A DNA stretch of 42,914 nucleotides from an uncultured Bacteroidia bacterium (GTDB lineage: Bacteria; Bacteroidota; Bacteroidia; Bacteroidales; UBA932): contig CACZKE010000022.1 of assembly GCA_902781705.1 (NCBI GenBank), positions 1 to 42,914 of the forward strand. The letters are read 5' to 3'. This document shows, piece after piece, positions 1 through 42,914 of this stretch; the stretch's first letter is position 1, and every line of letters starts with the position of its first letter. A program made the position numbers and the translations under genes. The notes below the pieces were generated by a model. That model was not told where the DNA came from. It saw only the letters and a program-made list of their open reading frames with translations, and did not search any database.

Positions 1-152
1 TCTTATATATCTAGCTTGTCCTTGGCACTGTTTCTTAAAAGAAACTGACGCTCGTTTAAAGTGATATGTGTTACATATCTCGGTACTTGCTTGTACTTTC
101 CTTTCAGTCTTTTCAATGATCTTTTTTCCTGCCTGCCTTGCGGCTCTGGCGT

Positions 153-178
153 TTAAAAACCCGCTCGTGTTCCGAACG
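153..178 (-). terminator. Hairpin with T run in the leader
   Basis: On the minus strand CCCGTTC pairs with GAGCGGG (7 bp with one G-U pair, 7-base loop) and is followed by TTTTTAAA. It lies directly downstream of the promoter at 183-217, so it could act as a leader attenuator or stabilising hairpin rather than a gene-end terminator. Confidence 0.5.
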
Positions 179-182
179 GGAT

Positions 183-217
183 TGCAAAGGTACACCTTTT
201 TTCTGAACTGACAAATT
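183..217 (-). promoter_or_regulatory. Bacteroidota-type promoter, leftward
   Basis: On the minus strand TTTG is followed by exactly 19 bases and then TACCTTTG, a perfect match to the Bacteroidota primary-sigma consensus TTTG-N(17-23)-TAnnTTTG. It drives transcription out of the left edge of the window. Confidence 0.75.
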
Positions 218-245
218 TTTTCTGACTTTTTTTGCAAAAATTTTC

Positions 246-272
246 AGATTCTTCGCTCCGCTCAGAATGACA
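246..272. repeat. Dispersed palindromic repeat, copy 1
   Basis: An imperfect palindrome in which AGATTC and GAATGACA arms flank a TTCGCTCCGCTC core. It is the same family as the copies near 2641, 4326, 5697, 10184, 26707 and 29741. Its GAATGACA end faces the stop codon of the GH2 gene, about 10 bases away. Confidence 0.75.
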
Positions 273-281
273 GGAGGGGGC

Positions 282-2159
282 CTATTTTTTCATCGAAGCG
301 ATAACGTCCTGATTGACAGCACGAAGCCTTTCGACGTCCATTTTGACGATTTTCCGGTCATAGGTCATGAGGCCGTTCACTTCGCCTTCCACGTCCGTCG
401 TCTGGGTATAGACGGCGGCGGAGACGCCCTGGGCGATGATGTCCTTGAGTTGCCCGGCATAGACCGTGTACTGTTTCAGGACATCCTCCCCGCTCTTGTA
501 TTCGATGTAGCCCCAGTTCTTGTCGGTCTGCCACAGGTGACCCTCCACGGGCCAGCCGATGCCGCCGTACTCGCCCAGCACGTCGATCTGGAGTCCCTCG
601 GAGGTGAACTTCATCGCCGGGTTGGGATAGTTGTGGCTGTCGAAGATATCGCCTACCGGGTAAGAGTTGCCGCCGGAAGCGGAGTTGATGAGGCGGGTCG
701 GATCGCAGGAACGGGTGAATTCCACCGCCTTCTCCGTATTGAACTGCGACCAGGCTTCATTGAACGGGACCCAGGCCACGATGCAGGGTGCGTTCCTGAG
801 TTGGGCGATGATTTCGCCCCACTCCTTATAATAGGTACCCTTGGCGGTCTCGGTCAGTTCACGGTCGTCCTCGGGAGAGGCCCACTTCCACATTTCCCAG
901 CGGCCGCCGTGCGTACCGCCGATGGACGGCATGTCCTGCCAGACGACGATACCCAGCACGTCGCACCAATAATACCAGCGGGCGGGCTCGATCTTGATGT
1001 GCTTGCGGATCATGTTGTAGCCGAATTCCTTCGTCTTCACGAGATCGAACTTGAGGGCCTCGTCGGTCGGGGCCGTGTACAGGCCGTCCGGCCACCAGCC
1101 CTGGTCCAGCGGACCGTACTGGAAATACGGTTCATTGTTCAGGCCCATCCGCTTGTGACCCTCGCTGTCCACGACCTCGGAACTCTTGCGGAGAGCGGTA
1201 TAGCCACGGACTTCGTCCACGACCTTCTTCCCCTGCTTGAGCCGGATCTCCAGTTCATACAGGAACGGGGATTCGGGTGACCAGAGTTTGGGTTCCGCCA
1301 CCGTCAGGCGGACGGGTTTCCCGGGAGCGACGGCCGCAAAGGCCACGGTCGCCGCACCTTCGGGCTTCTCGGGATTGTACCCGACGCCCCCTTCGCGGAG
1401 CCAGATCTCCACTTCGTCCCCTTCCGCGGCACCATCGGCAAAGACGGTCACGTCCACGGAGGAAGCATCCACGTCCGGGACGGCCAGGTAGGAGGTGACG
1501 GCGGCGCTGCGCACCGGTTCGATCCAGACGCTCTGCCAGATACCCGTAACGGGCGTATACCAGATGCCGTTCGGGTTCGTAACCTGTTTGCCGCACGGCT
1601 GCTCGCCGTTGTTGGTCCCGTCCACGACCCGGAGTTCCAGTTTCTGATCCCCGCGCTTTTTCAGGTACGGGGTGACATCGAATGAAAAGGCGGTGTATCC
1701 ACCGGTATGGTGGCCGACCAGTTGGTCATTGACATACACCTCGGCGGCCCAGTCCACCGCGTCGAAGTTGAGCATCACCCGCTGTTTCCTCCAGGAAGAA
1801 GGAACCTTGAAGGTGGTGTGGTACCACAGCGCCTCCTCGGCGGAAACACGACGGCCCACTCCGGAAAGGGACGATTCGATGCAGAACGGGACCAGGATCT
1901 GTCCGTCCCAGGCAGCCGGCTTTTCCGCATCGACCGCCGTGACGGCATAGTTCCACAGGCCGTTGAGCGAGGCCCATTTCTCCCGCACCATCTGCGGACG
2001 CGGATATTCGGGATGGGCATTCGCCGGGGAGACCTCCTCGGCCCAGGGTGTCTGGATGGGGATCGGAGCCGGGGCCCACAGGGACGGGTCCACGGTCGAT
2101 TTCGACCCGCAGCCCGCCGCAAGGATACATGCCAACGCGGTGATGACAGTCTTTCTCAT
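282..2159 (-). CDS. Glycoside hydrolase family 2 lipoprotein
   Basis: A 625-residue exported glycosidase. The N-terminus is a lipoprotein signal with a LAAGC lipobox (Cys17), so it is probably anchored in an envelope membrane. A jelly-roll sugar-binding domain occupies roughly residues 55-215, an immunoglobulin-like domain about 220-325, and a TIM barrel follows. The likely acid/base is Glu468 in the PFNEAW motif and the likely nucleophile is Glu530 in VLGEYGG, both at the usual GH2 spacing. Substrate specificity (beta-galactoside, glucuronide or mannoside) cannot be read from these motifs. Only 6 bases separate it from the upstream 139-residue gene, so the two are probably co-transcribed from the promoter at 2590-2597. 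Confidence 0.88.
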   Translation of the reverse strand: MRKTVITALACILAAGCGSKSTVDPSLWAPAPIPIQTPWAEEVSPANAHPEYPRPQMVREKWASLNGLWNYAVTAVDAEKPAAWDGQILVPFCIESSLSGVGRRVSAEEALWYHTTFKVPSSWRKQRVMLNFDAVDWAAEVYVNDQLVGHHTGGYTAFSFDVTPYLKKRGDQKLELRVVDGTNNGEQPCGKQVTNPNGIWYTPVTGIWQSVWIEPVRSAAVTSYLAVPDVDASSVDVTVFADGAAEGDEVEIWLREGGVGYNPEKPEGAATVAFAAVAPGKPVRLTVAEPKLWSPESPFLYELEIRLKQGKKVVDEVRGYTALRKSSEVVDSEGHKRMGLNNEPYFQYGPLDQGWWPDGLYTAPTDEALKFDLVKTKEFGYNMIRKHIKIEPARWYYWCDVLGIVVWQDMPSIGGTHGGRWEMWKWASPEDDRELTETAKGTYYKEWGEIIAQLRNAPCIVAWVPFNEAWSQFNTEKAVEFTRSCDPTRLINSASGGNSYPVGDIFDSHNYPNPAMKFTSEGLQIDVLGEYGGIGWPVEGHLWQTDKNWGYIEYKSGEDVLKQYTVYAGQLKDIIAQGVSAAVYTQTTDVEGEVNGLMTYDRKIVKMDVERLRAVNQDVIASMKK

Positions 2160-2165
2160 AGGATA

Positions 2166-2585
2166 TCAGAGTTTGGATTTCACTTCTTCCAGGAAGGCCT
2201 GCGCCGCCTTGGAACGGGGCAGGACCTGTTTGGCGGCCCGGAGCCAGGCATCGGCCTCATCGGCCCCGACACCCTTCAGCGGCCAGGTATTCTCCGCAAG
2301 GACCTCTCCCCCGCGGGAGACGAAGGCCCGAAGGTCGATGGACAGCGCCGTCTGGGACGAGGACCCCGGCGTCTGGACCCGGTCGGTGACCGTCGCCTCC
2401 AGGAACAGGGTCTCGCCCCCCTCCCCGACGGAAAGCCCGGCTCCCTGCAGCATCTGAGTGAAACGCTGGACGAGCACCTCCCGCGCCGCTTCCGGTACGG
2501 TCTCGGGCACTTTCAGGGACAGGGTCTGGGCCGACAGGGCCACGGGCAGCAGCATCGCTGCCAAAAGGAACCATTTCTTCATCAT
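2166..2585 (-). CDS. Small exported protein of unknown function
   Basis: A 139-residue protein starting MMKKWFLL with a signal peptide that ends ALSAQ, typical of Bacteroidota secreted proteins. I chose the ATG at 2585 because the longer frame upstream only reads through a terminator and a repeat, and because a TATTTTTG -10-like box at 2590-2597 lies right in front of it. The mature part looks like a compact alpha/beta domain: the first half has residues consistent with helices (PEAAREVLVQRFTQML), followed by strand-like segments and a charged C-terminus ending VKSKL. I do not recognise a family. It precedes the GH2 gene by 6 bases and may form an operon with it. Confidence 0.7.
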   Translation of the reverse strand: MMKKWFLLAAMLLPVALSAQTLSLKVPETVPEAAREVLVQRFTQMLQGAGLSVGEGGETLFLEATVTDRVQTPGSSSQTALSIDLRAFVSRGGEVLAENTWPLKGVGADEADAWLRAAKQVLPRSKAAQAFLEEVKSKL

Positions 2586-2589
2586 ACTA

Positions 2590-2597
2590 CAAAAATA
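2590..2597 (-). promoter_or_regulatory. TAnnTTTG box before the small exported gene
   Basis: The minus strand reads TATTTTTG, matching the Bacteroidota -7 element. No good TTTG -33 element was found at the right distance. The box directly follows the groEL terminator hairpin and lies only a few bases from the start codon, so the transcript leader would be very short. Confidence 0.45.
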
Positions 2598-2600
2598 AGA

Positions 2601-2625
2601 AAGTTGCGCGGAAAAACCACGCAAC
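2601..2625 (-). terminator. Rho-independent terminator after groEL
   Basis: Inverted repeat AGTTGCGCGG / CCACGCAACT (10 bp with one mismatch, 5-base loop). On the minus strand it is followed by a T-rich run (TTTCTTATTTTTG). It lies downstream of groEL and ends where the next gene's -7 box begins. Confidence 0.7.
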
Positions 2626-2640
2626 TCTCTGATAAAATAG

Positions 2641-2687
2641 ATTTCTCGACAAGCTCGAAATGACAAGGAGACAAGCTCGAAATGACA
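2641..2687. repeat. Dispersed palindromic repeat with doubled tail, copy 2
   Basis: It starts ATTTCTCGAC and then contains ACAAGCTCGAAATGACA twice in tandem (at about 2649 and 2671). The second tail ends exactly at the stop codon of groEL (2688-2690). Confidence 0.75.
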
Positions 2688-4313
<1,626 letters not shown>

Positions 4314-4325
4314 TCAATGATTCTT

Positions 4326-4388
4326 AGATTTCTCGACTTCGCTCGAAATGACAGGTACTGCTGCCGTCTTTCGAAATGACAGGTACTA
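4326..4388. repeat. Dispersed palindromic repeat with doubled tail, copy 3
   Basis: AGATTTCTCGACTTCGCTCG is followed by AAATGACAGGTACT, then a second CGAAATGACAGGTACT that runs into the groES stop codon (4386-4388). The doubled part includes gene-specific bases (GGTACT), not just the repeat itself. Confidence 0.75.
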
Positions 4389-4652
4389 CAGAACGGCCAG
4401 AATGTCGGACTGCTTGACGATGAGGTACTTCTTGTTTTCCACGGTGACCTCGGTACCGGCATATTTTCCGTAGAGGACGGTCTCGCCGACCTTCACCTCC
4501 ATGGGCTCATCTTGGGAGCCCGGGCCCACGGCGACGATGGTGCCCTGCTGCGGTTTCTCTTTTGCGTTGTCCGGGATGTAGAGGCCCCCGGCGGTCATCG
4601 TCTCGGCCTCCTTGGGCTCGATGACGACTCTTGTTCCTAAAGGACGGATCAT
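4386..4652 (-). CDS. groES: Co-chaperonin GroES (Hsp10)
   Basis: An 88-residue co-chaperonin that caps the GroEL ring as a heptamer. The N-terminal [12 protein letters not shown] strand, the mobile-loop region around [21 protein letters not shown] and the [15 protein letters not shown] segment are characteristic. It is the first gene of the groES-groEL pair. Upstream, at 4684-4699, the leader carries a perfect 6-bp hairpin with a GAAA tetraloop. I did not find a clean TAnnTTTG promoter for the operon. Confidence 0.97.
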
Positions 4653-4683
4653 GATTATTGTGTTTTGTATGTTTCTTTGCGTA

Positions 4684-4699
4684 CCCCGGTTTCCCGGGG
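4684..4699 (-). promoter_or_regulatory. GAAA-tetraloop hairpin in the groES leader
   Basis: On the minus strand CCCCGG-GAAA-CCGGGG forms a perfect 6-bp all-GC stem closed by a GNRA tetraloop, about 32 bases before the groES start codon. It may stabilise the leader or regulate translation; no T run follows, so it is not an obvious terminator. Confidence 0.4.
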
Positions 4700-4776
4700 A
4701 CGCCGGAAAATAATCAATCCGTGTGCCAACCGGGAAAGACTGACAAATTGGCAGGAAGATTGTGGCGAATTATTCC

Positions 4777-4784
4777 TATCTTTG
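4777..4784 (+). promoter_or_regulatory. TAnnTTTG box before the DUF3737 gene
   Basis: TATCTTTG matches the Bacteroidota -7 element and lies 23 bases before the ATG at 4808. A -33 TTTG at proper spacing is not evident. Confidence 0.5.
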
Positions 4785-4807
4785 CGACGTCAAAACACTG
4801 AGACACC

Positions 4808-5698
4808 ATGGAGATCATCAAAGACCAATATTTCGAGGGCGAGCGCCCGCTTTATGTCCGCCACGGACTGCGCCTCGAGAACGTGAAGATCGGCCCCGGC
4901 GAATCCTCCCTCAAGGAAGGATCCGACATCGAGGCCGTGAACTGTGAATTCAACGGGAAGTATCCCTTCTGGGAATGCAAGGGATTCACCGTCCGGAACT
5001 GCGTGTTCCGCGAAGGCGCCCGCGCCGCCCTTTGGTACACAAGGGGTTGCAAGATGTATGACACGCTGGTGGAAGCCCCGAAGATGTTCCGCCGCATCAA
5101 GGACGTGTATCTGGAGAATGTCCAACTTCCGAACGCCCTGGAAACCTTCTGGGACTGCGACGAGGTGGAACTCAAGAATGTGGAAGCCGCCCAGGCCAAC
5201 TACATCTTCATGCATACCTCCGACATCCGGATCGACGGATTCAAACTCCAGGGCAACTATTCCTTCCAGTACGCGAAGAACGTGGTCATCCGGAATGCCG
5301 AGATGGACACCAAGGACGCCTTCTGGGAGTCCGAGGACGTGACGGTCTATGATTCCCGTATCACGGGCGAATTCCTGGGCTGGTACTCGAAGAACCTCCG
5401 CCTGGTGAACTGTCGCATCGGCGGCACCCAGCCCCTGTGCTACTGCGAGGGCCTGGTCCTTGAGAACTGCGTCTTCGAGGAGGACGCGGACCTGGCTTTC
5501 GAGTACTCCGACGTGGAAGCCAGCATCATCGGCCCGGTCACGAGCGTGAAGAATCCCCGCTCCGGCCAGATCATGGCCGACAGTTACGGCGAGGTGATCC
5601 TGGACGGGAACATCAAGGCCCCGGGCGACTGCGAGATCCGCACCTGGTCCGACCCGGACCGGAACCTGGCGCAGGGCAACCAGATCGTTGAATATTAG
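4808..5698 (+). CDS. DUF3737 family beta-helix protein
   Basis: A 296-residue protein of the DUF3737 family, with no signal peptide or membrane segment, so probably cytoplasmic. The sequence is a chain of short repeats with the rhythm of a right-handed parallel beta-helix (for example EAVNCEFNGKYPFWECKG, VRNCVFREGARAALWYTRG, LENVQLPNALETFWDCDE). Characteristic family segments are GESSLKEGSDIE, APKMFRRIKD, KDAFWESEDVTVYDSRITGE and FEYSDVEASI. Its biochemical role is unknown to me; the fold suggests carbohydrate or cell-surface-polymer binding but gives no catalytic motif. It is 30 bases upstream of a PLP-dependent C-S lyase gene and probably shares its transcript. Its TAG stop falls at the left edge of a repeat copy. 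Confidence 0.85.
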   Translation: MEIIKDQYFEGERPLYVRHGLRLENVKIGPGESSLKEGSDIEAVNCEFNGKYPFWECKGFTVRNCVFREGARAALWYTRGCKMYDTLVEAPKMFRRIKDVYLENVQLPNALETFWDCDEVELKNVEAAQANYIFMHTSDIRIDGFKLQGNYSFQYAKNVVIRNAEMDTKDAFWESEDVTVYDSRITGEFLGWYSKNLRLVNCRIGGTQPLCYCEGLVLENCVFEEDADLAFEYSDVEASIIGPVTSVKNPRSGQIMADSYGEVILDGNIKAPGDCEIRTWSDPDRNLAQGNQIVEY

Positions 5699-5739
5699 AT
5701 TTCTCGACTTCGCTCGAAATGACAGAAAATGACAGAATA
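5697..5739. repeat. Dispersed palindromic repeat with doubled tail, copy 4
   Basis: AGATTTCTCGACTTCGCTCG is followed by AAATGACAGAA and a second AAATGACAGAA. The second copy contains the ATG start codon of the aminotransferase gene, and the left edge overlaps the TAG stop of the DUF3737 gene. Confidence 0.75.
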
Positions 5740-6916
5740 CAACTTCGATGAAATCATCCCCCGCCTGGGAACGGCGAGCGTGAAATGGGACGAGTTCGAG
5801 CCGGACGCCCTGCCCCTTTGGGTGGCCGACATGGACTTCAAGGCCTCCCCGGCCATCCTGGCAGCCCTGCAGCGCCGGCTGGACCATGGAATCTTCGGCT
5901 ATGAACTGCTGCCGCAGTCTTACTTCGACGCCATCGCCAACTGGTTTGACAGAAGGCACGGCTGGAAGGGCATCACCCGGGAGCACGTCATCCCGACGAC
6001 CGGCGTCATCCCGGCCTATTCCGCCTGTATCAAGGCCATGGCCCGCGTCGGCGACAATGTGATCGTCCAGACGCCGGTGTACAACGCCTTCTTCCCCGCC
6101 ATCCGGAACAACGGTTGCCGAGAACTTTGCAACACGCTGGTTTACAAGGACAATACTTATACGATCGACTGGGAGGACCTGGAAAAGAAGGCCGCCGATC
6201 CCAAGACCACGGTCATGCTGGTGTGCAACCCGCACAACCCGGCCGGCCGCGTGTGGACCCGGGAAGAGTTGGAGCGCATCGGCCGGATCTGCCTGAAGCA
6301 TGGGGTGTTCGTCATTTCCGACGAAATCCACTGCGAACTCACCTATCCCGACCACGACTATACGCCGTGGGCCACCCTCCCGGAGGAACTGGTCCGGAAC
6401 TCCGCCACCTGCTTCTCCCCCACCAAGTCCTTCAACATCGCCGGCATCCAGATCGCCAACATCTTCGCCGCGGATCCGGACGTGTGCCGCCGCATCGACC
6501 GGGCCATCAACGACAACGAGTGCTGCGACGTGAACGTGTTCGGCGCCACGGCCCTGGAAGCCGCCTACAATGAGTCGGAGCAGTGGCTGGACGCGCTGCG
6601 TGCCTACCTATGGGAGAATGCGAAGACGGTCTATGCCTTCCTGTCCGAAGAACTTCCCCAGGTGACGGCCCTTCCGCTGGAAGGCACCTACCTGATGTGG
6701 CTGGACTGCCGCGCCGCCCGCCACGAAGGCGAGCCCTTCGAGGGCTTCTCCGAGCGCTTCGCAGACCACCTGCGCCACCGCGCCAAACTCGTCCTTTCCA
6801 CCGGCACCATCTACGGGGCCGATGCCGAAGGTTTCGAGCGCCTGAACATCGCCTGCCCCCGCGCCACCCTCCTGGAGGGCCTCCGGCGACTCAAGGAAGG
6901 TTTCCTGAACTACTAG
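5729..6916 (+). CDS. patB: MalY/PatB-type PLP-dependent C-S lyase
   Basis: A 395-residue fold-type I PLP enzyme of the MalY/PatB group, which cleaves C-S bonds of cystathionine and related cysteine conjugates to a thiol, pyruvate and ammonia. The N-terminal NFDEIIPRLGTASVKWDE and ALPLWVADMDFK segments are typical of this group. CNPHNPAGRVW carries the PLP-contacting Asn, SDEIHCEL the PLP-pyridine Asp, and SPTKSFNIAG the Schiff-base lysine. The C-terminus includes a substrate Arg region (LNIACPRATL). The start ATG lies inside the duplicated tail of a repeat copy. A strong bidirectional terminator follows at 6956-6990. Activity as an aminotransferase cannot be excluded from sequence alone. Confidence 0.88.
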   Translation: MTEYNFDEIIPRLGTASVKWDEFEPDALPLWVADMDFKASPAILAALQRRLDHGIFGYELLPQSYFDAIANWFDRRHGWKGITREHVIPTTGVIPAYSACIKAMARVGDNVIVQTPVYNAFFPAIRNNGCRELCNTLVYKDNTYTIDWEDLEKKAADPKTTVMLVCNPHNPAGRVWTREELERIGRICLKHGVFVISDEIHCELTYPDHDYTPWATLPEELVRNSATCFSPTKSFNIAGIQIANIFAADPDVCRRIDRAINDNECCDVNVFGATALEAAYNESEQWLDALRAYLWENAKTVYAFLSEELPQVTALPLEGTYLMWLDCRAARHEGEPFEGFSERFADHLRHRAKLVLSTGTIYGADAEGFERLNIACPRATLLEGLRRLKEGFLNY

Positions 6917-6955
6917 CCGTCGACCATAAATCACTGCAAATCAAGCGAATACATA

Positions 6956-6990
6956 AAACTCCCTGGTACATCTGCACCAGGGAGTTTCTT
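6956..6990. terminator. Bidirectional terminator
   Basis: Perfect 12-bp inverted repeat AAACTCCCTGGT / ACCAGGGAGTTT with an 8-base loop, followed by CTTTTAATT on the plus strand and by TTTTATG on the minus strand. It separates the convergent patB and outer-membrane-protein genes. Confidence 0.85.
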
Positions 6991-7027
6991 TTAATTCGCT
7001 TATAATCAATCGCTTAAGAGAGACGCT

Positions 7028-8467
7028 TTAGAACTGGTAGTTCATACCGATGCCGATCCAGGGATCCGCATTCATCGGCGTGTAGAAGCAATGCGCGTAC
7101 TCGGCGGAGACGATGAAATTCTGGTTCATCGCGATCTTGAGGCCGATACCGCCGCTGTACACGAAGTCCTTCACCCGGGCGGCGTCGTAGATCTTGCCGT
7201 CATAGCCGGCGCCGTGGACCTTGTTGAAGCGCTCGAGCGTCGCGGCATTCTTGGGATCGCCCTCCAGGTACTTGCGGTAGGCGGCGAAATCGAAGTCCTT
7301 CAGTCCTTCGTCATTGATGACGCCCTTCAGGAAATCCGAACGGTAGGGCTTGGTGATGAAGCCGGCGTCGAAGAACGGATTCAGGGCGATGTAGAAGTAC
7401 TGGTTGAACAACTTGAAGTTCACCAACTTCACACGCAGTTCCGTGTTCGCCCAGGCGAAGCCCTCGGTCAGGATCCGGTTCTCGCGCAGGCCGCGGATGG
7501 TGCCGCTGGAGCCGAAACCCTCGGAAATCATGTTGCGCTGGACCAGCAGCGGGATGTTCTGGATCATATAGAACGGGGTCTCACCGGCAATGGTCTGCTG
7601 CCAGGCCAGGCGGTAAGCGAACACCGGGTCGCCGGCCGGAAGGTGGATGGGAATGTCGATGTAGTGACGGAAGTAGGCGCAGGCCTTCAGGTAACGCTGG
7701 TTCAGGACGTTGCCGTTCAGGTAGGCCTCCGCCCAGATGCCGCGGTTCGGGGCCGCCTCGATGTCACGGGTGTCGAACACCAGGCCGGCGTTCAGTTCCA
7801 GGGCCATTCCGCCGTTCTTCTCGGCCTCCGTGATGGCGCCCAGTTCGATGTACTTCTTGTAGAGCGTCAGGTCGGTTCTGTATTGCTCCTTATTATTTCC
7901 GGTCCCCTTGACACCCTTGTCACTCATGTCTCCGAGTCTCCAGCGCCAGAAGTTGACGCCCGCGGCCCAGTTCAGGTTGTCGGTGATGCGGCCCTGGAAA
8001 TTGGCTAAGATGCGGAGCATTTCACGGCTCATGCCGTAATAGTTCAAGTGGTTGCCCGCGCCGGTGTTGCGGTTGGACCACAGGTCGTAATCCTGCACGG
8101 CGGCCGGACCGTTGAAGCCCCAGAAACTGTACAGGGGGTCGTTCATATAGGTCACGGACGCATTGACACGCATATTGGGGATCAGGTACTTGGAGTCATA
8201 GGCCAGGTACAGGCGCATCCGGTGGCTGTGCGTGAAGTAGGAGGCTTCCCAACTGATCTTATGGAGCGGGTCCGGATAGGTGGAGCCGTCACCGTAGTAA
8301 TAGACGTCGCCGAAAGCGCCGGCCTGGAAGCCGTTGTCCGTGGACCAGGTGGCGGTAGGCAGGAGGCCGAAACTCCAGCCGGTCTTCATTTCCTTTTCCT
8401 CCTGCGCGGAGAGAACGAGCGTGCCCGCAGCAAGCAGGGCAAGGGTGGTCAGGATCAATTTTTTCAT
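7028..8467 (-). CDS. Omp85-like outer-membrane beta-barrel protein
   Basis: A 479-residue outer-membrane protein. I chose the ATG at 8467 because it begins a clear signal peptide (MKKLILTTLALLAAGT, cleavage near LSAQ) and lies behind a good promoter. The mature protein is made of alternating aromatic/hydrophobic strands and ends in Phe, as outer-membrane barrels do. GSSGTIRGLRENR resembles the loop-6 (V/I)RG(F/Y) motif of the Omp85/D15 superfamily, and LVFDTRDIEAAPNRG is also typical of D15-type barrels. No POTRA domains precede the barrel, so it resembles the single-domain surface-antigen type, whose function is not established. It is transcribed alone. Confidence 0.75.
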   Translation of the reverse strand: MKKLILTTLALLAAGTLVLSAQEEKEMKTGWSFGLLPTATWSTDNGFQAGAFGDVYYYGDGSTYPDPLHKISWEASYFTHSHRMRLYLAYDSKYLIPNMRVNASVTYMNDPLYSFWGFNGPAAVQDYDLWSNRNTGAGNHLNYYGMSREMLRILANFQGRITDNLNWAAGVNFWRWRLGDMSDKGVKGTGNNKEQYRTDLTLYKKYIELGAITEAEKNGGMALELNAGLVFDTRDIEAAPNRGIWAEAYLNGNVLNQRYLKACAYFRHYIDIPIHLPAGDPVFAYRLAWQQTIAGETPFYMIQNIPLLVQRNMISEGFGSSGTIRGLRENRILTEGFAWANTELRVKLVNFKLFNQYFYIALNPFFDAGFITKPYRSDFLKGVINDEGLKDFDFAAYRKYLEGDPKNAATLERFNKVHGAGYDGKIYDAARVKDFVYSGGIGLKIAMNQNFIVSAEYAHCFYTPMNADPWIGIGMNYQF

Positions 8468-8497
8468 ATATGTTATCGTTTTGGTCGATTCAAAAGA

Positions 8498-8530
8498 CAA
8501 ATATAACAATTCTTTCACTTTTTCAACAAA
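8498..8530 (-). promoter_or_regulatory. Promoter of the Omp85-like gene
   Basis: On the minus strand TTTG (8527-8530), 21 bases, then TATATTTG (8498-8505): a full match to the Bacteroidota consensus, about 31 bases before the start codon at 8467. Confidence 0.75.
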
Positions 8531-8532
8531 AT

Positions 8533-8552
8533 CGGAAGCACTAGGACTTCCG
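8533..8552 (-). terminator. Possible terminator at the end of the 8541-19582 block
   Basis: Minus strand CGGAAG-TCCTAGTG-CTTCCG followed by ATTTTGTTG. The loop contains the stop codon of the small membrane-protein gene. The stem is short and the following T run weak, so termination here is uncertain; it overlaps the promoter of the next gene. Confidence 0.35.
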
Positions 8553-8828
8553 GTTGTCCACCCACACCCAGAGCCGGTACATCAGCCAGCCCCAGGCCAG
8601 GAAAAGGACGATATGGACCCAGACCGGGACCTTCGTGTGGTAGACATCGTCCCGGACGACCTTGTCGAAGCCCGGGATATCGGCATAATAGTAGGCCCCG
8701 GCGCCGAAATCGTAGTCCGGAGAGAGGCCCAGCCGGTTCGCCATGATATAGACGGCGCAGCCCAAAATGGCCACGACCGCGAGGGCCGTGACCACTTTGA
8801 ACAGCGTATTCCGCCGACGGTTTGCCAT
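8541..8828 (-). CDS. Small two-helix membrane protein
   Basis: A 95-residue protein with two predicted membrane helices, about residues 9-29 (LFKVVTALAVVAILGCAVYI) and 67-90 (VPVWVHIVLFLAWGWLMY), joined by a loop rich in Asp and Tyr (DYDFGAGAYYYADIPGFDK). The start ATG overlaps the TAA stop of the YeiH-type transporter by one base, so the two are translationally coupled and the small protein may be an accessory subunit of the transporter. I do not recognise a named family. Confidence 0.75.
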   Translation of the reverse strand: MANRRRNTLFKVVTALAVVAILGCAVYIMANRLGLSPDYDFGAGAYYYADIPGFDKVVRDDVYHTKVPVWVHIVLFLAWGWLMYRLWVWVDNRKS

Positions 8829-10168
8829 TACTTGTACAGATCCAGCACCGGAATCTCGAACAGGACGCCGGACAGGAGCAGCCACACCGCGAAGAAGGTC
8901 AGGGCGATGTTGAAGAGCTGACCCACGACATACAGCCACAGGACCTTGCCGCCCTGCATCTGCTTCGCGATCTCCCGGAAGTTGGTATCCAGGCCGATGG
9001 AGGTGAATGCCAGTACGAAGCACCAGTTCTTGTACTGGTCCAGCACGCCGTTGATGGCCTTCACGCTGTCCGTTCCGGCCAGGGGCTGGATCAGGAAGGA
9101 GGCCACGAGGGAAGCCACGAAGAAGCCGATGATGAACTTCGGGAACCGGTTCCAGATCTCGCCGGCGCCCACTTTCTTCCCTTCGGTCTTGTCCACGCGG
9201 GTGGCGAAGAACAGGGCCACGAAGAAGGCGATGAAGCCGATGAGGATGTTCTGGATGCTCTTCACCAGGACCGCGGCCTGCTCGGCCTCCGGGCCCAGGG
9301 CGTTGCCGGCGAGGACCACCGCACCGGTGGAATCGACCGTACCGCCGATCAGGGCGCCGCCCATCAGCTGGCTCATGCCGGTCGCCCGGATGATCATGGG
9401 TTCGAACACCATCATCAGGATGGTGAAGATGATGGAAATGGAGATGGCGATTCCGAGGTCATTTTTCTTGGCGCCGGCGGCAGCACCCGTGGCGATGGCC
9501 GCGGAGGTGCCGCAGACGGAGGTCGCCGCCGCAAGGGTGATGACGAGCGGCTTGTTGCCGATCTTGAGGACCTTCGTCCCGAACCACCACATGAAGATGA
9601 TGACGATGGGGGTGACGATCCAGGCGATGCCCAGTCCGTAGAGGCCGAACTTGGCGATGTTGCTGAACAGCACCGAGAAGCCCATGATCACCAGGCCGGT
9701 CTTGATGTAGAACTCGGTCCGGATGGCGGGCCGGAGCCACTGGGGAACGCCCACGGTGTTGGAGATCAGCAGGCCCACGATGAGGGCCCAGAAGGCCCAT
9801 TCCAGATACCGGTTCAGGGTGAACTCGGCGCTGATGAGCCGGACGACGACGGCGAGGACGAACAGGCACAGGAACGCGGGGACGAATTCCTTGACCTTGC
9901 CGCCCTGCAACTTCACGCCCAGGGTGAACAGGACGCCCAGCACCAGGAAGGTGCGGAGGAGTTTCACCCAGAAAGCGCCATTGAGTTGCGCCAGAAGCGA
10001 CTTCTTTTCGGCGACATCTTCCCAAAGGTGCCAGGTGGAGAACTTGGCGGCGGCGAATTCAAAGGCGCCGGTGAGCACCGCGATGCACGCGATGGCGATG
10101 ACGGCGAAGCCGATCCAGACGGCCAGCCAGTCTTCGGTCTTGTAAAGTTTGGAGAGGTTCGTTTTCAT
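8828..10168 (-). CDS. YeiH family (UPF0324) transporter
   Basis: A 446-residue integral membrane protein with about 10-12 hydrophobic helices and the family signature ATSVCGTSAAIATG in the middle, followed by GGTVDSTGAVVLAG. The family (PF03601) is annotated as putative sulfate exporters, and members often sit near sulfur genes, but substrates are poorly established. A long soluble insertion-like segment (KFSTWHLWEDVAEKKS) lies between the first helices. It lies 67 bases downstream of cysteate synthase, with a repeat copy in between. In this context sulfite, sulfate, cysteate or another sulfonate is a reasonable substrate guess, not shown by the sequence. Confidence 0.82.
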   Translation of the reverse strand: MKTNLSKLYKTEDWLAVWIGFAVIAIACIAVLTGAFEFAAAKFSTWHLWEDVAEKKSLLAQLNGAFWVKLLRTFLVLGVLFTLGVKLQGGKVKEFVPAFLCLFVLAVVVRLISAEFTLNRYLEWAFWALIVGLLISNTVGVPQWLRPAIRTEFYIKTGLVIMGFSVLFSNIAKFGLYGLGIAWIVTPIVIIFMWWFGTKVLKIGNKPLVITLAAATSVCGTSAAIATGAAAGAKKNDLGIAISISIIFTILMMVFEPMIIRATGMSQLMGGALIGGTVDSTGAVVLAGNALGPEAEQAAVLVKSIQNILIGFIAFFVALFFATRVDKTEGKKVGAGEIWNRFPKFIIGFFVASLVASFLIQPLAGTDSVKAINGVLDQYKNWCFVLAFTSIGLDTNFREIAKQMQGGKVLWLYVVGQLFNIALTFFAVWLLLSGVLFEIPVLDLYK

Positions 10169-10183
10169 TTCGGTTCGGATTTT

Positions 10184-10238
10184 AGATTCTTTCGCTTCGC
10201 TCAGAATGACAAGGGATTATCAGAATGACAAGGGATTA
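10184..10238. repeat. Dispersed palindromic repeat with doubled tail, copy 5
   Basis: AGATTCTTTCGCTTCGCTCA is followed by GAATGACAAGGGATTA and then CAGAATGACAAGGGATTA again. The TTA ending the second unit (10236-10238) is the stop codon of cysteate synthase on the minus strand, so the end of the gene is part of the tandem duplication. Confidence 0.8.
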
Positions 10239-11519
10239 AAACAGGGCGCTCACGCGGGAGACGATCTCCTCGGCCGGAAGGTCCGGGGAAAGGACCAGGT
10301 CGGGATCCTTGAGGGAGAAGCCGCGGGCCATGGCCCCGAGGACACCGCCGCCGGTGCAGTTGAGCATGATGTATTCGTCCTTCTTCACGGTCCCTTCCCG
10401 GACGGCCTTGGCGAGGGCGGTCACGGCTACGCAGGACGCCGGAAGGAGGTCGTACCCTTCCCGGTTCCGGAACTGGAGGAGCCAGTAGATGATATCGTTG
10501 TTGCTGGCGAGGTAGAAGTCGCCGCCGCTGGCTTTGAGCGTGTCATACAGGCCGCCGGCCAGGCTGTACGGAGGTTTCCGGTTGGAAAGGACGCTGGCAA
10601 GGACCACCTCGGCCTCGTGCCGTCCCTTCTGGGGATCCAGGTCCACGAGCGCACGGGAGCCGGCCTTCCAGGAATCGTACATGAGCGTAAAAGGATCGTT
10701 CTGGGCCACATACACGCGCATCCGGTTCTCCCCGAAGCGGCCGTCTTCGGCCAGGCGGCAGGCGTTCTCCCAGGCGGCGATGGCGCCGGTACCGGACCCG
10801 ACGGCCTGAAAATAGGCATCGGGGATGCGGCCCATCTTCTCCACGCAACTGAGGACGGTCGTGCCCATGCCGTCGCGCCGGGCCACGTTCTTGGCACCGC
10901 CCTCCAGCATAAAGCGGGGATCGGAGGCCAGTTTCTCGCCCAGGGTGATGGCGTCGTAGTAGTCACATCCGTGCGGAACAGCGATCAGTTTCACGCAGGA
11001 GCGGAGCGGACGGCGGAACCAAAGGTCATGCAGGCTGTCCTCCGGCACGCAGATGACAATGGGAATGCGGTTGTCGGAACACACCTGCGCGAAAGCCCGG
11101 GCGGTATTGCCAGCCGACTGGACGACGAGGATCCGCTTCTCGCGGGCATCCATGCGGGCGAGGACGGAGTACGCCTCCGTCTCCTTGAAGGAGCAGGTGC
11201 GCATCTTGGCGCCGATCCGGGGATTCCACCCCGAGAAAGTGATATACAGGTTTTCCAGGCCCAGGAACTGGGCCAGACCCTTGGACTTATACGTCACCGG
11301 GGCGCAGGATTTCCGGAGCGTCCGTTTAATGGGCATCCAGTCCGCGTAGCGGTAGATGCCGTCCTGGTCTTCCCGCGGGTTGAACCGCTTGTTGTCATAA
11401 ACGGCCCGGACGAGGGAAGGAGCGCCGCCTTCGGGGTCGCTCATCGTCCAGCCCTTGTCTTCGAATTCACGGCCGTTGCCGACATTCACCAGGTGGTACT
11501 TGGTAGGTTCGAATCTCAT
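10236..11519 (-). CDS. Cysteate synthase
   Basis: A 427-residue PLP enzyme of the threonine-synthase superfamily. Cysteate synthase (EC 2.5.1.76) replaces the phosphate of O-phospho-L-serine with sulfite to give L-cysteate. Segments I recognise from the cysteate synthase branch are KSKGLAQFLGL, MRTCSFKETEA with the likely Schiff-base Lys112, VVQSAGNTARAFAQV, EGGAKNVARRDGMGT, YFQAVGSGTGAIAAWE and LNCTGGGVL. The zinc-finger-like N-terminus of archaeal relatives is absent. In methanogens the product feeds coenzyme M; here the neighbouring oxoamine synthase and SDR point to capnine and sulfonolipids. The start codon overlaps the end of the Hdr membrane gene by 4 bases (ATGA type). Confidence 0.88.
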   Translation of the reverse strand: MRFEPTKYHLVNVGNGREFEDKGWTMSDPEGGAPSLVRAVYDNKRFNPREDQDGIYRYADWMPIKRTLRKSCAPVTYKSKGLAQFLGLENLYITFSGWNPRIGAKMRTCSFKETEAYSVLARMDAREKRILVVQSAGNTARAFAQVCSDNRIPIVICVPEDSLHDLWFRRPLRSCVKLIAVPHGCDYYDAITLGEKLASDPRFMLEGGAKNVARRDGMGTTVLSCVEKMGRIPDAYFQAVGSGTGAIAAWENACRLAEDGRFGENRMRVYVAQNDPFTLMYDSWKAGSRALVDLDPQKGRHEAEVVLASVLSNRKPPYSLAGGLYDTLKASGGDFYLASNNDIIYWLLQFRNREGYDLLPASCVAVTALAKAVREGTVKKDEYIMLNCTGGGVLGAMARGFSLKDPDLVLSPDLPAEEIVSRVSALF

Positions 11520-13345
11520 ATCGTATCAGGTTTCAGTTTTCCGTCAGTATTCAGGTCCACGATCTCCGCCAGGTCCCGGACCGGCCGGTCGGCATAGCGG
11601 GCGAAAGTAGCCGTGCAGAGCGGGCAGGCCGTAGCGATGGCATCGGCCTTGCTCGTGTACAGGTTGTCCAGGGCAGCGCGGGTAATCTTCTCCCGTTTGG
11701 CGAAGGAAAGGGACAACGAGCCCAGGGAGCCGCCGCAGCACACGCTCTCGGAACGGTTCTTCTCCGCTTCGGCGATGCCGGACAAGCGGCCCAGCAGACG
11801 CCTCGGTTCCTCGTAGATGCCGCAGCCGCGTCCCAGTTCGCAGGGATCGTGATAGACATAGCACAGGTCTCCCCTTCTGGAAAGGAGTCGGCCTTCCGCC
11901 AGGAGTTCCTCCATGTAATGGACATAATGGATCACCCGGACGCCGGGAAGGCTGTATTCCTCCGTGAACATCTTGTAGCAGATGGGGCAACTGACCACCA
12001 TCGTATCGGCCCCGGACCCCAGGATGATCTCCGTGTTCTTCCGGACGATCTCCCGTGCCTCTTCCAGGCGGCCTGCCGTGAGCATGGGCCTGCCGCAGCA
12101 TACGCCTCCGTCGCGGTCCATCCAGCAGTAATCCACGCCTGCCTTCCGGAAGATGGATTCCATGCTCCGGCCGATGGAAGGGACCAGTTGACTCATGCAG
12201 CCGCTGTAATACAGCACCTTACCACCCGTAGCCGCTCCGGAGAGCGTTCCGGTGGGGATATCGGAATAATCGGCCTTCACGGCATATTTCCGTTCGGCCC
12301 GGTTCAGGACCCGCAGTTTCGGTCCCTCGACACCCACCTGGCACACGGCTTCGCACTTCCCGCAAAGGAGGCACTTGTCGCTGATTTCCGCAATGCGGCG
12401 TTCATTGCCGCGCCGCATCTGCCGGGTCAAATACACGGTGCAGTCCTTCAGGTTCGCCTTGTCCACGCTCATCGGGCAGGCGTCGATGCACACGCCGCAG
12501 TTCGGGCAGGAATACACCTGCACCCGTGCAAAGCCCTTCCGGGCATGGCGGACTTTCAGGCCGGCGTTGCGCATCGGGATGAGCATCATCTCGGCCGGAA
12601 TATGCATGTACCGCGTAAAGGGCAGCACGAACATGAACACGCCCAGCGCGATGGAATAGGCCCACCAGGTCGGAAGCATGTTCAGGTCGTTGCCCAGGAA
12701 CTGGCGGAAAACCCAGTTCGCGGGAATTGTCAGGAAGGATCCGCCGCTGATATGGGCGGTGAAACTCTCGGCCAGCAGGCGCAGCGGGAAAATGGCCCAG
12801 AGGGAATACAGGCCGATCTGGTTCAGCAGCGACGGCCGGGCGGTACGCCGCATCCCGAACAGGCGGGAACGGACGCGCTTGACCATCGCCAGGCCGATGC
12901 CGCTCAGGATCACCAGCAGGAAGAAATCCATCAGGAAGAACAGCAGGGATCCCTGGATGGTGGAATCGGTCTCCGCCACGAAGAAATTGAAGAAAATCGG
13001 ATAGTAGAACAGGTGGATCCGCTCCGGGAGGAACAGCATCACCTCGATGTGTCCCAGGACGATGAGCATGAACCAGCCGAAGGCGATGCTAGAATGCATG
13101 TAGCCCAGGAGGCGGTTCCGCTTCCACAGTTTCACGTGCAGGAGGCAGTCGCAGAAAATGTCCCGGATGTTCTTCAGGAACGTCCTGGGGGTGATGAGCG
13201 ACAGGAGGAATCTCTTCCGGTCTTCGCCGGGGAGCTGGACGAGGATCCGGACGATCCCGTACACGCAGTACCCCAGCACGAAGATCATGCCCGCCAGGAA
13301 GGGGAGCACGAACGGATGGAAGCCGGATGAGAATCGCTCAATCAT
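11516..13345 (-). CDS. Membrane HdrE-HdrD fusion (DsrMK-like) oxidoreductase
   Basis: A 609-residue fusion. The first 250 residues hold about five membrane helices (near 12-34, 78-102, 131-155, 176-196, 226-246) with several histidines (84, 99, 111, 248) that could ligate haem b, as in HdrE, DsrM and NarI. Two ferredoxin clusters follow: Cys280/283/286/290 and Cys325/328/331/335. Then two complete CCG domains: Cys383, 416-417, 453, 456 and Cys502, 536-537, 574, 577, the pattern that binds the non-cubane clusters of HdrD. Such proteins pass electrons between the quinone pool and a thiol/disulfide or a soluble partner. It overlaps the short HdrC gene by 8 bases and cysteate synthase by 4. The physiological substrate is unknown. 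Confidence 0.82.
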   Translation of the reverse strand: MIERFSSGFHPFVLPFLAGMIFVLGYCVYGIVRILVQLPGEDRKRFLLSLITPRTFLKNIRDIFCDCLLHVKLWKRNRLLGYMHSSIAFGWFMLIVLGHIEVMLFLPERIHLFYYPIFFNFFVAETDSTIQGSLLFFLMDFFLLVILSGIGLAMVKRVRSRLFGMRRTARPSLLNQIGLYSLWAIFPLRLLAESFTAHISGGSFLTIPANWVFRQFLGNDLNMLPTWWAYSIALGVFMFVLPFTRYMHIPAEMMLIPMRNAGLKVRHARKGFARVQVYSCPNCGVCIDACPMSVDKANLKDCTVYLTRQMRRGNERRIAEISDKCLLCGKCEAVCQVGVEGPKLRVLNRAERKYAVKADYSDIPTGTLSGAATGGKVLYYSGCMSQLVPSIGRSMESIFRKAGVDYCWMDRDGGVCCGRPMLTAGRLEEAREIVRKNTEIILGSGADTMVVSCPICYKMFTEEYSLPGVRVIHYVHYMEELLAEGRLLSRRGDLCYVYHDPCELGRGCGIYEEPRRLLGRLSGIAEAEKNRSESVCCGGSLGSLSLSFAKREKITRAALDNLYTSKADAIATACPLCTATFARYADRPVRDLAEIVDLNTDGKLKPDTI

Positions 13346-13655
13346 AGATCCTGCACAAATTCAATATCAACTGGCGTGTATTGATGCCCCGGGGACAGAC
13401 CATCGTGCACTTGCCGCACAGCATGCACCCTTTGAGCATCGGACGGACATCCTGTCCACGCTGCAGGCCCAGGATCACCTTCCGGAGGCTCATCCCGCTG
13501 TAGGGCCCGGCCGTGCAGGTGGCGCTGCAGGAGCCGCAGCCCATGCAGGTACGCGCATCCGGCGACAGGCTGCACAGTTTCTCGTACAGCCGGGTGTCGG
13601 CCTTGGACAGGTCCAGGGCGGAACTCCTGGAAAGCGTGAATCCGAAATCCGTCAT
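13338..13655 (-). CDS. Short HdrC-like ferredoxin protein
   Basis: A 105-residue iron-sulfur protein with two 4Fe-4S motifs: Cys37/40/43/47 (CMGCGSCSATCT, with Thr where Pro is usual) and Cys77/80/83/87 (CMLCGKCTMVCP). This is the HdrC pattern, carrying electrons between the flavin subunit and a CCG subunit. I chose the ATG at 13655 because it overlaps the HdrA-like stop codon as ATGA and gives a protein of normal HdrC size; the frame stays open upstream only because it is antisense-free GC-rich DNA. It is the second HdrC-type protein in the cluster; the other is encoded at 15736-16431. Confidence 0.82.
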   Translation of the reverse strand: MTDFGFTLSRSSALDLSKADTRLYEKLCSLSPDARTCMGCGSCSATCTAGPYSGMSLRKVILGLQRGQDVRPMLKGCMLCGKCTMVCPRGINTRQLILNLCRIYD

Positions 13656-14665
13656 TTGCCTTGAATGAATCGATGGATGTCCAGGGCGGCGGAACGCGCC
13701 TCCGCCAAAGTCTCGGGGACGGTCTTCGTTCCCGTACAGGCACCGGCGTAGAAGATGCCGGGACGGTTGGAGCCCACGATACCGGAAATGTTGTCGGCAC
13801 TCCGGAGGAAACCGTCGCTGTCCATTTCCAGCCGAGCCATCCGCGCCAGTTCCGCCGCTTCGGGATTGCACACCATGCCGGCCATGAGGACCAGCAGGTC
13901 CAGCTGCGCCCGCAGCGGCTTTCCGGACAGCGTGTCCTCCGCCTTCACCTGCAGGTGCCCGTCCAGGGTTTCGCCCACCTCGGAGACACGGCCGCGGATG
14001 AACTGCACCCCGTATTCCTGCTGGGCATTGATATAAAAGTCCTCGTATTTCTTCCCGAACAGGCGGAGGTCCATGTAGAAGCAATAGATCTGCGCATCGG
14101 GGAAATGTTCCTTCATCTCGATGGCCTGCTTGACGGCGGTCATGCAGCATACCTTGGAGCACTGGCTGTTCCCCGCCTTCAGGTCGCGGGAGCCCACGCA
14201 GTGGACGAAGCCCACCTTCTTCGGGGAGGCAGGAACACGGGGATCGGGATTTCCGTTGAACCAGTTTTCCAGGTCGGCGTTCGTGATGACATGGTCATAC
14301 ACGCCGTACCCGTACTCTTCCTTCCGGGCCGCATCGAACAGACGGAAACCCGAGGCGACGAGGATGGCGCGGCAGGCGACGCTGACGCCGTTGCTGAGCA
14401 TCACGAGATACCCCTCCCTGAGGCGGTTGATAAAGTTCACCTTCGTTTCCAGGAAGATGTTCGCATCCACGATCTCCTCCCCCAGGTGCCGGACCAGGTC
14501 CTGGGCGGAAGCCATGTCCGGGAACAGGCGGTTCCACTGCGAAACGTGGCCGCCCAGGTGGTCTTTCTGTTCCACGACGATGGGGGTGTATCCCAGGAAG
14601 AGCAACTGTTTCGCCGCCTCCATCCCGGCCACGCCGCCGCCGATGATGACTACATTCTCCTTCAT
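13652..14665 (-). CDS. HdrA-like flavin iron-sulfur subunit
   Basis: A 337-residue HdrA-type protein. The N-terminal GGGVAG dinucleotide motif (residues 9-14) binds FAD. The HdrA-specific cysteine set is present: Cys156 in HCVGSRD and Cys169/173/174 in CSKVCC. The C-terminus has YAGACTGTKTVPET, matching the AG(T/A)C-x-G-x-K-x-(I/V)PET segment of HdrA. It lacks the extra ferredoxin domains of methanogen HdrA and is close in size to the short flavoproteins of the Qmo and sHdr systems, so classical electron bifurcation is less likely. It is followed by the short HdrC gene (ATGA overlap) and lies 3 bases after HdrB. Confidence 0.87.
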   Translation of the reverse strand: MKENVVIIGGGVAGMEAAKQLLFLGYTPIVVEQKDHLGGHVSQWNRLFPDMASAQDLVRHLGEEIVDANIFLETKVNFINRLREGYLVMLSNGVSVACRAILVASGFRLFDAARKEEYGYGVYDHVITNADLENWFNGNPDPRVPASPKKVGFVHCVGSRDLKAGNSQCSKVCCMTAVKQAIEMKEHFPDAQIYCFYMDLRLFGKKYEDFYINAQQEYGVQFIRGRVSEVGETLDGHLQVKAEDTLSGKPLRAQLDLLVLMAGMVCNPEAAELARMARLEMDSDGFLRSADNISGIVGSNRPGIFYAGACTGTKTVPETLAEARSAALDIHRFIQGK

Positions 14666-14668
14666 CGC

Positions 14669-15739
14669 CTAAAAGCATTTGAGGTTCGTGGGAAGTTCGG
14701 GACGCAGGATGTCTTCCTTGTTGAGTCCCAGGTACTTCGCCTTGGGGTCGTACCGGACGCCGATCCGGTCCAGGAAAGGTTCCACCGCCACCTGGTGCAA
14801 CTGGAGCCCCAGGTCCCAGGGATCGTAGCCCAGCACCAGGCCGGCGAGTTCCTCGTAGGTGAACACCGGGATGCCGAAACCGTCCTTCCCGTAGGTCTTT
14901 CCGGTCTGCTCGGCGATGACATACTGCCAGCGGTCCATGAAATAGCAGCAGCCCGGGCAGTTGGTCAGGATGGCCTGGATGCCGTACGGCTCCATGGACT
15001 CGAATTTCTTGTGGGTATTGGAGACACAGTAGCCGCGGTTCGCCTTCATGTGGTACTGGCGGAAGCCGTAGCCGCAGCAGTGGCGCCGCTCCGGATAATC
15101 GACGACCTGGCCGCCCCAACTTTCAATCATGCCCGCGAGGACATAGGGATATTCCGCCCCGCCGATCCCCTTGGAAGGGAACATCTTCGCATAGTGGCAG
15201 CCGATGTGTTCGGCCATCCGCATGGGCTCGCCCGTCTCGTGGTCGATGAGCCGGACGCTGGCTTTCTCCGCGATCTCGTTCCGCCAGTGGTAGATCAGGT
15301 CGCTCGTATGGGCCAGGTACTTGGGCTTCTTGAACTCGCGCCGCGTGGCCTTCCAGAGCTGTTCCCGGATCCGGGCTTCCAGTTCCGGGAACTCGCGCCA
15401 AGTCTCCAGGATCTCGATGTAGTTGCCGAATGATGTGACGCAACTGGGCACGTAGTTTTCGTACCCGGCCTCCGTCATCAGGGCGAACTGGCGGGCGACG
15501 ATGGTCATCGCCGTCTCCTGCGGGATGGCGTCGCAGTGGTAGGCGATGCCTCCGCAGGTGGTATGGTACGGCGTCTCATAGACATCCTTCCCCAGCACCT
15601 GCTGCGTGATGTCGGTGAACTTCCGCTCGCTGGCGGGGAAGAAATTCTGTCGGATACAGCTCCGGACATAGTACCAATGGTCGTCCGGGATCTCCTTCTG
15701 GTAGTCCTTCCAGATCTTCTGCTTGCCCTCGTAGATCAT
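14669..15739 (-). CDS. HdrB-like CCG-domain subunit
   Basis: A 356-residue HdrB-type protein with two CCG domains. The C-terminal one is complete: Cys181, Cys221-222, Cys261 and Cys264, as needed for a non-cubane 4Fe-4S cluster. The N-terminal one is degraded: Cys28, Cys62 (TCGG instead of CCGG) and Cys100, with the second cysteine of the CxxC replaced by Ser or Phe. Only one catalytic cluster is therefore expected. HdrB subunits carry out the disulfide or thiol chemistry of the complex. The start overlaps the HdrC stop as ATGA. A tail of about 60 residues after the second CCG domain has no recognised motif. Confidence 0.85.
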   Translation of the reverse strand: MIYEGKQKIWKDYQKEIPDDHWYYVRSCIRQNFFPASERKFTDITQQVLGKDVYETPYHTTCGGIAYHCDAIPQETAMTIVARQFALMTEAGYENYVPSCVTSFGNYIEILETWREFPELEARIREQLWKATRREFKKPKYLAHTSDLIYHWRNEIAEKASVRLIDHETGEPMRMAEHIGCHYAKMFPSKGIGGAEYPYVLAGMIESWGGQVVDYPERRHCCGYGFRQYHMKANRGYCVSNTHKKFESMEPYGIQAILTNCPGCCYFMDRWQYVIAEQTGKTYGKDGFGIPVFTYEELAGLVLGYDPWDLGLQLHQVAVEPFLDRIGVRYDPKAKYLGLNKEDILRPELPTNLKCF

Positions 15740-16431
15740 TCGTTGAAATGTTTGTCCGAGCTGTACTCGAATGCGGCCCTCTCATATTCTTCCAGGGACA
15801 GGCCCATCTCCTCCGCCTTCCGGCGGGAGTAATCCTCCACGAGGCGGATGCGCTCGGTGGCGCCCGTCACGTCGAAGATGGCCTTCAGTTCATCCAGGGA
15901 TTCCTGCGGAATCTTCCGGAGGACACCGGGGCCTTCGCCCTGGTAGTTCGCGCCCAGCCGGGCCAGACTCTTCTCCAGATGGTCCATGTGCCATTTCCAG
16001 ACGGGTCCGGACTCCTTGTGGTCGTTCCAGTCGAAGGTGGCCGGATACACGCAGTATCCGTATTCCAGGATGTTGCGGGTGAAGGTATGGGTCAGGGGGA
16101 GCATCTGGCGGCCCTTCTCCGACTCGGTGAAATACCCCAGCCGGATGCTCAGGTCGCGGAGGGCCATGATCACCATGCCGGGTCCGTTCTTGCGCGGGCA
16201 GCGCGTCACGCAGCTCATGCACTCCCCGCAGTACCAGATGGTATCGGAGCGGAGGAGGGCCTCGATCTGCGCGTCGTCACGGGTCTGGACGATGGATACG
16301 ATCTTCCGCGGATCATAGCGATAGAACTCCGCGGCGGGACAGACGGCCGTGCACGTGCCGCAGTTGATGCACGTGTGATACCCTTCCTTGAAGCGGTAGT
16401 CTTTCTCCAGTTCCTCGAAAAGATGATCCAT
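15736..16431 (-). CDS. HdrC-like ferredoxin subunit
   Basis: A 231-residue protein with two canonical 4Fe-4S motifs near the N-terminus: Cys21/24/27/31 (CINCGTCTAVCP) and Cys68/71/74/78 (CGECMSCVTRCP), followed by about 150 residues of helical sequence. This is the HdrC layout, longer than the second HdrC of this cluster. I chose the ATG at 16431 because it lies 2 bases after the SDR stop codon and leaves a normal HdrC N-terminus; the upstream open frame is only the out-of-frame image of the SDR gene. It presumably moves electrons between the HdrA- and HdrB-like subunits. Confidence 0.85.
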   Translation of the reverse strand: MDHLFEELEKDYRFKEGYHTCINCGTCTAVCPAAEFYRYDPRKIVSIVQTRDDAQIEALLRSDTIWYCGECMSCVTRCPRKNGPGMVIMALRDLSIRLGYFTESEKGRQMLPLTHTFTRNILEYGYCVYPATFDWNDHKESGPVWKWHMDHLEKSLARLGANYQGEGPGVLRKIPQESLDELKAIFDVTGATERIRLVEDYSRRKAEEMGLSLEEYERAAFEYSSDKHFNE

Positions 16432-16433
16432 GG

Positions 16434-17219
16434 CTACATCGGCTTGATGACTCTCGCCAGACGGGCGCAGAGGCCCGGGAAGAAGCGCTTGATATACACC
16501 ATGATCAACTCCTTGCTGCCCACGAGCACCTCGCGGCGGCCCTTGGTGATGGCGTTCACGATGATGCGGGCGGCCTTCTCGACCGTGATGCCGCCGGCCT
16601 GGCCCGGATCCATCTTCCCGTGGGGCTTCCCGCCCTTGTCCAGGGCGCGGAGCGAGATGTTCGTCCGCACCCGGCCCGGGCAAACGAGCGTCACCCGGAT
16701 GCCCTTGTCATAGTATTCCGCCTGCAGGGACTCGAAAAAGCCGTACAGGGCGGACTTGGCGGAACAGTAACCGCAGCGGAGCGGGAATCCGAACTTGCCG
16801 GCGATGGATGTCGTCACGCCGATATGTCCGCCGCCGCGGGCCACCATCCGGGGAAGGAGTCCCTTCGCGATGGCGGCCGGGGCGAAATAATCGATCTCCA
16901 TGATCGTCCGGACCATGTCCATCGTCGTATCCTCCACGGAGGTACGCTGGCTGATGCCGGCGTTCAGATAGGTGATGTCGATGCCGTCGAAGGCTTCCCA
17001 GGCCGTCTGGACGAGGGCCGGGATACCTTCGGGCTTGCTCAGGTCATAGGGAAGGACGCAGACGTCCGGAGCGCCTTTCTCCCGGCAGCGTGCCGCGACC
17101 GGTTCCAGTTCTTCGGTGGTGGGAGCCGTCAGGATCAGACGGACTCCCTGCGCCGCCCAGCGGTAGGCGCAGGCTTCCCCGATTCCAGAAGAACCTCCTG
17201 TGATCCAAACGGTTTTCAT
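16434..17219 (-). CDS. SDR reductase, likely 3-ketocapnine reductase
   Basis: A 261-residue classical short-chain dehydrogenase. TGGSSGIG (residues 7-14) is the cofactor-binding motif, LNAG (85-88) the structural motif, and Ser138, Tyr151 and Lys155 (YCSAK) the catalytic residues. The C-terminal hydrophobic segment (VYIKRFFPGLCARLARVI) resembles membrane-associating tails of 3-ketosphinganine reductases. It begins within the stop codon of the oxoamine synthase (TAATG overlap), so the two are translated as a pair. From this context it probably reduces the 3-keto group of 3-ketocapnine, the product of condensing cysteate with a fatty acyl group. That specificity is inferred. Confidence 0.82.
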   Translation of the reverse strand: MKTVWITGGSSGIGEACAYRWAAQGVRLILTAPTTEELEPVAARCREKGAPDVCVLPYDLSKPEGIPALVQTAWEAFDGIDITYLNAGISQRTSVEDTTMDMVRTIMEIDYFAPAAIAKGLLPRMVARGGGHIGVTTSIAGKFGFPLRCGYCSAKSALYGFFESLQAEYYDKGIRVTLVCPGRVRTNISLRALDKGGKPHGKMDPGQAGGITVEKAARIIVNAITKGRREVLVGSKELIMVYIKRFFPGLCARLARVIKPM

Positions 17220-18484
17220 TACTTGTACAGGGAAACGTCCGGAATGGGCTTGTCGTATTCACCGCGATCCAGCCGCTCCTTGATCTCCTTGAAGGCGGCG
17301 AGGGTGCGCTCGACGTCCTCCATCGAGTGGGCCGCCGTCGGGATGATGCGGAAGATGACCATGCCCAGCGGGATGACCGGATAGATGACCACGGAGCAGA
17401 AAATGCGGTAGTTCTGCCGGAGGTCCACGACGATGTTCGTCGCCTGCTCCAGGCCGGCCTCCATGTGGACCGGGGTCACGCAGGCCTCGGCCGGGCCGAT
17501 GTCGTAGCCCAGTTCGCGGAAGCCTTCCTGCAGGCGGCGGGTCACCTTCCACAGATGGGCGCGGCGCTCGTCCCCTTCGGGGCTGTCGATGATCTCGAGA
17601 CGTTTGATGCAGCCCTCGACGATAGGCATCGGCAGGGACTTCGCATAGATCTGGGAGCGCATGTTGTAGCGCAGGTAGTCGATGATGTCCTTGTCGGAAG
17701 CGACGAAGCCGCCGATGGTGGCCATCGCCTTCGCATAGGCGCCGATGTACAGGTCCACGCCGTCCATCACGCCGAAGTGCTCGGAGGTGCCGCGGCCGTG
17801 GGGACCCATCACGCCGAAGCCGTGGGCGTCGTCGATCATGAAGCGGAAATTGTACTTCTTCTTCAGGGCCACGATCTCGTCCAGGATGCCCAGGGCGCCG
17901 GTCATGCCGAACACGCCCTCGGTGATGACGAGGATGCCGCCGCCGCTGGCATCGGCCACCTTGGTGGCGCGGGCGAGGACGCGGTCGCAGTCCTTCGCAT
18001 CGTTGTGGCGGAACTTGAATTTGTCGCCGATGTGGAGGCGGATGCCGTCCAGCAGGCAGGCGTGGCACTCGGCGTCATACACGATGACGTCATGCCGGCC
18101 CACGAGGGAGTCGATCGTGGACAGGATGCCCTGGTAGCCGAAATTGAACAGGAAGGCGGCCTCCTTCTTCTCGAAATCGGCGAGCATGCGCTCGAGTTTC
18201 TCGTGGAGGACCGTCTGGCCGGTCATCATGCGGCTGCCCATCGGGTAGGCCATACCCCAGCGGGCGGCGGCCTCGGCATCGACCTTGCGGATCTCGGGAT
18301 GGTTTGCCAGACCCAGGTAGTTGTTCAGGCTCCAGCACAGGACCTCTTTCCCGGCGAAGCGCATATGGGGACCGAGTTCACCCTCGAGTTTGGGGAAAGC
18401 GAAGTAACCGTCGGCCTTCTCACGGTACTGGCCGATGGGACCGCCGGTGGAACGGCGAATCTTTTCGAAAATGTCTGTCTGCAT
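17219..18484 (-). CDS. Alpha-oxoamine synthase, likely cysteate fatty-acyl transferase
   Basis: A 421-residue PLP enzyme of the family that includes serine palmitoyltransferase, AONS and KBL. Visible features are NNYLGLANHP, the ring-stacking His141 in ECHACLLDG, DDAHGFGVMG (PLP Asp and His), and the likely Schiff-base Lys252 in AYAKAMATIGG. SPT-type enzymes join an amino acid to a fatty acyl thioester with loss of CO2. Because cysteate synthase is in the same block, the amino acid here is most likely cysteate, giving 3-ketocapnine, as for SulA of Alistipes finegoldii. Serine (sphingolipid synthesis) is the main alternative and cannot be excluded by motif alone. Confidence 0.85.
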   Translation of the reverse strand: MQTDIFEKIRRSTGGPIGQYREKADGYFAFPKLEGELGPHMRFAGKEVLCWSLNNYLGLANHPEIRKVDAEAAARWGMAYPMGSRMMTGQTVLHEKLERMLADFEKKEAAFLFNFGYQGILSTIDSLVGRHDVIVYDAECHACLLDGIRLHIGDKFKFRHNDAKDCDRVLARATKVADASGGGILVITEGVFGMTGALGILDEIVALKKKYNFRFMIDDAHGFGVMGPHGRGTSEHFGVMDGVDLYIGAYAKAMATIGGFVASDKDIIDYLRYNMRSQIYAKSLPMPIVEGCIKRLEIIDSPEGDERRAHLWKVTRRLQEGFRELGYDIGPAEACVTPVHMEAGLEQATNIVVDLRQNYRIFCSVVIYPVIPLGMVIFRIIPTAAHSMEDVERTLAAFKEIKERLDRGEYDKPIPDVSLYK

Positions 18485-18496
18485 GGCAGTTATGGT

Positions 18497-19582
18497 TTAA
18501 GGTTTTACTTTTTCACGGGAAACGAGCCCCATCGCCCGGAACAGGAATTTCGGAAGGGGCTTGAGCGGGTCGCGCTTTTTCATGTCGATGAACCAGCCCA
18601 GTTTCTTCACCACCGGGACCTTGTGCGTCTCGACGAACTCGATCAGGGTGCCGTCGGGATCCTCGATGTAGGTGAAGTGGCCGGAGGCGTCGCCCATGTC
18701 GAAGGTGATGCCGCCCGGGCAACTGTCCACGGTGAAGGGATGGCCCTTGGACGCGCAAAAGTCCCCGAGGGCCTGCATGCCGGTCACGTCATAGCAGATC
18801 TGGATGAAGCCGGGGTCGCCCCAGTAGCGTCCTTCGAAGATCTTCCGGGGCGTGCGGTCCAGCGCCTGCACCAGTTCGATGCAGTCCGGACCCATCAGGC
18901 CGGAAAACGCCCCCTGACGGCGATGGGAAAGGGTCAGGAGGACCCGGCGGTATCTTTCGTCCGCTCCGGGAAGGAGGGTCCAGTCGGCAAAGACGCCGGT
19001 CTTGTCATACACCACGGTGTCGTAGCCCAGGATTTCCTGATAGAAGGCCACGGACTTGTCCATGTCGGTGACACCCACCACGGCGCCGGCCATGCCGCCG
19101 GTCAATTTGCCTTCGTCAATGTACAGATAATCCGTCTGCACGAGTTGGAAGCAGTTGCCGTAGAGGTCCTTGACATAGAAGCAGGGCGTCCCGTCCGGAA
19201 GGGTGGACGGCTCGCTGACGTCCTTCCACTTGGCCGAGAGCATCTTGTAGCAAGCCGCGACGTTCCGGCAGTTGAGTTTGGCGGCGAAAACGCCGAGGTC
19301 GCCCGTCGCAACGGTGAAGCCCACCGGCTGCGGCTTCCTTTCGGAATATTGCCAGATTTCGAAACCGCCGCCACCCTGCAGGTTCACGGCGATGGCGGCA
19401 TGGCGCTTCTGCGCCTTCCCGCCCGTATAGGGGAGCATCCGCTCCGCCACCGTATCGTCTTCCAGGATCCGGACATCCGTCCCGAAGTGCTCGATGAACC
19501 AATTCCAGGATTTCCTGAAATCGGCCGTCCCGACACCCACCTGCTGGATGCCTGAGATATTGAATCCGCGCTTTTCGTTCAT
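18497..19582 (-). CDS. Two-domain VOC (glyoxalase-fold) protein
   Basis: A 361-residue protein with two vicinal-oxygen-chelate domains, roughly residues 8-165 and 166-315, each having the paired beta-alpha-beta-beta-beta pattern (ISGIQQVGVGTADF; AGAVVGVTDMDKSVAFYQEILG; GHFTYIEDPDGTLIEFVE). VOC enzymes use a divalent metal for isomerase, dioxygenase or lyase chemistry. A basic C-terminal tail (KKRDPLKPLPKFLFRAMG) may associate with membranes. I chose the ATG at 19582 because it follows the TAAATTTG promoter box and the mature fold begins at once. It is the first gene of the sulfonolipid block, 12 bases before the oxoamine synthase; which step it serves is not known to me. Confidence 0.8.
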   Translation of the reverse strand: MNEKRGFNISGIQQVGVGTADFRKSWNWFIEHFGTDVRILEDDTVAERMLPYTGGKAQKRHAAIAVNLQGGGGFEIWQYSERKPQPVGFTVATGDLGVFAAKLNCRNVAACYKMLSAKWKDVSEPSTLPDGTPCFYVKDLYGNCFQLVQTDYLYIDEGKLTGGMAGAVVGVTDMDKSVAFYQEILGYDTVVYDKTGVFADWTLLPGADERYRRVLLTLSHRRQGAFSGLMGPDCIELVQALDRTPRKIFEGRYWGDPGFIQICYDVTGMQALGDFCASKGHPFTVDSCPGGITFDMGDASGHFTYIEDPDGTLIEFVETHKVPVVKKLGWFIDMKKRDPLKPLPKFLFRAMGLVSREKVKP

Positions 19583-19602
19583 CTTATGGTATGAATTACA
19601 AA

Positions 19603-19636
19603 CTTGCAAATTTACCATTTTTATTTTATAACTTTG
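19603..19636 (+). promoter_or_regulatory. Promoter of the macroglobulin-pbpC operon
   Basis: CTTG (19603-19606), 22 bases, then TAACTTTG (19629-19636), 26 bases before the ATG at 19663. The -33 element differs from TTTG at one base. Confidence 0.6.
19607..19614 (-). promoter_or_regulatory. Promoter box of the sulfonolipid/Hdr block
   Basis: The minus strand reads TAAATTTG, matching the Bacteroidota -7 element, 24 bases before the VOC start codon. A TTTG -33 element is not evident. The box lies between the -33 and -7 elements of the divergent plus-strand promoter, so the two promoters physically overlap. Confidence 0.55.
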
Positions 19637-19662
19637 TATCATTCCAAAAAGCATAGAAAAAC

Positions 19663-22600
19663 ATGCGCAGAATCCACCTCATGACCCTTTCGGTGCTGTT
19701 TGCCCTTTTCGCGGCATGCGCACCCAGGCAGACGGAAGCCCCCGACGCCGCCGCTTTCGCCCCTTACATATCGGCCTATACGGGCGGCGTCGTGCCGGAA
19801 GGGACCGCCATCCGCATCGAACTTGCGGCGCCCGTTCCCATGGAGAAGCAGACCGGCGGCCTGTTTTCCTTCAAACCCGCCCTCCCGGGTACCGAGCGGT
19901 GGCTCAGTCCGACCGTCGTCGAGTTCGTTCCCGAATCCCTGAAGGAAGGGACGGTCTATGCGGGCTCGTTCCGGCTCGGGGATGTGGCCGAAATCAAGGA
20001 CACCGGCTGCCGGGTATTCCCCTTCACCATCCAGGCCGCACCCAAGACGGCCACGCTCACGCTGGACGGCGTGAACATCCAGGACAGCGCCCGCCTGGAA
20101 GGAACGGTCCGGCTCAGTGTACCGGCCCCACAGGAAGACATTGAGATTACGGTCGATCCGGCCGTACCTGTGACCCTCACCGGCGAAGGCGACCGCTACC
20201 GCTTCGTCGCGGACGGCATCGCACTTTCAGACAGCGACAAGACAGTCAAAATAACGCTGAAGGTCAAGGGGTTCCAGGATGTCGAGCCGCTCCAGGCGGT
20301 CATCCCGGCCGCCGGCAGTTTCAAGGTCATCGACGCCCGCATCATCCGGGAAGGAAGCCCTTGCGTGGAGGTCCGGTTCAGCGGGCCGCTCGCCGCCTCG
20401 GCCGCGCAGGAAGGGCTCCTGGAGCTCACCGGCGCCGTCCGCCAGAGCGTGGACATCCGGGACAACTGCGCCCGGATCTTCTTCGAGGCCGATGCCGCGA
20501 AGGACCTCTCCCTGACGGTACACCGGGGTGTCAGGAGCGAAGCCGGGAAGGCCCTCGGCGAGGACTTCCGGACCACCTTCCCGGCGGCTGACCCGCTTCC
20601 CGCCGTGGAGATTCCCCTGCAGGGGAACATCATTCCGGACGAGGGGCGCCTGATCCTCCCGTTCCGGGCCGTCAATCTGTCGGCAGTGGACCTGCGGATC
20701 ATCAAGATCTATGAGAACAATGTCCTCCTGTTCCTGCAGGAGAACGAACTGGACGGGGCATCGGAACTCCGGCGTGCCGGCCGGCTGGTCTATAGCCGCC
20801 AGGTTCCCCTGACGGGCGACCCGGCCCGCGACCCGCACCAGTGGAATGACTACAGCATCGACCTCACCGGCCTCTTCGCCCAGGAGCCGGGCGCCATCTA
20901 CCGCATCCGGCTGTCCTTCCGGCAGGAGTATTCCCTGTACGGCGGGAAGGAAGCGCCGCACCTGGTGCCGGTCCGCACCGACGGCCGGCCCACGGAGGAG
21001 GAAGAAGCGGTCTGGGACGTCCAGAACGGCTACTGGTGGGAGAACTTCTACGACTGGGACACCTATGCCTGGGAAGACCGGGACAATCCGGACAAGCCTT
21101 CCTATTACATGGACAGCGACCGGTTCCCGGTCGTGAACCTGCTTTCCTCCAACATCGGTCTCCTGGTCCAGTATGCCGACGGAGACAAACTCTGGGTCGC
21201 TGCCACCGACCTCCGCGATGCGGCGCCGCTGTCCGACATCGACCTCACGGCCTTTGATTTCCAACTCCAGCGCATCGGCTCGGGCAAGACCGACGGAAAG
21301 GGCCTCGCCTGCCTCCAGGTCAGCCGGAAACCCTTCGTCCTGCTGGCCCGCAAGGGCCGCGGAACCGGCTATCTCCGCCTGGGGGACGGATTTGAGAAGT
21401 CCATGAGCCGATTCGACGTGGGCGGAGAGACGGTACAAAAGGGCCTCAAGGGATTCGTCTATGGGGAGCGCGGCGTCTGGCGGCCGGGCGACACCCTGCA
21501 CGTGACGATGATCCTCAGCGACAAGTTGCAGCGCATCCCGGAGGGCCATCCCGCCACGCTGGAACTCTACACGCCCGAGGGACAGTTCTATACGCGGATG
21601 ACGGCGAAGGGGCAGGACGGCTTCTATGCCTTCCCCGTCGCCACCGCCCCCGAGGATCCCACCGGCTGGTGGAACGCCTATATCAAGGTGGGAGGTTCCA
21701 CCTTCCACAAGAGCCTCCACGTGGAGACCATCAAGCCCAACCGCCTGAAAGTGAACCTGGAACTGCCCGGTGACGTGCTGCAGGCCGGGACGCGCACGCA
21801 GGCCCGGATTTCCTCTTCCTGGCTCACCGGCATCCCGGCCTCAGGTCTCAAGGCCGGTGCCCGGATGACCCTCTCCAAGGGGCCCGTCTCCTTCCCCGGT
21901 TTCGACGGTTACGTCTTCCGCAACCCGGCATCGACTTTCGAAGCCAGCGAACACGAACTCTTCAAAACCACCCTCTCGGACAAGGGGACGGCCGATGCCG
22001 CTTTCGACCTTCCGGCTGCCAAGGATGCTCCCGGTCTACTGCAGGCCTTCGTCGTCACCTCCGTCTTCGAGAGCGGCGGCGACGAGAGTTTCACCACCCA
22101 GACGCTCCCCTATTCCCCGTTCCCGGCCTATGTGGGCTTCAAACTCCCGTCCGACGGCGAACTGGAAACCGGCAAGGACCATACGGTCCGGGTCGCTGCC
22201 GTGGATGCTTCCGGCAAGCGCCTCGCAGGCCGCGAACTGGAATACCGCGTCTATAAACTGAAATGGAGTTGGTGGTGGGACCATGAGCCCGGCAGCCTGC
22301 AGAGTTATGTCACCGGACAGGGTGTCACCCCCGTCTCCTCCGGCAAACTCACCTCCGGCACGCAGGATGCCACCTTCACCCTCCACGCCGATGATGCCGA
22401 CTGGGGCCGCTACCTCGTGATTGTCCGGGACATTGCCGGCGGGCACGTCGCCGGGAAGGACGTCGTCATCGACTGGCCCGCCTACCGCGGCCGCGCCGGC
22501 CGGGATGATCCGGATGCCGTGTCCATGCTTACCTTCTCCACCGACAAGGACAGCTACCGCGCCGGTGAGAAAGCCACGGTCTACATCCCCGCCGCCCAGG

Positions 22601-25038
22601 GCGGACAGGCCCTGGTGTCCCTGGAGAACGGTTCCGGGGTGATCGCCCGGGAATGGGTGGGCCTGAACGTAGGCAAGGACACGCCCTACACCTTCACCGT
22701 CACCCCCGAGATGGCGCCGAATTTCTATGTCCACATCACCCTCGTACAGCCCTATAAACTCACTGCCAATGACTTGCCACTCCGCCTCTACGGCGTGAAG
22801 CGCCTCCTGGTGGAGAATCCGGGCTCGCACCTGGAACCCGTCATCAAGGTGGCCGACACCGTCGCCCCCGAAGAGAAGGTCTCCATCCAGGTTTCCGAGA
22901 AATCGGGGCGTCCGATGACCTACACCCTCGCCGTCGTGGACGAGGGCCTGCTGGACCTCACGGCCTTCAAGACCCCGTCCCCGTGGGAAGCGATGTACCG
23001 GAACGAAGCCCTGGGCGTGAAGACCTGGGACCTCTTCGACCAGGTGGTCGGGGCCTATGCCGGCCGGCTGAGCCCGATGCTTTCCATCGGCGGTGACCAG
23101 GAGAACATCGTCGCGGCCCGCAAGGACAACCGTTTCAATCCGGTCGTGCGGTTCATGGGACCGTTCACCCTGGACAAGGGCTCCCGGAAGCACGAAATCC
23201 GCCTGCCCATGTACGTGGGCAGCCTCCGCGTGATGGTCGTCGCCGGACACGGCGGCGCCTACGGGAAGGCCGACCGGACCGTCGCCGTCAAATCCCCGCT
23301 GATGGTCCTGACTACCCTGCCGAGGCAGGTCTGCGCCGGGGAGGATATCGTCCTTCCGGTCAACGTCCTGGCCCTGGACGGGAAGGTCCGGGAAGCCAAG
23401 GTGACCGTGAAGGCGGAAGGCCCGCTCCAGGTTGACGGCGCTTCCTTCGCCTCGGTCCAGTTCGGGAAAGAAGGCGACCAGGTCGTCCGCTTCGCCCTCA
23501 AGGCAACGGGCGAAGGCGCCGCGAAGGTCACCGTCTCGGCGGAAGGCTCCTCCCACAAGGCCCACGAGACCGTGAACATCCAGGTCGTCCATCCGAATCC
23601 GGAAACCGTCACTGTCCGGCAGGAGAAACTGGCGGCCGGCAAGACCGTCTCCTTCGACGCCGGCGACCGGGCCACCCTCTCGCTGGCCGGATTCCCGGCC
23701 GTGGACGCCTCCGGCCTGTACCAGACCCTGAAGAATTACCCGTATGACTGCACGGAACAGCTTTCCTCCCGCGGTCTGACCATGCTGCATCTGCTGCCGC
23801 TGCTTTCGCAGGCGGAAGCCCGGGAGGCCCGGAGCCTCATTCCGGACATCATCCGCCAACTGTACGCCCGCCAGCGCAGCGACGGCGGTTTCGCCTACTG
23901 GAACGGCAGCGGCTATTCCCAGCCCTGGGCCAGTTCCATGGCCGGACAGTTCCTTGCCGAGGCGGCTGCCGCAGGTTTCGAAGTGCAGCCCTCCGTCCTC
24001 GGGAACTGGAAACGCTTCCAGGGCAACCAGAGCCGGGCCTACCGCTATGCCGGGAACGCCTACAACCAACTGGACGAATGCTATCGGCTCTATTCCCTTG
24101 CCGTCGCCGGAGCTCCTTCCAATGCAGCCATGAACCGCCTCAAGGAGAGCGGCGGCCTGGACAGCCGGGCCGAGTGGATGCTCGCCGCCGCCTACGCCGT
24201 GAGCGGCAAGACGAAACAGGCGCAGGAACTGATGGCGAAAGCCCTGTCCGGCAACTACGACCGGGATGACTTCACCTTTGGTTCCAACCTGCGTGACAAA
24301 GCCGTCGTCCTCCAGGCCTACGCCCTGACCGGCAACGTCGCCCAGGCCCTTCCGACCGCCCTCGAAGTGGCCGGTAGCATCAACAAGGGGCACTGTTCCA
24401 CGCAGGAGGCCGCCTTCGCCGCCATGGCGATGGACCGCCTGTATGCGAAGGTGGGCACCCAGACCCTCAAGGCGACTGTCGGCGGGAAGGAAGTCACTTC
24501 CGCCCAGTCCGTCCACACGGAACCGGTGACCGGGGCCGTGGAGGTGAAAAACACCTCGGACGGCGACCTGTATGTCACTTTGACGAAGGTTTCCCGTGCG
24601 CCCGCCGGGACGAAGGTTTCCGCCGCAGAAAGCGGCCTGAAACTCTCCGTCACCTGGCAGGATGCCGCCGACAAGGCGCTTAAGCCCGCATCGATCCCGC
24701 AGGGGACGGAATTCACGGCCGTCGTGAAGGTGAGCAACCCCACCCCTTCCGACTACCGGTATCTGGCCCTGACCGAGCGGATTCCCTCCGGCTGGGAAAT
24801 CCTTAACCAACGGATGCGGGGCGGTTCCACCGAGGGGGACGCCGATTACAGCGACATCCGGGACGACCGCTGCAACTGGTTCTTCGACCTGCCGCACGGG
24901 GCGACCAAGACCTTTACGCTCCGGCTCCGTGCCGCCTATGAAGGCGAATACATCCTGCCGGCCGTCACTTGCACGGCCATGTACAACCCGCAGGTAGCCG
25001 CCAACACGGCCTCCGGGACGGCTTCCGTCACCCGATGA
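19663..25038 (+). CDS. Alpha-2-macroglobulin lipoprotein with thioester (YfhM-like)
   Basis: A 1791-residue bacterial alpha-2-macroglobulin. It starts with a lipoprotein signal whose FAAC lipobox gives Cys19, so it is expected to be a lipid-anchored envelope protein. Many macroglobulin (MG) beta domains follow, then the YGERGVWRPGDTLHVT segment typical of bacterial members. The thioester motif CTEQ is intact at Cys1363 to Gln1366, followed by an alpha/alpha barrel (QRSDGGFAYWNGSG) and a receptor-binding-like C-terminal domain. Such proteins are thought to trap attacking proteases covalently. It overlaps pbpC by 4 bases (ATGA); this pairing of macroglobulin with PBP1C is known from many bacteria, including E. 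coli, and suggests joint envelope repair and defence. Confidence 0.93.
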   Translation: MRRIHLMTLSVLFALFAACAPRQTEAPDAAAFAPYISAYTGGVVPEGTAIRIELAAPVPMEKQTGGLFSFKPALPGTERWLSPTVVEFVPESLKEGTVYAGSFRLGDVAEIKDTGCRVFPFTIQAAPKTATLTLDGVNIQDSARLEGTVRLSVPAPQEDIEITVDPAVPVTLTGEGDRYRFVADGIALSDSDKTVKITLKVKGFQDVEPLQAVIPAAGSFKVIDARIIREGSPCVEVRFSGPLAASAAQEGLLELTGAVRQSVDIRDNCARIFFEADAAKDLSLTVHRGVRSEAGKALGEDFRTTFPAADPLPAVEIPLQGNIIPDEGRLILPFRAVNLSAVDLRIIKIYENNVLLFLQENELDGASELRRAGRLVYSRQVPLTGDPARDPHQWNDYSIDLTGLFAQEPGAIYRIRLSFRQEYSLYGGKEAPHLVPVRTDGRPTEEEEAVWDVQNGYWWENFYDWDTYAWEDRDNPDKPSYYMDSDRFPVVNLLSSNIGLLVQYADGDKLWVAATDLRDAAPLSDIDLTAFDFQLQRIGSGKTDGKGLACLQVSRKPFVLLARKGRGTGYLRLGDGFEKSMSRFDVGGETVQKGLKGFVYGERGVWRPGDTLHVTMILSDKLQRIPEGHPATLELYTPEGQFYTRMTAKGQDGFYAFPVATAPEDPTGWWNAYIKVGGSTFHKSLHVETIKPNRLKVNLELPGDVLQAGTRTQARISSSWLTGIPASGLKAGARMTLSKGPVSFPGFDGYVFRNPASTFEASEHELFKTTLSDKGTADAAFDLPAAKDAPGLLQAFVVTSVFESGGDESFTTQTLPYSPFPAYVGFKLPSDGELETGKDHTVRVAAVDASGKRLAGRELEYRVYKLKWSWWWDHEPGSLQSYVTGQGVTPVSSGKLTSGTQDATFTLHADDADWGRYLVIVRDIAGGHVAGKDVVIDWPAYRGRAGRDDPDAVSMLTFSTDKDSYRAGEKATVYIPAAQGGQALVSLENGSGVIAREWVGLNVGKDTPYTFTVTPEMAPNFYVHITLVQPYKLTANDLPLRLYGVKRLLVENPGSHLEPVIKVADTVAPEEKVSIQVSEKSGRPMTYTLAVVDEGLLDLTAFKTPSPWEAMYRNEALGVKTWDLFDQVVGAYAGRLSPMLSIGGDQENIVAARKDNRFNPVVRFMGPFTLDKGSRKHEIRLPMYVGSLRVMVVAGHGGAYGKADRTVAVKSPLMVLTTLPRQVCAGEDIVLPVNVLALDGKVREAKVTVKAEGPLQVDGASFASVQFGKEGDQVVRFALKATGEGAAKVTVSAEGSSHKAHETVNIQVVHPNPETVTVRQEKLAAGKTVSFDAGDRATLSLAGFPAVDASGLYQTLKNYPYDCTEQLSSRGLTMLHLLPLLSQAEAREARSLIPDIIRQLYARQRSDGGFAYWNGSGYSQPWASSMAGQFLAEAAAAGFEVQPSVLGNWKRFQGNQSRAYRYAGNAYNQLDECYRLYSLAVAGAPSNAAMNRLKESGGLDSRAEWMLAAAYAVSGKTKQAQELMAKALSGNYDRDDFTFGSNLRDKAVVLQAYALTGNVAQALPTALEVAGSINKGHCSTQEAAFAAMAMDRLYAKVGTQTLKATVGGKEVTSAQSVHTEPVTGAVEVKNTSDGDLYVTLTKVSRAPAGTKVSAAESGLKLSVTWQDAADKALKPASIPQGTEFTAVVKVSNPTPSDYRYLALTERIPSGWEILNQRMRGGSTEGDADYSDIRDDRCNWFFDLPHGATKTFTLRLRAAYEGEYILPAVTCTAMYNPQVAANTASGTASVTR

Positions 25039-27239
25039 GCCGCCGGAAGGCCATTGCCCTGATTCTTCTCGAGGTCCTTCTCGCAGGCTGGCTCTGCTGC
25101 CTGCCGGGGGACCTCTTCCGGGGTACGCCCTACGCGACGGTCGTCACCGACCGCAACGGAGAACTCCTGGGGGCCCGCATCGCGTCGGACGGACAGTGGC
25201 GGTTCCCGCCCTGCGATACCGTACCGTCCCGATATGCCACGGCCCTCGTCCAGTTCGAGGACCGGCATTTCCGGTGGCATCCGGGGGTGGATCCGCTGGC
25301 GCTTGCCCGGGCGTTCCGGAGCAACCTCCGCGAAGGACATGTCGTCAGCGGAGGCAGTACGATTACGATGCAGGTAGTCCGGATGTCCCGGGGAAAAGAA
25401 AGGACGCTTTGGCAAAAAGGGGTGGAAGCCATCCTGGCCACCCGGCTGGAGTCCCGCCTGTCCAAGGATGAAATCCTGGCCCTGTACGCTTCCCACGCCC
25501 CTTTCGGGGGAAATGTCGTGGGCCTGGACGCCGCTGCCTGGCGCTACTTCGGCCGACCGGCGGACGAACTCTCCTGGGCGGAATCCGCCACGCTTGCCAT
25601 CCTTCCCAACGCCCCTTCGTCCATCCATCCGGGCAAGGGCCGGGACCGGCTGCTGGAGAAACGGAACCGCCTGCTGAGACGGTTGCATGAACGGGGATTC
25701 ATCGACTCGAACACCCTGGAGGGGGCGCTGGATGAACCGCTTCCGGAAGCGCCTTATCCCCTTCCGAACCTGGCCAGGCAGTATGTCGCCGCGCAGCCGC
25801 CGGGGGTGGAAACACGCACCGGGATTGACATCGACCTGCAACGGCAGGTGGAGGATGCGACGACCCGCTGGGCGGATGAACTGGCTCTCGGGGGCATCGC
25901 CGACCTCGCGGCCGTCATCCTGGACATCCGGACCGGGGAAACGATTGCCTACGTGGGGAATGCCTCGCCGCAGCGCGCCAGGACCGGATCGGAAGTGGAC
26001 ATCGCCGCGGCGCCGCGCAGCACGGGCAGCATCCTGAAACCCTTCCTCTATTGCGCCGCCCTGCAGGACGGGACGATCCTGCCCCGGACGCTCCTCAAAG
26101 ACACGCCGGTGAACCTGAACGGATTCGCCCCGCAGAACTTCGACCTTCAGTTCCATGGCGCCGTTCCGGCCGCCGAAGCCCTGGCCCGGTCCCTGAACGT
26201 CCCGGCCGTCCACCTGCTTCGTGCTTACGGCGCTCCGCGACTGCTGGAAGTGCTGCGGGAAGCCAGCCTCACCACCCTGACCCGGGACGCATCGGATTAC
26301 GGGCTTTCCCTCATCCTCGGCGGCGGCGAAGGGACGCTGGCGGACGTCACCCGGGCCTATGCCGGCATGGTCCGGCGCTACGAAGGGCTGCCCACCGATT
26401 CTCCGTTCACGGACCGGATCGCCCTGTGGTACACCTTCGAGGCCCTGAAAGAGGTGAACCGGCCCGACGAAATCGACTGGAAACTCATCCGCTCCGTCCG
26501 GAAGGCGGCCTGGAAAACGGGAACGAGTTACGGTTACCGGGACGCCTGGGCCGTGGGCGTGACGCCGGACTATGCCATCGGCGTCTGGTGCGGCAATGCC
26601 GACGGACACGGGGTTCCCGGCATGACCGGCGCCCGGACCGCCGGTCCCGTCCTCTTCGACCTCCTGAACCTCCTCCCCCCTTCCTCCGACTGGTTCGAAG
26701 ACCCGCTGTCATTTCGAGCGGAGCCCGAAGGGCGGAGTCGAGAAATCTCCGGCGTCTGGCTGGACGTCTGCACCGCCTCCGGCATGCTGCGCAGCCAGGA
26801 CTGTCCGGATTATACGCGCCAACTCCTGCCCGAGCGGGCGGCCGACAGCGAAGTCTGTCCGTATCACCGGGACGGCGAATTCCGGCTTCCGCCCGCCATG
26901 GAGTGGTACTACAAGACCTATCATCCGGAGTATGAGGTCCGGCCGTCCCGGGACGAGACGCCCCTCGAATTCCTGTATCCGGAATCCGGCAGCGTCCTGA
27001 CCCTTCCCCGACAACTGGACGGGTCCGTGCCCGGAGCCGTGTTCCAGGCCGTCCACCGGGACCCGGCGGCCGTCCTTTACTGGCATCTGGACAATGAATA
27101 CCTGGGCGAGACACACCTGATCCATCAGATGCAACTTTCACCCCCGCCCGGAAAACATACCGTCACCGTGGTGGACGGTGACGGCAAGACGGTTTCAGTG
27201 GGATTTACGGTCGTTTCTACTTCCCGGTCAGGAGATTGA
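25035..27239 (+). CDS. pbpC: Penicillin-binding protein 1C
   Basis: A 734-residue bifunctional peptidoglycan synthase of the PBP1C class. One membrane helix is at residues 6-24. The glycosyltransferase (GT51) domain shows QFEDRHFRWHPGVD with its catalytic Glu and GGSTITMQVVRM. The transpeptidase domain has Ser332-I-L-Lys335 (SxxK) and Lys494-TGTS. The C-terminal domain carries the cysteine-containing segments expected of PBP1C (VWLDVCTASG, SQDCPDYT, EVCPYH). Residues about 558-572 (LSFRAEPEGRSRE) are the translation of a dispersed DNA repeat lying in frame between the transpeptidase and C-terminal domains. The start ATG overlaps the macroglobulin stop codon. The gene overlaps the convergent phosphatase gene by 23 bases. 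Confidence 0.93.
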   Translation: MSRRKAIALILLEVLLAGWLCCLPGDLFRGTPYATVVTDRNGELLGARIASDGQWRFPPCDTVPSRYATALVQFEDRHFRWHPGVDPLALARAFRSNLREGHVVSGGSTITMQVVRMSRGKERTLWQKGVEAILATRLESRLSKDEILALYASHAPFGGNVVGLDAAAWRYFGRPADELSWAESATLAILPNAPSSIHPGKGRDRLLEKRNRLLRRLHERGFIDSNTLEGALDEPLPEAPYPLPNLARQYVAAQPPGVETRTGIDIDLQRQVEDATTRWADELALGGIADLAAVILDIRTGETIAYVGNASPQRARTGSEVDIAAAPRSTGSILKPFLYCAALQDGTILPRTLLKDTPVNLNGFAPQNFDLQFHGAVPAAEALARSLNVPAVHLLRAYGAPRLLEVLREASLTTLTRDASDYGLSLILGGGEGTLADVTRAYAGMVRRYEGLPTDSPFTDRIALWYTFEALKEVNRPDEIDWKLIRSVRKAAWKTGTSYGYRDAWAVGVTPDYAIGVWCGNADGHGVPGMTGARTAGPVLFDLLNLLPPSSDWFEDPLSFRAEPEGRSREISGVWLDVCTASGMLRSQDCPDYTRQLLPERAADSEVCPYHRDGEFRLPPAMEWYYKTYHPEYEVRPSRDETPLEFLYPESGSVLTLPRQLDGSVPGAVFQAVHRDPAAVLYWHLDNEYLGETHLIHQMQLSPPPGKHTVTVVDGDGKTVSVGFTVVSTSRSGD
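26707..26748. repeat. Dispersed repeat in frame inside pbpC
   Basis: TGTCATTTCGAGCGGAG begins and GGAGTCGAGAAATCT ends this copy: an inverted version of the intergenic repeat (42 bases, 14 codons). It keeps the pbpC reading frame open. Confidence 0.8.
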
Positions 27240-28353
27240 TGATCTTCTGGCCCACTTCCTCATTCCCCTGGACGCCCATGAAGTCCTGGGCGTGCGGGCC
27301 GTAGGCAAACAGGGGTACCGGAATGGCGGAATGCCAGGTATAGACATAGTTGCCGGACGCCTCGCCCCGGGCAGGATTGCCTTCGGCGACGGCCAGGCCG
27401 CCGGTTTCATGGTCGGCGGAGATGATGACGAGGGTGTTCCCGTCCTCATCGGCGAACTTGATGGCCTCGGCGATGGCCTTGTCGAAGTCCAGCATCTCCT
27501 TGACCATGCTCTCGAACTGGTTGGCGTGGCAGGCCTTGTCGATGCGGGCGCCCTCCACCATCAGGAAGAAGCCCTTCTTGCGGTTGGAATGGTCCTTGAG
27601 GAAGTCCATGGCGTACCGGGCGCTCTTGGGAAGGAAGTCCGTGCGGCCGTCCACGATGTAGCCGGCCTCCACTTTCGTGGGAAGGTAACCCAGACGGGCG
27701 ACCTTCGCATACGCCGGGTCATTCAGGTTATCCACGACGGTAAAGACCTCTTTCACGGCCTTCTGCGTGGAATCCGGGCGGCTCTCGAAACGTTCCTTGT
27801 CGCCGGCGGCGAAAAAGATGAGTTCGCTTTCCGGAAGGTCCGCCCAGATCTCGTTCGCCATGCCGCGGTTGGGCTGGTGGGCGAAGAAAGCGGCCGGGGT
27901 GGCGCCGTCCAGCGCATCAGTACTCACGACACCGGAGACGATGCCCTTTTTCGCGACGATCTCGGGGATGTTCGGGGCCGGATTCTTCGCAAGGTCCACG
28001 CCGATGGCATAGTTGAACGTCTTGATCCCGCAGGCATAGGCCGTGCCCGAAGCGGCGGAATCGGTGGTGAAATCCGTCGCGGAGCGCGTGGTGACGAGGC
28101 CCAGGTGCTTGAGGTTCATCACCGTCAACTGGTTGTTATTGGCGAAATAACCGGAGGCGATCTGCGCGAGGCCGGTGCCGTCTCCGATCATCAGGATGAT
28201 GTTCAGCGGCTTCTTGTTCGCCCCGTCGGACTTGAACGTGGGCTGGTACGAGCCCTGCCGCGGCACGCTCTTGATGGATCCGTTCACGATGGTCTGCGCA
28301 CCGAGGGGCATGGCAACCGCCAGGGCAAGGGTAAGGAGGATCGTTTTCTTCAT
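27217..28353 (-). CDS. Alkaline phosphatase family protein
   Basis: A 378-residue secreted phosphomonoesterase of the PhoA superfamily. The signal peptide ends PLGAQ (about residue 20). MIGDGTG holds the first metal-binding Asp (about 58), TDSAASGTAYA the phospho-accepting Ser99, MVEGARIDKACH a further metal-binding block, and ISADHETGGL the metal-binding Asp-His pair. The length is short compared with E. coli PhoA (about 470) but usual for Bacteroidota members. It has its own promoter box at 28378-28385 overlapping the end of the second macroglobulin gene, and converges with pbpC, the two 3' ends overlapping by 23 bases. Confidence 0.92.
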   Translation of the reverse strand: MKKTILLTLALAVAMPLGAQTIVNGSIKSVPRQGSYQPTFKSDGANKKPLNIILMIGDGTGLAQIASGYFANNNQLTVMNLKHLGLVTTRSATDFTTDSAASGTAYACGIKTFNYAIGVDLAKNPAPNIPEIVAKKGIVSGVVSTDALDGATPAAFFAHQPNRGMANEIWADLPESELIFFAAGDKERFESRPDSTQKAVKEVFTVVDNLNDPAYAKVARLGYLPTKVEAGYIVDGRTDFLPKSARYAMDFLKDHSNRKKGFFLMVEGARIDKACHANQFESMVKEMLDFDKAIAEAIKFADEDGNTLVIISADHETGGLAVAEGNPARGEASGNYVYTWHSAIPVPLFAYGPHAQDFMGVQGNEEVGQKIINLLTGK

Positions 28354-28377
28354 ATTTGGTTTTAGTATAGTAACTTA

Positions 28378-28385
28378 CAAATATA
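28378..28385 (-). promoter_or_regulatory. Promoter box of the alkaline phosphatase gene
   Basis: The minus strand reads TATATTTG. A CTTG lies 21 bases upstream, inside the end of the macroglobulin gene, and could be the -33 element. I see no Pho-box-like direct repeats. Confidence 0.55.
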
Positions 28386-28389
28386 CGCA

Positions 28390-31300
28390 TTATTTGCTTT
28401 CATCACAAGCTTCCACCGACAGGACGCCATGGAAGGCGTCGTTGGCCCGGTAGTGCGGGGCGTAGAGGGATTCGACGGTGAGGACCGGAGCCGTGAAGGT
28501 GCCGGCCTGGGTGACGAAGAATTCCTCGGTGAGGGTGGTGTTCTCCTCCGGGAAGGAGTCGAAGTAGTATTCGGTGCGGTCGGCCTTCACGTTGCGGTAG
28601 CCCTGCGGGGTGAAGGTGAGACGGCGCCGGTTCCACCAGCCCCAGCCGGTATGGCTGGAAAGTTGGTCCACGGGGCGGAGGGCCGCCTCGCGGAAGGCAT
28701 CGACCCGGACGAAACTGCGGTTCTCGGCGTTCCAGATATGGTATTCGGCGATGATCTTGTCTCCGACGGCGACCGGGGTGCCGGGGGCGATTTCCTCCTT
28801 CACGGTCACGCGGTCGTTCTTGTCGGTCGTGCGGTCGTCATAGAGTTTCTCCACCGTCTTTTCGCGGAAGAACTTGCGCTGGATGGTGAAGCCGTTGCCG
28901 GCGGCCTTGATCTCGGAGAAAGGCTTGTCATAAGTGGCGGTGAGGGCCACGACCGAAGTGGCAAGGACCTCGTCGGATCCGTCCAGGATGGCGGTGATGG
29001 CATCCACGAAGGCCGGGCTCTCATCCCACTTCTGCGTCTCTTTCTGGAGCATGAGCCAGAGCCGGATGCCGTCGGAAATCTGCGGAGCATAAGGCTGCAT
29101 CAGGTTGCAGAGGAGGGCGTGGGCATCGGCCTCGGTCTCGAGCAGGCCGCGCCACGGCATGACGGCGTTCGGGTAGTACCAGCCGCCGTCGCGGTGCTCC
29201 ACGGCGTATTCCTTCAGGGAAGCGATGTCGGCCTTGAGGGAGGATTCCATCCGGGACTTGGCGGCGAGTTTCACGCCCCAGGCCTTGGCAAGCGCGACGC
29301 CCTCGGAGGTGCCGGACAGGTTCAGGAGGGTCTGCACGCGGCGGGCCTTGGCCATGATCTGGCCCTGCAGGCCGCGGCCGTCCTTGGCGGACGGGACGAG
29401 ATAGCCCTTGGCGTACTTCTGGAATTCGGCGAACCGCTTCTTCCCTTCCGCCGTCACGGGTTTCACCTCGAACGGAACGGCCGGGTACAGGGAACGGATG
29501 AACATGTACTGCGCATCGGACAGATAGCCGCACCAGTAGGGCATTTCCGTCGCAAAGTGCTTGTCATCCAGGAACTTCACGGAAGAACTCAGGTCTGGCA
29601 CTTCGAAGCCGTGGTCGCGGAGTTCCGCGAACCGGTTCAGGATGACGGCGGTGATGATGGAGGACGAGGTCATTCCCTCGAACCAGCCGAAGCCACCGTC
29701 GGCGTTGCGGCAGGCGAGGACCTTTTCCAGGAGGGTATGAGATTCCTTCGCTTCGCTCGGAATGACAGAAGAGGGTTCGCCCGGAATGGCAGCGCCATTG
29801 TCATTCCGAACTTGCGCAGCAAGTGAAGGAATCTGTAAAAGCATCCGGACGTAGTAGGCCTCGGAGAGGGAGAGAACGTCCTTGCCGGCAGGATCCACCT
29901 TGGCGGGGATGGCAGCCTTGACGAGGTCCAGGAGGGTCGTTTCGGTCAACGCGGCCTCGGAAGCGGGGACGTTGACGAAGCGGCTGCGGAGTTCGGCGAG
30001 GAGGGTCTCCCGGTCCATGCCGGAGCGGAGGACGGCGGAATGGGCCTCGGTGAGGGTCTGGACGGGCTTTTTCACCGGGACGGGTAGGAAGACCCCGTCG
30101 GAGAATTCCTCCGCCGCGAAGACGGCCTTGAAGCCCAGGGTCTCCACGCCGGGCACCCGGACCGGGAAGCGGTGGCTTTCCGTACCGCCTGCCGGAACAG
30201 TGACGGCGACGCGCTGGACCGAAATCGGCTCCACGCCTTCCCAGGATGAACCCGGATACGTATAAAGGTACAGGGTCCCGGAAACCGGCCGGTCCGTATT
30301 GCTGGAAACGGAAACCGCCATCTCATAGGTATCTCCCACATACAGGAACTGCGGTTCCACGACAGCGACCTTTACGGGCACGCTCACGACCATTTCCTCC
30401 CGGACATAAGCGTTGCGCATGCCTTTGTCATGGGCATAGACCGCCACGTAGTAGGTGGACAGTTTGTCGGAGGTCTTGAAGGTGAAGGACAGCTCGCCGG
30501 CCGCGTCGGAAACCAGGTGCGGCTGGAAAGTGAGGGCAGTCTCGAACTTGGAACGGATGGGAGCGTCCTCCCCGCCGTCGAAGCCGGGTTTCTGTTCCAC
30601 CAACTGGAAAGCAACGGCTTCTTCCTCAACGGCATCAGCCAGGGCCGCATTGGCCGTGGAACGGGTCATCATCTTCATGTCCCGCGCGGCGCCCAAGGCC
30701 ATCGGGGCCGCTTCCTCGTACACCAGGTCATCGGCATACGGGTCGTCCCCGTTCACCCGGCCGCAAACGGCGTCCACGGAGACGTACGGGACGCTGAACT
30801 CACGCAGCGTCACCACCGGCCAGTGGTTCGGCGCAATCGCGTCGATGCTCTTGTCATAGACCGCGGCCAGGGCCTCCACACCCGGGTCCGTCTTGAGGGT
30901 TAGCGTATAGGATGCTCCCGGGAAGGCCTTGTCCGTGAAGCGGTTGAAGGCAAGCGGGAGGGACAGGCGCGTACGGGCGCGCGAATACTCCTTATCGAAA
31001 GTGACCGCCTCGCCCCGCTTGAAATAGAATACCTGGAGCCGTACGGCATCGGGCCATTCGGGCTTGTAGTCCAGGTCGATTTCCGTCAGGGAACCTTCTT
31101 TCGCCCGGACACCCTTCAGGACGACCTTCCGGCTCTCCAGGACGGTGCGGTCCTTGCCGAACAGGGTGACAATGGCGTATTCGGCCCCGTCGGCCGTTCC
31201 CATCGTCAGGTGGATCTTCTCACCCATCGGCACATCCTCCGGCCCCGTCAGGAAGACGCGGCGGACCGGGGCGTCCAGCACCCGGGAACCCGGGGTGAGT

Positions 31301-33735
31301 TTCAGGATCTTGCAGTTCTCCTCGTCCTTGGCACCCCTTTCGGCCGCCTCGGCATGGAGGGAATACAGGCCGTCCGGAATTCCTTTCAGGTCGATCGCAA
31401 TCACCTCGCCGGAAGCCGCCGTCCCTTCACGAACGAGCGTACTGTCCTCGGCATAAAGCATATAGCGCAGCGGAACATCGATCTTGTTCCCGTCGCTGTT
31501 GTTCACCTCCATCCGGATCCTGGCCACGTCTTCCGTCGCGATGTACTTGGAAGGTTCCGGACGCCAGCGCCGGCCGATGTACCGGACCGGGCCGTAGGAG
31601 TCCTTCTCCTCCATCGTCACGAACTCGCCCTCGGCGGCGTTCTCCATGGACAGGGAGACGGTGATATCGTCGCTGACATAGACCCCGGCGCCGAATTCCT
31701 GCATTTCGCCGGTGGCGTCGGTCGCGGTGACGCCGATACTGTACCAACCGGTTTCCTCCGCCTTGAAGGAGAAGGAGAAAGAGCCGTCGGCCTCCGGACG
31801 GACCGTCTCCTCCAGGACGACGGTTCCCCAGTGGTCCACCTTGGCGGAGAGGGTCGCTCCGCTGAGGCCGTGCCCGGAGTAACTCCGCACCTTGCCGCTG
31901 ACCACCACTTCGTCGCCCTTCAGGTAGAGTTTGTCATTGGCATCGAAGGAGAGGGTGAATGTGGGCAGGACGAACTCGTCCACCCGGAAGTCGTCCGTGG
32001 CGAGGTGCTTCTTCCCGGAGGTCACCTGGATGTTGAAATAACCGTTCTTCTCCCCCTTCGGGAGGGTGAAGGAGCCGGAAACGGAACCGAACTCATTGGT
32101 TTTCAATTTCAGGCGTTCCAGGGCCTTGCCCTCGGTATTGAACAGGGACACCTGTACTTCCTCATTCGGGACGACAGCGACACGGTCCACCAGGTTGCCC
32201 TTGTACACCACGGCCTTGAACTGAAGGACGTCGCCGGGATTGTAGGCGCCGCGGTCCTTATAGATATTGCAGTACAGGCCGTCGGTGCGGTCGTAGCGGT
32301 CGGAATCCTTTCCGTAGGCATGGACCGAGACCTTCTGGCTGGCCCGGAGGTTCTTTCCGGAGCCCGTCTCCGCGGAAAGGGCATAATAGACATTCCGGTT
32401 CCCGGCGATGGTCTCACGGAACTTGGCGGGCAGAAGCGTGAAACCGTCCAGGCGGACTGTCTCGCTGAGTACCTGCGTATCTCCCTTCCAGAGAATCAGT
32501 TTCACCTTGTCCAGGGGCTTGCCGGAGATATAGTCGGCCACGTAGGCGGTGTAGCCCGGATTCTCGCGGCGGGTCGCAAGGGAAAGCGTATGCTGGTTGT
32601 AATAGGCGATTCCGCTGAGTTTCCCGTTCACGGCCTCCACGGAGTAGGAGCCGTCACCGAGTTCCGGAAGCGACACCCGGACGGTGTCCATCACATAGAA
32701 ACTGCCGGCGGGATTGGTAAGATTCCAGGTCTTGAGCGTCTTCTTGTCCTGCCGGAGCGAAAGGGCCGCCTTCTCCAGGTTACGGAAGGTCACGACCGCC
32801 TGCTTGTCCACGATCCGGACATCGACAGACTTGGAGGTCAATGTCTTCACGAGATTCTTCGCCAACTCGCAACCCTTGACGACCCTGGCGTCGTCACCCT
32901 TGAAAGCAGCCCGTTCCTTCTCGAAGTCCTGGCATTTGCGGTAAAGGGCCTGGTAGGCGGCCTGCCCGGCCTTGTCCTCATTCAGCCGGTCGAATTCCAT
33001 CCGGAGCAGGTCCTGCCGGGGCCAGAGGGCGACGGCCTGCCCGGCATATTGCTGCGCCACTTTTTCCATCGCCGCCTTCCGGAGCGGCTGGGAGCCGATG
33101 CGGGCGGCCGCATAGTAGGCCAGATACCCCTCTCCGGGGTGCCTGCCGGCGACCTCCGCCTGCAGCGCCCGGTAGATTTCATCCTGCTCCGCCCGGTCCC
33201 AATACCGGTTACCCAGAAGATGCCACAGGACATATTCGTAGTCGGAGGTGAGGAAACCTTTCATTTCCCCGCCCATCAGGGGGCCGATATTCCGGTAGAA
33301 GGCCGTGTTATGCCCGGCGCGGAAGGCCTCGGCCCGGGGCTTCACATAGGCCCAGCGGGCATCGGAGGACTGGCCGCCGTAATCCCCCATCCAGAGGTAG
33401 GTGACCATCGGGTCGGCGAAAGCCTCCACCTCCTTCCGAAGGTTCGTTCGCAGTTCGTCGCGCTTCTTCCAGTCCCGGCGCTGGACGGTCTCCACATACA
33501 GCACGGCGGCGTCATAGAAATCCACGGCCAGATGCCGTTTCCCGGCTTCCGTCTTGATTTTCGAGAGGATCTCCGCCTCGGTCTGGGGGCGGTCGGCCTT
33601 CCGGGCCGATTCATACTGCTTCCAAAGCGCAGCGAGTTCATGCCCGTCTTGGTCAGGGGCTGGATTGGCATTCATCATAGGGGCGATCAACAGGGAAATG
33701 ACGGCCGCAAGGGCTGTCCGGACATATCTTTTCAT
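28390..33735 (-). CDS. Alpha-2-macroglobulin family protein without thioester
   Basis: A 1781-residue secreted protein. I chose the ATG at 33735 (MKRYVRTALAAVISLL) over a TTG two codons earlier. There is a signal peptide but no lipobox. A helical N-terminal region of about 280 residues precedes the MG domains. The central DRTDGLYCNIYKDRGAYNPGDVLQFKAVV segment matches the macroglobulin bait-region entry, and TFKTSDKLSTYYVAVYAHDK the A2M core. No CxEQ thioester motif is present, unlike the other macroglobulin in this window, so covalent trapping is not expected. Residues about 1301-1332 are encoded by an inverted pair of dispersed repeats. It lies 56 bases after folC and may share its transcript. 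Confidence 0.9.
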   Translation of the reverse strand: MKRYVRTALAAVISLLIAPMMNANPAPDQDGHELAALWKQYESARKADRPQTEAEILSKIKTEAGKRHLAVDFYDAAVLYVETVQRRDWKKRDELRTNLRKEVEAFADPMVTYLWMGDYGGQSSDARWAYVKPRAEAFRAGHNTAFYRNIGPLMGGEMKGFLTSDYEYVLWHLLGNRYWDRAEQDEIYRALQAEVAGRHPGEGYLAYYAAARIGSQPLRKAAMEKVAQQYAGQAVALWPRQDLLRMEFDRLNEDKAGQAAYQALYRKCQDFEKERAAFKGDDARVVKGCELAKNLVKTLTSKSVDVRIVDKQAVVTFRNLEKAALSLRQDKKTLKTWNLTNPAGSFYVMDTVRVSLPELGDGSYSVEAVNGKLSGIAYYNQHTLSLATRRENPGYTAYVADYISGKPLDKVKLILWKGDTQVLSETVRLDGFTLLPAKFRETIAGNRNVYYALSAETGSGKNLRASQKVSVHAYGKDSDRYDRTDGLYCNIYKDRGAYNPGDVLQFKAVVYKGNLVDRVAVVPNEEVQVSLFNTEGKALERLKLKTNEFGSVSGSFTLPKGEKNGYFNIQVTSGKKHLATDDFRVDEFVLPTFTLSFDANDKLYLKGDEVVVSGKVRSYSGHGLSGATLSAKVDHWGTVVLEETVRPEADGSFSFSFKAEETGWYSIGVTATDATGEMQEFGAGVYVSDDITVSLSMENAAEGEFVTMEEKDSYGPVRYIGRRWRPEPSKYIATEDVARIRMEVNNSDGNKIDVPLRYMLYAEDSTLVREGTAASGEVIAIDLKGIPDGLYSLHAEAAERGAKDEENCKILKLTPGSRVLDAPVRRVFLTGPEDVPMGEKIHLTMGTADGAEYAIVTLFGKDRTVLESRKVVLKGVRAKEGSLTEIDLDYKPEWPDAVRLQVFYFKRGEAVTFDKEYSRARTRLSLPLAFNRFTDKAFPGASYTLTLKTDPGVEALAAVYDKSIDAIAPNHWPVVTLREFSVPYVSVDAVCGRVNGDDPYADDLVYEEAAPMALGAARDMKMMTRSTANAALADAVEEEAVAFQLVEQKPGFDGGEDAPIRSKFETALTFQPHLVSDAAGELSFTFKTSDKLSTYYVAVYAHDKGMRNAYVREEMVVSVPVKVAVVEPQFLYVGDTYEMAVSVSSNTDRPVSGTLYLYTYPGSSWEGVEPISVQRVAVTVPAGGTESHRFPVRVPGVETLGFKAVFAAEEFSDGVFLPVPVKKPVQTLTEAHSAVLRSGMDRETLLAELRSRFVNVPASEAALTETTLLDLVKAAIPAKVDPAGKDVLSLSEAYYVRMLLQIPSLAAQVRNDNGAAIPGEPSSVIPSEAKESHTLLEKVLACRNADGGFGWFEGMTSSSIITAVILNRFAELRDHGFEVPDLSSSVKFLDDKHFATEMPYWCGYLSDAQYMFIRSLYPAVPFEVKPVTAEGKKRFAEFQKYAKGYLVPSAKDGRGLQGQIMAKARRVQTLLNLSGTSEGVALAKAWGVKLAAKSRMESSLKADIASLKEYAVEHRDGGWYYPNAVMPWRGLLETEADAHALLCNLMQPYAPQISDGIRLWLMLQKETQKWDESPAFVDAITAILDGSDEVLATSVVALTATYDKPFSEIKAAGNGFTIQRKFFREKTVEKLYDDRTTDKNDRVTVKEEIAPGTPVAVGDKIIAEYHIWNAENRSFVRVDAFREAALRPVDQLSSHTGWGWWNRRRLTFTPQGYRNVKADRTEYYFDSFPEENTTLTEEFFVTQAGTFTAPVLTVESLYAPHYRANDAFHGVLSVEACDESK
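29741..29834. repeat. Inverted pair of dispersed repeats in frame inside the macroglobulin gene
   Basis: A forward copy (GATTCCTTCGCTTCGCTCGG to AATGACA), a degenerate middle unit ending GGAATGGCA, and a reversed copy (TGTCATTCCG to GGAATCT) form one large imperfect palindrome. The macroglobulin frame reads through it as IPSLAAQVRNDNG and VIPSEAKES. Confidence 0.8.
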
Positions 33736-33791
33736 AAACAATCGTTTCTCTACGGTACACTCCGTTCAACAACCGTACCACAGGCGCCGCC

Positions 33792-35243
33792 CTACCGGAA
33801 CAGGGGCAGGGCCTCGGCGACGACGAAGGCGGAACCGCCGATGAATACGAGCGGGCGGACGGGTTTGGAGCCGGGACGGTCGGTGGGGGCGGACAGGGTC
33901 TGGGAGAGTTGGAGGGCCATCTGGACCCCCTGCCGGACGGAACCGGCGGTGAAGGCGCGGACGGGCGGGGTGCCGGGACCGGCGGGACGGGCGGCCCGGG
34001 CATAGGCCGTATAGCGCTGCAGGACGGCATCGGCCGGGAGGGCCCGGGGCGTGTCCGGAGCGGCGAAGATATAAGTGGCGTCGGCCGGCATGAGCGGCAG
34101 GATCCCGTCCAGGTCCTTGTCGGCCATCACGCCATAGACGATGATGAGCGAGGAGCAACGGCCTTCCTCCACGTAGCGCCGGAGTTGGGAGAAGTTGTAG
34201 GCGAGCGCCTGCGGGTTGTGGCCGATGTCCGCAATGACGAACGGGAGGTCGGAAAGCCGCTCCCAGCGGCCCCGGAAGCCGGTTCGGCGGGCGGCATGGG
34301 CCAGGCCGTCCACCACCTCCTGCGTGTCGGACAGGGCCTTGAAGCCCGGGATGTCCTTCAGGATGTCGATGGATGCAAGTACCGTACGGAGGTTCTTTTC
34401 CTGCACGTCGGCCTGCAGATCCATCTTCCGGAGGATCTCCTGCCGACGGTTCCACAGTGTCGGGCGGACCCGGTCGGCATAGGTCAGCGGGCACACCATC
34501 CAGGATTTTTCGTCGAAGACCGGGTCCGTCTCGGGGTTGCTCTCCCCCACCACGGCCGGGACGCCCGGCTTGAAAATCCCCGCCTTCTCCCCTGCAATCG
34601 CCTCCAGGGTGTCCCCCAACAAGGCGCAATGGTCCAGGCCGATGGTCGTGACCACCGACAGTTCCGGCGTCAGCACATTCGTGGAATCCAGCCGTCCTCC
34701 GAGACCCACCTCGATGACTGCCGCATCCACCCCCTCGTCGGCAAACCACTTGAACGCCAGCCCTGTCGTGATCTCGAAGAACGACAGTTCCTGCTCCACG
34801 AAGTACGGTTTCCACTGCGTCAAAAAATCAAATACGTACTGCTTCGGAATCAAGGCATACTCAGTTTCGGGAAGGGACGGGCTTTCCGGAGCATATGCCC
34901 GTATTGGGTCGCGAAGCGACGCGGAGGAAAGCCCGTCCCTTCCCGAAACAATCCGAGCCCTTTCCCGGAAATCCAAAAGATGCGGAGAGGTATAAAGCCC
35001 GACCCGCAAACCACAGGAGGAAAGTGCCGAGGCCAGCAGGGAGGAGACGGAGCCCTTGCCGTTGGTGCCGGCGACATGGACGGACTTGAAAGCCCGTTCC
35101 GGATGGCCCAGCGCAGCGCAGAAGGCCTCCATGCGCTCCAGGCCCGGTTTGTACGCCGTGCCGAAGCCGGCCTTCTGGACCGACGGGAAACGCACGAATA
35201 TCTCCTCCAACAACTGCTTGTAGGCTTGCTCCGAAAACTCCAT
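33792..35243 (-). CDS. folC: Folylpolyglutamate / dihydrofolate synthase
   Basis: A 483-residue Mur-ligase-superfamily enzyme that adds glutamate to folates and joins dihydropteroate to glutamate. Residues 56-66 (HVAGTNGKGSV) form the ATP P-loop, YTSPHLLDFRER (84-95) is the family signature, FFEITTGLAF and EVGLGGRLDSTN the central metal and substrate region, and ADIGHNPQAL the C-terminal domain motif. Residues about 98-128 (GRDGLSSASLRDPIRAYAPE and neighbours) are absent from normal FolC proteins and are encoded by a large palindrome; without them the sequence would run from RERARIV straight to IPKQYVFDF as usual. The enzyme's other motifs are intact, so it is probably functional. Confidence 0.93.
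   Translation of the reverse strand: MEFSEQAYKQLLEEIFVRFPSVQKAGFGTAYKPGLERMEAFCAALGHPERAFKSVHVAGTNGKGSVSSLLASALSSCGLRVGLYTSPHLLDFRERARIVSGRDGLSSASLRDPIRAYAPESPSLPETEYALIPKQYVFDFLTQWKPYFVEQELSFFEITTGLAFKWFADEGVDAAVIEVGLGGRLDSTNVLTPELSVVTTIGLDHCALLGDTLEAIAGEKAGIFKPGVPAVVGESNPETDPVFDEKSWMVCPLTYADRVRPTLWNRRQEILRKMDLQADVQEKNLRTVLASIDILKDIPGFKALSDTQEVVDGLAHAARRTGFRGRWERLSDLPFVIADIGHNPQALAYNFSQLRRYVEEGRCSSLIIVYGVMADKDLDGILPLMPADATYIFAAPDTPRALPADAVLQRYTAYARAARPAGPGTPPVRAFTAGSVRQGVQMALQLSQTLSAPTDRPGSKPVRPLVFIGGSAFVVAEALPLFR
34864..34949. repeat. Large palindrome in frame inside folC
   Basis: A perfect 24-bp inverted repeat: the left arm 34864-34887 starts GTTTCGGGAAGGG and the right arm 34926-34949 ends CCCTTCCCGAAAC. 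The 38-base loop contains a smaller hairpin GTCGC-GAA-GCGAC. It translates in frame and is unlike the other dispersed repeat in sequence. Confidence 0.85.
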
Positions 35244-35255
35244 CCTGGCGATTTT

Positions 35256-35286
35256 TTTGATTTCATCACAAATTTACCTATTTTTG
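35256..35286 (+). promoter_or_regulatory. Promoter of the PurM-like gene and phoH
   Basis: TTTG (35256-35259), exactly 19 bases, then TATTTTTG (35279-35286): a full Bacteroidota consensus, 21 bases before the ATG at 35308. Confidence 0.75.
35269..35276 (-). promoter_or_regulatory. Promoter box of folC
   Basis: The minus strand reads TAAATTTG, 25 bases before the folC start codon. It lies inside the spacer of the divergent promoter at 35256-35286. Confidence 0.5.
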
Positions 35287-35307
35287 GACAGAAATAAAAA
35301 CGGATCC

Positions 35308-36432
35308 ATGGCCGAGAAAGCCCCCAACCTATACGACAGCTTCATCATCGACGGCATCCAGCAGCCTCTCACCCCGGCCGGATTGCTCCAGGAGTGTACC
35401 CTTCCGGGCGCCCTGCCCGAGCAGACCGCTGGCGGGACCGTAGCCGACGAAACAGTGGACATCGCTCCTACTCCCTTCGACTTCAAGGACGGGGAGATCG
35501 ACGCTTATGCCGAAGCCGTCGCCGCCCTCCCCCGCCCTCCGTTCCCCCTGCCCTTCGCCGGCCCCGTCACGAAGGCCCGCGTGGCGAAAGCGCTCCTGGA
35601 CGCGGTCTGGATGGGCGGTCATTTCCGGCTGGGAGACCTTACGCTGAAGGCCGACTGGCGGTGGAACTTCGGAGCCATCGGCAACGGAGCCGCCTTCTAC
35701 GCCTCGGTGGAGGCCGCGGCCGAATACATCGACGCACTGGGTCTCCGCCTGTCCGAGATCAGGACCTCCGGCGGCCCCTGCTCCGTCTCTTTCAAAGCCA
35801 CGACGACCGCGGAGGAAGAAGCCCCCGACGAGGAGGAAAGCCTCATCCGGGAACTGCCGTTCCGAACGGCCAATCCCCGCATTTCCCGCCGCCGGCGCTG
35901 CCCGGCGACCATCCAGGGCGAGGCATCGGACTGGCTCATCTACATACCCCTGGACACCTGCGACTACCGGCTGGGCGGGTCCCTGCTGGCCGCCGCGACG
36001 GGTGCCCGCCGGGGAACCGCTCCGGACATCGGGGATGCAGACTATTTCATCGACGGGTACGAAGTCATCCGGGAACTGGTGGAGGACGGCATCGTCAAGG
36101 CCGGCGCCACGGTCCTCGAAGGCGGCCTGATGGCGGCCCTGCGGGGCATGGCGGCCACCCATGGGGCGGAGATTACCGTCAATGACATCTGCCGCGCCTG
36201 TGGCGGGGAACTCCAGGTCCGCGTGCTGTTCGGCGAAGTCCCGGGCGTGGTGATCCAGATTGCCGACATCGACTATGACTATGTGGATGCGGAACTCCTC
36301 CTGCAGGACATCGCCTATTACCCGCTGGGGCATCCCGTCCCGCTTACCCCGGGCGTTTCCGTCCTTTCCGGCGGCAACAGCATCACCGGCATCCTCGAGT
36401 CCCTCATGAATTCCCTGGAAGGGGAAGACTGA
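35308..36432 (+). CDS. Uncharacterised protein, possibly PurM-like
   Basis: A 374-residue cytoplasmic protein with no signal peptide. I chose the ATG at 35308 because it follows the promoter at 35256-35286; a longer frame would start inside the promoter. The segment VLEGGLMAALRGMAATHGAEITVND resembles the (D)xSxGGLxxAL motif of the C-terminal domain of AIR synthase-related (PurM/PurL/ThiL) proteins, and a Gly/Ala-rich FGAIGNGAAFYASVEAAAEYI helix could be part of the N-terminal half. A Glu-rich linker (TTAEEEAPDEEES) and an Arg-rich stretch (RISRRRRCP) split the protein. No clear ATP-binding site is visible, so the activity is unknown. It lies 15 bases before phoH, in a likely operon. Confidence 0.7.
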   Translation: MAEKAPNLYDSFIIDGIQQPLTPAGLLQECTLPGALPEQTAGGTVADETVDIAPTPFDFKDGEIDAYAEAVAALPRPPFPLPFAGPVTKARVAKALLDAVWMGGHFRLGDLTLKADWRWNFGAIGNGAAFYASVEAAAEYIDALGLRLSEIRTSGGPCSVSFKATTTAEEEAPDEEESLIRELPFRTANPRISRRRRCPATIQGEASDWLIYIPLDTCDYRLGGSLLAAATGARRGTAPDIGDADYFIDGYEVIRELVEDGIVKAGATVLEGGLMAALRGMAATHGAEITVNDICRACGGELQVRVLFGEVPGVVIQIADIDYDYVDAELLLQDIAYYPLGHPVPLTPGVSVLSGGNSITGILESLMNSLEGED

Positions 36433-36447
36433 CAATATCTTACGAAC

Positions 36448-37773
36448 ATGGCAAAGATTTTCGTCCTCGACACCAACATCATCCTCCACGACTACCACTG
36501 CATCCGGCATTTCCAGGAAAACGACCTGGTCATCCCGATCGCCGTGATTGAAGAACTGGACAAGTTCAAGAAGGGGAATGACGCGCTTTCCTTCAATGCG
36601 CGCGCCTTCATGCGGGAACTGAACAAACTGACCGACAAGAAGGAATTCGGTCCGGAAGGAATCTCCCTCGGAAAGCGCCTCGGCCGCCTCAAGATCGAGC
36701 CCAACCACCCTTTCACGCCCGAGTTCGCAGACCTGTTCAAGGACGATACGCAGGACCACCGGATCCTGTCCACGGCCATGTGGGTGCGGGACACGCATCC
36801 GGGACGTTTCGTCGCCCTCGTAACCAAAGACATCAACCTGCGGCTCAAGTCGAAGGCCGCCGGCATGCCCGCCCAGGACTATATGACCGGCCGGGTGGAG
36901 GACGAAATCCTCTACGACCTGGAGAAGGAAGTCGTCCTCGCGGAGGCTGACCCGGAGATCGTCCAGCAACTCGCCTACGGGCAGGACAACAGCATCCCGT
37001 GGAAGGATGTCACCGCCAAGGAGCCCAAGGCCAACCAGTTGTTCAAGTTCGACCTCGGCGGAACGACGGTCTGCGGCCGCTATGACACGGACCGGGACCG
37101 CATCGTCCTCGTGCGGACGAAGGAGGCCTACGGCATCCGGCCGCGGAACGACGAACAGCGTTTCGCCCTGGACGCCTGCCTGAATCCGTCGATCCCGCTG
37201 GTCTCTCTCACCGGCGGCGCCGGCACCGGAAAGACGCTCATCGCCCTGGCGGCGGCCCTGGAGCAGGAAAAGGACTTCGACCAGATCATCCTGAGCCGTC
37301 CCACCGTCGTCCTCGGCGGGCAGGACATCGGATTCCTCCCCGGCGACCAGAAGAGCAAGATGAGCCCCTACGTGCAGCCGCTCATGGACAACCTGGACGT
37401 GATCAAGCGCTGCTTCAAGCCCGGGTCCAAGCAGGCCCTCAAGATCGAGTCGATGCTCAAGGACGAGAAACTCCTCATCTCCCCCCTCGCCTACATCCGC
37501 GGCCGGTCCCTCGGGAAAGTGTTCTTTATTGTCGATGAGGCCCAGAACCTCACCCCGCACGAAGTCAAGACCATCATCACCCGCGCCGGCGAAGGCACGA
37601 AGATGGTGTTCACGGGCGATATTTTCCAGATCGACCAGCCCTATCTGGACCAGTGGTCCAACGGCCTCACCCACCTCGGGGAAAAGATGAACGGGCAGCG
37701 TCTGTTCCAGCATGTATTCCTCCGGAAGGGCGAGCGTTCGGCGCTTTCCGACATCGCCGCGAAACTTTTGTAA
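36448..37773 (+). CDS. PIN-PhoH fusion ATPase (PhoH2 type)
   Basis: A 441-residue protein with an N-terminal PIN ribonuclease domain (residues about 3-140: FVLDTNIILHD and IEELDKFK with acidic active-site residues, later VTKDINLR) joined to a PhoH-type P-loop ATPase. Walker A is GGAGTGKT at about 252-259, Walker B is FFIVDEAQNLTP, and MVFTGDIFQID follows. PhoH2 proteins of this layout have been described as ATP-dependent RNA helicase/ribonucleases; the exact target in Bacteroidota is unknown. The PIN acidic residues and the ATPase motifs are all intact. It follows the PurM-like gene by 15 bases. Confidence 0.92.
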   Translation: MAKIFVLDTNIILHDYHCIRHFQENDLVIPIAVIEELDKFKKGNDALSFNARAFMRELNKLTDKKEFGPEGISLGKRLGRLKIEPNHPFTPEFADLFKDDTQDHRILSTAMWVRDTHPGRFVALVTKDINLRLKSKAAGMPAQDYMTGRVEDEILYDLEKEVVLAEADPEIVQQLAYGQDNSIPWKDVTAKEPKANQLFKFDLGGTTVCGRYDTDRDRIVLVRTKEAYGIRPRNDEQRFALDACLNPSIPLVSLTGGAGTGKTLIALAAALEQEKDFDQIILSRPTVVLGGQDIGFLPGDQKSKMSPYVQPLMDNLDVIKRCFKPGSKQALKIESMLKDEKLLISPLAYIRGRSLGKVFFIVDEAQNLTPHEVKTIITRAGEGTKMVFTGDIFQIDQPYLDQWSNGLTHLGEKMNGQRLFQHVFLRKGERSALSDIAAKLL

Positions 37774-37792
37774 GACCCACCCTGCACATTTT

Positions 37793-37824
37793 TTCGTTTT
37801 TCCGCAGATTTTATTGTAAATTTG
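37793..37824 (+). promoter_or_regulatory. Promoter of ppdK
   Basis: TTCG, 20 bases, then TAAATTTG (37817-37824). The -33 element has one mismatch. The transcript would have a leader of about 48 bases before the ATG at 37880. Confidence 0.6.
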
Positions 37825-37879
37825 CGGACTTACCGTGTATTGAATTTAAAATTAATCAATAAATCAAACCAGACGTACA

Positions 37880-40606
37880 ATGAAAGAGATCAAGAAAAGG
37901 GTCTATCGTTTCGGTGGCAAGACCGCTGAGGGCGATGGAAAGATGCGCGAGTTGCTGGGCGGCAAGGGTGCGAACCTCGCCGAAATGAACCTCCTCGGCA
38001 TGCCGGTTCCCGCCGGCTTCACGATTACGACGGAATGCTGCACCGAGTACTACCGTCTCGGTGGCGGATATACCCCGGAACTCAAGGCGGAGGTCGCCGC
38101 CGCCCTCGAGGCCACGGAAAAGATCATGGGCAAGAAGTTCGGCGACGCCAAGGACCCGCTCCTCGTGAGCTGCCGCTCCGGCGCCCGTTCCTCCATGCCG
38201 GGCATGATGGACACGATCCTCAACATCGGCCTTTGCTCCAAGACCATCCCGGGCCTCATCGAGAAGACCCAGAACCCCCGTTTCGTCTATGACGCCTACC
38301 GCCGTCTCATCATGATGTACTCCGACGTCGTCATGGAGAAGGCCGAGGGCATCGAGCCGGAGGACGGCATGGGCATCCGCCAGCAGCTGGACCGCATGAT
38401 GCAGGATGTCAAGGACGCGAAGGGTTACAAGAGCGACACCGAACTCACCGCCGAAGAACTGAAGGACCTCGCCGAGGCCTTCAAGGTGCGGATCAAGGAA
38501 GTCCTGGGCGTGGAATTCCCGGACGATGCGAAGGCCCAGTTGTGGGGTTCCATCGGCGGCGTGTTCAAGTCCTGGAACGGTAAGCGCGCCATCCGTTACC
38601 GCCAGATCGAGCACATTCCGGATGACTGGGGCACGGCCGTGAACGTGCAGTCCATGGTGTTCGGCAACATGGGTGACACCTCCGCCACCGGCGTGGCCTT
38701 CTCCCGCAACCCGGCCAACGGTGACAACAAGTTCTACGGCGAATGGCTCATCAACGCCCAGGGCGAAGACGTGGTCGCCGGTATCCGCACCCCGAACCCC
38801 CTGAACGAGGCCACCAAGAGCGAGAAGAACAAGAACCTCGCCTCCCTCGAGACCGCCATGCCGGAGGTCTATAAGGAGCTGGACGACATCCGTCTCCACC
38901 TCGAGCAGCACTTCCAGGACATGCAGGACATCGAGTTCACCATCCAGGAAGGCAAGCTCTGGATGCTGCAGTGCCGTATCGGCAAGCGCACCGGCCTCGC
39001 CGCCCTGCAGATGGCCGTGGACATGGTCGACGAAGGCCTGATCGACGAGAAGACCGCGATCCTCCGCGTCGCCCCCGCCCAACTTGACGAAGTCCTTCAC
39101 CCGATCCTGGATCCGGCTTCCGAGAAGAAGGCCGAGGTCCTCGCCCAGGGTCTCCCGGCTTCCCCGGGCGGCGCCGTGGGCCAGATCGTCTTCACCTCCG
39201 AGGACGCCATCAAGTACTCCCTCGCCGGCAAGAAGTGCATCCTCGTCCGTGAGGAGACTTCCCCGGAAGACATCGACGGTATGCACGCCTCCGTGGGTAT
39301 CCTCACCGAGCGCGGCGGCATGACCTCCCACGCCGCCCTCGTGGCCCGTGGCTGGGGCAAGTGCTGCATCGTGGGCTGCGATGCCCTCAAGATCAACTTC
39401 AAGGACAAGACCGTCTCCTTCGAAGGCATCAACAAGACCTTCAAGGAAGGCGACTTCCTGAGCCTGAACGGCGCCAAGGGTCTCGTCTACGGCAGCGCCA
39501 TCGACACGATGGACGCCTCCGAGAACCCGCTCTTCGCCCGCTTCATGGCCATGTGCGACAAGTACCGCAAGCTCGGTGTCCGCACCAACGCCGATACGCC
39601 GGAGGATGCCGCCCGCGCCCTCAAGTTCGGTGCCCAGGGCATCGGCCTGTTCCGTATCGAGCACATGTTCTACGGCCGCAACTCCGAGACTCCGCTCTCC
39701 AAGCTCCGCAAGATGATCCTCTGCGACACCGACGAGGAGCGCAAGGCCGCCCTGGCCGAGCTCGAGCCCTTCATGAAGGCCGCCGTCAAGGAGACTCTCC
39801 GCGTGATGGACGGCAAGCCGGTCGTGTTCCGTCTCCTGGACCCGCCGCTCCACGAGTTCGTGCCGAAGGGTGAGGATAAGAAGAAGGAACTCGCCAAGGA
39901 GCTGGGCGTTTCCGTCGCCGAGATCGAGAAGAGAGGCGAATCCCTCCACGAGGTGAACCCGATGATGGGCCACCGCGGCGTCCGTCTGCACGTGAGCTTC
40001 CCGCTCATCGCCGAGACCCAGTACCGCGCCATCTTCACCGCCACCGCCGAACTCCAGAAGGAAGGCATGCACCCGCACCCGGAGATCATGATCCCGGTCA
40101 CCATCTCCGCCCGTGAGCTCAGCTTCCAGCGCGCCATCTGCGACAAGATCAAGGCCGAGGTCGAGGCCGCTACCCAGCAGTTCCTCGAGTACCAGTTCGG
40201 TACCATGATCGAGATCCCGCGTGCCGCCCTCACCGCCGACCGTATGGCCCGTGCCGCCGAGTTCTTCAGCTTCGGTACGAACGACCTCACCCAGATGACG
40301 TTCGGCTTCAGCCGCGACGACATCGGCACCTTCATGGGTGACTACCTCGGCAACAAGATCCTGGACGCCGACCCGTTCCAGACCATCGACACCAAGGCCG
40401 TGGGCCAGCTGGTGAAGATCGGTGTGGACAAGGGCCGCAGCCGCCGCGAGAACCTCCTGTGCGGCATCTGCGGCGAGCACGGCGGAGATCCGAAGTCCAT
40501 CGAGTTCTTCAACACGATCGGCATCGACTACGTCTCCTGCTCCCCGTTCCGCGTCCCGATCGCCCGCCTCGCCGCCGCGCAGGCCGAGATCAAGCAGAAC
40601 GCATAA
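37880..40606 (+). CDS. ppdK: Pyruvate, phosphate dikinase
   Basis: A 908-residue enzyme, the standard length, that interconverts pyruvate, ATP and phosphate with phosphoenolpyruvate, AMP and pyrophosphate in central carbon metabolism. The N-terminal ATP-grasp domain shows RFGGKTAEGDGKMRELLGGKG and SCRSGARSSMPGMMDTILN. The swivelling domain carries the phospho-accepting His484 in GGMTSHAALVARG. The C-terminal PEP/pyruvate barrel has GIGLFRIEHMF, GTNDLTQMTFG, and the Cys in DYVSCSPFRVP. Codon use is noticeably biased (CTC, CGT, CGC, AAG, GGC), consistent with high expression. It has its own promoter and a likely terminator at 40676-40725, so it is probably monocistronic. Confidence 0.97.
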   Translation: MKEIKKRVYRFGGKTAEGDGKMRELLGGKGANLAEMNLLGMPVPAGFTITTECCTEYYRLGGGYTPELKAEVAAALEATEKIMGKKFGDAKDPLLVSCRSGARSSMPGMMDTILNIGLCSKTIPGLIEKTQNPRFVYDAYRRLIMMYSDVVMEKAEGIEPEDGMGIRQQLDRMMQDVKDAKGYKSDTELTAEELKDLAEAFKVRIKEVLGVEFPDDAKAQLWGSIGGVFKSWNGKRAIRYRQIEHIPDDWGTAVNVQSMVFGNMGDTSATGVAFSRNPANGDNKFYGEWLINAQGEDVVAGIRTPNPLNEATKSEKNKNLASLETAMPEVYKELDDIRLHLEQHFQDMQDIEFTIQEGKLWMLQCRIGKRTGLAALQMAVDMVDEGLIDEKTAILRVAPAQLDEVLHPILDPASEKKAEVLAQGLPASPGGAVGQIVFTSEDAIKYSLAGKKCILVREETSPEDIDGMHASVGILTERGGMTSHAALVARGWGKCCIVGCDALKINFKDKTVSFEGINKTFKEGDFLSLNGAKGLVYGSAIDTMDASENPLFARFMAMCDKYRKLGVRTNADTPEDAARALKFGAQGIGLFRIEHMFYGRNSETPLSKLRKMILCDTDEERKAALAELEPFMKAAVKETLRVMDGKPVVFRLLDPPLHEFVPKGEDKKKELAKELGVSVAEIEKRGESLHEVNPMMGHRGVRLHVSFPLIAETQYRAIFTATAELQKEGMHPHPEIMIPVTISARELSFQRAICDKIKAEVEAATQQFLEYQFGTMIEIPRAALTADRMARAAEFFSFGTNDLTQMTFGFSRDDIGTFMGDYLGNKILDADPFQTIDTKAVGQLVKIGVDKGRSRRENLLCGICGEHGGDPKSIEFFNTIGIDYVSCSPFRVPIARLAAAQAEIKQNA

Positions 40607-40675
40607 ACTTCCTGCCATGAGGCCTGCGGGAGCCATTCCCGCAGTGTACTCATTGCCAGGCACTTGCAAACCATT

Positions 40676-40725
40676 CGCCCGCAGGCTCCCTATTATTTTA
40701 CAAGGCCTGCGGGCGATTATTTTAT
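40676..40725 (+). terminator. Terminator after ppdK
   Basis: Perfect 11-bp inverted repeat CGCCCGCAGGC (40676-40686) / GCCTGCGGGCG (40705-40715) with an 18-base loop, followed by ATTATTTTAT. A smaller hairpin with the same CTGCGGGA core lies at 40624-40643. Confidence 0.65.
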
Positions 40726-40769
40726 AAGGTATTGTTTATCAATTGATTTCACACGACTATCCGCCAAGC

Positions 40770-40796
40770 AAAAAAGGGAGCGTCGAAAACGCTCCC
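40770..40796 (-). terminator. Minus-strand intrinsic terminator
   Basis: GGGAGCG (40776-40782) / CGCTCCC (40790-40796), 7 bp with a 7-base loop, followed on the minus strand by TTTTTTGC. No minus-strand protein gene precedes it in this window. Confidence 0.75.
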
Positions 40797-40906
40797 CAAA
40801 AGTCGAAGGTACAGGCTCAACCCGACTCGAAAAATCTTCTGTTGCATTTATTCAGTTCCTATCTCTATAAGATTTTTGGTGGGGTCTGAGGAGCACCCCT
40901 TCGACT
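40776..40906 (-). ncRNA. Candidate structured RNA ending in a terminator
   Basis: On the minus strand a closing stem AGTCGAAGG / CCTTCGACT (40906-40898 with 40809-40801, 9 bp) encloses a GGGGT/ACCCC hairpin, a stem AAAAATCTT / AAGATTTTT (9 bp) with a 30-base loop, and a short CGGG/CCTG hairpin, i.e. a multi-branched fold. A GGGAGCG / CGCTCCC hairpin and TTTTTT (40796-40770) follow directly, as in a bacterial small RNA. I do not recognise the family. It could instead be a structural end of the mobile element, or an untranslated remnant of an interrupted gene. No TAnnTTTG promoter was found upstream. Confidence 0.4.
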
Positions 40907-40963
40907 CTGTTCCTTGAATAGGAAAAGGCACTTCAGTTGTGTATCCGGTAACGAGAGAAAAAG

Positions 40964-42547
40964 ATGTCAGACTTGGTCCTCGAAATACAGCGCCTTCGTG
41001 AACAAAACGCCAAGCTTGCCGCCATGAATGAAACCCTTCTGGCGGAGCAGGCGCGGCTTCTGGCGCAAGCTGAGGAAATGCAGGCCGCCATCAGCAACCT
41101 TCAGTCCATGATGGCGTGGTTCCGCAAGAAGCTCTTCGGTTCCATGAGCGAGAAACACCTCCCCCTTGATCCCAATGTCCTTGAGCCCACGCTGTTCGAC
41201 CAGCACCTGTCTGAAGAGGAGCAGGCCAAACTGGATGCGGAGGTGAAAGAGATGGAGGAACGGAACGCCAAGGCCATTGAGGTGAAGGCCCACAAACGAG
41301 AGGTCCGCAAACCCATCCTTTCCGGCGACCTGCCTATTGAGGAGACCCACATCTATCCCGAGGGAGTCCAAGGCAACCCCGACTATGTCGAGATTGGAGT
41401 TGAGAACACGGACACCCTGGCCATCCAGCCCGCCAAGATGTATGTCAGGCGCATCGTGCGGCACAAGTTCGTTCTCCGTTCTCAGCTTCAGATTGAAGAA
41501 CCGGACAGGCAGACTTTCCTGATCGCTCCGCTGCCGGAAACGATACGGCCCAAGAGCATGGCAGACGCGAGCCTTCTGGCGGATATCCTGATAAACAAGT
41601 ACATATACCACCTGCCGTTCTACCGGCAAATCCAGAAATACAAGGAACTGGGCGTCCTGCTGAACGACGCGACGATCAACGATTGGTTCACGTCGGTATG
41701 TGAGAGGCTGCGACCGCTGTACGACAAGCTACGTGAGCGGATCATGTCAAGTGACTACATACAGGTGGATGAGAGCACGTTGCCGGTTATCGACAACGAG
41801 AAGCACCGCGCCGTGAAGGGATATATGTGGGCCGTACGCGACGCGCTCACCGGGGACGTGTACTTCCACTATGATATGGGCTCCCGCAGCGGCGATACTG
41901 CGCGCAAGCTCATCGGTGGCTACCGTGGAGCCGTGCAGACTGACGGCTATGAGGTCTATGAGTCCTTTGAGAATATGCCCGGCAAGCGGATGATTGGCTG
42001 CTGGGCCCATGTAAGGCGCAAGTTCGTGGAAGCCTTGGACGAGAACAGGAAGTACGCAAGCGAGGCAATTGTCTATATCAGCAAACTGTACAAGATAGAG
42101 GAGGAGATGAAAGAGGCCAGACTGGACTCTGAAGCAATCAAGGAACGTCGTCAGAAGGAGTCCTATCCCATCATCCAGGGCTTCGAAAAGTGGATGAACT
42201 CTGTCGCGGACTACTTCACCCCTAAGTCAAGAATGGGCAGAGCCATTGTCTACACTTATACGCTTCTTCCCCGCCTCAGCCGCTATGTTCTGGACGGCAG
42301 ATACAACATCGACAACAACGGTATTGAGAACGCCATCCGTCCCCTCGCTTTGGGGCGTAAGAACTTCCTGTTTGCCGGCAATCACGATGCCGCGGTCCGC
42401 GCGGCCATTGTCTACTCCCTGTTCAGTTGCTGCAAAGCAGCCGGCATTGATACCAGATCCTGGCTGGAGGATGTCTTGAGAAGGATACCCACGGAAAAGA
42501 ATCCGGAAATGTTACTGCCGGGTCACTGGACGGTTACTAACCGTTAG
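40964..42547 (+). CDS. tnpC: IS66 family transposase (TnpC)
   Basis: A 527-residue IS66-type transposase. Residues 1-50 form a coiled coil or leucine-zipper-like segment, MAWFRKKLFGSMSEK is the family's helix-turn-helix-linked motif, and a zinc-finger-like region would normally follow (few cysteines here). The DDE catalytic core shows QVDESTLPV (first Asp), VQTDGYEVYE (second Asp) and NGIENAIRPLALGRKNFLFAG with the catalytic Glu. All three acidic residues are present, and the C-terminal SSU-type segment (LLPGHW) is complete, so the protein appears intact. The tnpA and tnpB genes that usually precede tnpC are absent from the 357 bases upstream. A hairpin follows at 42571-42606. Confidence 0.93.
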   Translation: MSDLVLEIQRLREQNAKLAAMNETLLAEQARLLAQAEEMQAAISNLQSMMAWFRKKLFGSMSEKHLPLDPNVLEPTLFDQHLSEEEQAKLDAEVKEMEERNAKAIEVKAHKREVRKPILSGDLPIEETHIYPEGVQGNPDYVEIGVENTDTLAIQPAKMYVRRIVRHKFVLRSQLQIEEPDRQTFLIAPLPETIRPKSMADASLLADILINKYIYHLPFYRQIQKYKELGVLLNDATINDWFTSVCERLRPLYDKLRERIMSSDYIQVDESTLPVIDNEKHRAVKGYMWAVRDALTGDVYFHYDMGSRSGDTARKLIGGYRGAVQTDGYEVYESFENMPGKRMIGCWAHVRRKFVEALDENRKYASEAIVYISKLYKIEEEMKEARLDSEAIKERRQKESYPIIQGFEKWMNSVADYFTPKSRMGRAIVYTYTLLPRLSRYVLDGRYNIDNNGIENAIRPLALGRKNFLFAGNHDAAVRAAIVYSLFSCCKAAGIDTRSWLEDVLRRIPTEKNPEMLLPGHWTVTNR

Positions 42548-42570
42548 TAACGCATCACTGACAATAAGTA

Positions 42571-42606
42571 ACGGCTACTAACCCGAAGTGATGGGTTAGT
42601 AGCCGT
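42571..42606. terminator. Hairpin after the IS66 transposase
   Basis: Perfect 14-bp inverted repeat ACGGCTACTAACCC / GGGTTAGTAGCCGT with an 8-base loop, 23 bases after the tnpC stop codon. The T run after it is weak (ACTGTACTTTATC), so it may be a terminator or an end structure of the element. Confidence 0.65.
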
Positions 42607-42858
42607 ACTGTACTTTATCGGATGCTTACAGCTCAATTAATTATCCTGAAACCATCTTTTCTTCTTATTAAATGACCCGTGATGCAGTGTTTCCAGTAGA
42701 TTATTCACGCTGAAACACTATTTCCGGGTTCCTTTTTTACCTCGTTTACATGTTTTCGGGGTGATTAATTATGCTGTGCATGTTTCCTAGGTAATTGAAT
42801 TACGTTTCTGTCTATTGTCTTTCCCTAAAAAAAGTTGACTCGCAAATGCTAAAAACAA

Positions 42859-42914
42859 ATGCGATTCTATTACTCAAGCAAACGCGAACAGTATTACGAC
42901 AAGGCGATGCAGCT
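42859..42914 (+). CDS. Start of an unidentified gene, cut by the window edge
   Basis: Eighteen codons are visible, beginning MRFYYSSKREQYYDKAMQ, after an A-rich stretch (CTAAAAACAA) of the kind that often precedes starts in Bacteroidota. The charged, Tyr-rich start looks like a DNA-binding or transposase-accessory protein, but this is too short to identify. Confidence 0.3.
   Translation, partial: MRFYYSSKREQYYDKAMQ

Follow-up and report, generated by a model that had tools for sequence, protein, structure and literature searches.

In the 42,914-nucleotide stretch of DNA analysed here (the window), open reading frame calls place nine genes in one run on the minus strand, at positions 10236-19582. 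In reading order they encode a two-domain glyoxalase/dioxygenase-fold protein, VOC (18497..19582; PF00903), the cysteate acyl-ACP (fatty acyl) transferase SulA (17219..18484), an SDR that adjoins SulA and is a candidate 3-ketocapnine reductase (16434..17219; PF00106), HdrC1 (15736..16431), HdrB1 (14669..15739), HdrA (13652..14665), HdrC2 (13338..13655), HdrB2 (11516..13345) and the cysteate synthase CysS (10236..11519). The junctions range from -8 to +12 bases: VOC/SulA +12, SulA/SDR -1, SDR/HdrC1 +2, HdrC1/HdrB1 -4, HdrB1/HdrA +3, HdrA/HdrC2 -4, HdrC2/HdrB2 -8 and HdrB2/CysS -4, with HdrC1 starting at the ATG at 16431 according to the junction sequence. Family profile matches assign all five genes between the SDR and CysS to Hdr types. 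An earlier note had described sulfonolipid genes and five Hdr-type genes in a single tight same-strand run, and all nine are indeed present. The source of the operon is a rumen bacterium. A gene for a YeiH-family putative sulfite/sulfate transporter lies 67 bases past CysS on the same strand (8828..10168); it was absent from the earlier note and belongs to the same theme.

CysS passes the curated equivalog TIGR03844 (432.1 bits against a cut-off of 324.9) and its alignment with 9k3c, a cysteate synthase of solved structure, spans the whole protein (498 bits). A loose search for the cysteate-synthase family returned mostly other, sub-cut-off matches, and 6 of 296 genomes were above the cut-off. 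The best structure match of SulA is 7u7h (567 bits), which we take to be SulA of A. finegoldii, followed by 28eh (545 bits), the structure of a cysteate-C-fatty acyltransferase. In the alignment to 7u7h, K252 of SulA corresponds to the PLP lysine and K282 to Lys281, and both are conserved in 43/43 aligned rows. The available part of the report on the A. finegoldii enzyme gives Lys251 as the PLP lysine and also describes Lys281 (PMC9304779). Judged by this alignment, the cysteate-specific lysine is retained in SulA. VOC adjoins SulA in most SulA loci. Its AF2 model (pLDDT 88.7) matches GLOD4, glyoxalases and extradiol-type enzymes; these matches are no closer than fold level, and assigning a role from the fold was therefore dropped.

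Of the five Hdr-type proteins, HdrC1 contains two [4Fe-4S] motifs with 8 invariant Cys over 78 rows and matches HdrC models below their cut-offs. HdrB1 belongs to PF02754, matches HdrB models below their cut-offs and a solved HdrB with 114 bits, and Cys conservation over 78 rows shows a complete C-terminal CCG motif and a degenerate N-terminal one. HdrA is a short flavoprotein of 337 aa with conserved C156, C169, C173 and C174 (77 rows). It aligns from end to end, cysteines included, with 6tjr (349 aa, 199 bits), presumably an sHdrA, and only partially with full-size HdrA; it is thus of the short sHdrA architecture with the cysteine set of that family. HdrC2 has two [4Fe-4S] motifs of Fer4 families and 8 invariant Cys over 76 rows. 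The published sHdr gene order is hdrC1B1A-hyp-hdrC2B2, and the five genes in the window follow it, with the hyp gene absent. The order C1-B1-A-C2-B2 is complete in 33 of 36 Hdr-bearing named loci, and the remaining 3 end at contig edges. The sHdr system releases sulfite, according to the available part of the literature on it. No GCV_H match, as expected of the lipoate-binding partner LbpA, was found on the window contig; the window's genome (G000) has one strong and one weak match, both on other contigs, and two genomes with an Hdr cassette (G360 and G347) have none. Plain membership of the cassette in the sHdr family was rejected because LbpA is missing.

HdrB2 combines a NarI-like membrane domain, two [4Fe-4S] motifs and two complete CCG domains. 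Three histidines (H70, H84 and H248) are invariant in its EtfD/NarI-like membrane anchor. The predicted model is closest in fold to EtfD of Mycobacterium smegmatis (9ojn; 19% identity over aligned residues) and, as in EtfD-like reductases, its membrane helices share one chain with a pair of ferredoxin-type clusters and a pair of CCG domains. EtfD is an ETF-linked quinone reductase. DsrMK-type structures were not among the matches listed for HdrB2, an absence that excludes nothing. The modelled build of HdrB2 looks suited to electron transfer to quinone, through a putative haem and quinone site.

Having EtfD as the nearest fold of HdrB2 also agrees with a broader role, in which the cassette would be a general redox module of Bacteroidales, an EtfD-like thiol/disulfide (or flavoprotein):menaquinone oxidoreductase whose place in this operon is due to chance or co-regulation and which supplies nothing to CysS. 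An HdrB1 homologue is widespread, occurring in 90/295 sampled genomes of the order, of which 57 lack CysS; conversely, 48/81 CysS genomes lack Hdr. Across the order, Hdr and CysS are only weakly associated (odds ratio 1.9, p 0.023, uncorrected for kinship). Most order-level cassettes that were fetched have no telling neighbour, and inspection by eye of loci L203-L222 found no companion gene common to stand-alone cassettes. A phylum-wide HdrB1 survey matched 1/395 genomes, the window's own, and is uninformative because the sample had few genomes of the order. On the other hand, HdrB2 and CysS are directly adjacent in many loci of two genera, Hdr occurrence in the genus is nested within the lipid-positive set, and sulfur-trafficking genes lie near homologues in two genomes (described below). 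On balance we consider the general module unlikely, yet a serious alternative.

The adjacency was examined in 80 named loci, the best 80 of 149 relatives, which lean toward close kin. Of the 76 informative loci, 36 have Hdr immediately upstream of CysS. Where CysS was short or the upstream sequence insufficient, a locus was left out of the comparison; three pairs of handles (L115/L255, L105/L256 and L070/L259) are duplicates with identical rows. The outer neighbourhoods differ: SDR, Hdr, CysS; Na/Ca exchanger, Hdr, CysS, MscS; and a TrmA-like gene (so named by eye), Hdr, CysS. A locus of a second genus (L204) has a MarR-like gene, Hdr, CysS and SulP. The exchanger, MscS and MarR labels were given by eye outside L156, L257 and L258, save for MarR genes backed by matches. 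Related MarR genes are found beside unlinked Hdr operons and also beside CysS. In close relatives Hdr is wholly present or wholly absent at the same site; in genome G298 (L259), which has no Hdr there, the SDR and CysS genes share 4 bases. The recurrence of the five-gene Hdr order in relatives argues that the arrangement is more than chance. The block precedes CysS immediately in a variety of gene neighbourhoods and in both genera, which supports it as a genuine unit, linked more closely to CysS than to SulA or the SDR.

Within the genus, all 21 Hdr-positive genomes carry CysS or SulA, and Hdr occurs in 0/12 genomes that have neither. Among 35 CysS-positive genomes, 33 are also SulA-positive and 15 have no detected Hdr; completeness of the genus MAGs runs from 58 to 100%, and such absences lean high. 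CysS and Hdr are adjacent in 6/20 genus genomes that have both, and contig breaks may hide further cases. The association of Hdr with the lipid genes is significant by Fisher's test but not by independent pairs on the rpoB tree, where it rests on two lipid-trait changes; the tree excludes 18/49 genus genomes (17 without a match and G320, with a fragment). Co-occurrence as proof of function was dropped, its significance being lost on the tree.

PF01507 (CysD/CysH-type, the PAPS-reductase family) has no match in the window's genome, nor in 32/37 sulfonolipid-positive genomes of the genus, this one included; the lack of a gene of this family here and in most such relatives implies that a source of sulfite is needed. 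Neither Hdr nor PF01507 was found in 15 sulfonolipid-positive genus genomes, several of them incomplete MAGs, indicating that Hdr is not the sulfite source in every sulfonolipid maker of the genus. As for sulfur carriers, DsrE, TusA and rhodanese are not among the ten proteins of the window unit, and TusA was not found in the window's genome. In G366 (L254, L150), a homologous cassette lies ~1.3 kb from DsrE, TusA and Qmo/HdrA-like genes. In G368 (L253), an extra HdrC1-HdrB1 pair clusters with TusA, rhodanese and sulfur-transport genes; only this pair is inside the sulfur cluster, and the full cassette (L151) is outside.

The YeiH homologue matches PF03601 above its cut-off (171 bits) and fails the curated subfamily TIGR00698 (86 bits against a cut-off of 232.6). 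YeiH-type genes occur near CysS in relatives too. In the available parts of the respective sources, YeiH is a proposed sulfite exporter in sHdr systems and drives sulfite resistance in Salmonella. Its place directly past CysS in the window would suit a detoxification system, in which Hdr would oxidise excess sulfide-derived sulfane sulfur to sulfite chiefly to dispose of it or to gain electrons; CysS and YeiH would serve as sinks for the sulfite, and the lipid would arise as a by-product. The SQR-like gene in a cyanobacterial cluster and the link of YeiH with sulfite resistance point the same way. We regard this as improbable, because the SulA active-site residues are conserved and because Hdr and YeiH tend toward mutual exclusion in SulA loci. 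YeiH occurs in 15/16 Hdr-less and 6/21 Hdr-bearing SulA loci, 7 SulA loci with undeterminable YeiH being left out (raw p 1.3e-4, resting on a small number of independent changes). Across the full set of 74 loci, an average of 3.5/6 pairs changed in opposite directions and 0.1 in the same direction (p 0.125). With so few independent events, mutual exclusion was dropped as proof.

In methanogens, cysteate synthase is an enzyme of coenzyme M synthesis, and of the 41 linked loci in the Hdr tree, 15 show no SulA within the stretch covered; a methanogen-like pairing, in which Hdr is a reductase acting on a cysteate-derived thiol cofactor of a coenzyme M-like route, might account for both. It seems very improbable, given that nearly all CysS-positive genus genomes also carry SulA and that the Hdr scores are far under the methanogen equivalog cut-offs of NCBIfam (HdrA2 253/1100, HdrB 122/450 and HdrC 85/350 bits).

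The reading that we prefer, with chances that we put at close to even, is that a membrane-anchored, lipoate-independent sHdr-like module makes sulfite for CysS and passes the electrons to menaquinone. It builds on gene content and order, on the family membership of CysS and SulA, on conserved ligand residues and on the predicted HdrB2 fold; from these we infer the substrate, the direction, the haem/quinone site and the flow of sulfite. Cytoplasmic protein- or thiol-bound sulfane sulfur would be oxidised to sulfite at HdrB-type non-cubane iron-sulfur centres, in HdrB1 and/or HdrB2, and the electrons would travel by way of the HdrA flavin and the iron-sulfur relays, reach a haem/quinone site that the membrane domain of HdrB2 would provide, and end on menaquinone. 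Standard potentials for sulfane sulfur to sulfite are near or slightly above that of menaquinone, so the oxidation step would need to be pulled. CysS would then make L-cysteate from sulfite and O-phosphoserine, SulA would condense cysteate with acyl-ACP, the SDR would reduce 3-ketocapnine and YeiH would handle surplus sulfite. Among the known steps of the pathway, none but this one seems to call for such a complex. The earlier note had placed the Hdr complex in this pathway. That idea is partly supported: it gains from the reality of the unit beside CysS, from sulfite formation by those characterised complexes that are nearest in gene order and HdrA architecture, from the quinone-suited HdrB2, from the adjacent YeiH and from the lack of a PF01507 match in the genome, but the complex is not a general part of the pathway (15/35 CysS genomes of the genus without Hdr; 57/90 Hdr genomes of the order without CysS).

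Gut Bacteroidota make bioactive sulfonolipids, and we found no description in the open-access literature of where anaerobes that lack assimilatory sulfate reduction obtain the sulfite for their cysteate. If correct, the preferred reading offers a gene-level candidate for this source in oxygen-free gut bacteria and a testable function for the widespread Hdr cassette. To our knowledge, complexes of the sHdr kind are known only from energy metabolism; such a complex would here have an anabolic use and could do without its lipoate-binding partner. More speculatively, and with distinctly less confidence, a lipoate-independent membrane complex of sHdr type may form sulfite anabolically under anaerobic conditions, couple the oxidation of sulfane sulfur to menaquinone and hand the sulfite to CysS. 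Sulfur from cysteine or sulfide could then reach the membrane sulfonolipid without any need of sulfate, in a way evolutionarily exchangeable with YeiH-type sulfite transport.

The capnine/sulfobacin pathway of A. finegoldii and Chryseobacterium gleum likewise has cysteate synthase, a SulA/CFAT with Lys281 and an SDR-type reductase. In the available part of the report on that pathway, the reductase genes are unclustered with cfat and Cys (PMC11211663), whereas reductase, SulA and CysS share one unit with Hdr in the window. Compared with EtfD and other membrane reductases of the NarI-plus-CCG build, HdrB2 has HdrC1-B1-A-C2 as partners in place of ETF. Methanogen HdrABC has HdrA, HdrB and HdrC subunits and CCG clusters in common with the window system, which differs in an HdrA without flanking domains, in two C and two B subunits and in the low equivalog scores. 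The identical five-gene order is found on a cyanobacterial plasmid, together with the SQR-like gene. The sHdr-LbpA system of Hyphomicrobium denitrificans and others is alike in the order C1-B1-A-C2-B2, in the short HdrA with its C..C..CC set, in the YeiH companion and in sulfite as the expected product. In contrast to it, the window system has neither hyp nor a lipoate-binding protein, its genome lacks a detected TusA, its HdrB2 is fused to a membrane domain and its role is apparently anabolic.

The window contig belongs to a 3.07-Mb genome; the nearest relatives with names are Bacteroidales MAGs from rumen and gut, some of which bear the title Candidatus Cryptobacteroides. Between 19582 and 10236, nine minus-strand genes follow one another in the order VOC-SulA-SDR-HdrC1-HdrB1-HdrA-HdrC2-HdrB2-CysS, where SulA is the cysteate acyl transferase and CysS the cysteate synthase. 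The start of HdrC1 was set at 16431 from the junction sequence, and all junctions lie between -8 and +12 bases, confirming the single unit with Hdr genes between SDR and CysS that had been described in an earlier note. CysS passes TIGR03844 and also matches a solved cysteate synthase structure. The best structure match of SulA is 7u7h, which we take to be the A. finegoldii enzyme. By alignment, K282 of SulA is the equivalent of Lys281, a residue that separates cysteate transferases from serine palmitoyltransferases according to a published report (PMC9304779). Position and family suggest that the SDR is the 3-ketocapnine reductase; in the paper on that enzyme, the kcr genes are said not to form a cluster with cfat and Cys (PMC11211663). 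The two-domain VOC protein (18497-19582, minus strand) accompanies SulA at most loci that have SulA, whether or not Hdr is there, and a sequence search of solved structures gave no match for it at E 0.01. On the same strand, a YeiH-type gene follows CysS after 67 bases. About 1.9 kb beyond it, and at the same position in related loci (L062-L068), is a plus-strand gene (5729-6916) for a PatB-type C-S lyase (TIGR04350, 412.9 bits; cut-off 340) that might supply sulfide or persulfide.

Among the best 80 of 149 relatives, HdrB2 immediately precedes CysS, in the same orientation, in 36 loci, within 130 bases in 35 of them; in the remaining one, L098, the aligned part of HdrB2 stops 829 bases before CysS. 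The slot is otherwise occupied by SDR (10), SulA (6) or none of the ten genes (24), and in four loci the contig starts at CysS. All five Hdr genes occur in one order in 33 of the 36 linked loci, the other three being cut by contig ends. The block is thus syntenic with CysS in relatives; the lack of synteny that the earlier note named as grounds for giving up the link was not the pattern seen. Among the surveyed genomes of the order sample, this synteny was observed in one family only. In close relatives without Hdr (L066, L067, L070, L072, L075, L259), SDR and CysS overlap by four bases at the same site. A CysS tree of 89 rows requires at least nine gains or losses of the block, six of them forced by well-supported branches, and Hdr and CysS distances in linked loci correlate as shared descent predicts (r 0.83, 41 loci).

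Because the block precedes CysS in several neighborhoods, in some of which SulA is absent nearby, the conserved bond is that between Hdr and CysS, and the link to SulA and SDR is an outer layer. In L257, without SulA nearby, a Na/Ca exchanger gene flanks the block on one side and CysS-MscS on the other; in L262, an exchanger-like gene and CysS occur but Hdr does not. In L163, L165 and L203, again without SulA nearby, it stands between a TrmA-like gene, labeled by eye, and CysS. In L204, from another genus and also without SulA nearby, a MarR-like gene, the block and CysS are followed by a SulP transporter.

Of 49 genomes of the genus, 33 have CysS and SulA, two CysS alone, two SulA alone and 12 neither. 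Hdr is found in 21, all of which have CysS or SulA, and in 0/12 of those lacking both (p 0.0004); a kinship-aware test cannot decide here, because the lipid trait changes only twice on an rpoB tree of 31 of the 49. Hdr and CysS are adjacent in 6 of the 20 genus genomes holding both, a count from which contig breaks may conceal some cases. Across 295 genomes of the order, 33 have both, 57 Hdr only, 48 CysS only and 157 neither (odds ratio 1.9, p 0.023, kinship ignored).

PF01507, which spans CysH- and CysD-type proteins, has no match in a search of the window genome and is absent from 32 of the 37 genus genomes having CysS or SulA. Hdr is present in 17 of these 32; since the other 15 lack it as well, sulfite supply may have at least two solutions, Hdr among them. 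At SulA loci, YeiH is present in 15 of 16 without Hdr versus 6 of 21 with Hdr (window included), a difference that reflects few independent changes. Standard potentials are about -116 mV for sulfite/sulfide, -270 mV for sulfur/sulfide and -74 mV for menaquinone, which would place the oxidation of sulfane sulfur to sulfite with menaquinone near equilibrium. CysS, together with the reduction of fumarate, would then pull sulfite formation forward. That the Hdr complex supplies sulfite to CysS is a plausible mechanism, to which we give slightly less than an even chance. Searches of the open-access literature for sulfonolipid or cysteate synthase in combination with heterodisulfide reductase or sulfite brought up no paper whose title or abstract connects them in bacteria.

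HdrB1 homologs (54-100% identity) occur in 90 of the 295 genomes, and the neighbors of some cassettes point to, without proving, sulfane sulfur as the substrate. In genome G366, the cassette (L150, in which HdrC2 is hidden by an opposite-strand ORF in the gene listing) is separated by about 1.3 kb and a single opposite-strand gene from a sulfur-gene cluster (L254, 8077-17999) of two DsrE-family genes, TusA, and FlpD-type and HdrA/QmoC-like genes; a Cys/Met-metabolism PLP enzyme (L150, 10974-12152) immediately follows HdrB2. G368 has an additional HdrC1-HdrB1 pair, interrupted by another gene, within a cluster (L253, 1-16316) that also contains two TusA, a rhodanese, a sulfur-transport gene of the YeeE/YedE type, HdrA-like genes and a weak match of DsrE type; the full cassette of this genome (L151) is separate. 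The two clusters belong to two other families of the order, and only L254 is beside a full cassette. A plasmid of Picosynechococcus sp. PCC 7003 (L170, 6242-11982) has the same five-gene order, with a short HdrB2 (290 aa), followed by an SQR-like FAD protein that scores 83 bits with the SQR model, far under the cut-off of 525. The neighbors of most other fetched cassettes are uninformative. A second HdrC1-HdrB1 pair in G663 (L205, 9108-11172), distinct from the CysS-linked Hdr of that genome, is beside a dinitrogenase iron-molybdenum cofactor-type (PF02579) protein.

A MarR-type gene is situated 2-22 bases ahead of HdrC1 in unlinked operons (L156-L161) and also in L204. A related MarR-type gene, convergent with CysS and 3-57 bases after it, occurs in 13 loci, some with Hdr and some lacking it (L082, L086, L098, L099, L100, L103, L104, L106, L116, L125, L126, L258, L260), and further matches are found 2.5 and 3.5 kb from CysS in L078 and L083, respectively. 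The two types share 32-37% identity, the second being compared by one representative, and no MarR match was found in the window. These arrangements hint that MarR-type regulators may exert shared control over unlinked Hdr operons and CysS genes.

The sHdr complex of Hyphomicrobium denitrificans releases sulfite, for which YeiH is the proposed exporter, as described in two reports (PMC12423496, PMC11582611); Salmonella depends chiefly on YeiH for its resistance to sulfite, the mechanism being left open by the authors of that study (PMC12880088). Given these roles, the gene beside CysS, although it scores below the TIGR00698 cut-off, is a homolog of sulfite-handling proteins. According to a published account of the sHdr system, it is always associated with genes for the lipoate-binding protein LbpA (PMC6067878), whereas no LbpA association was found for the window cassette; plain membership of sHdr was rejected on this ground, and the cassette is therefore classed as sHdr-like.
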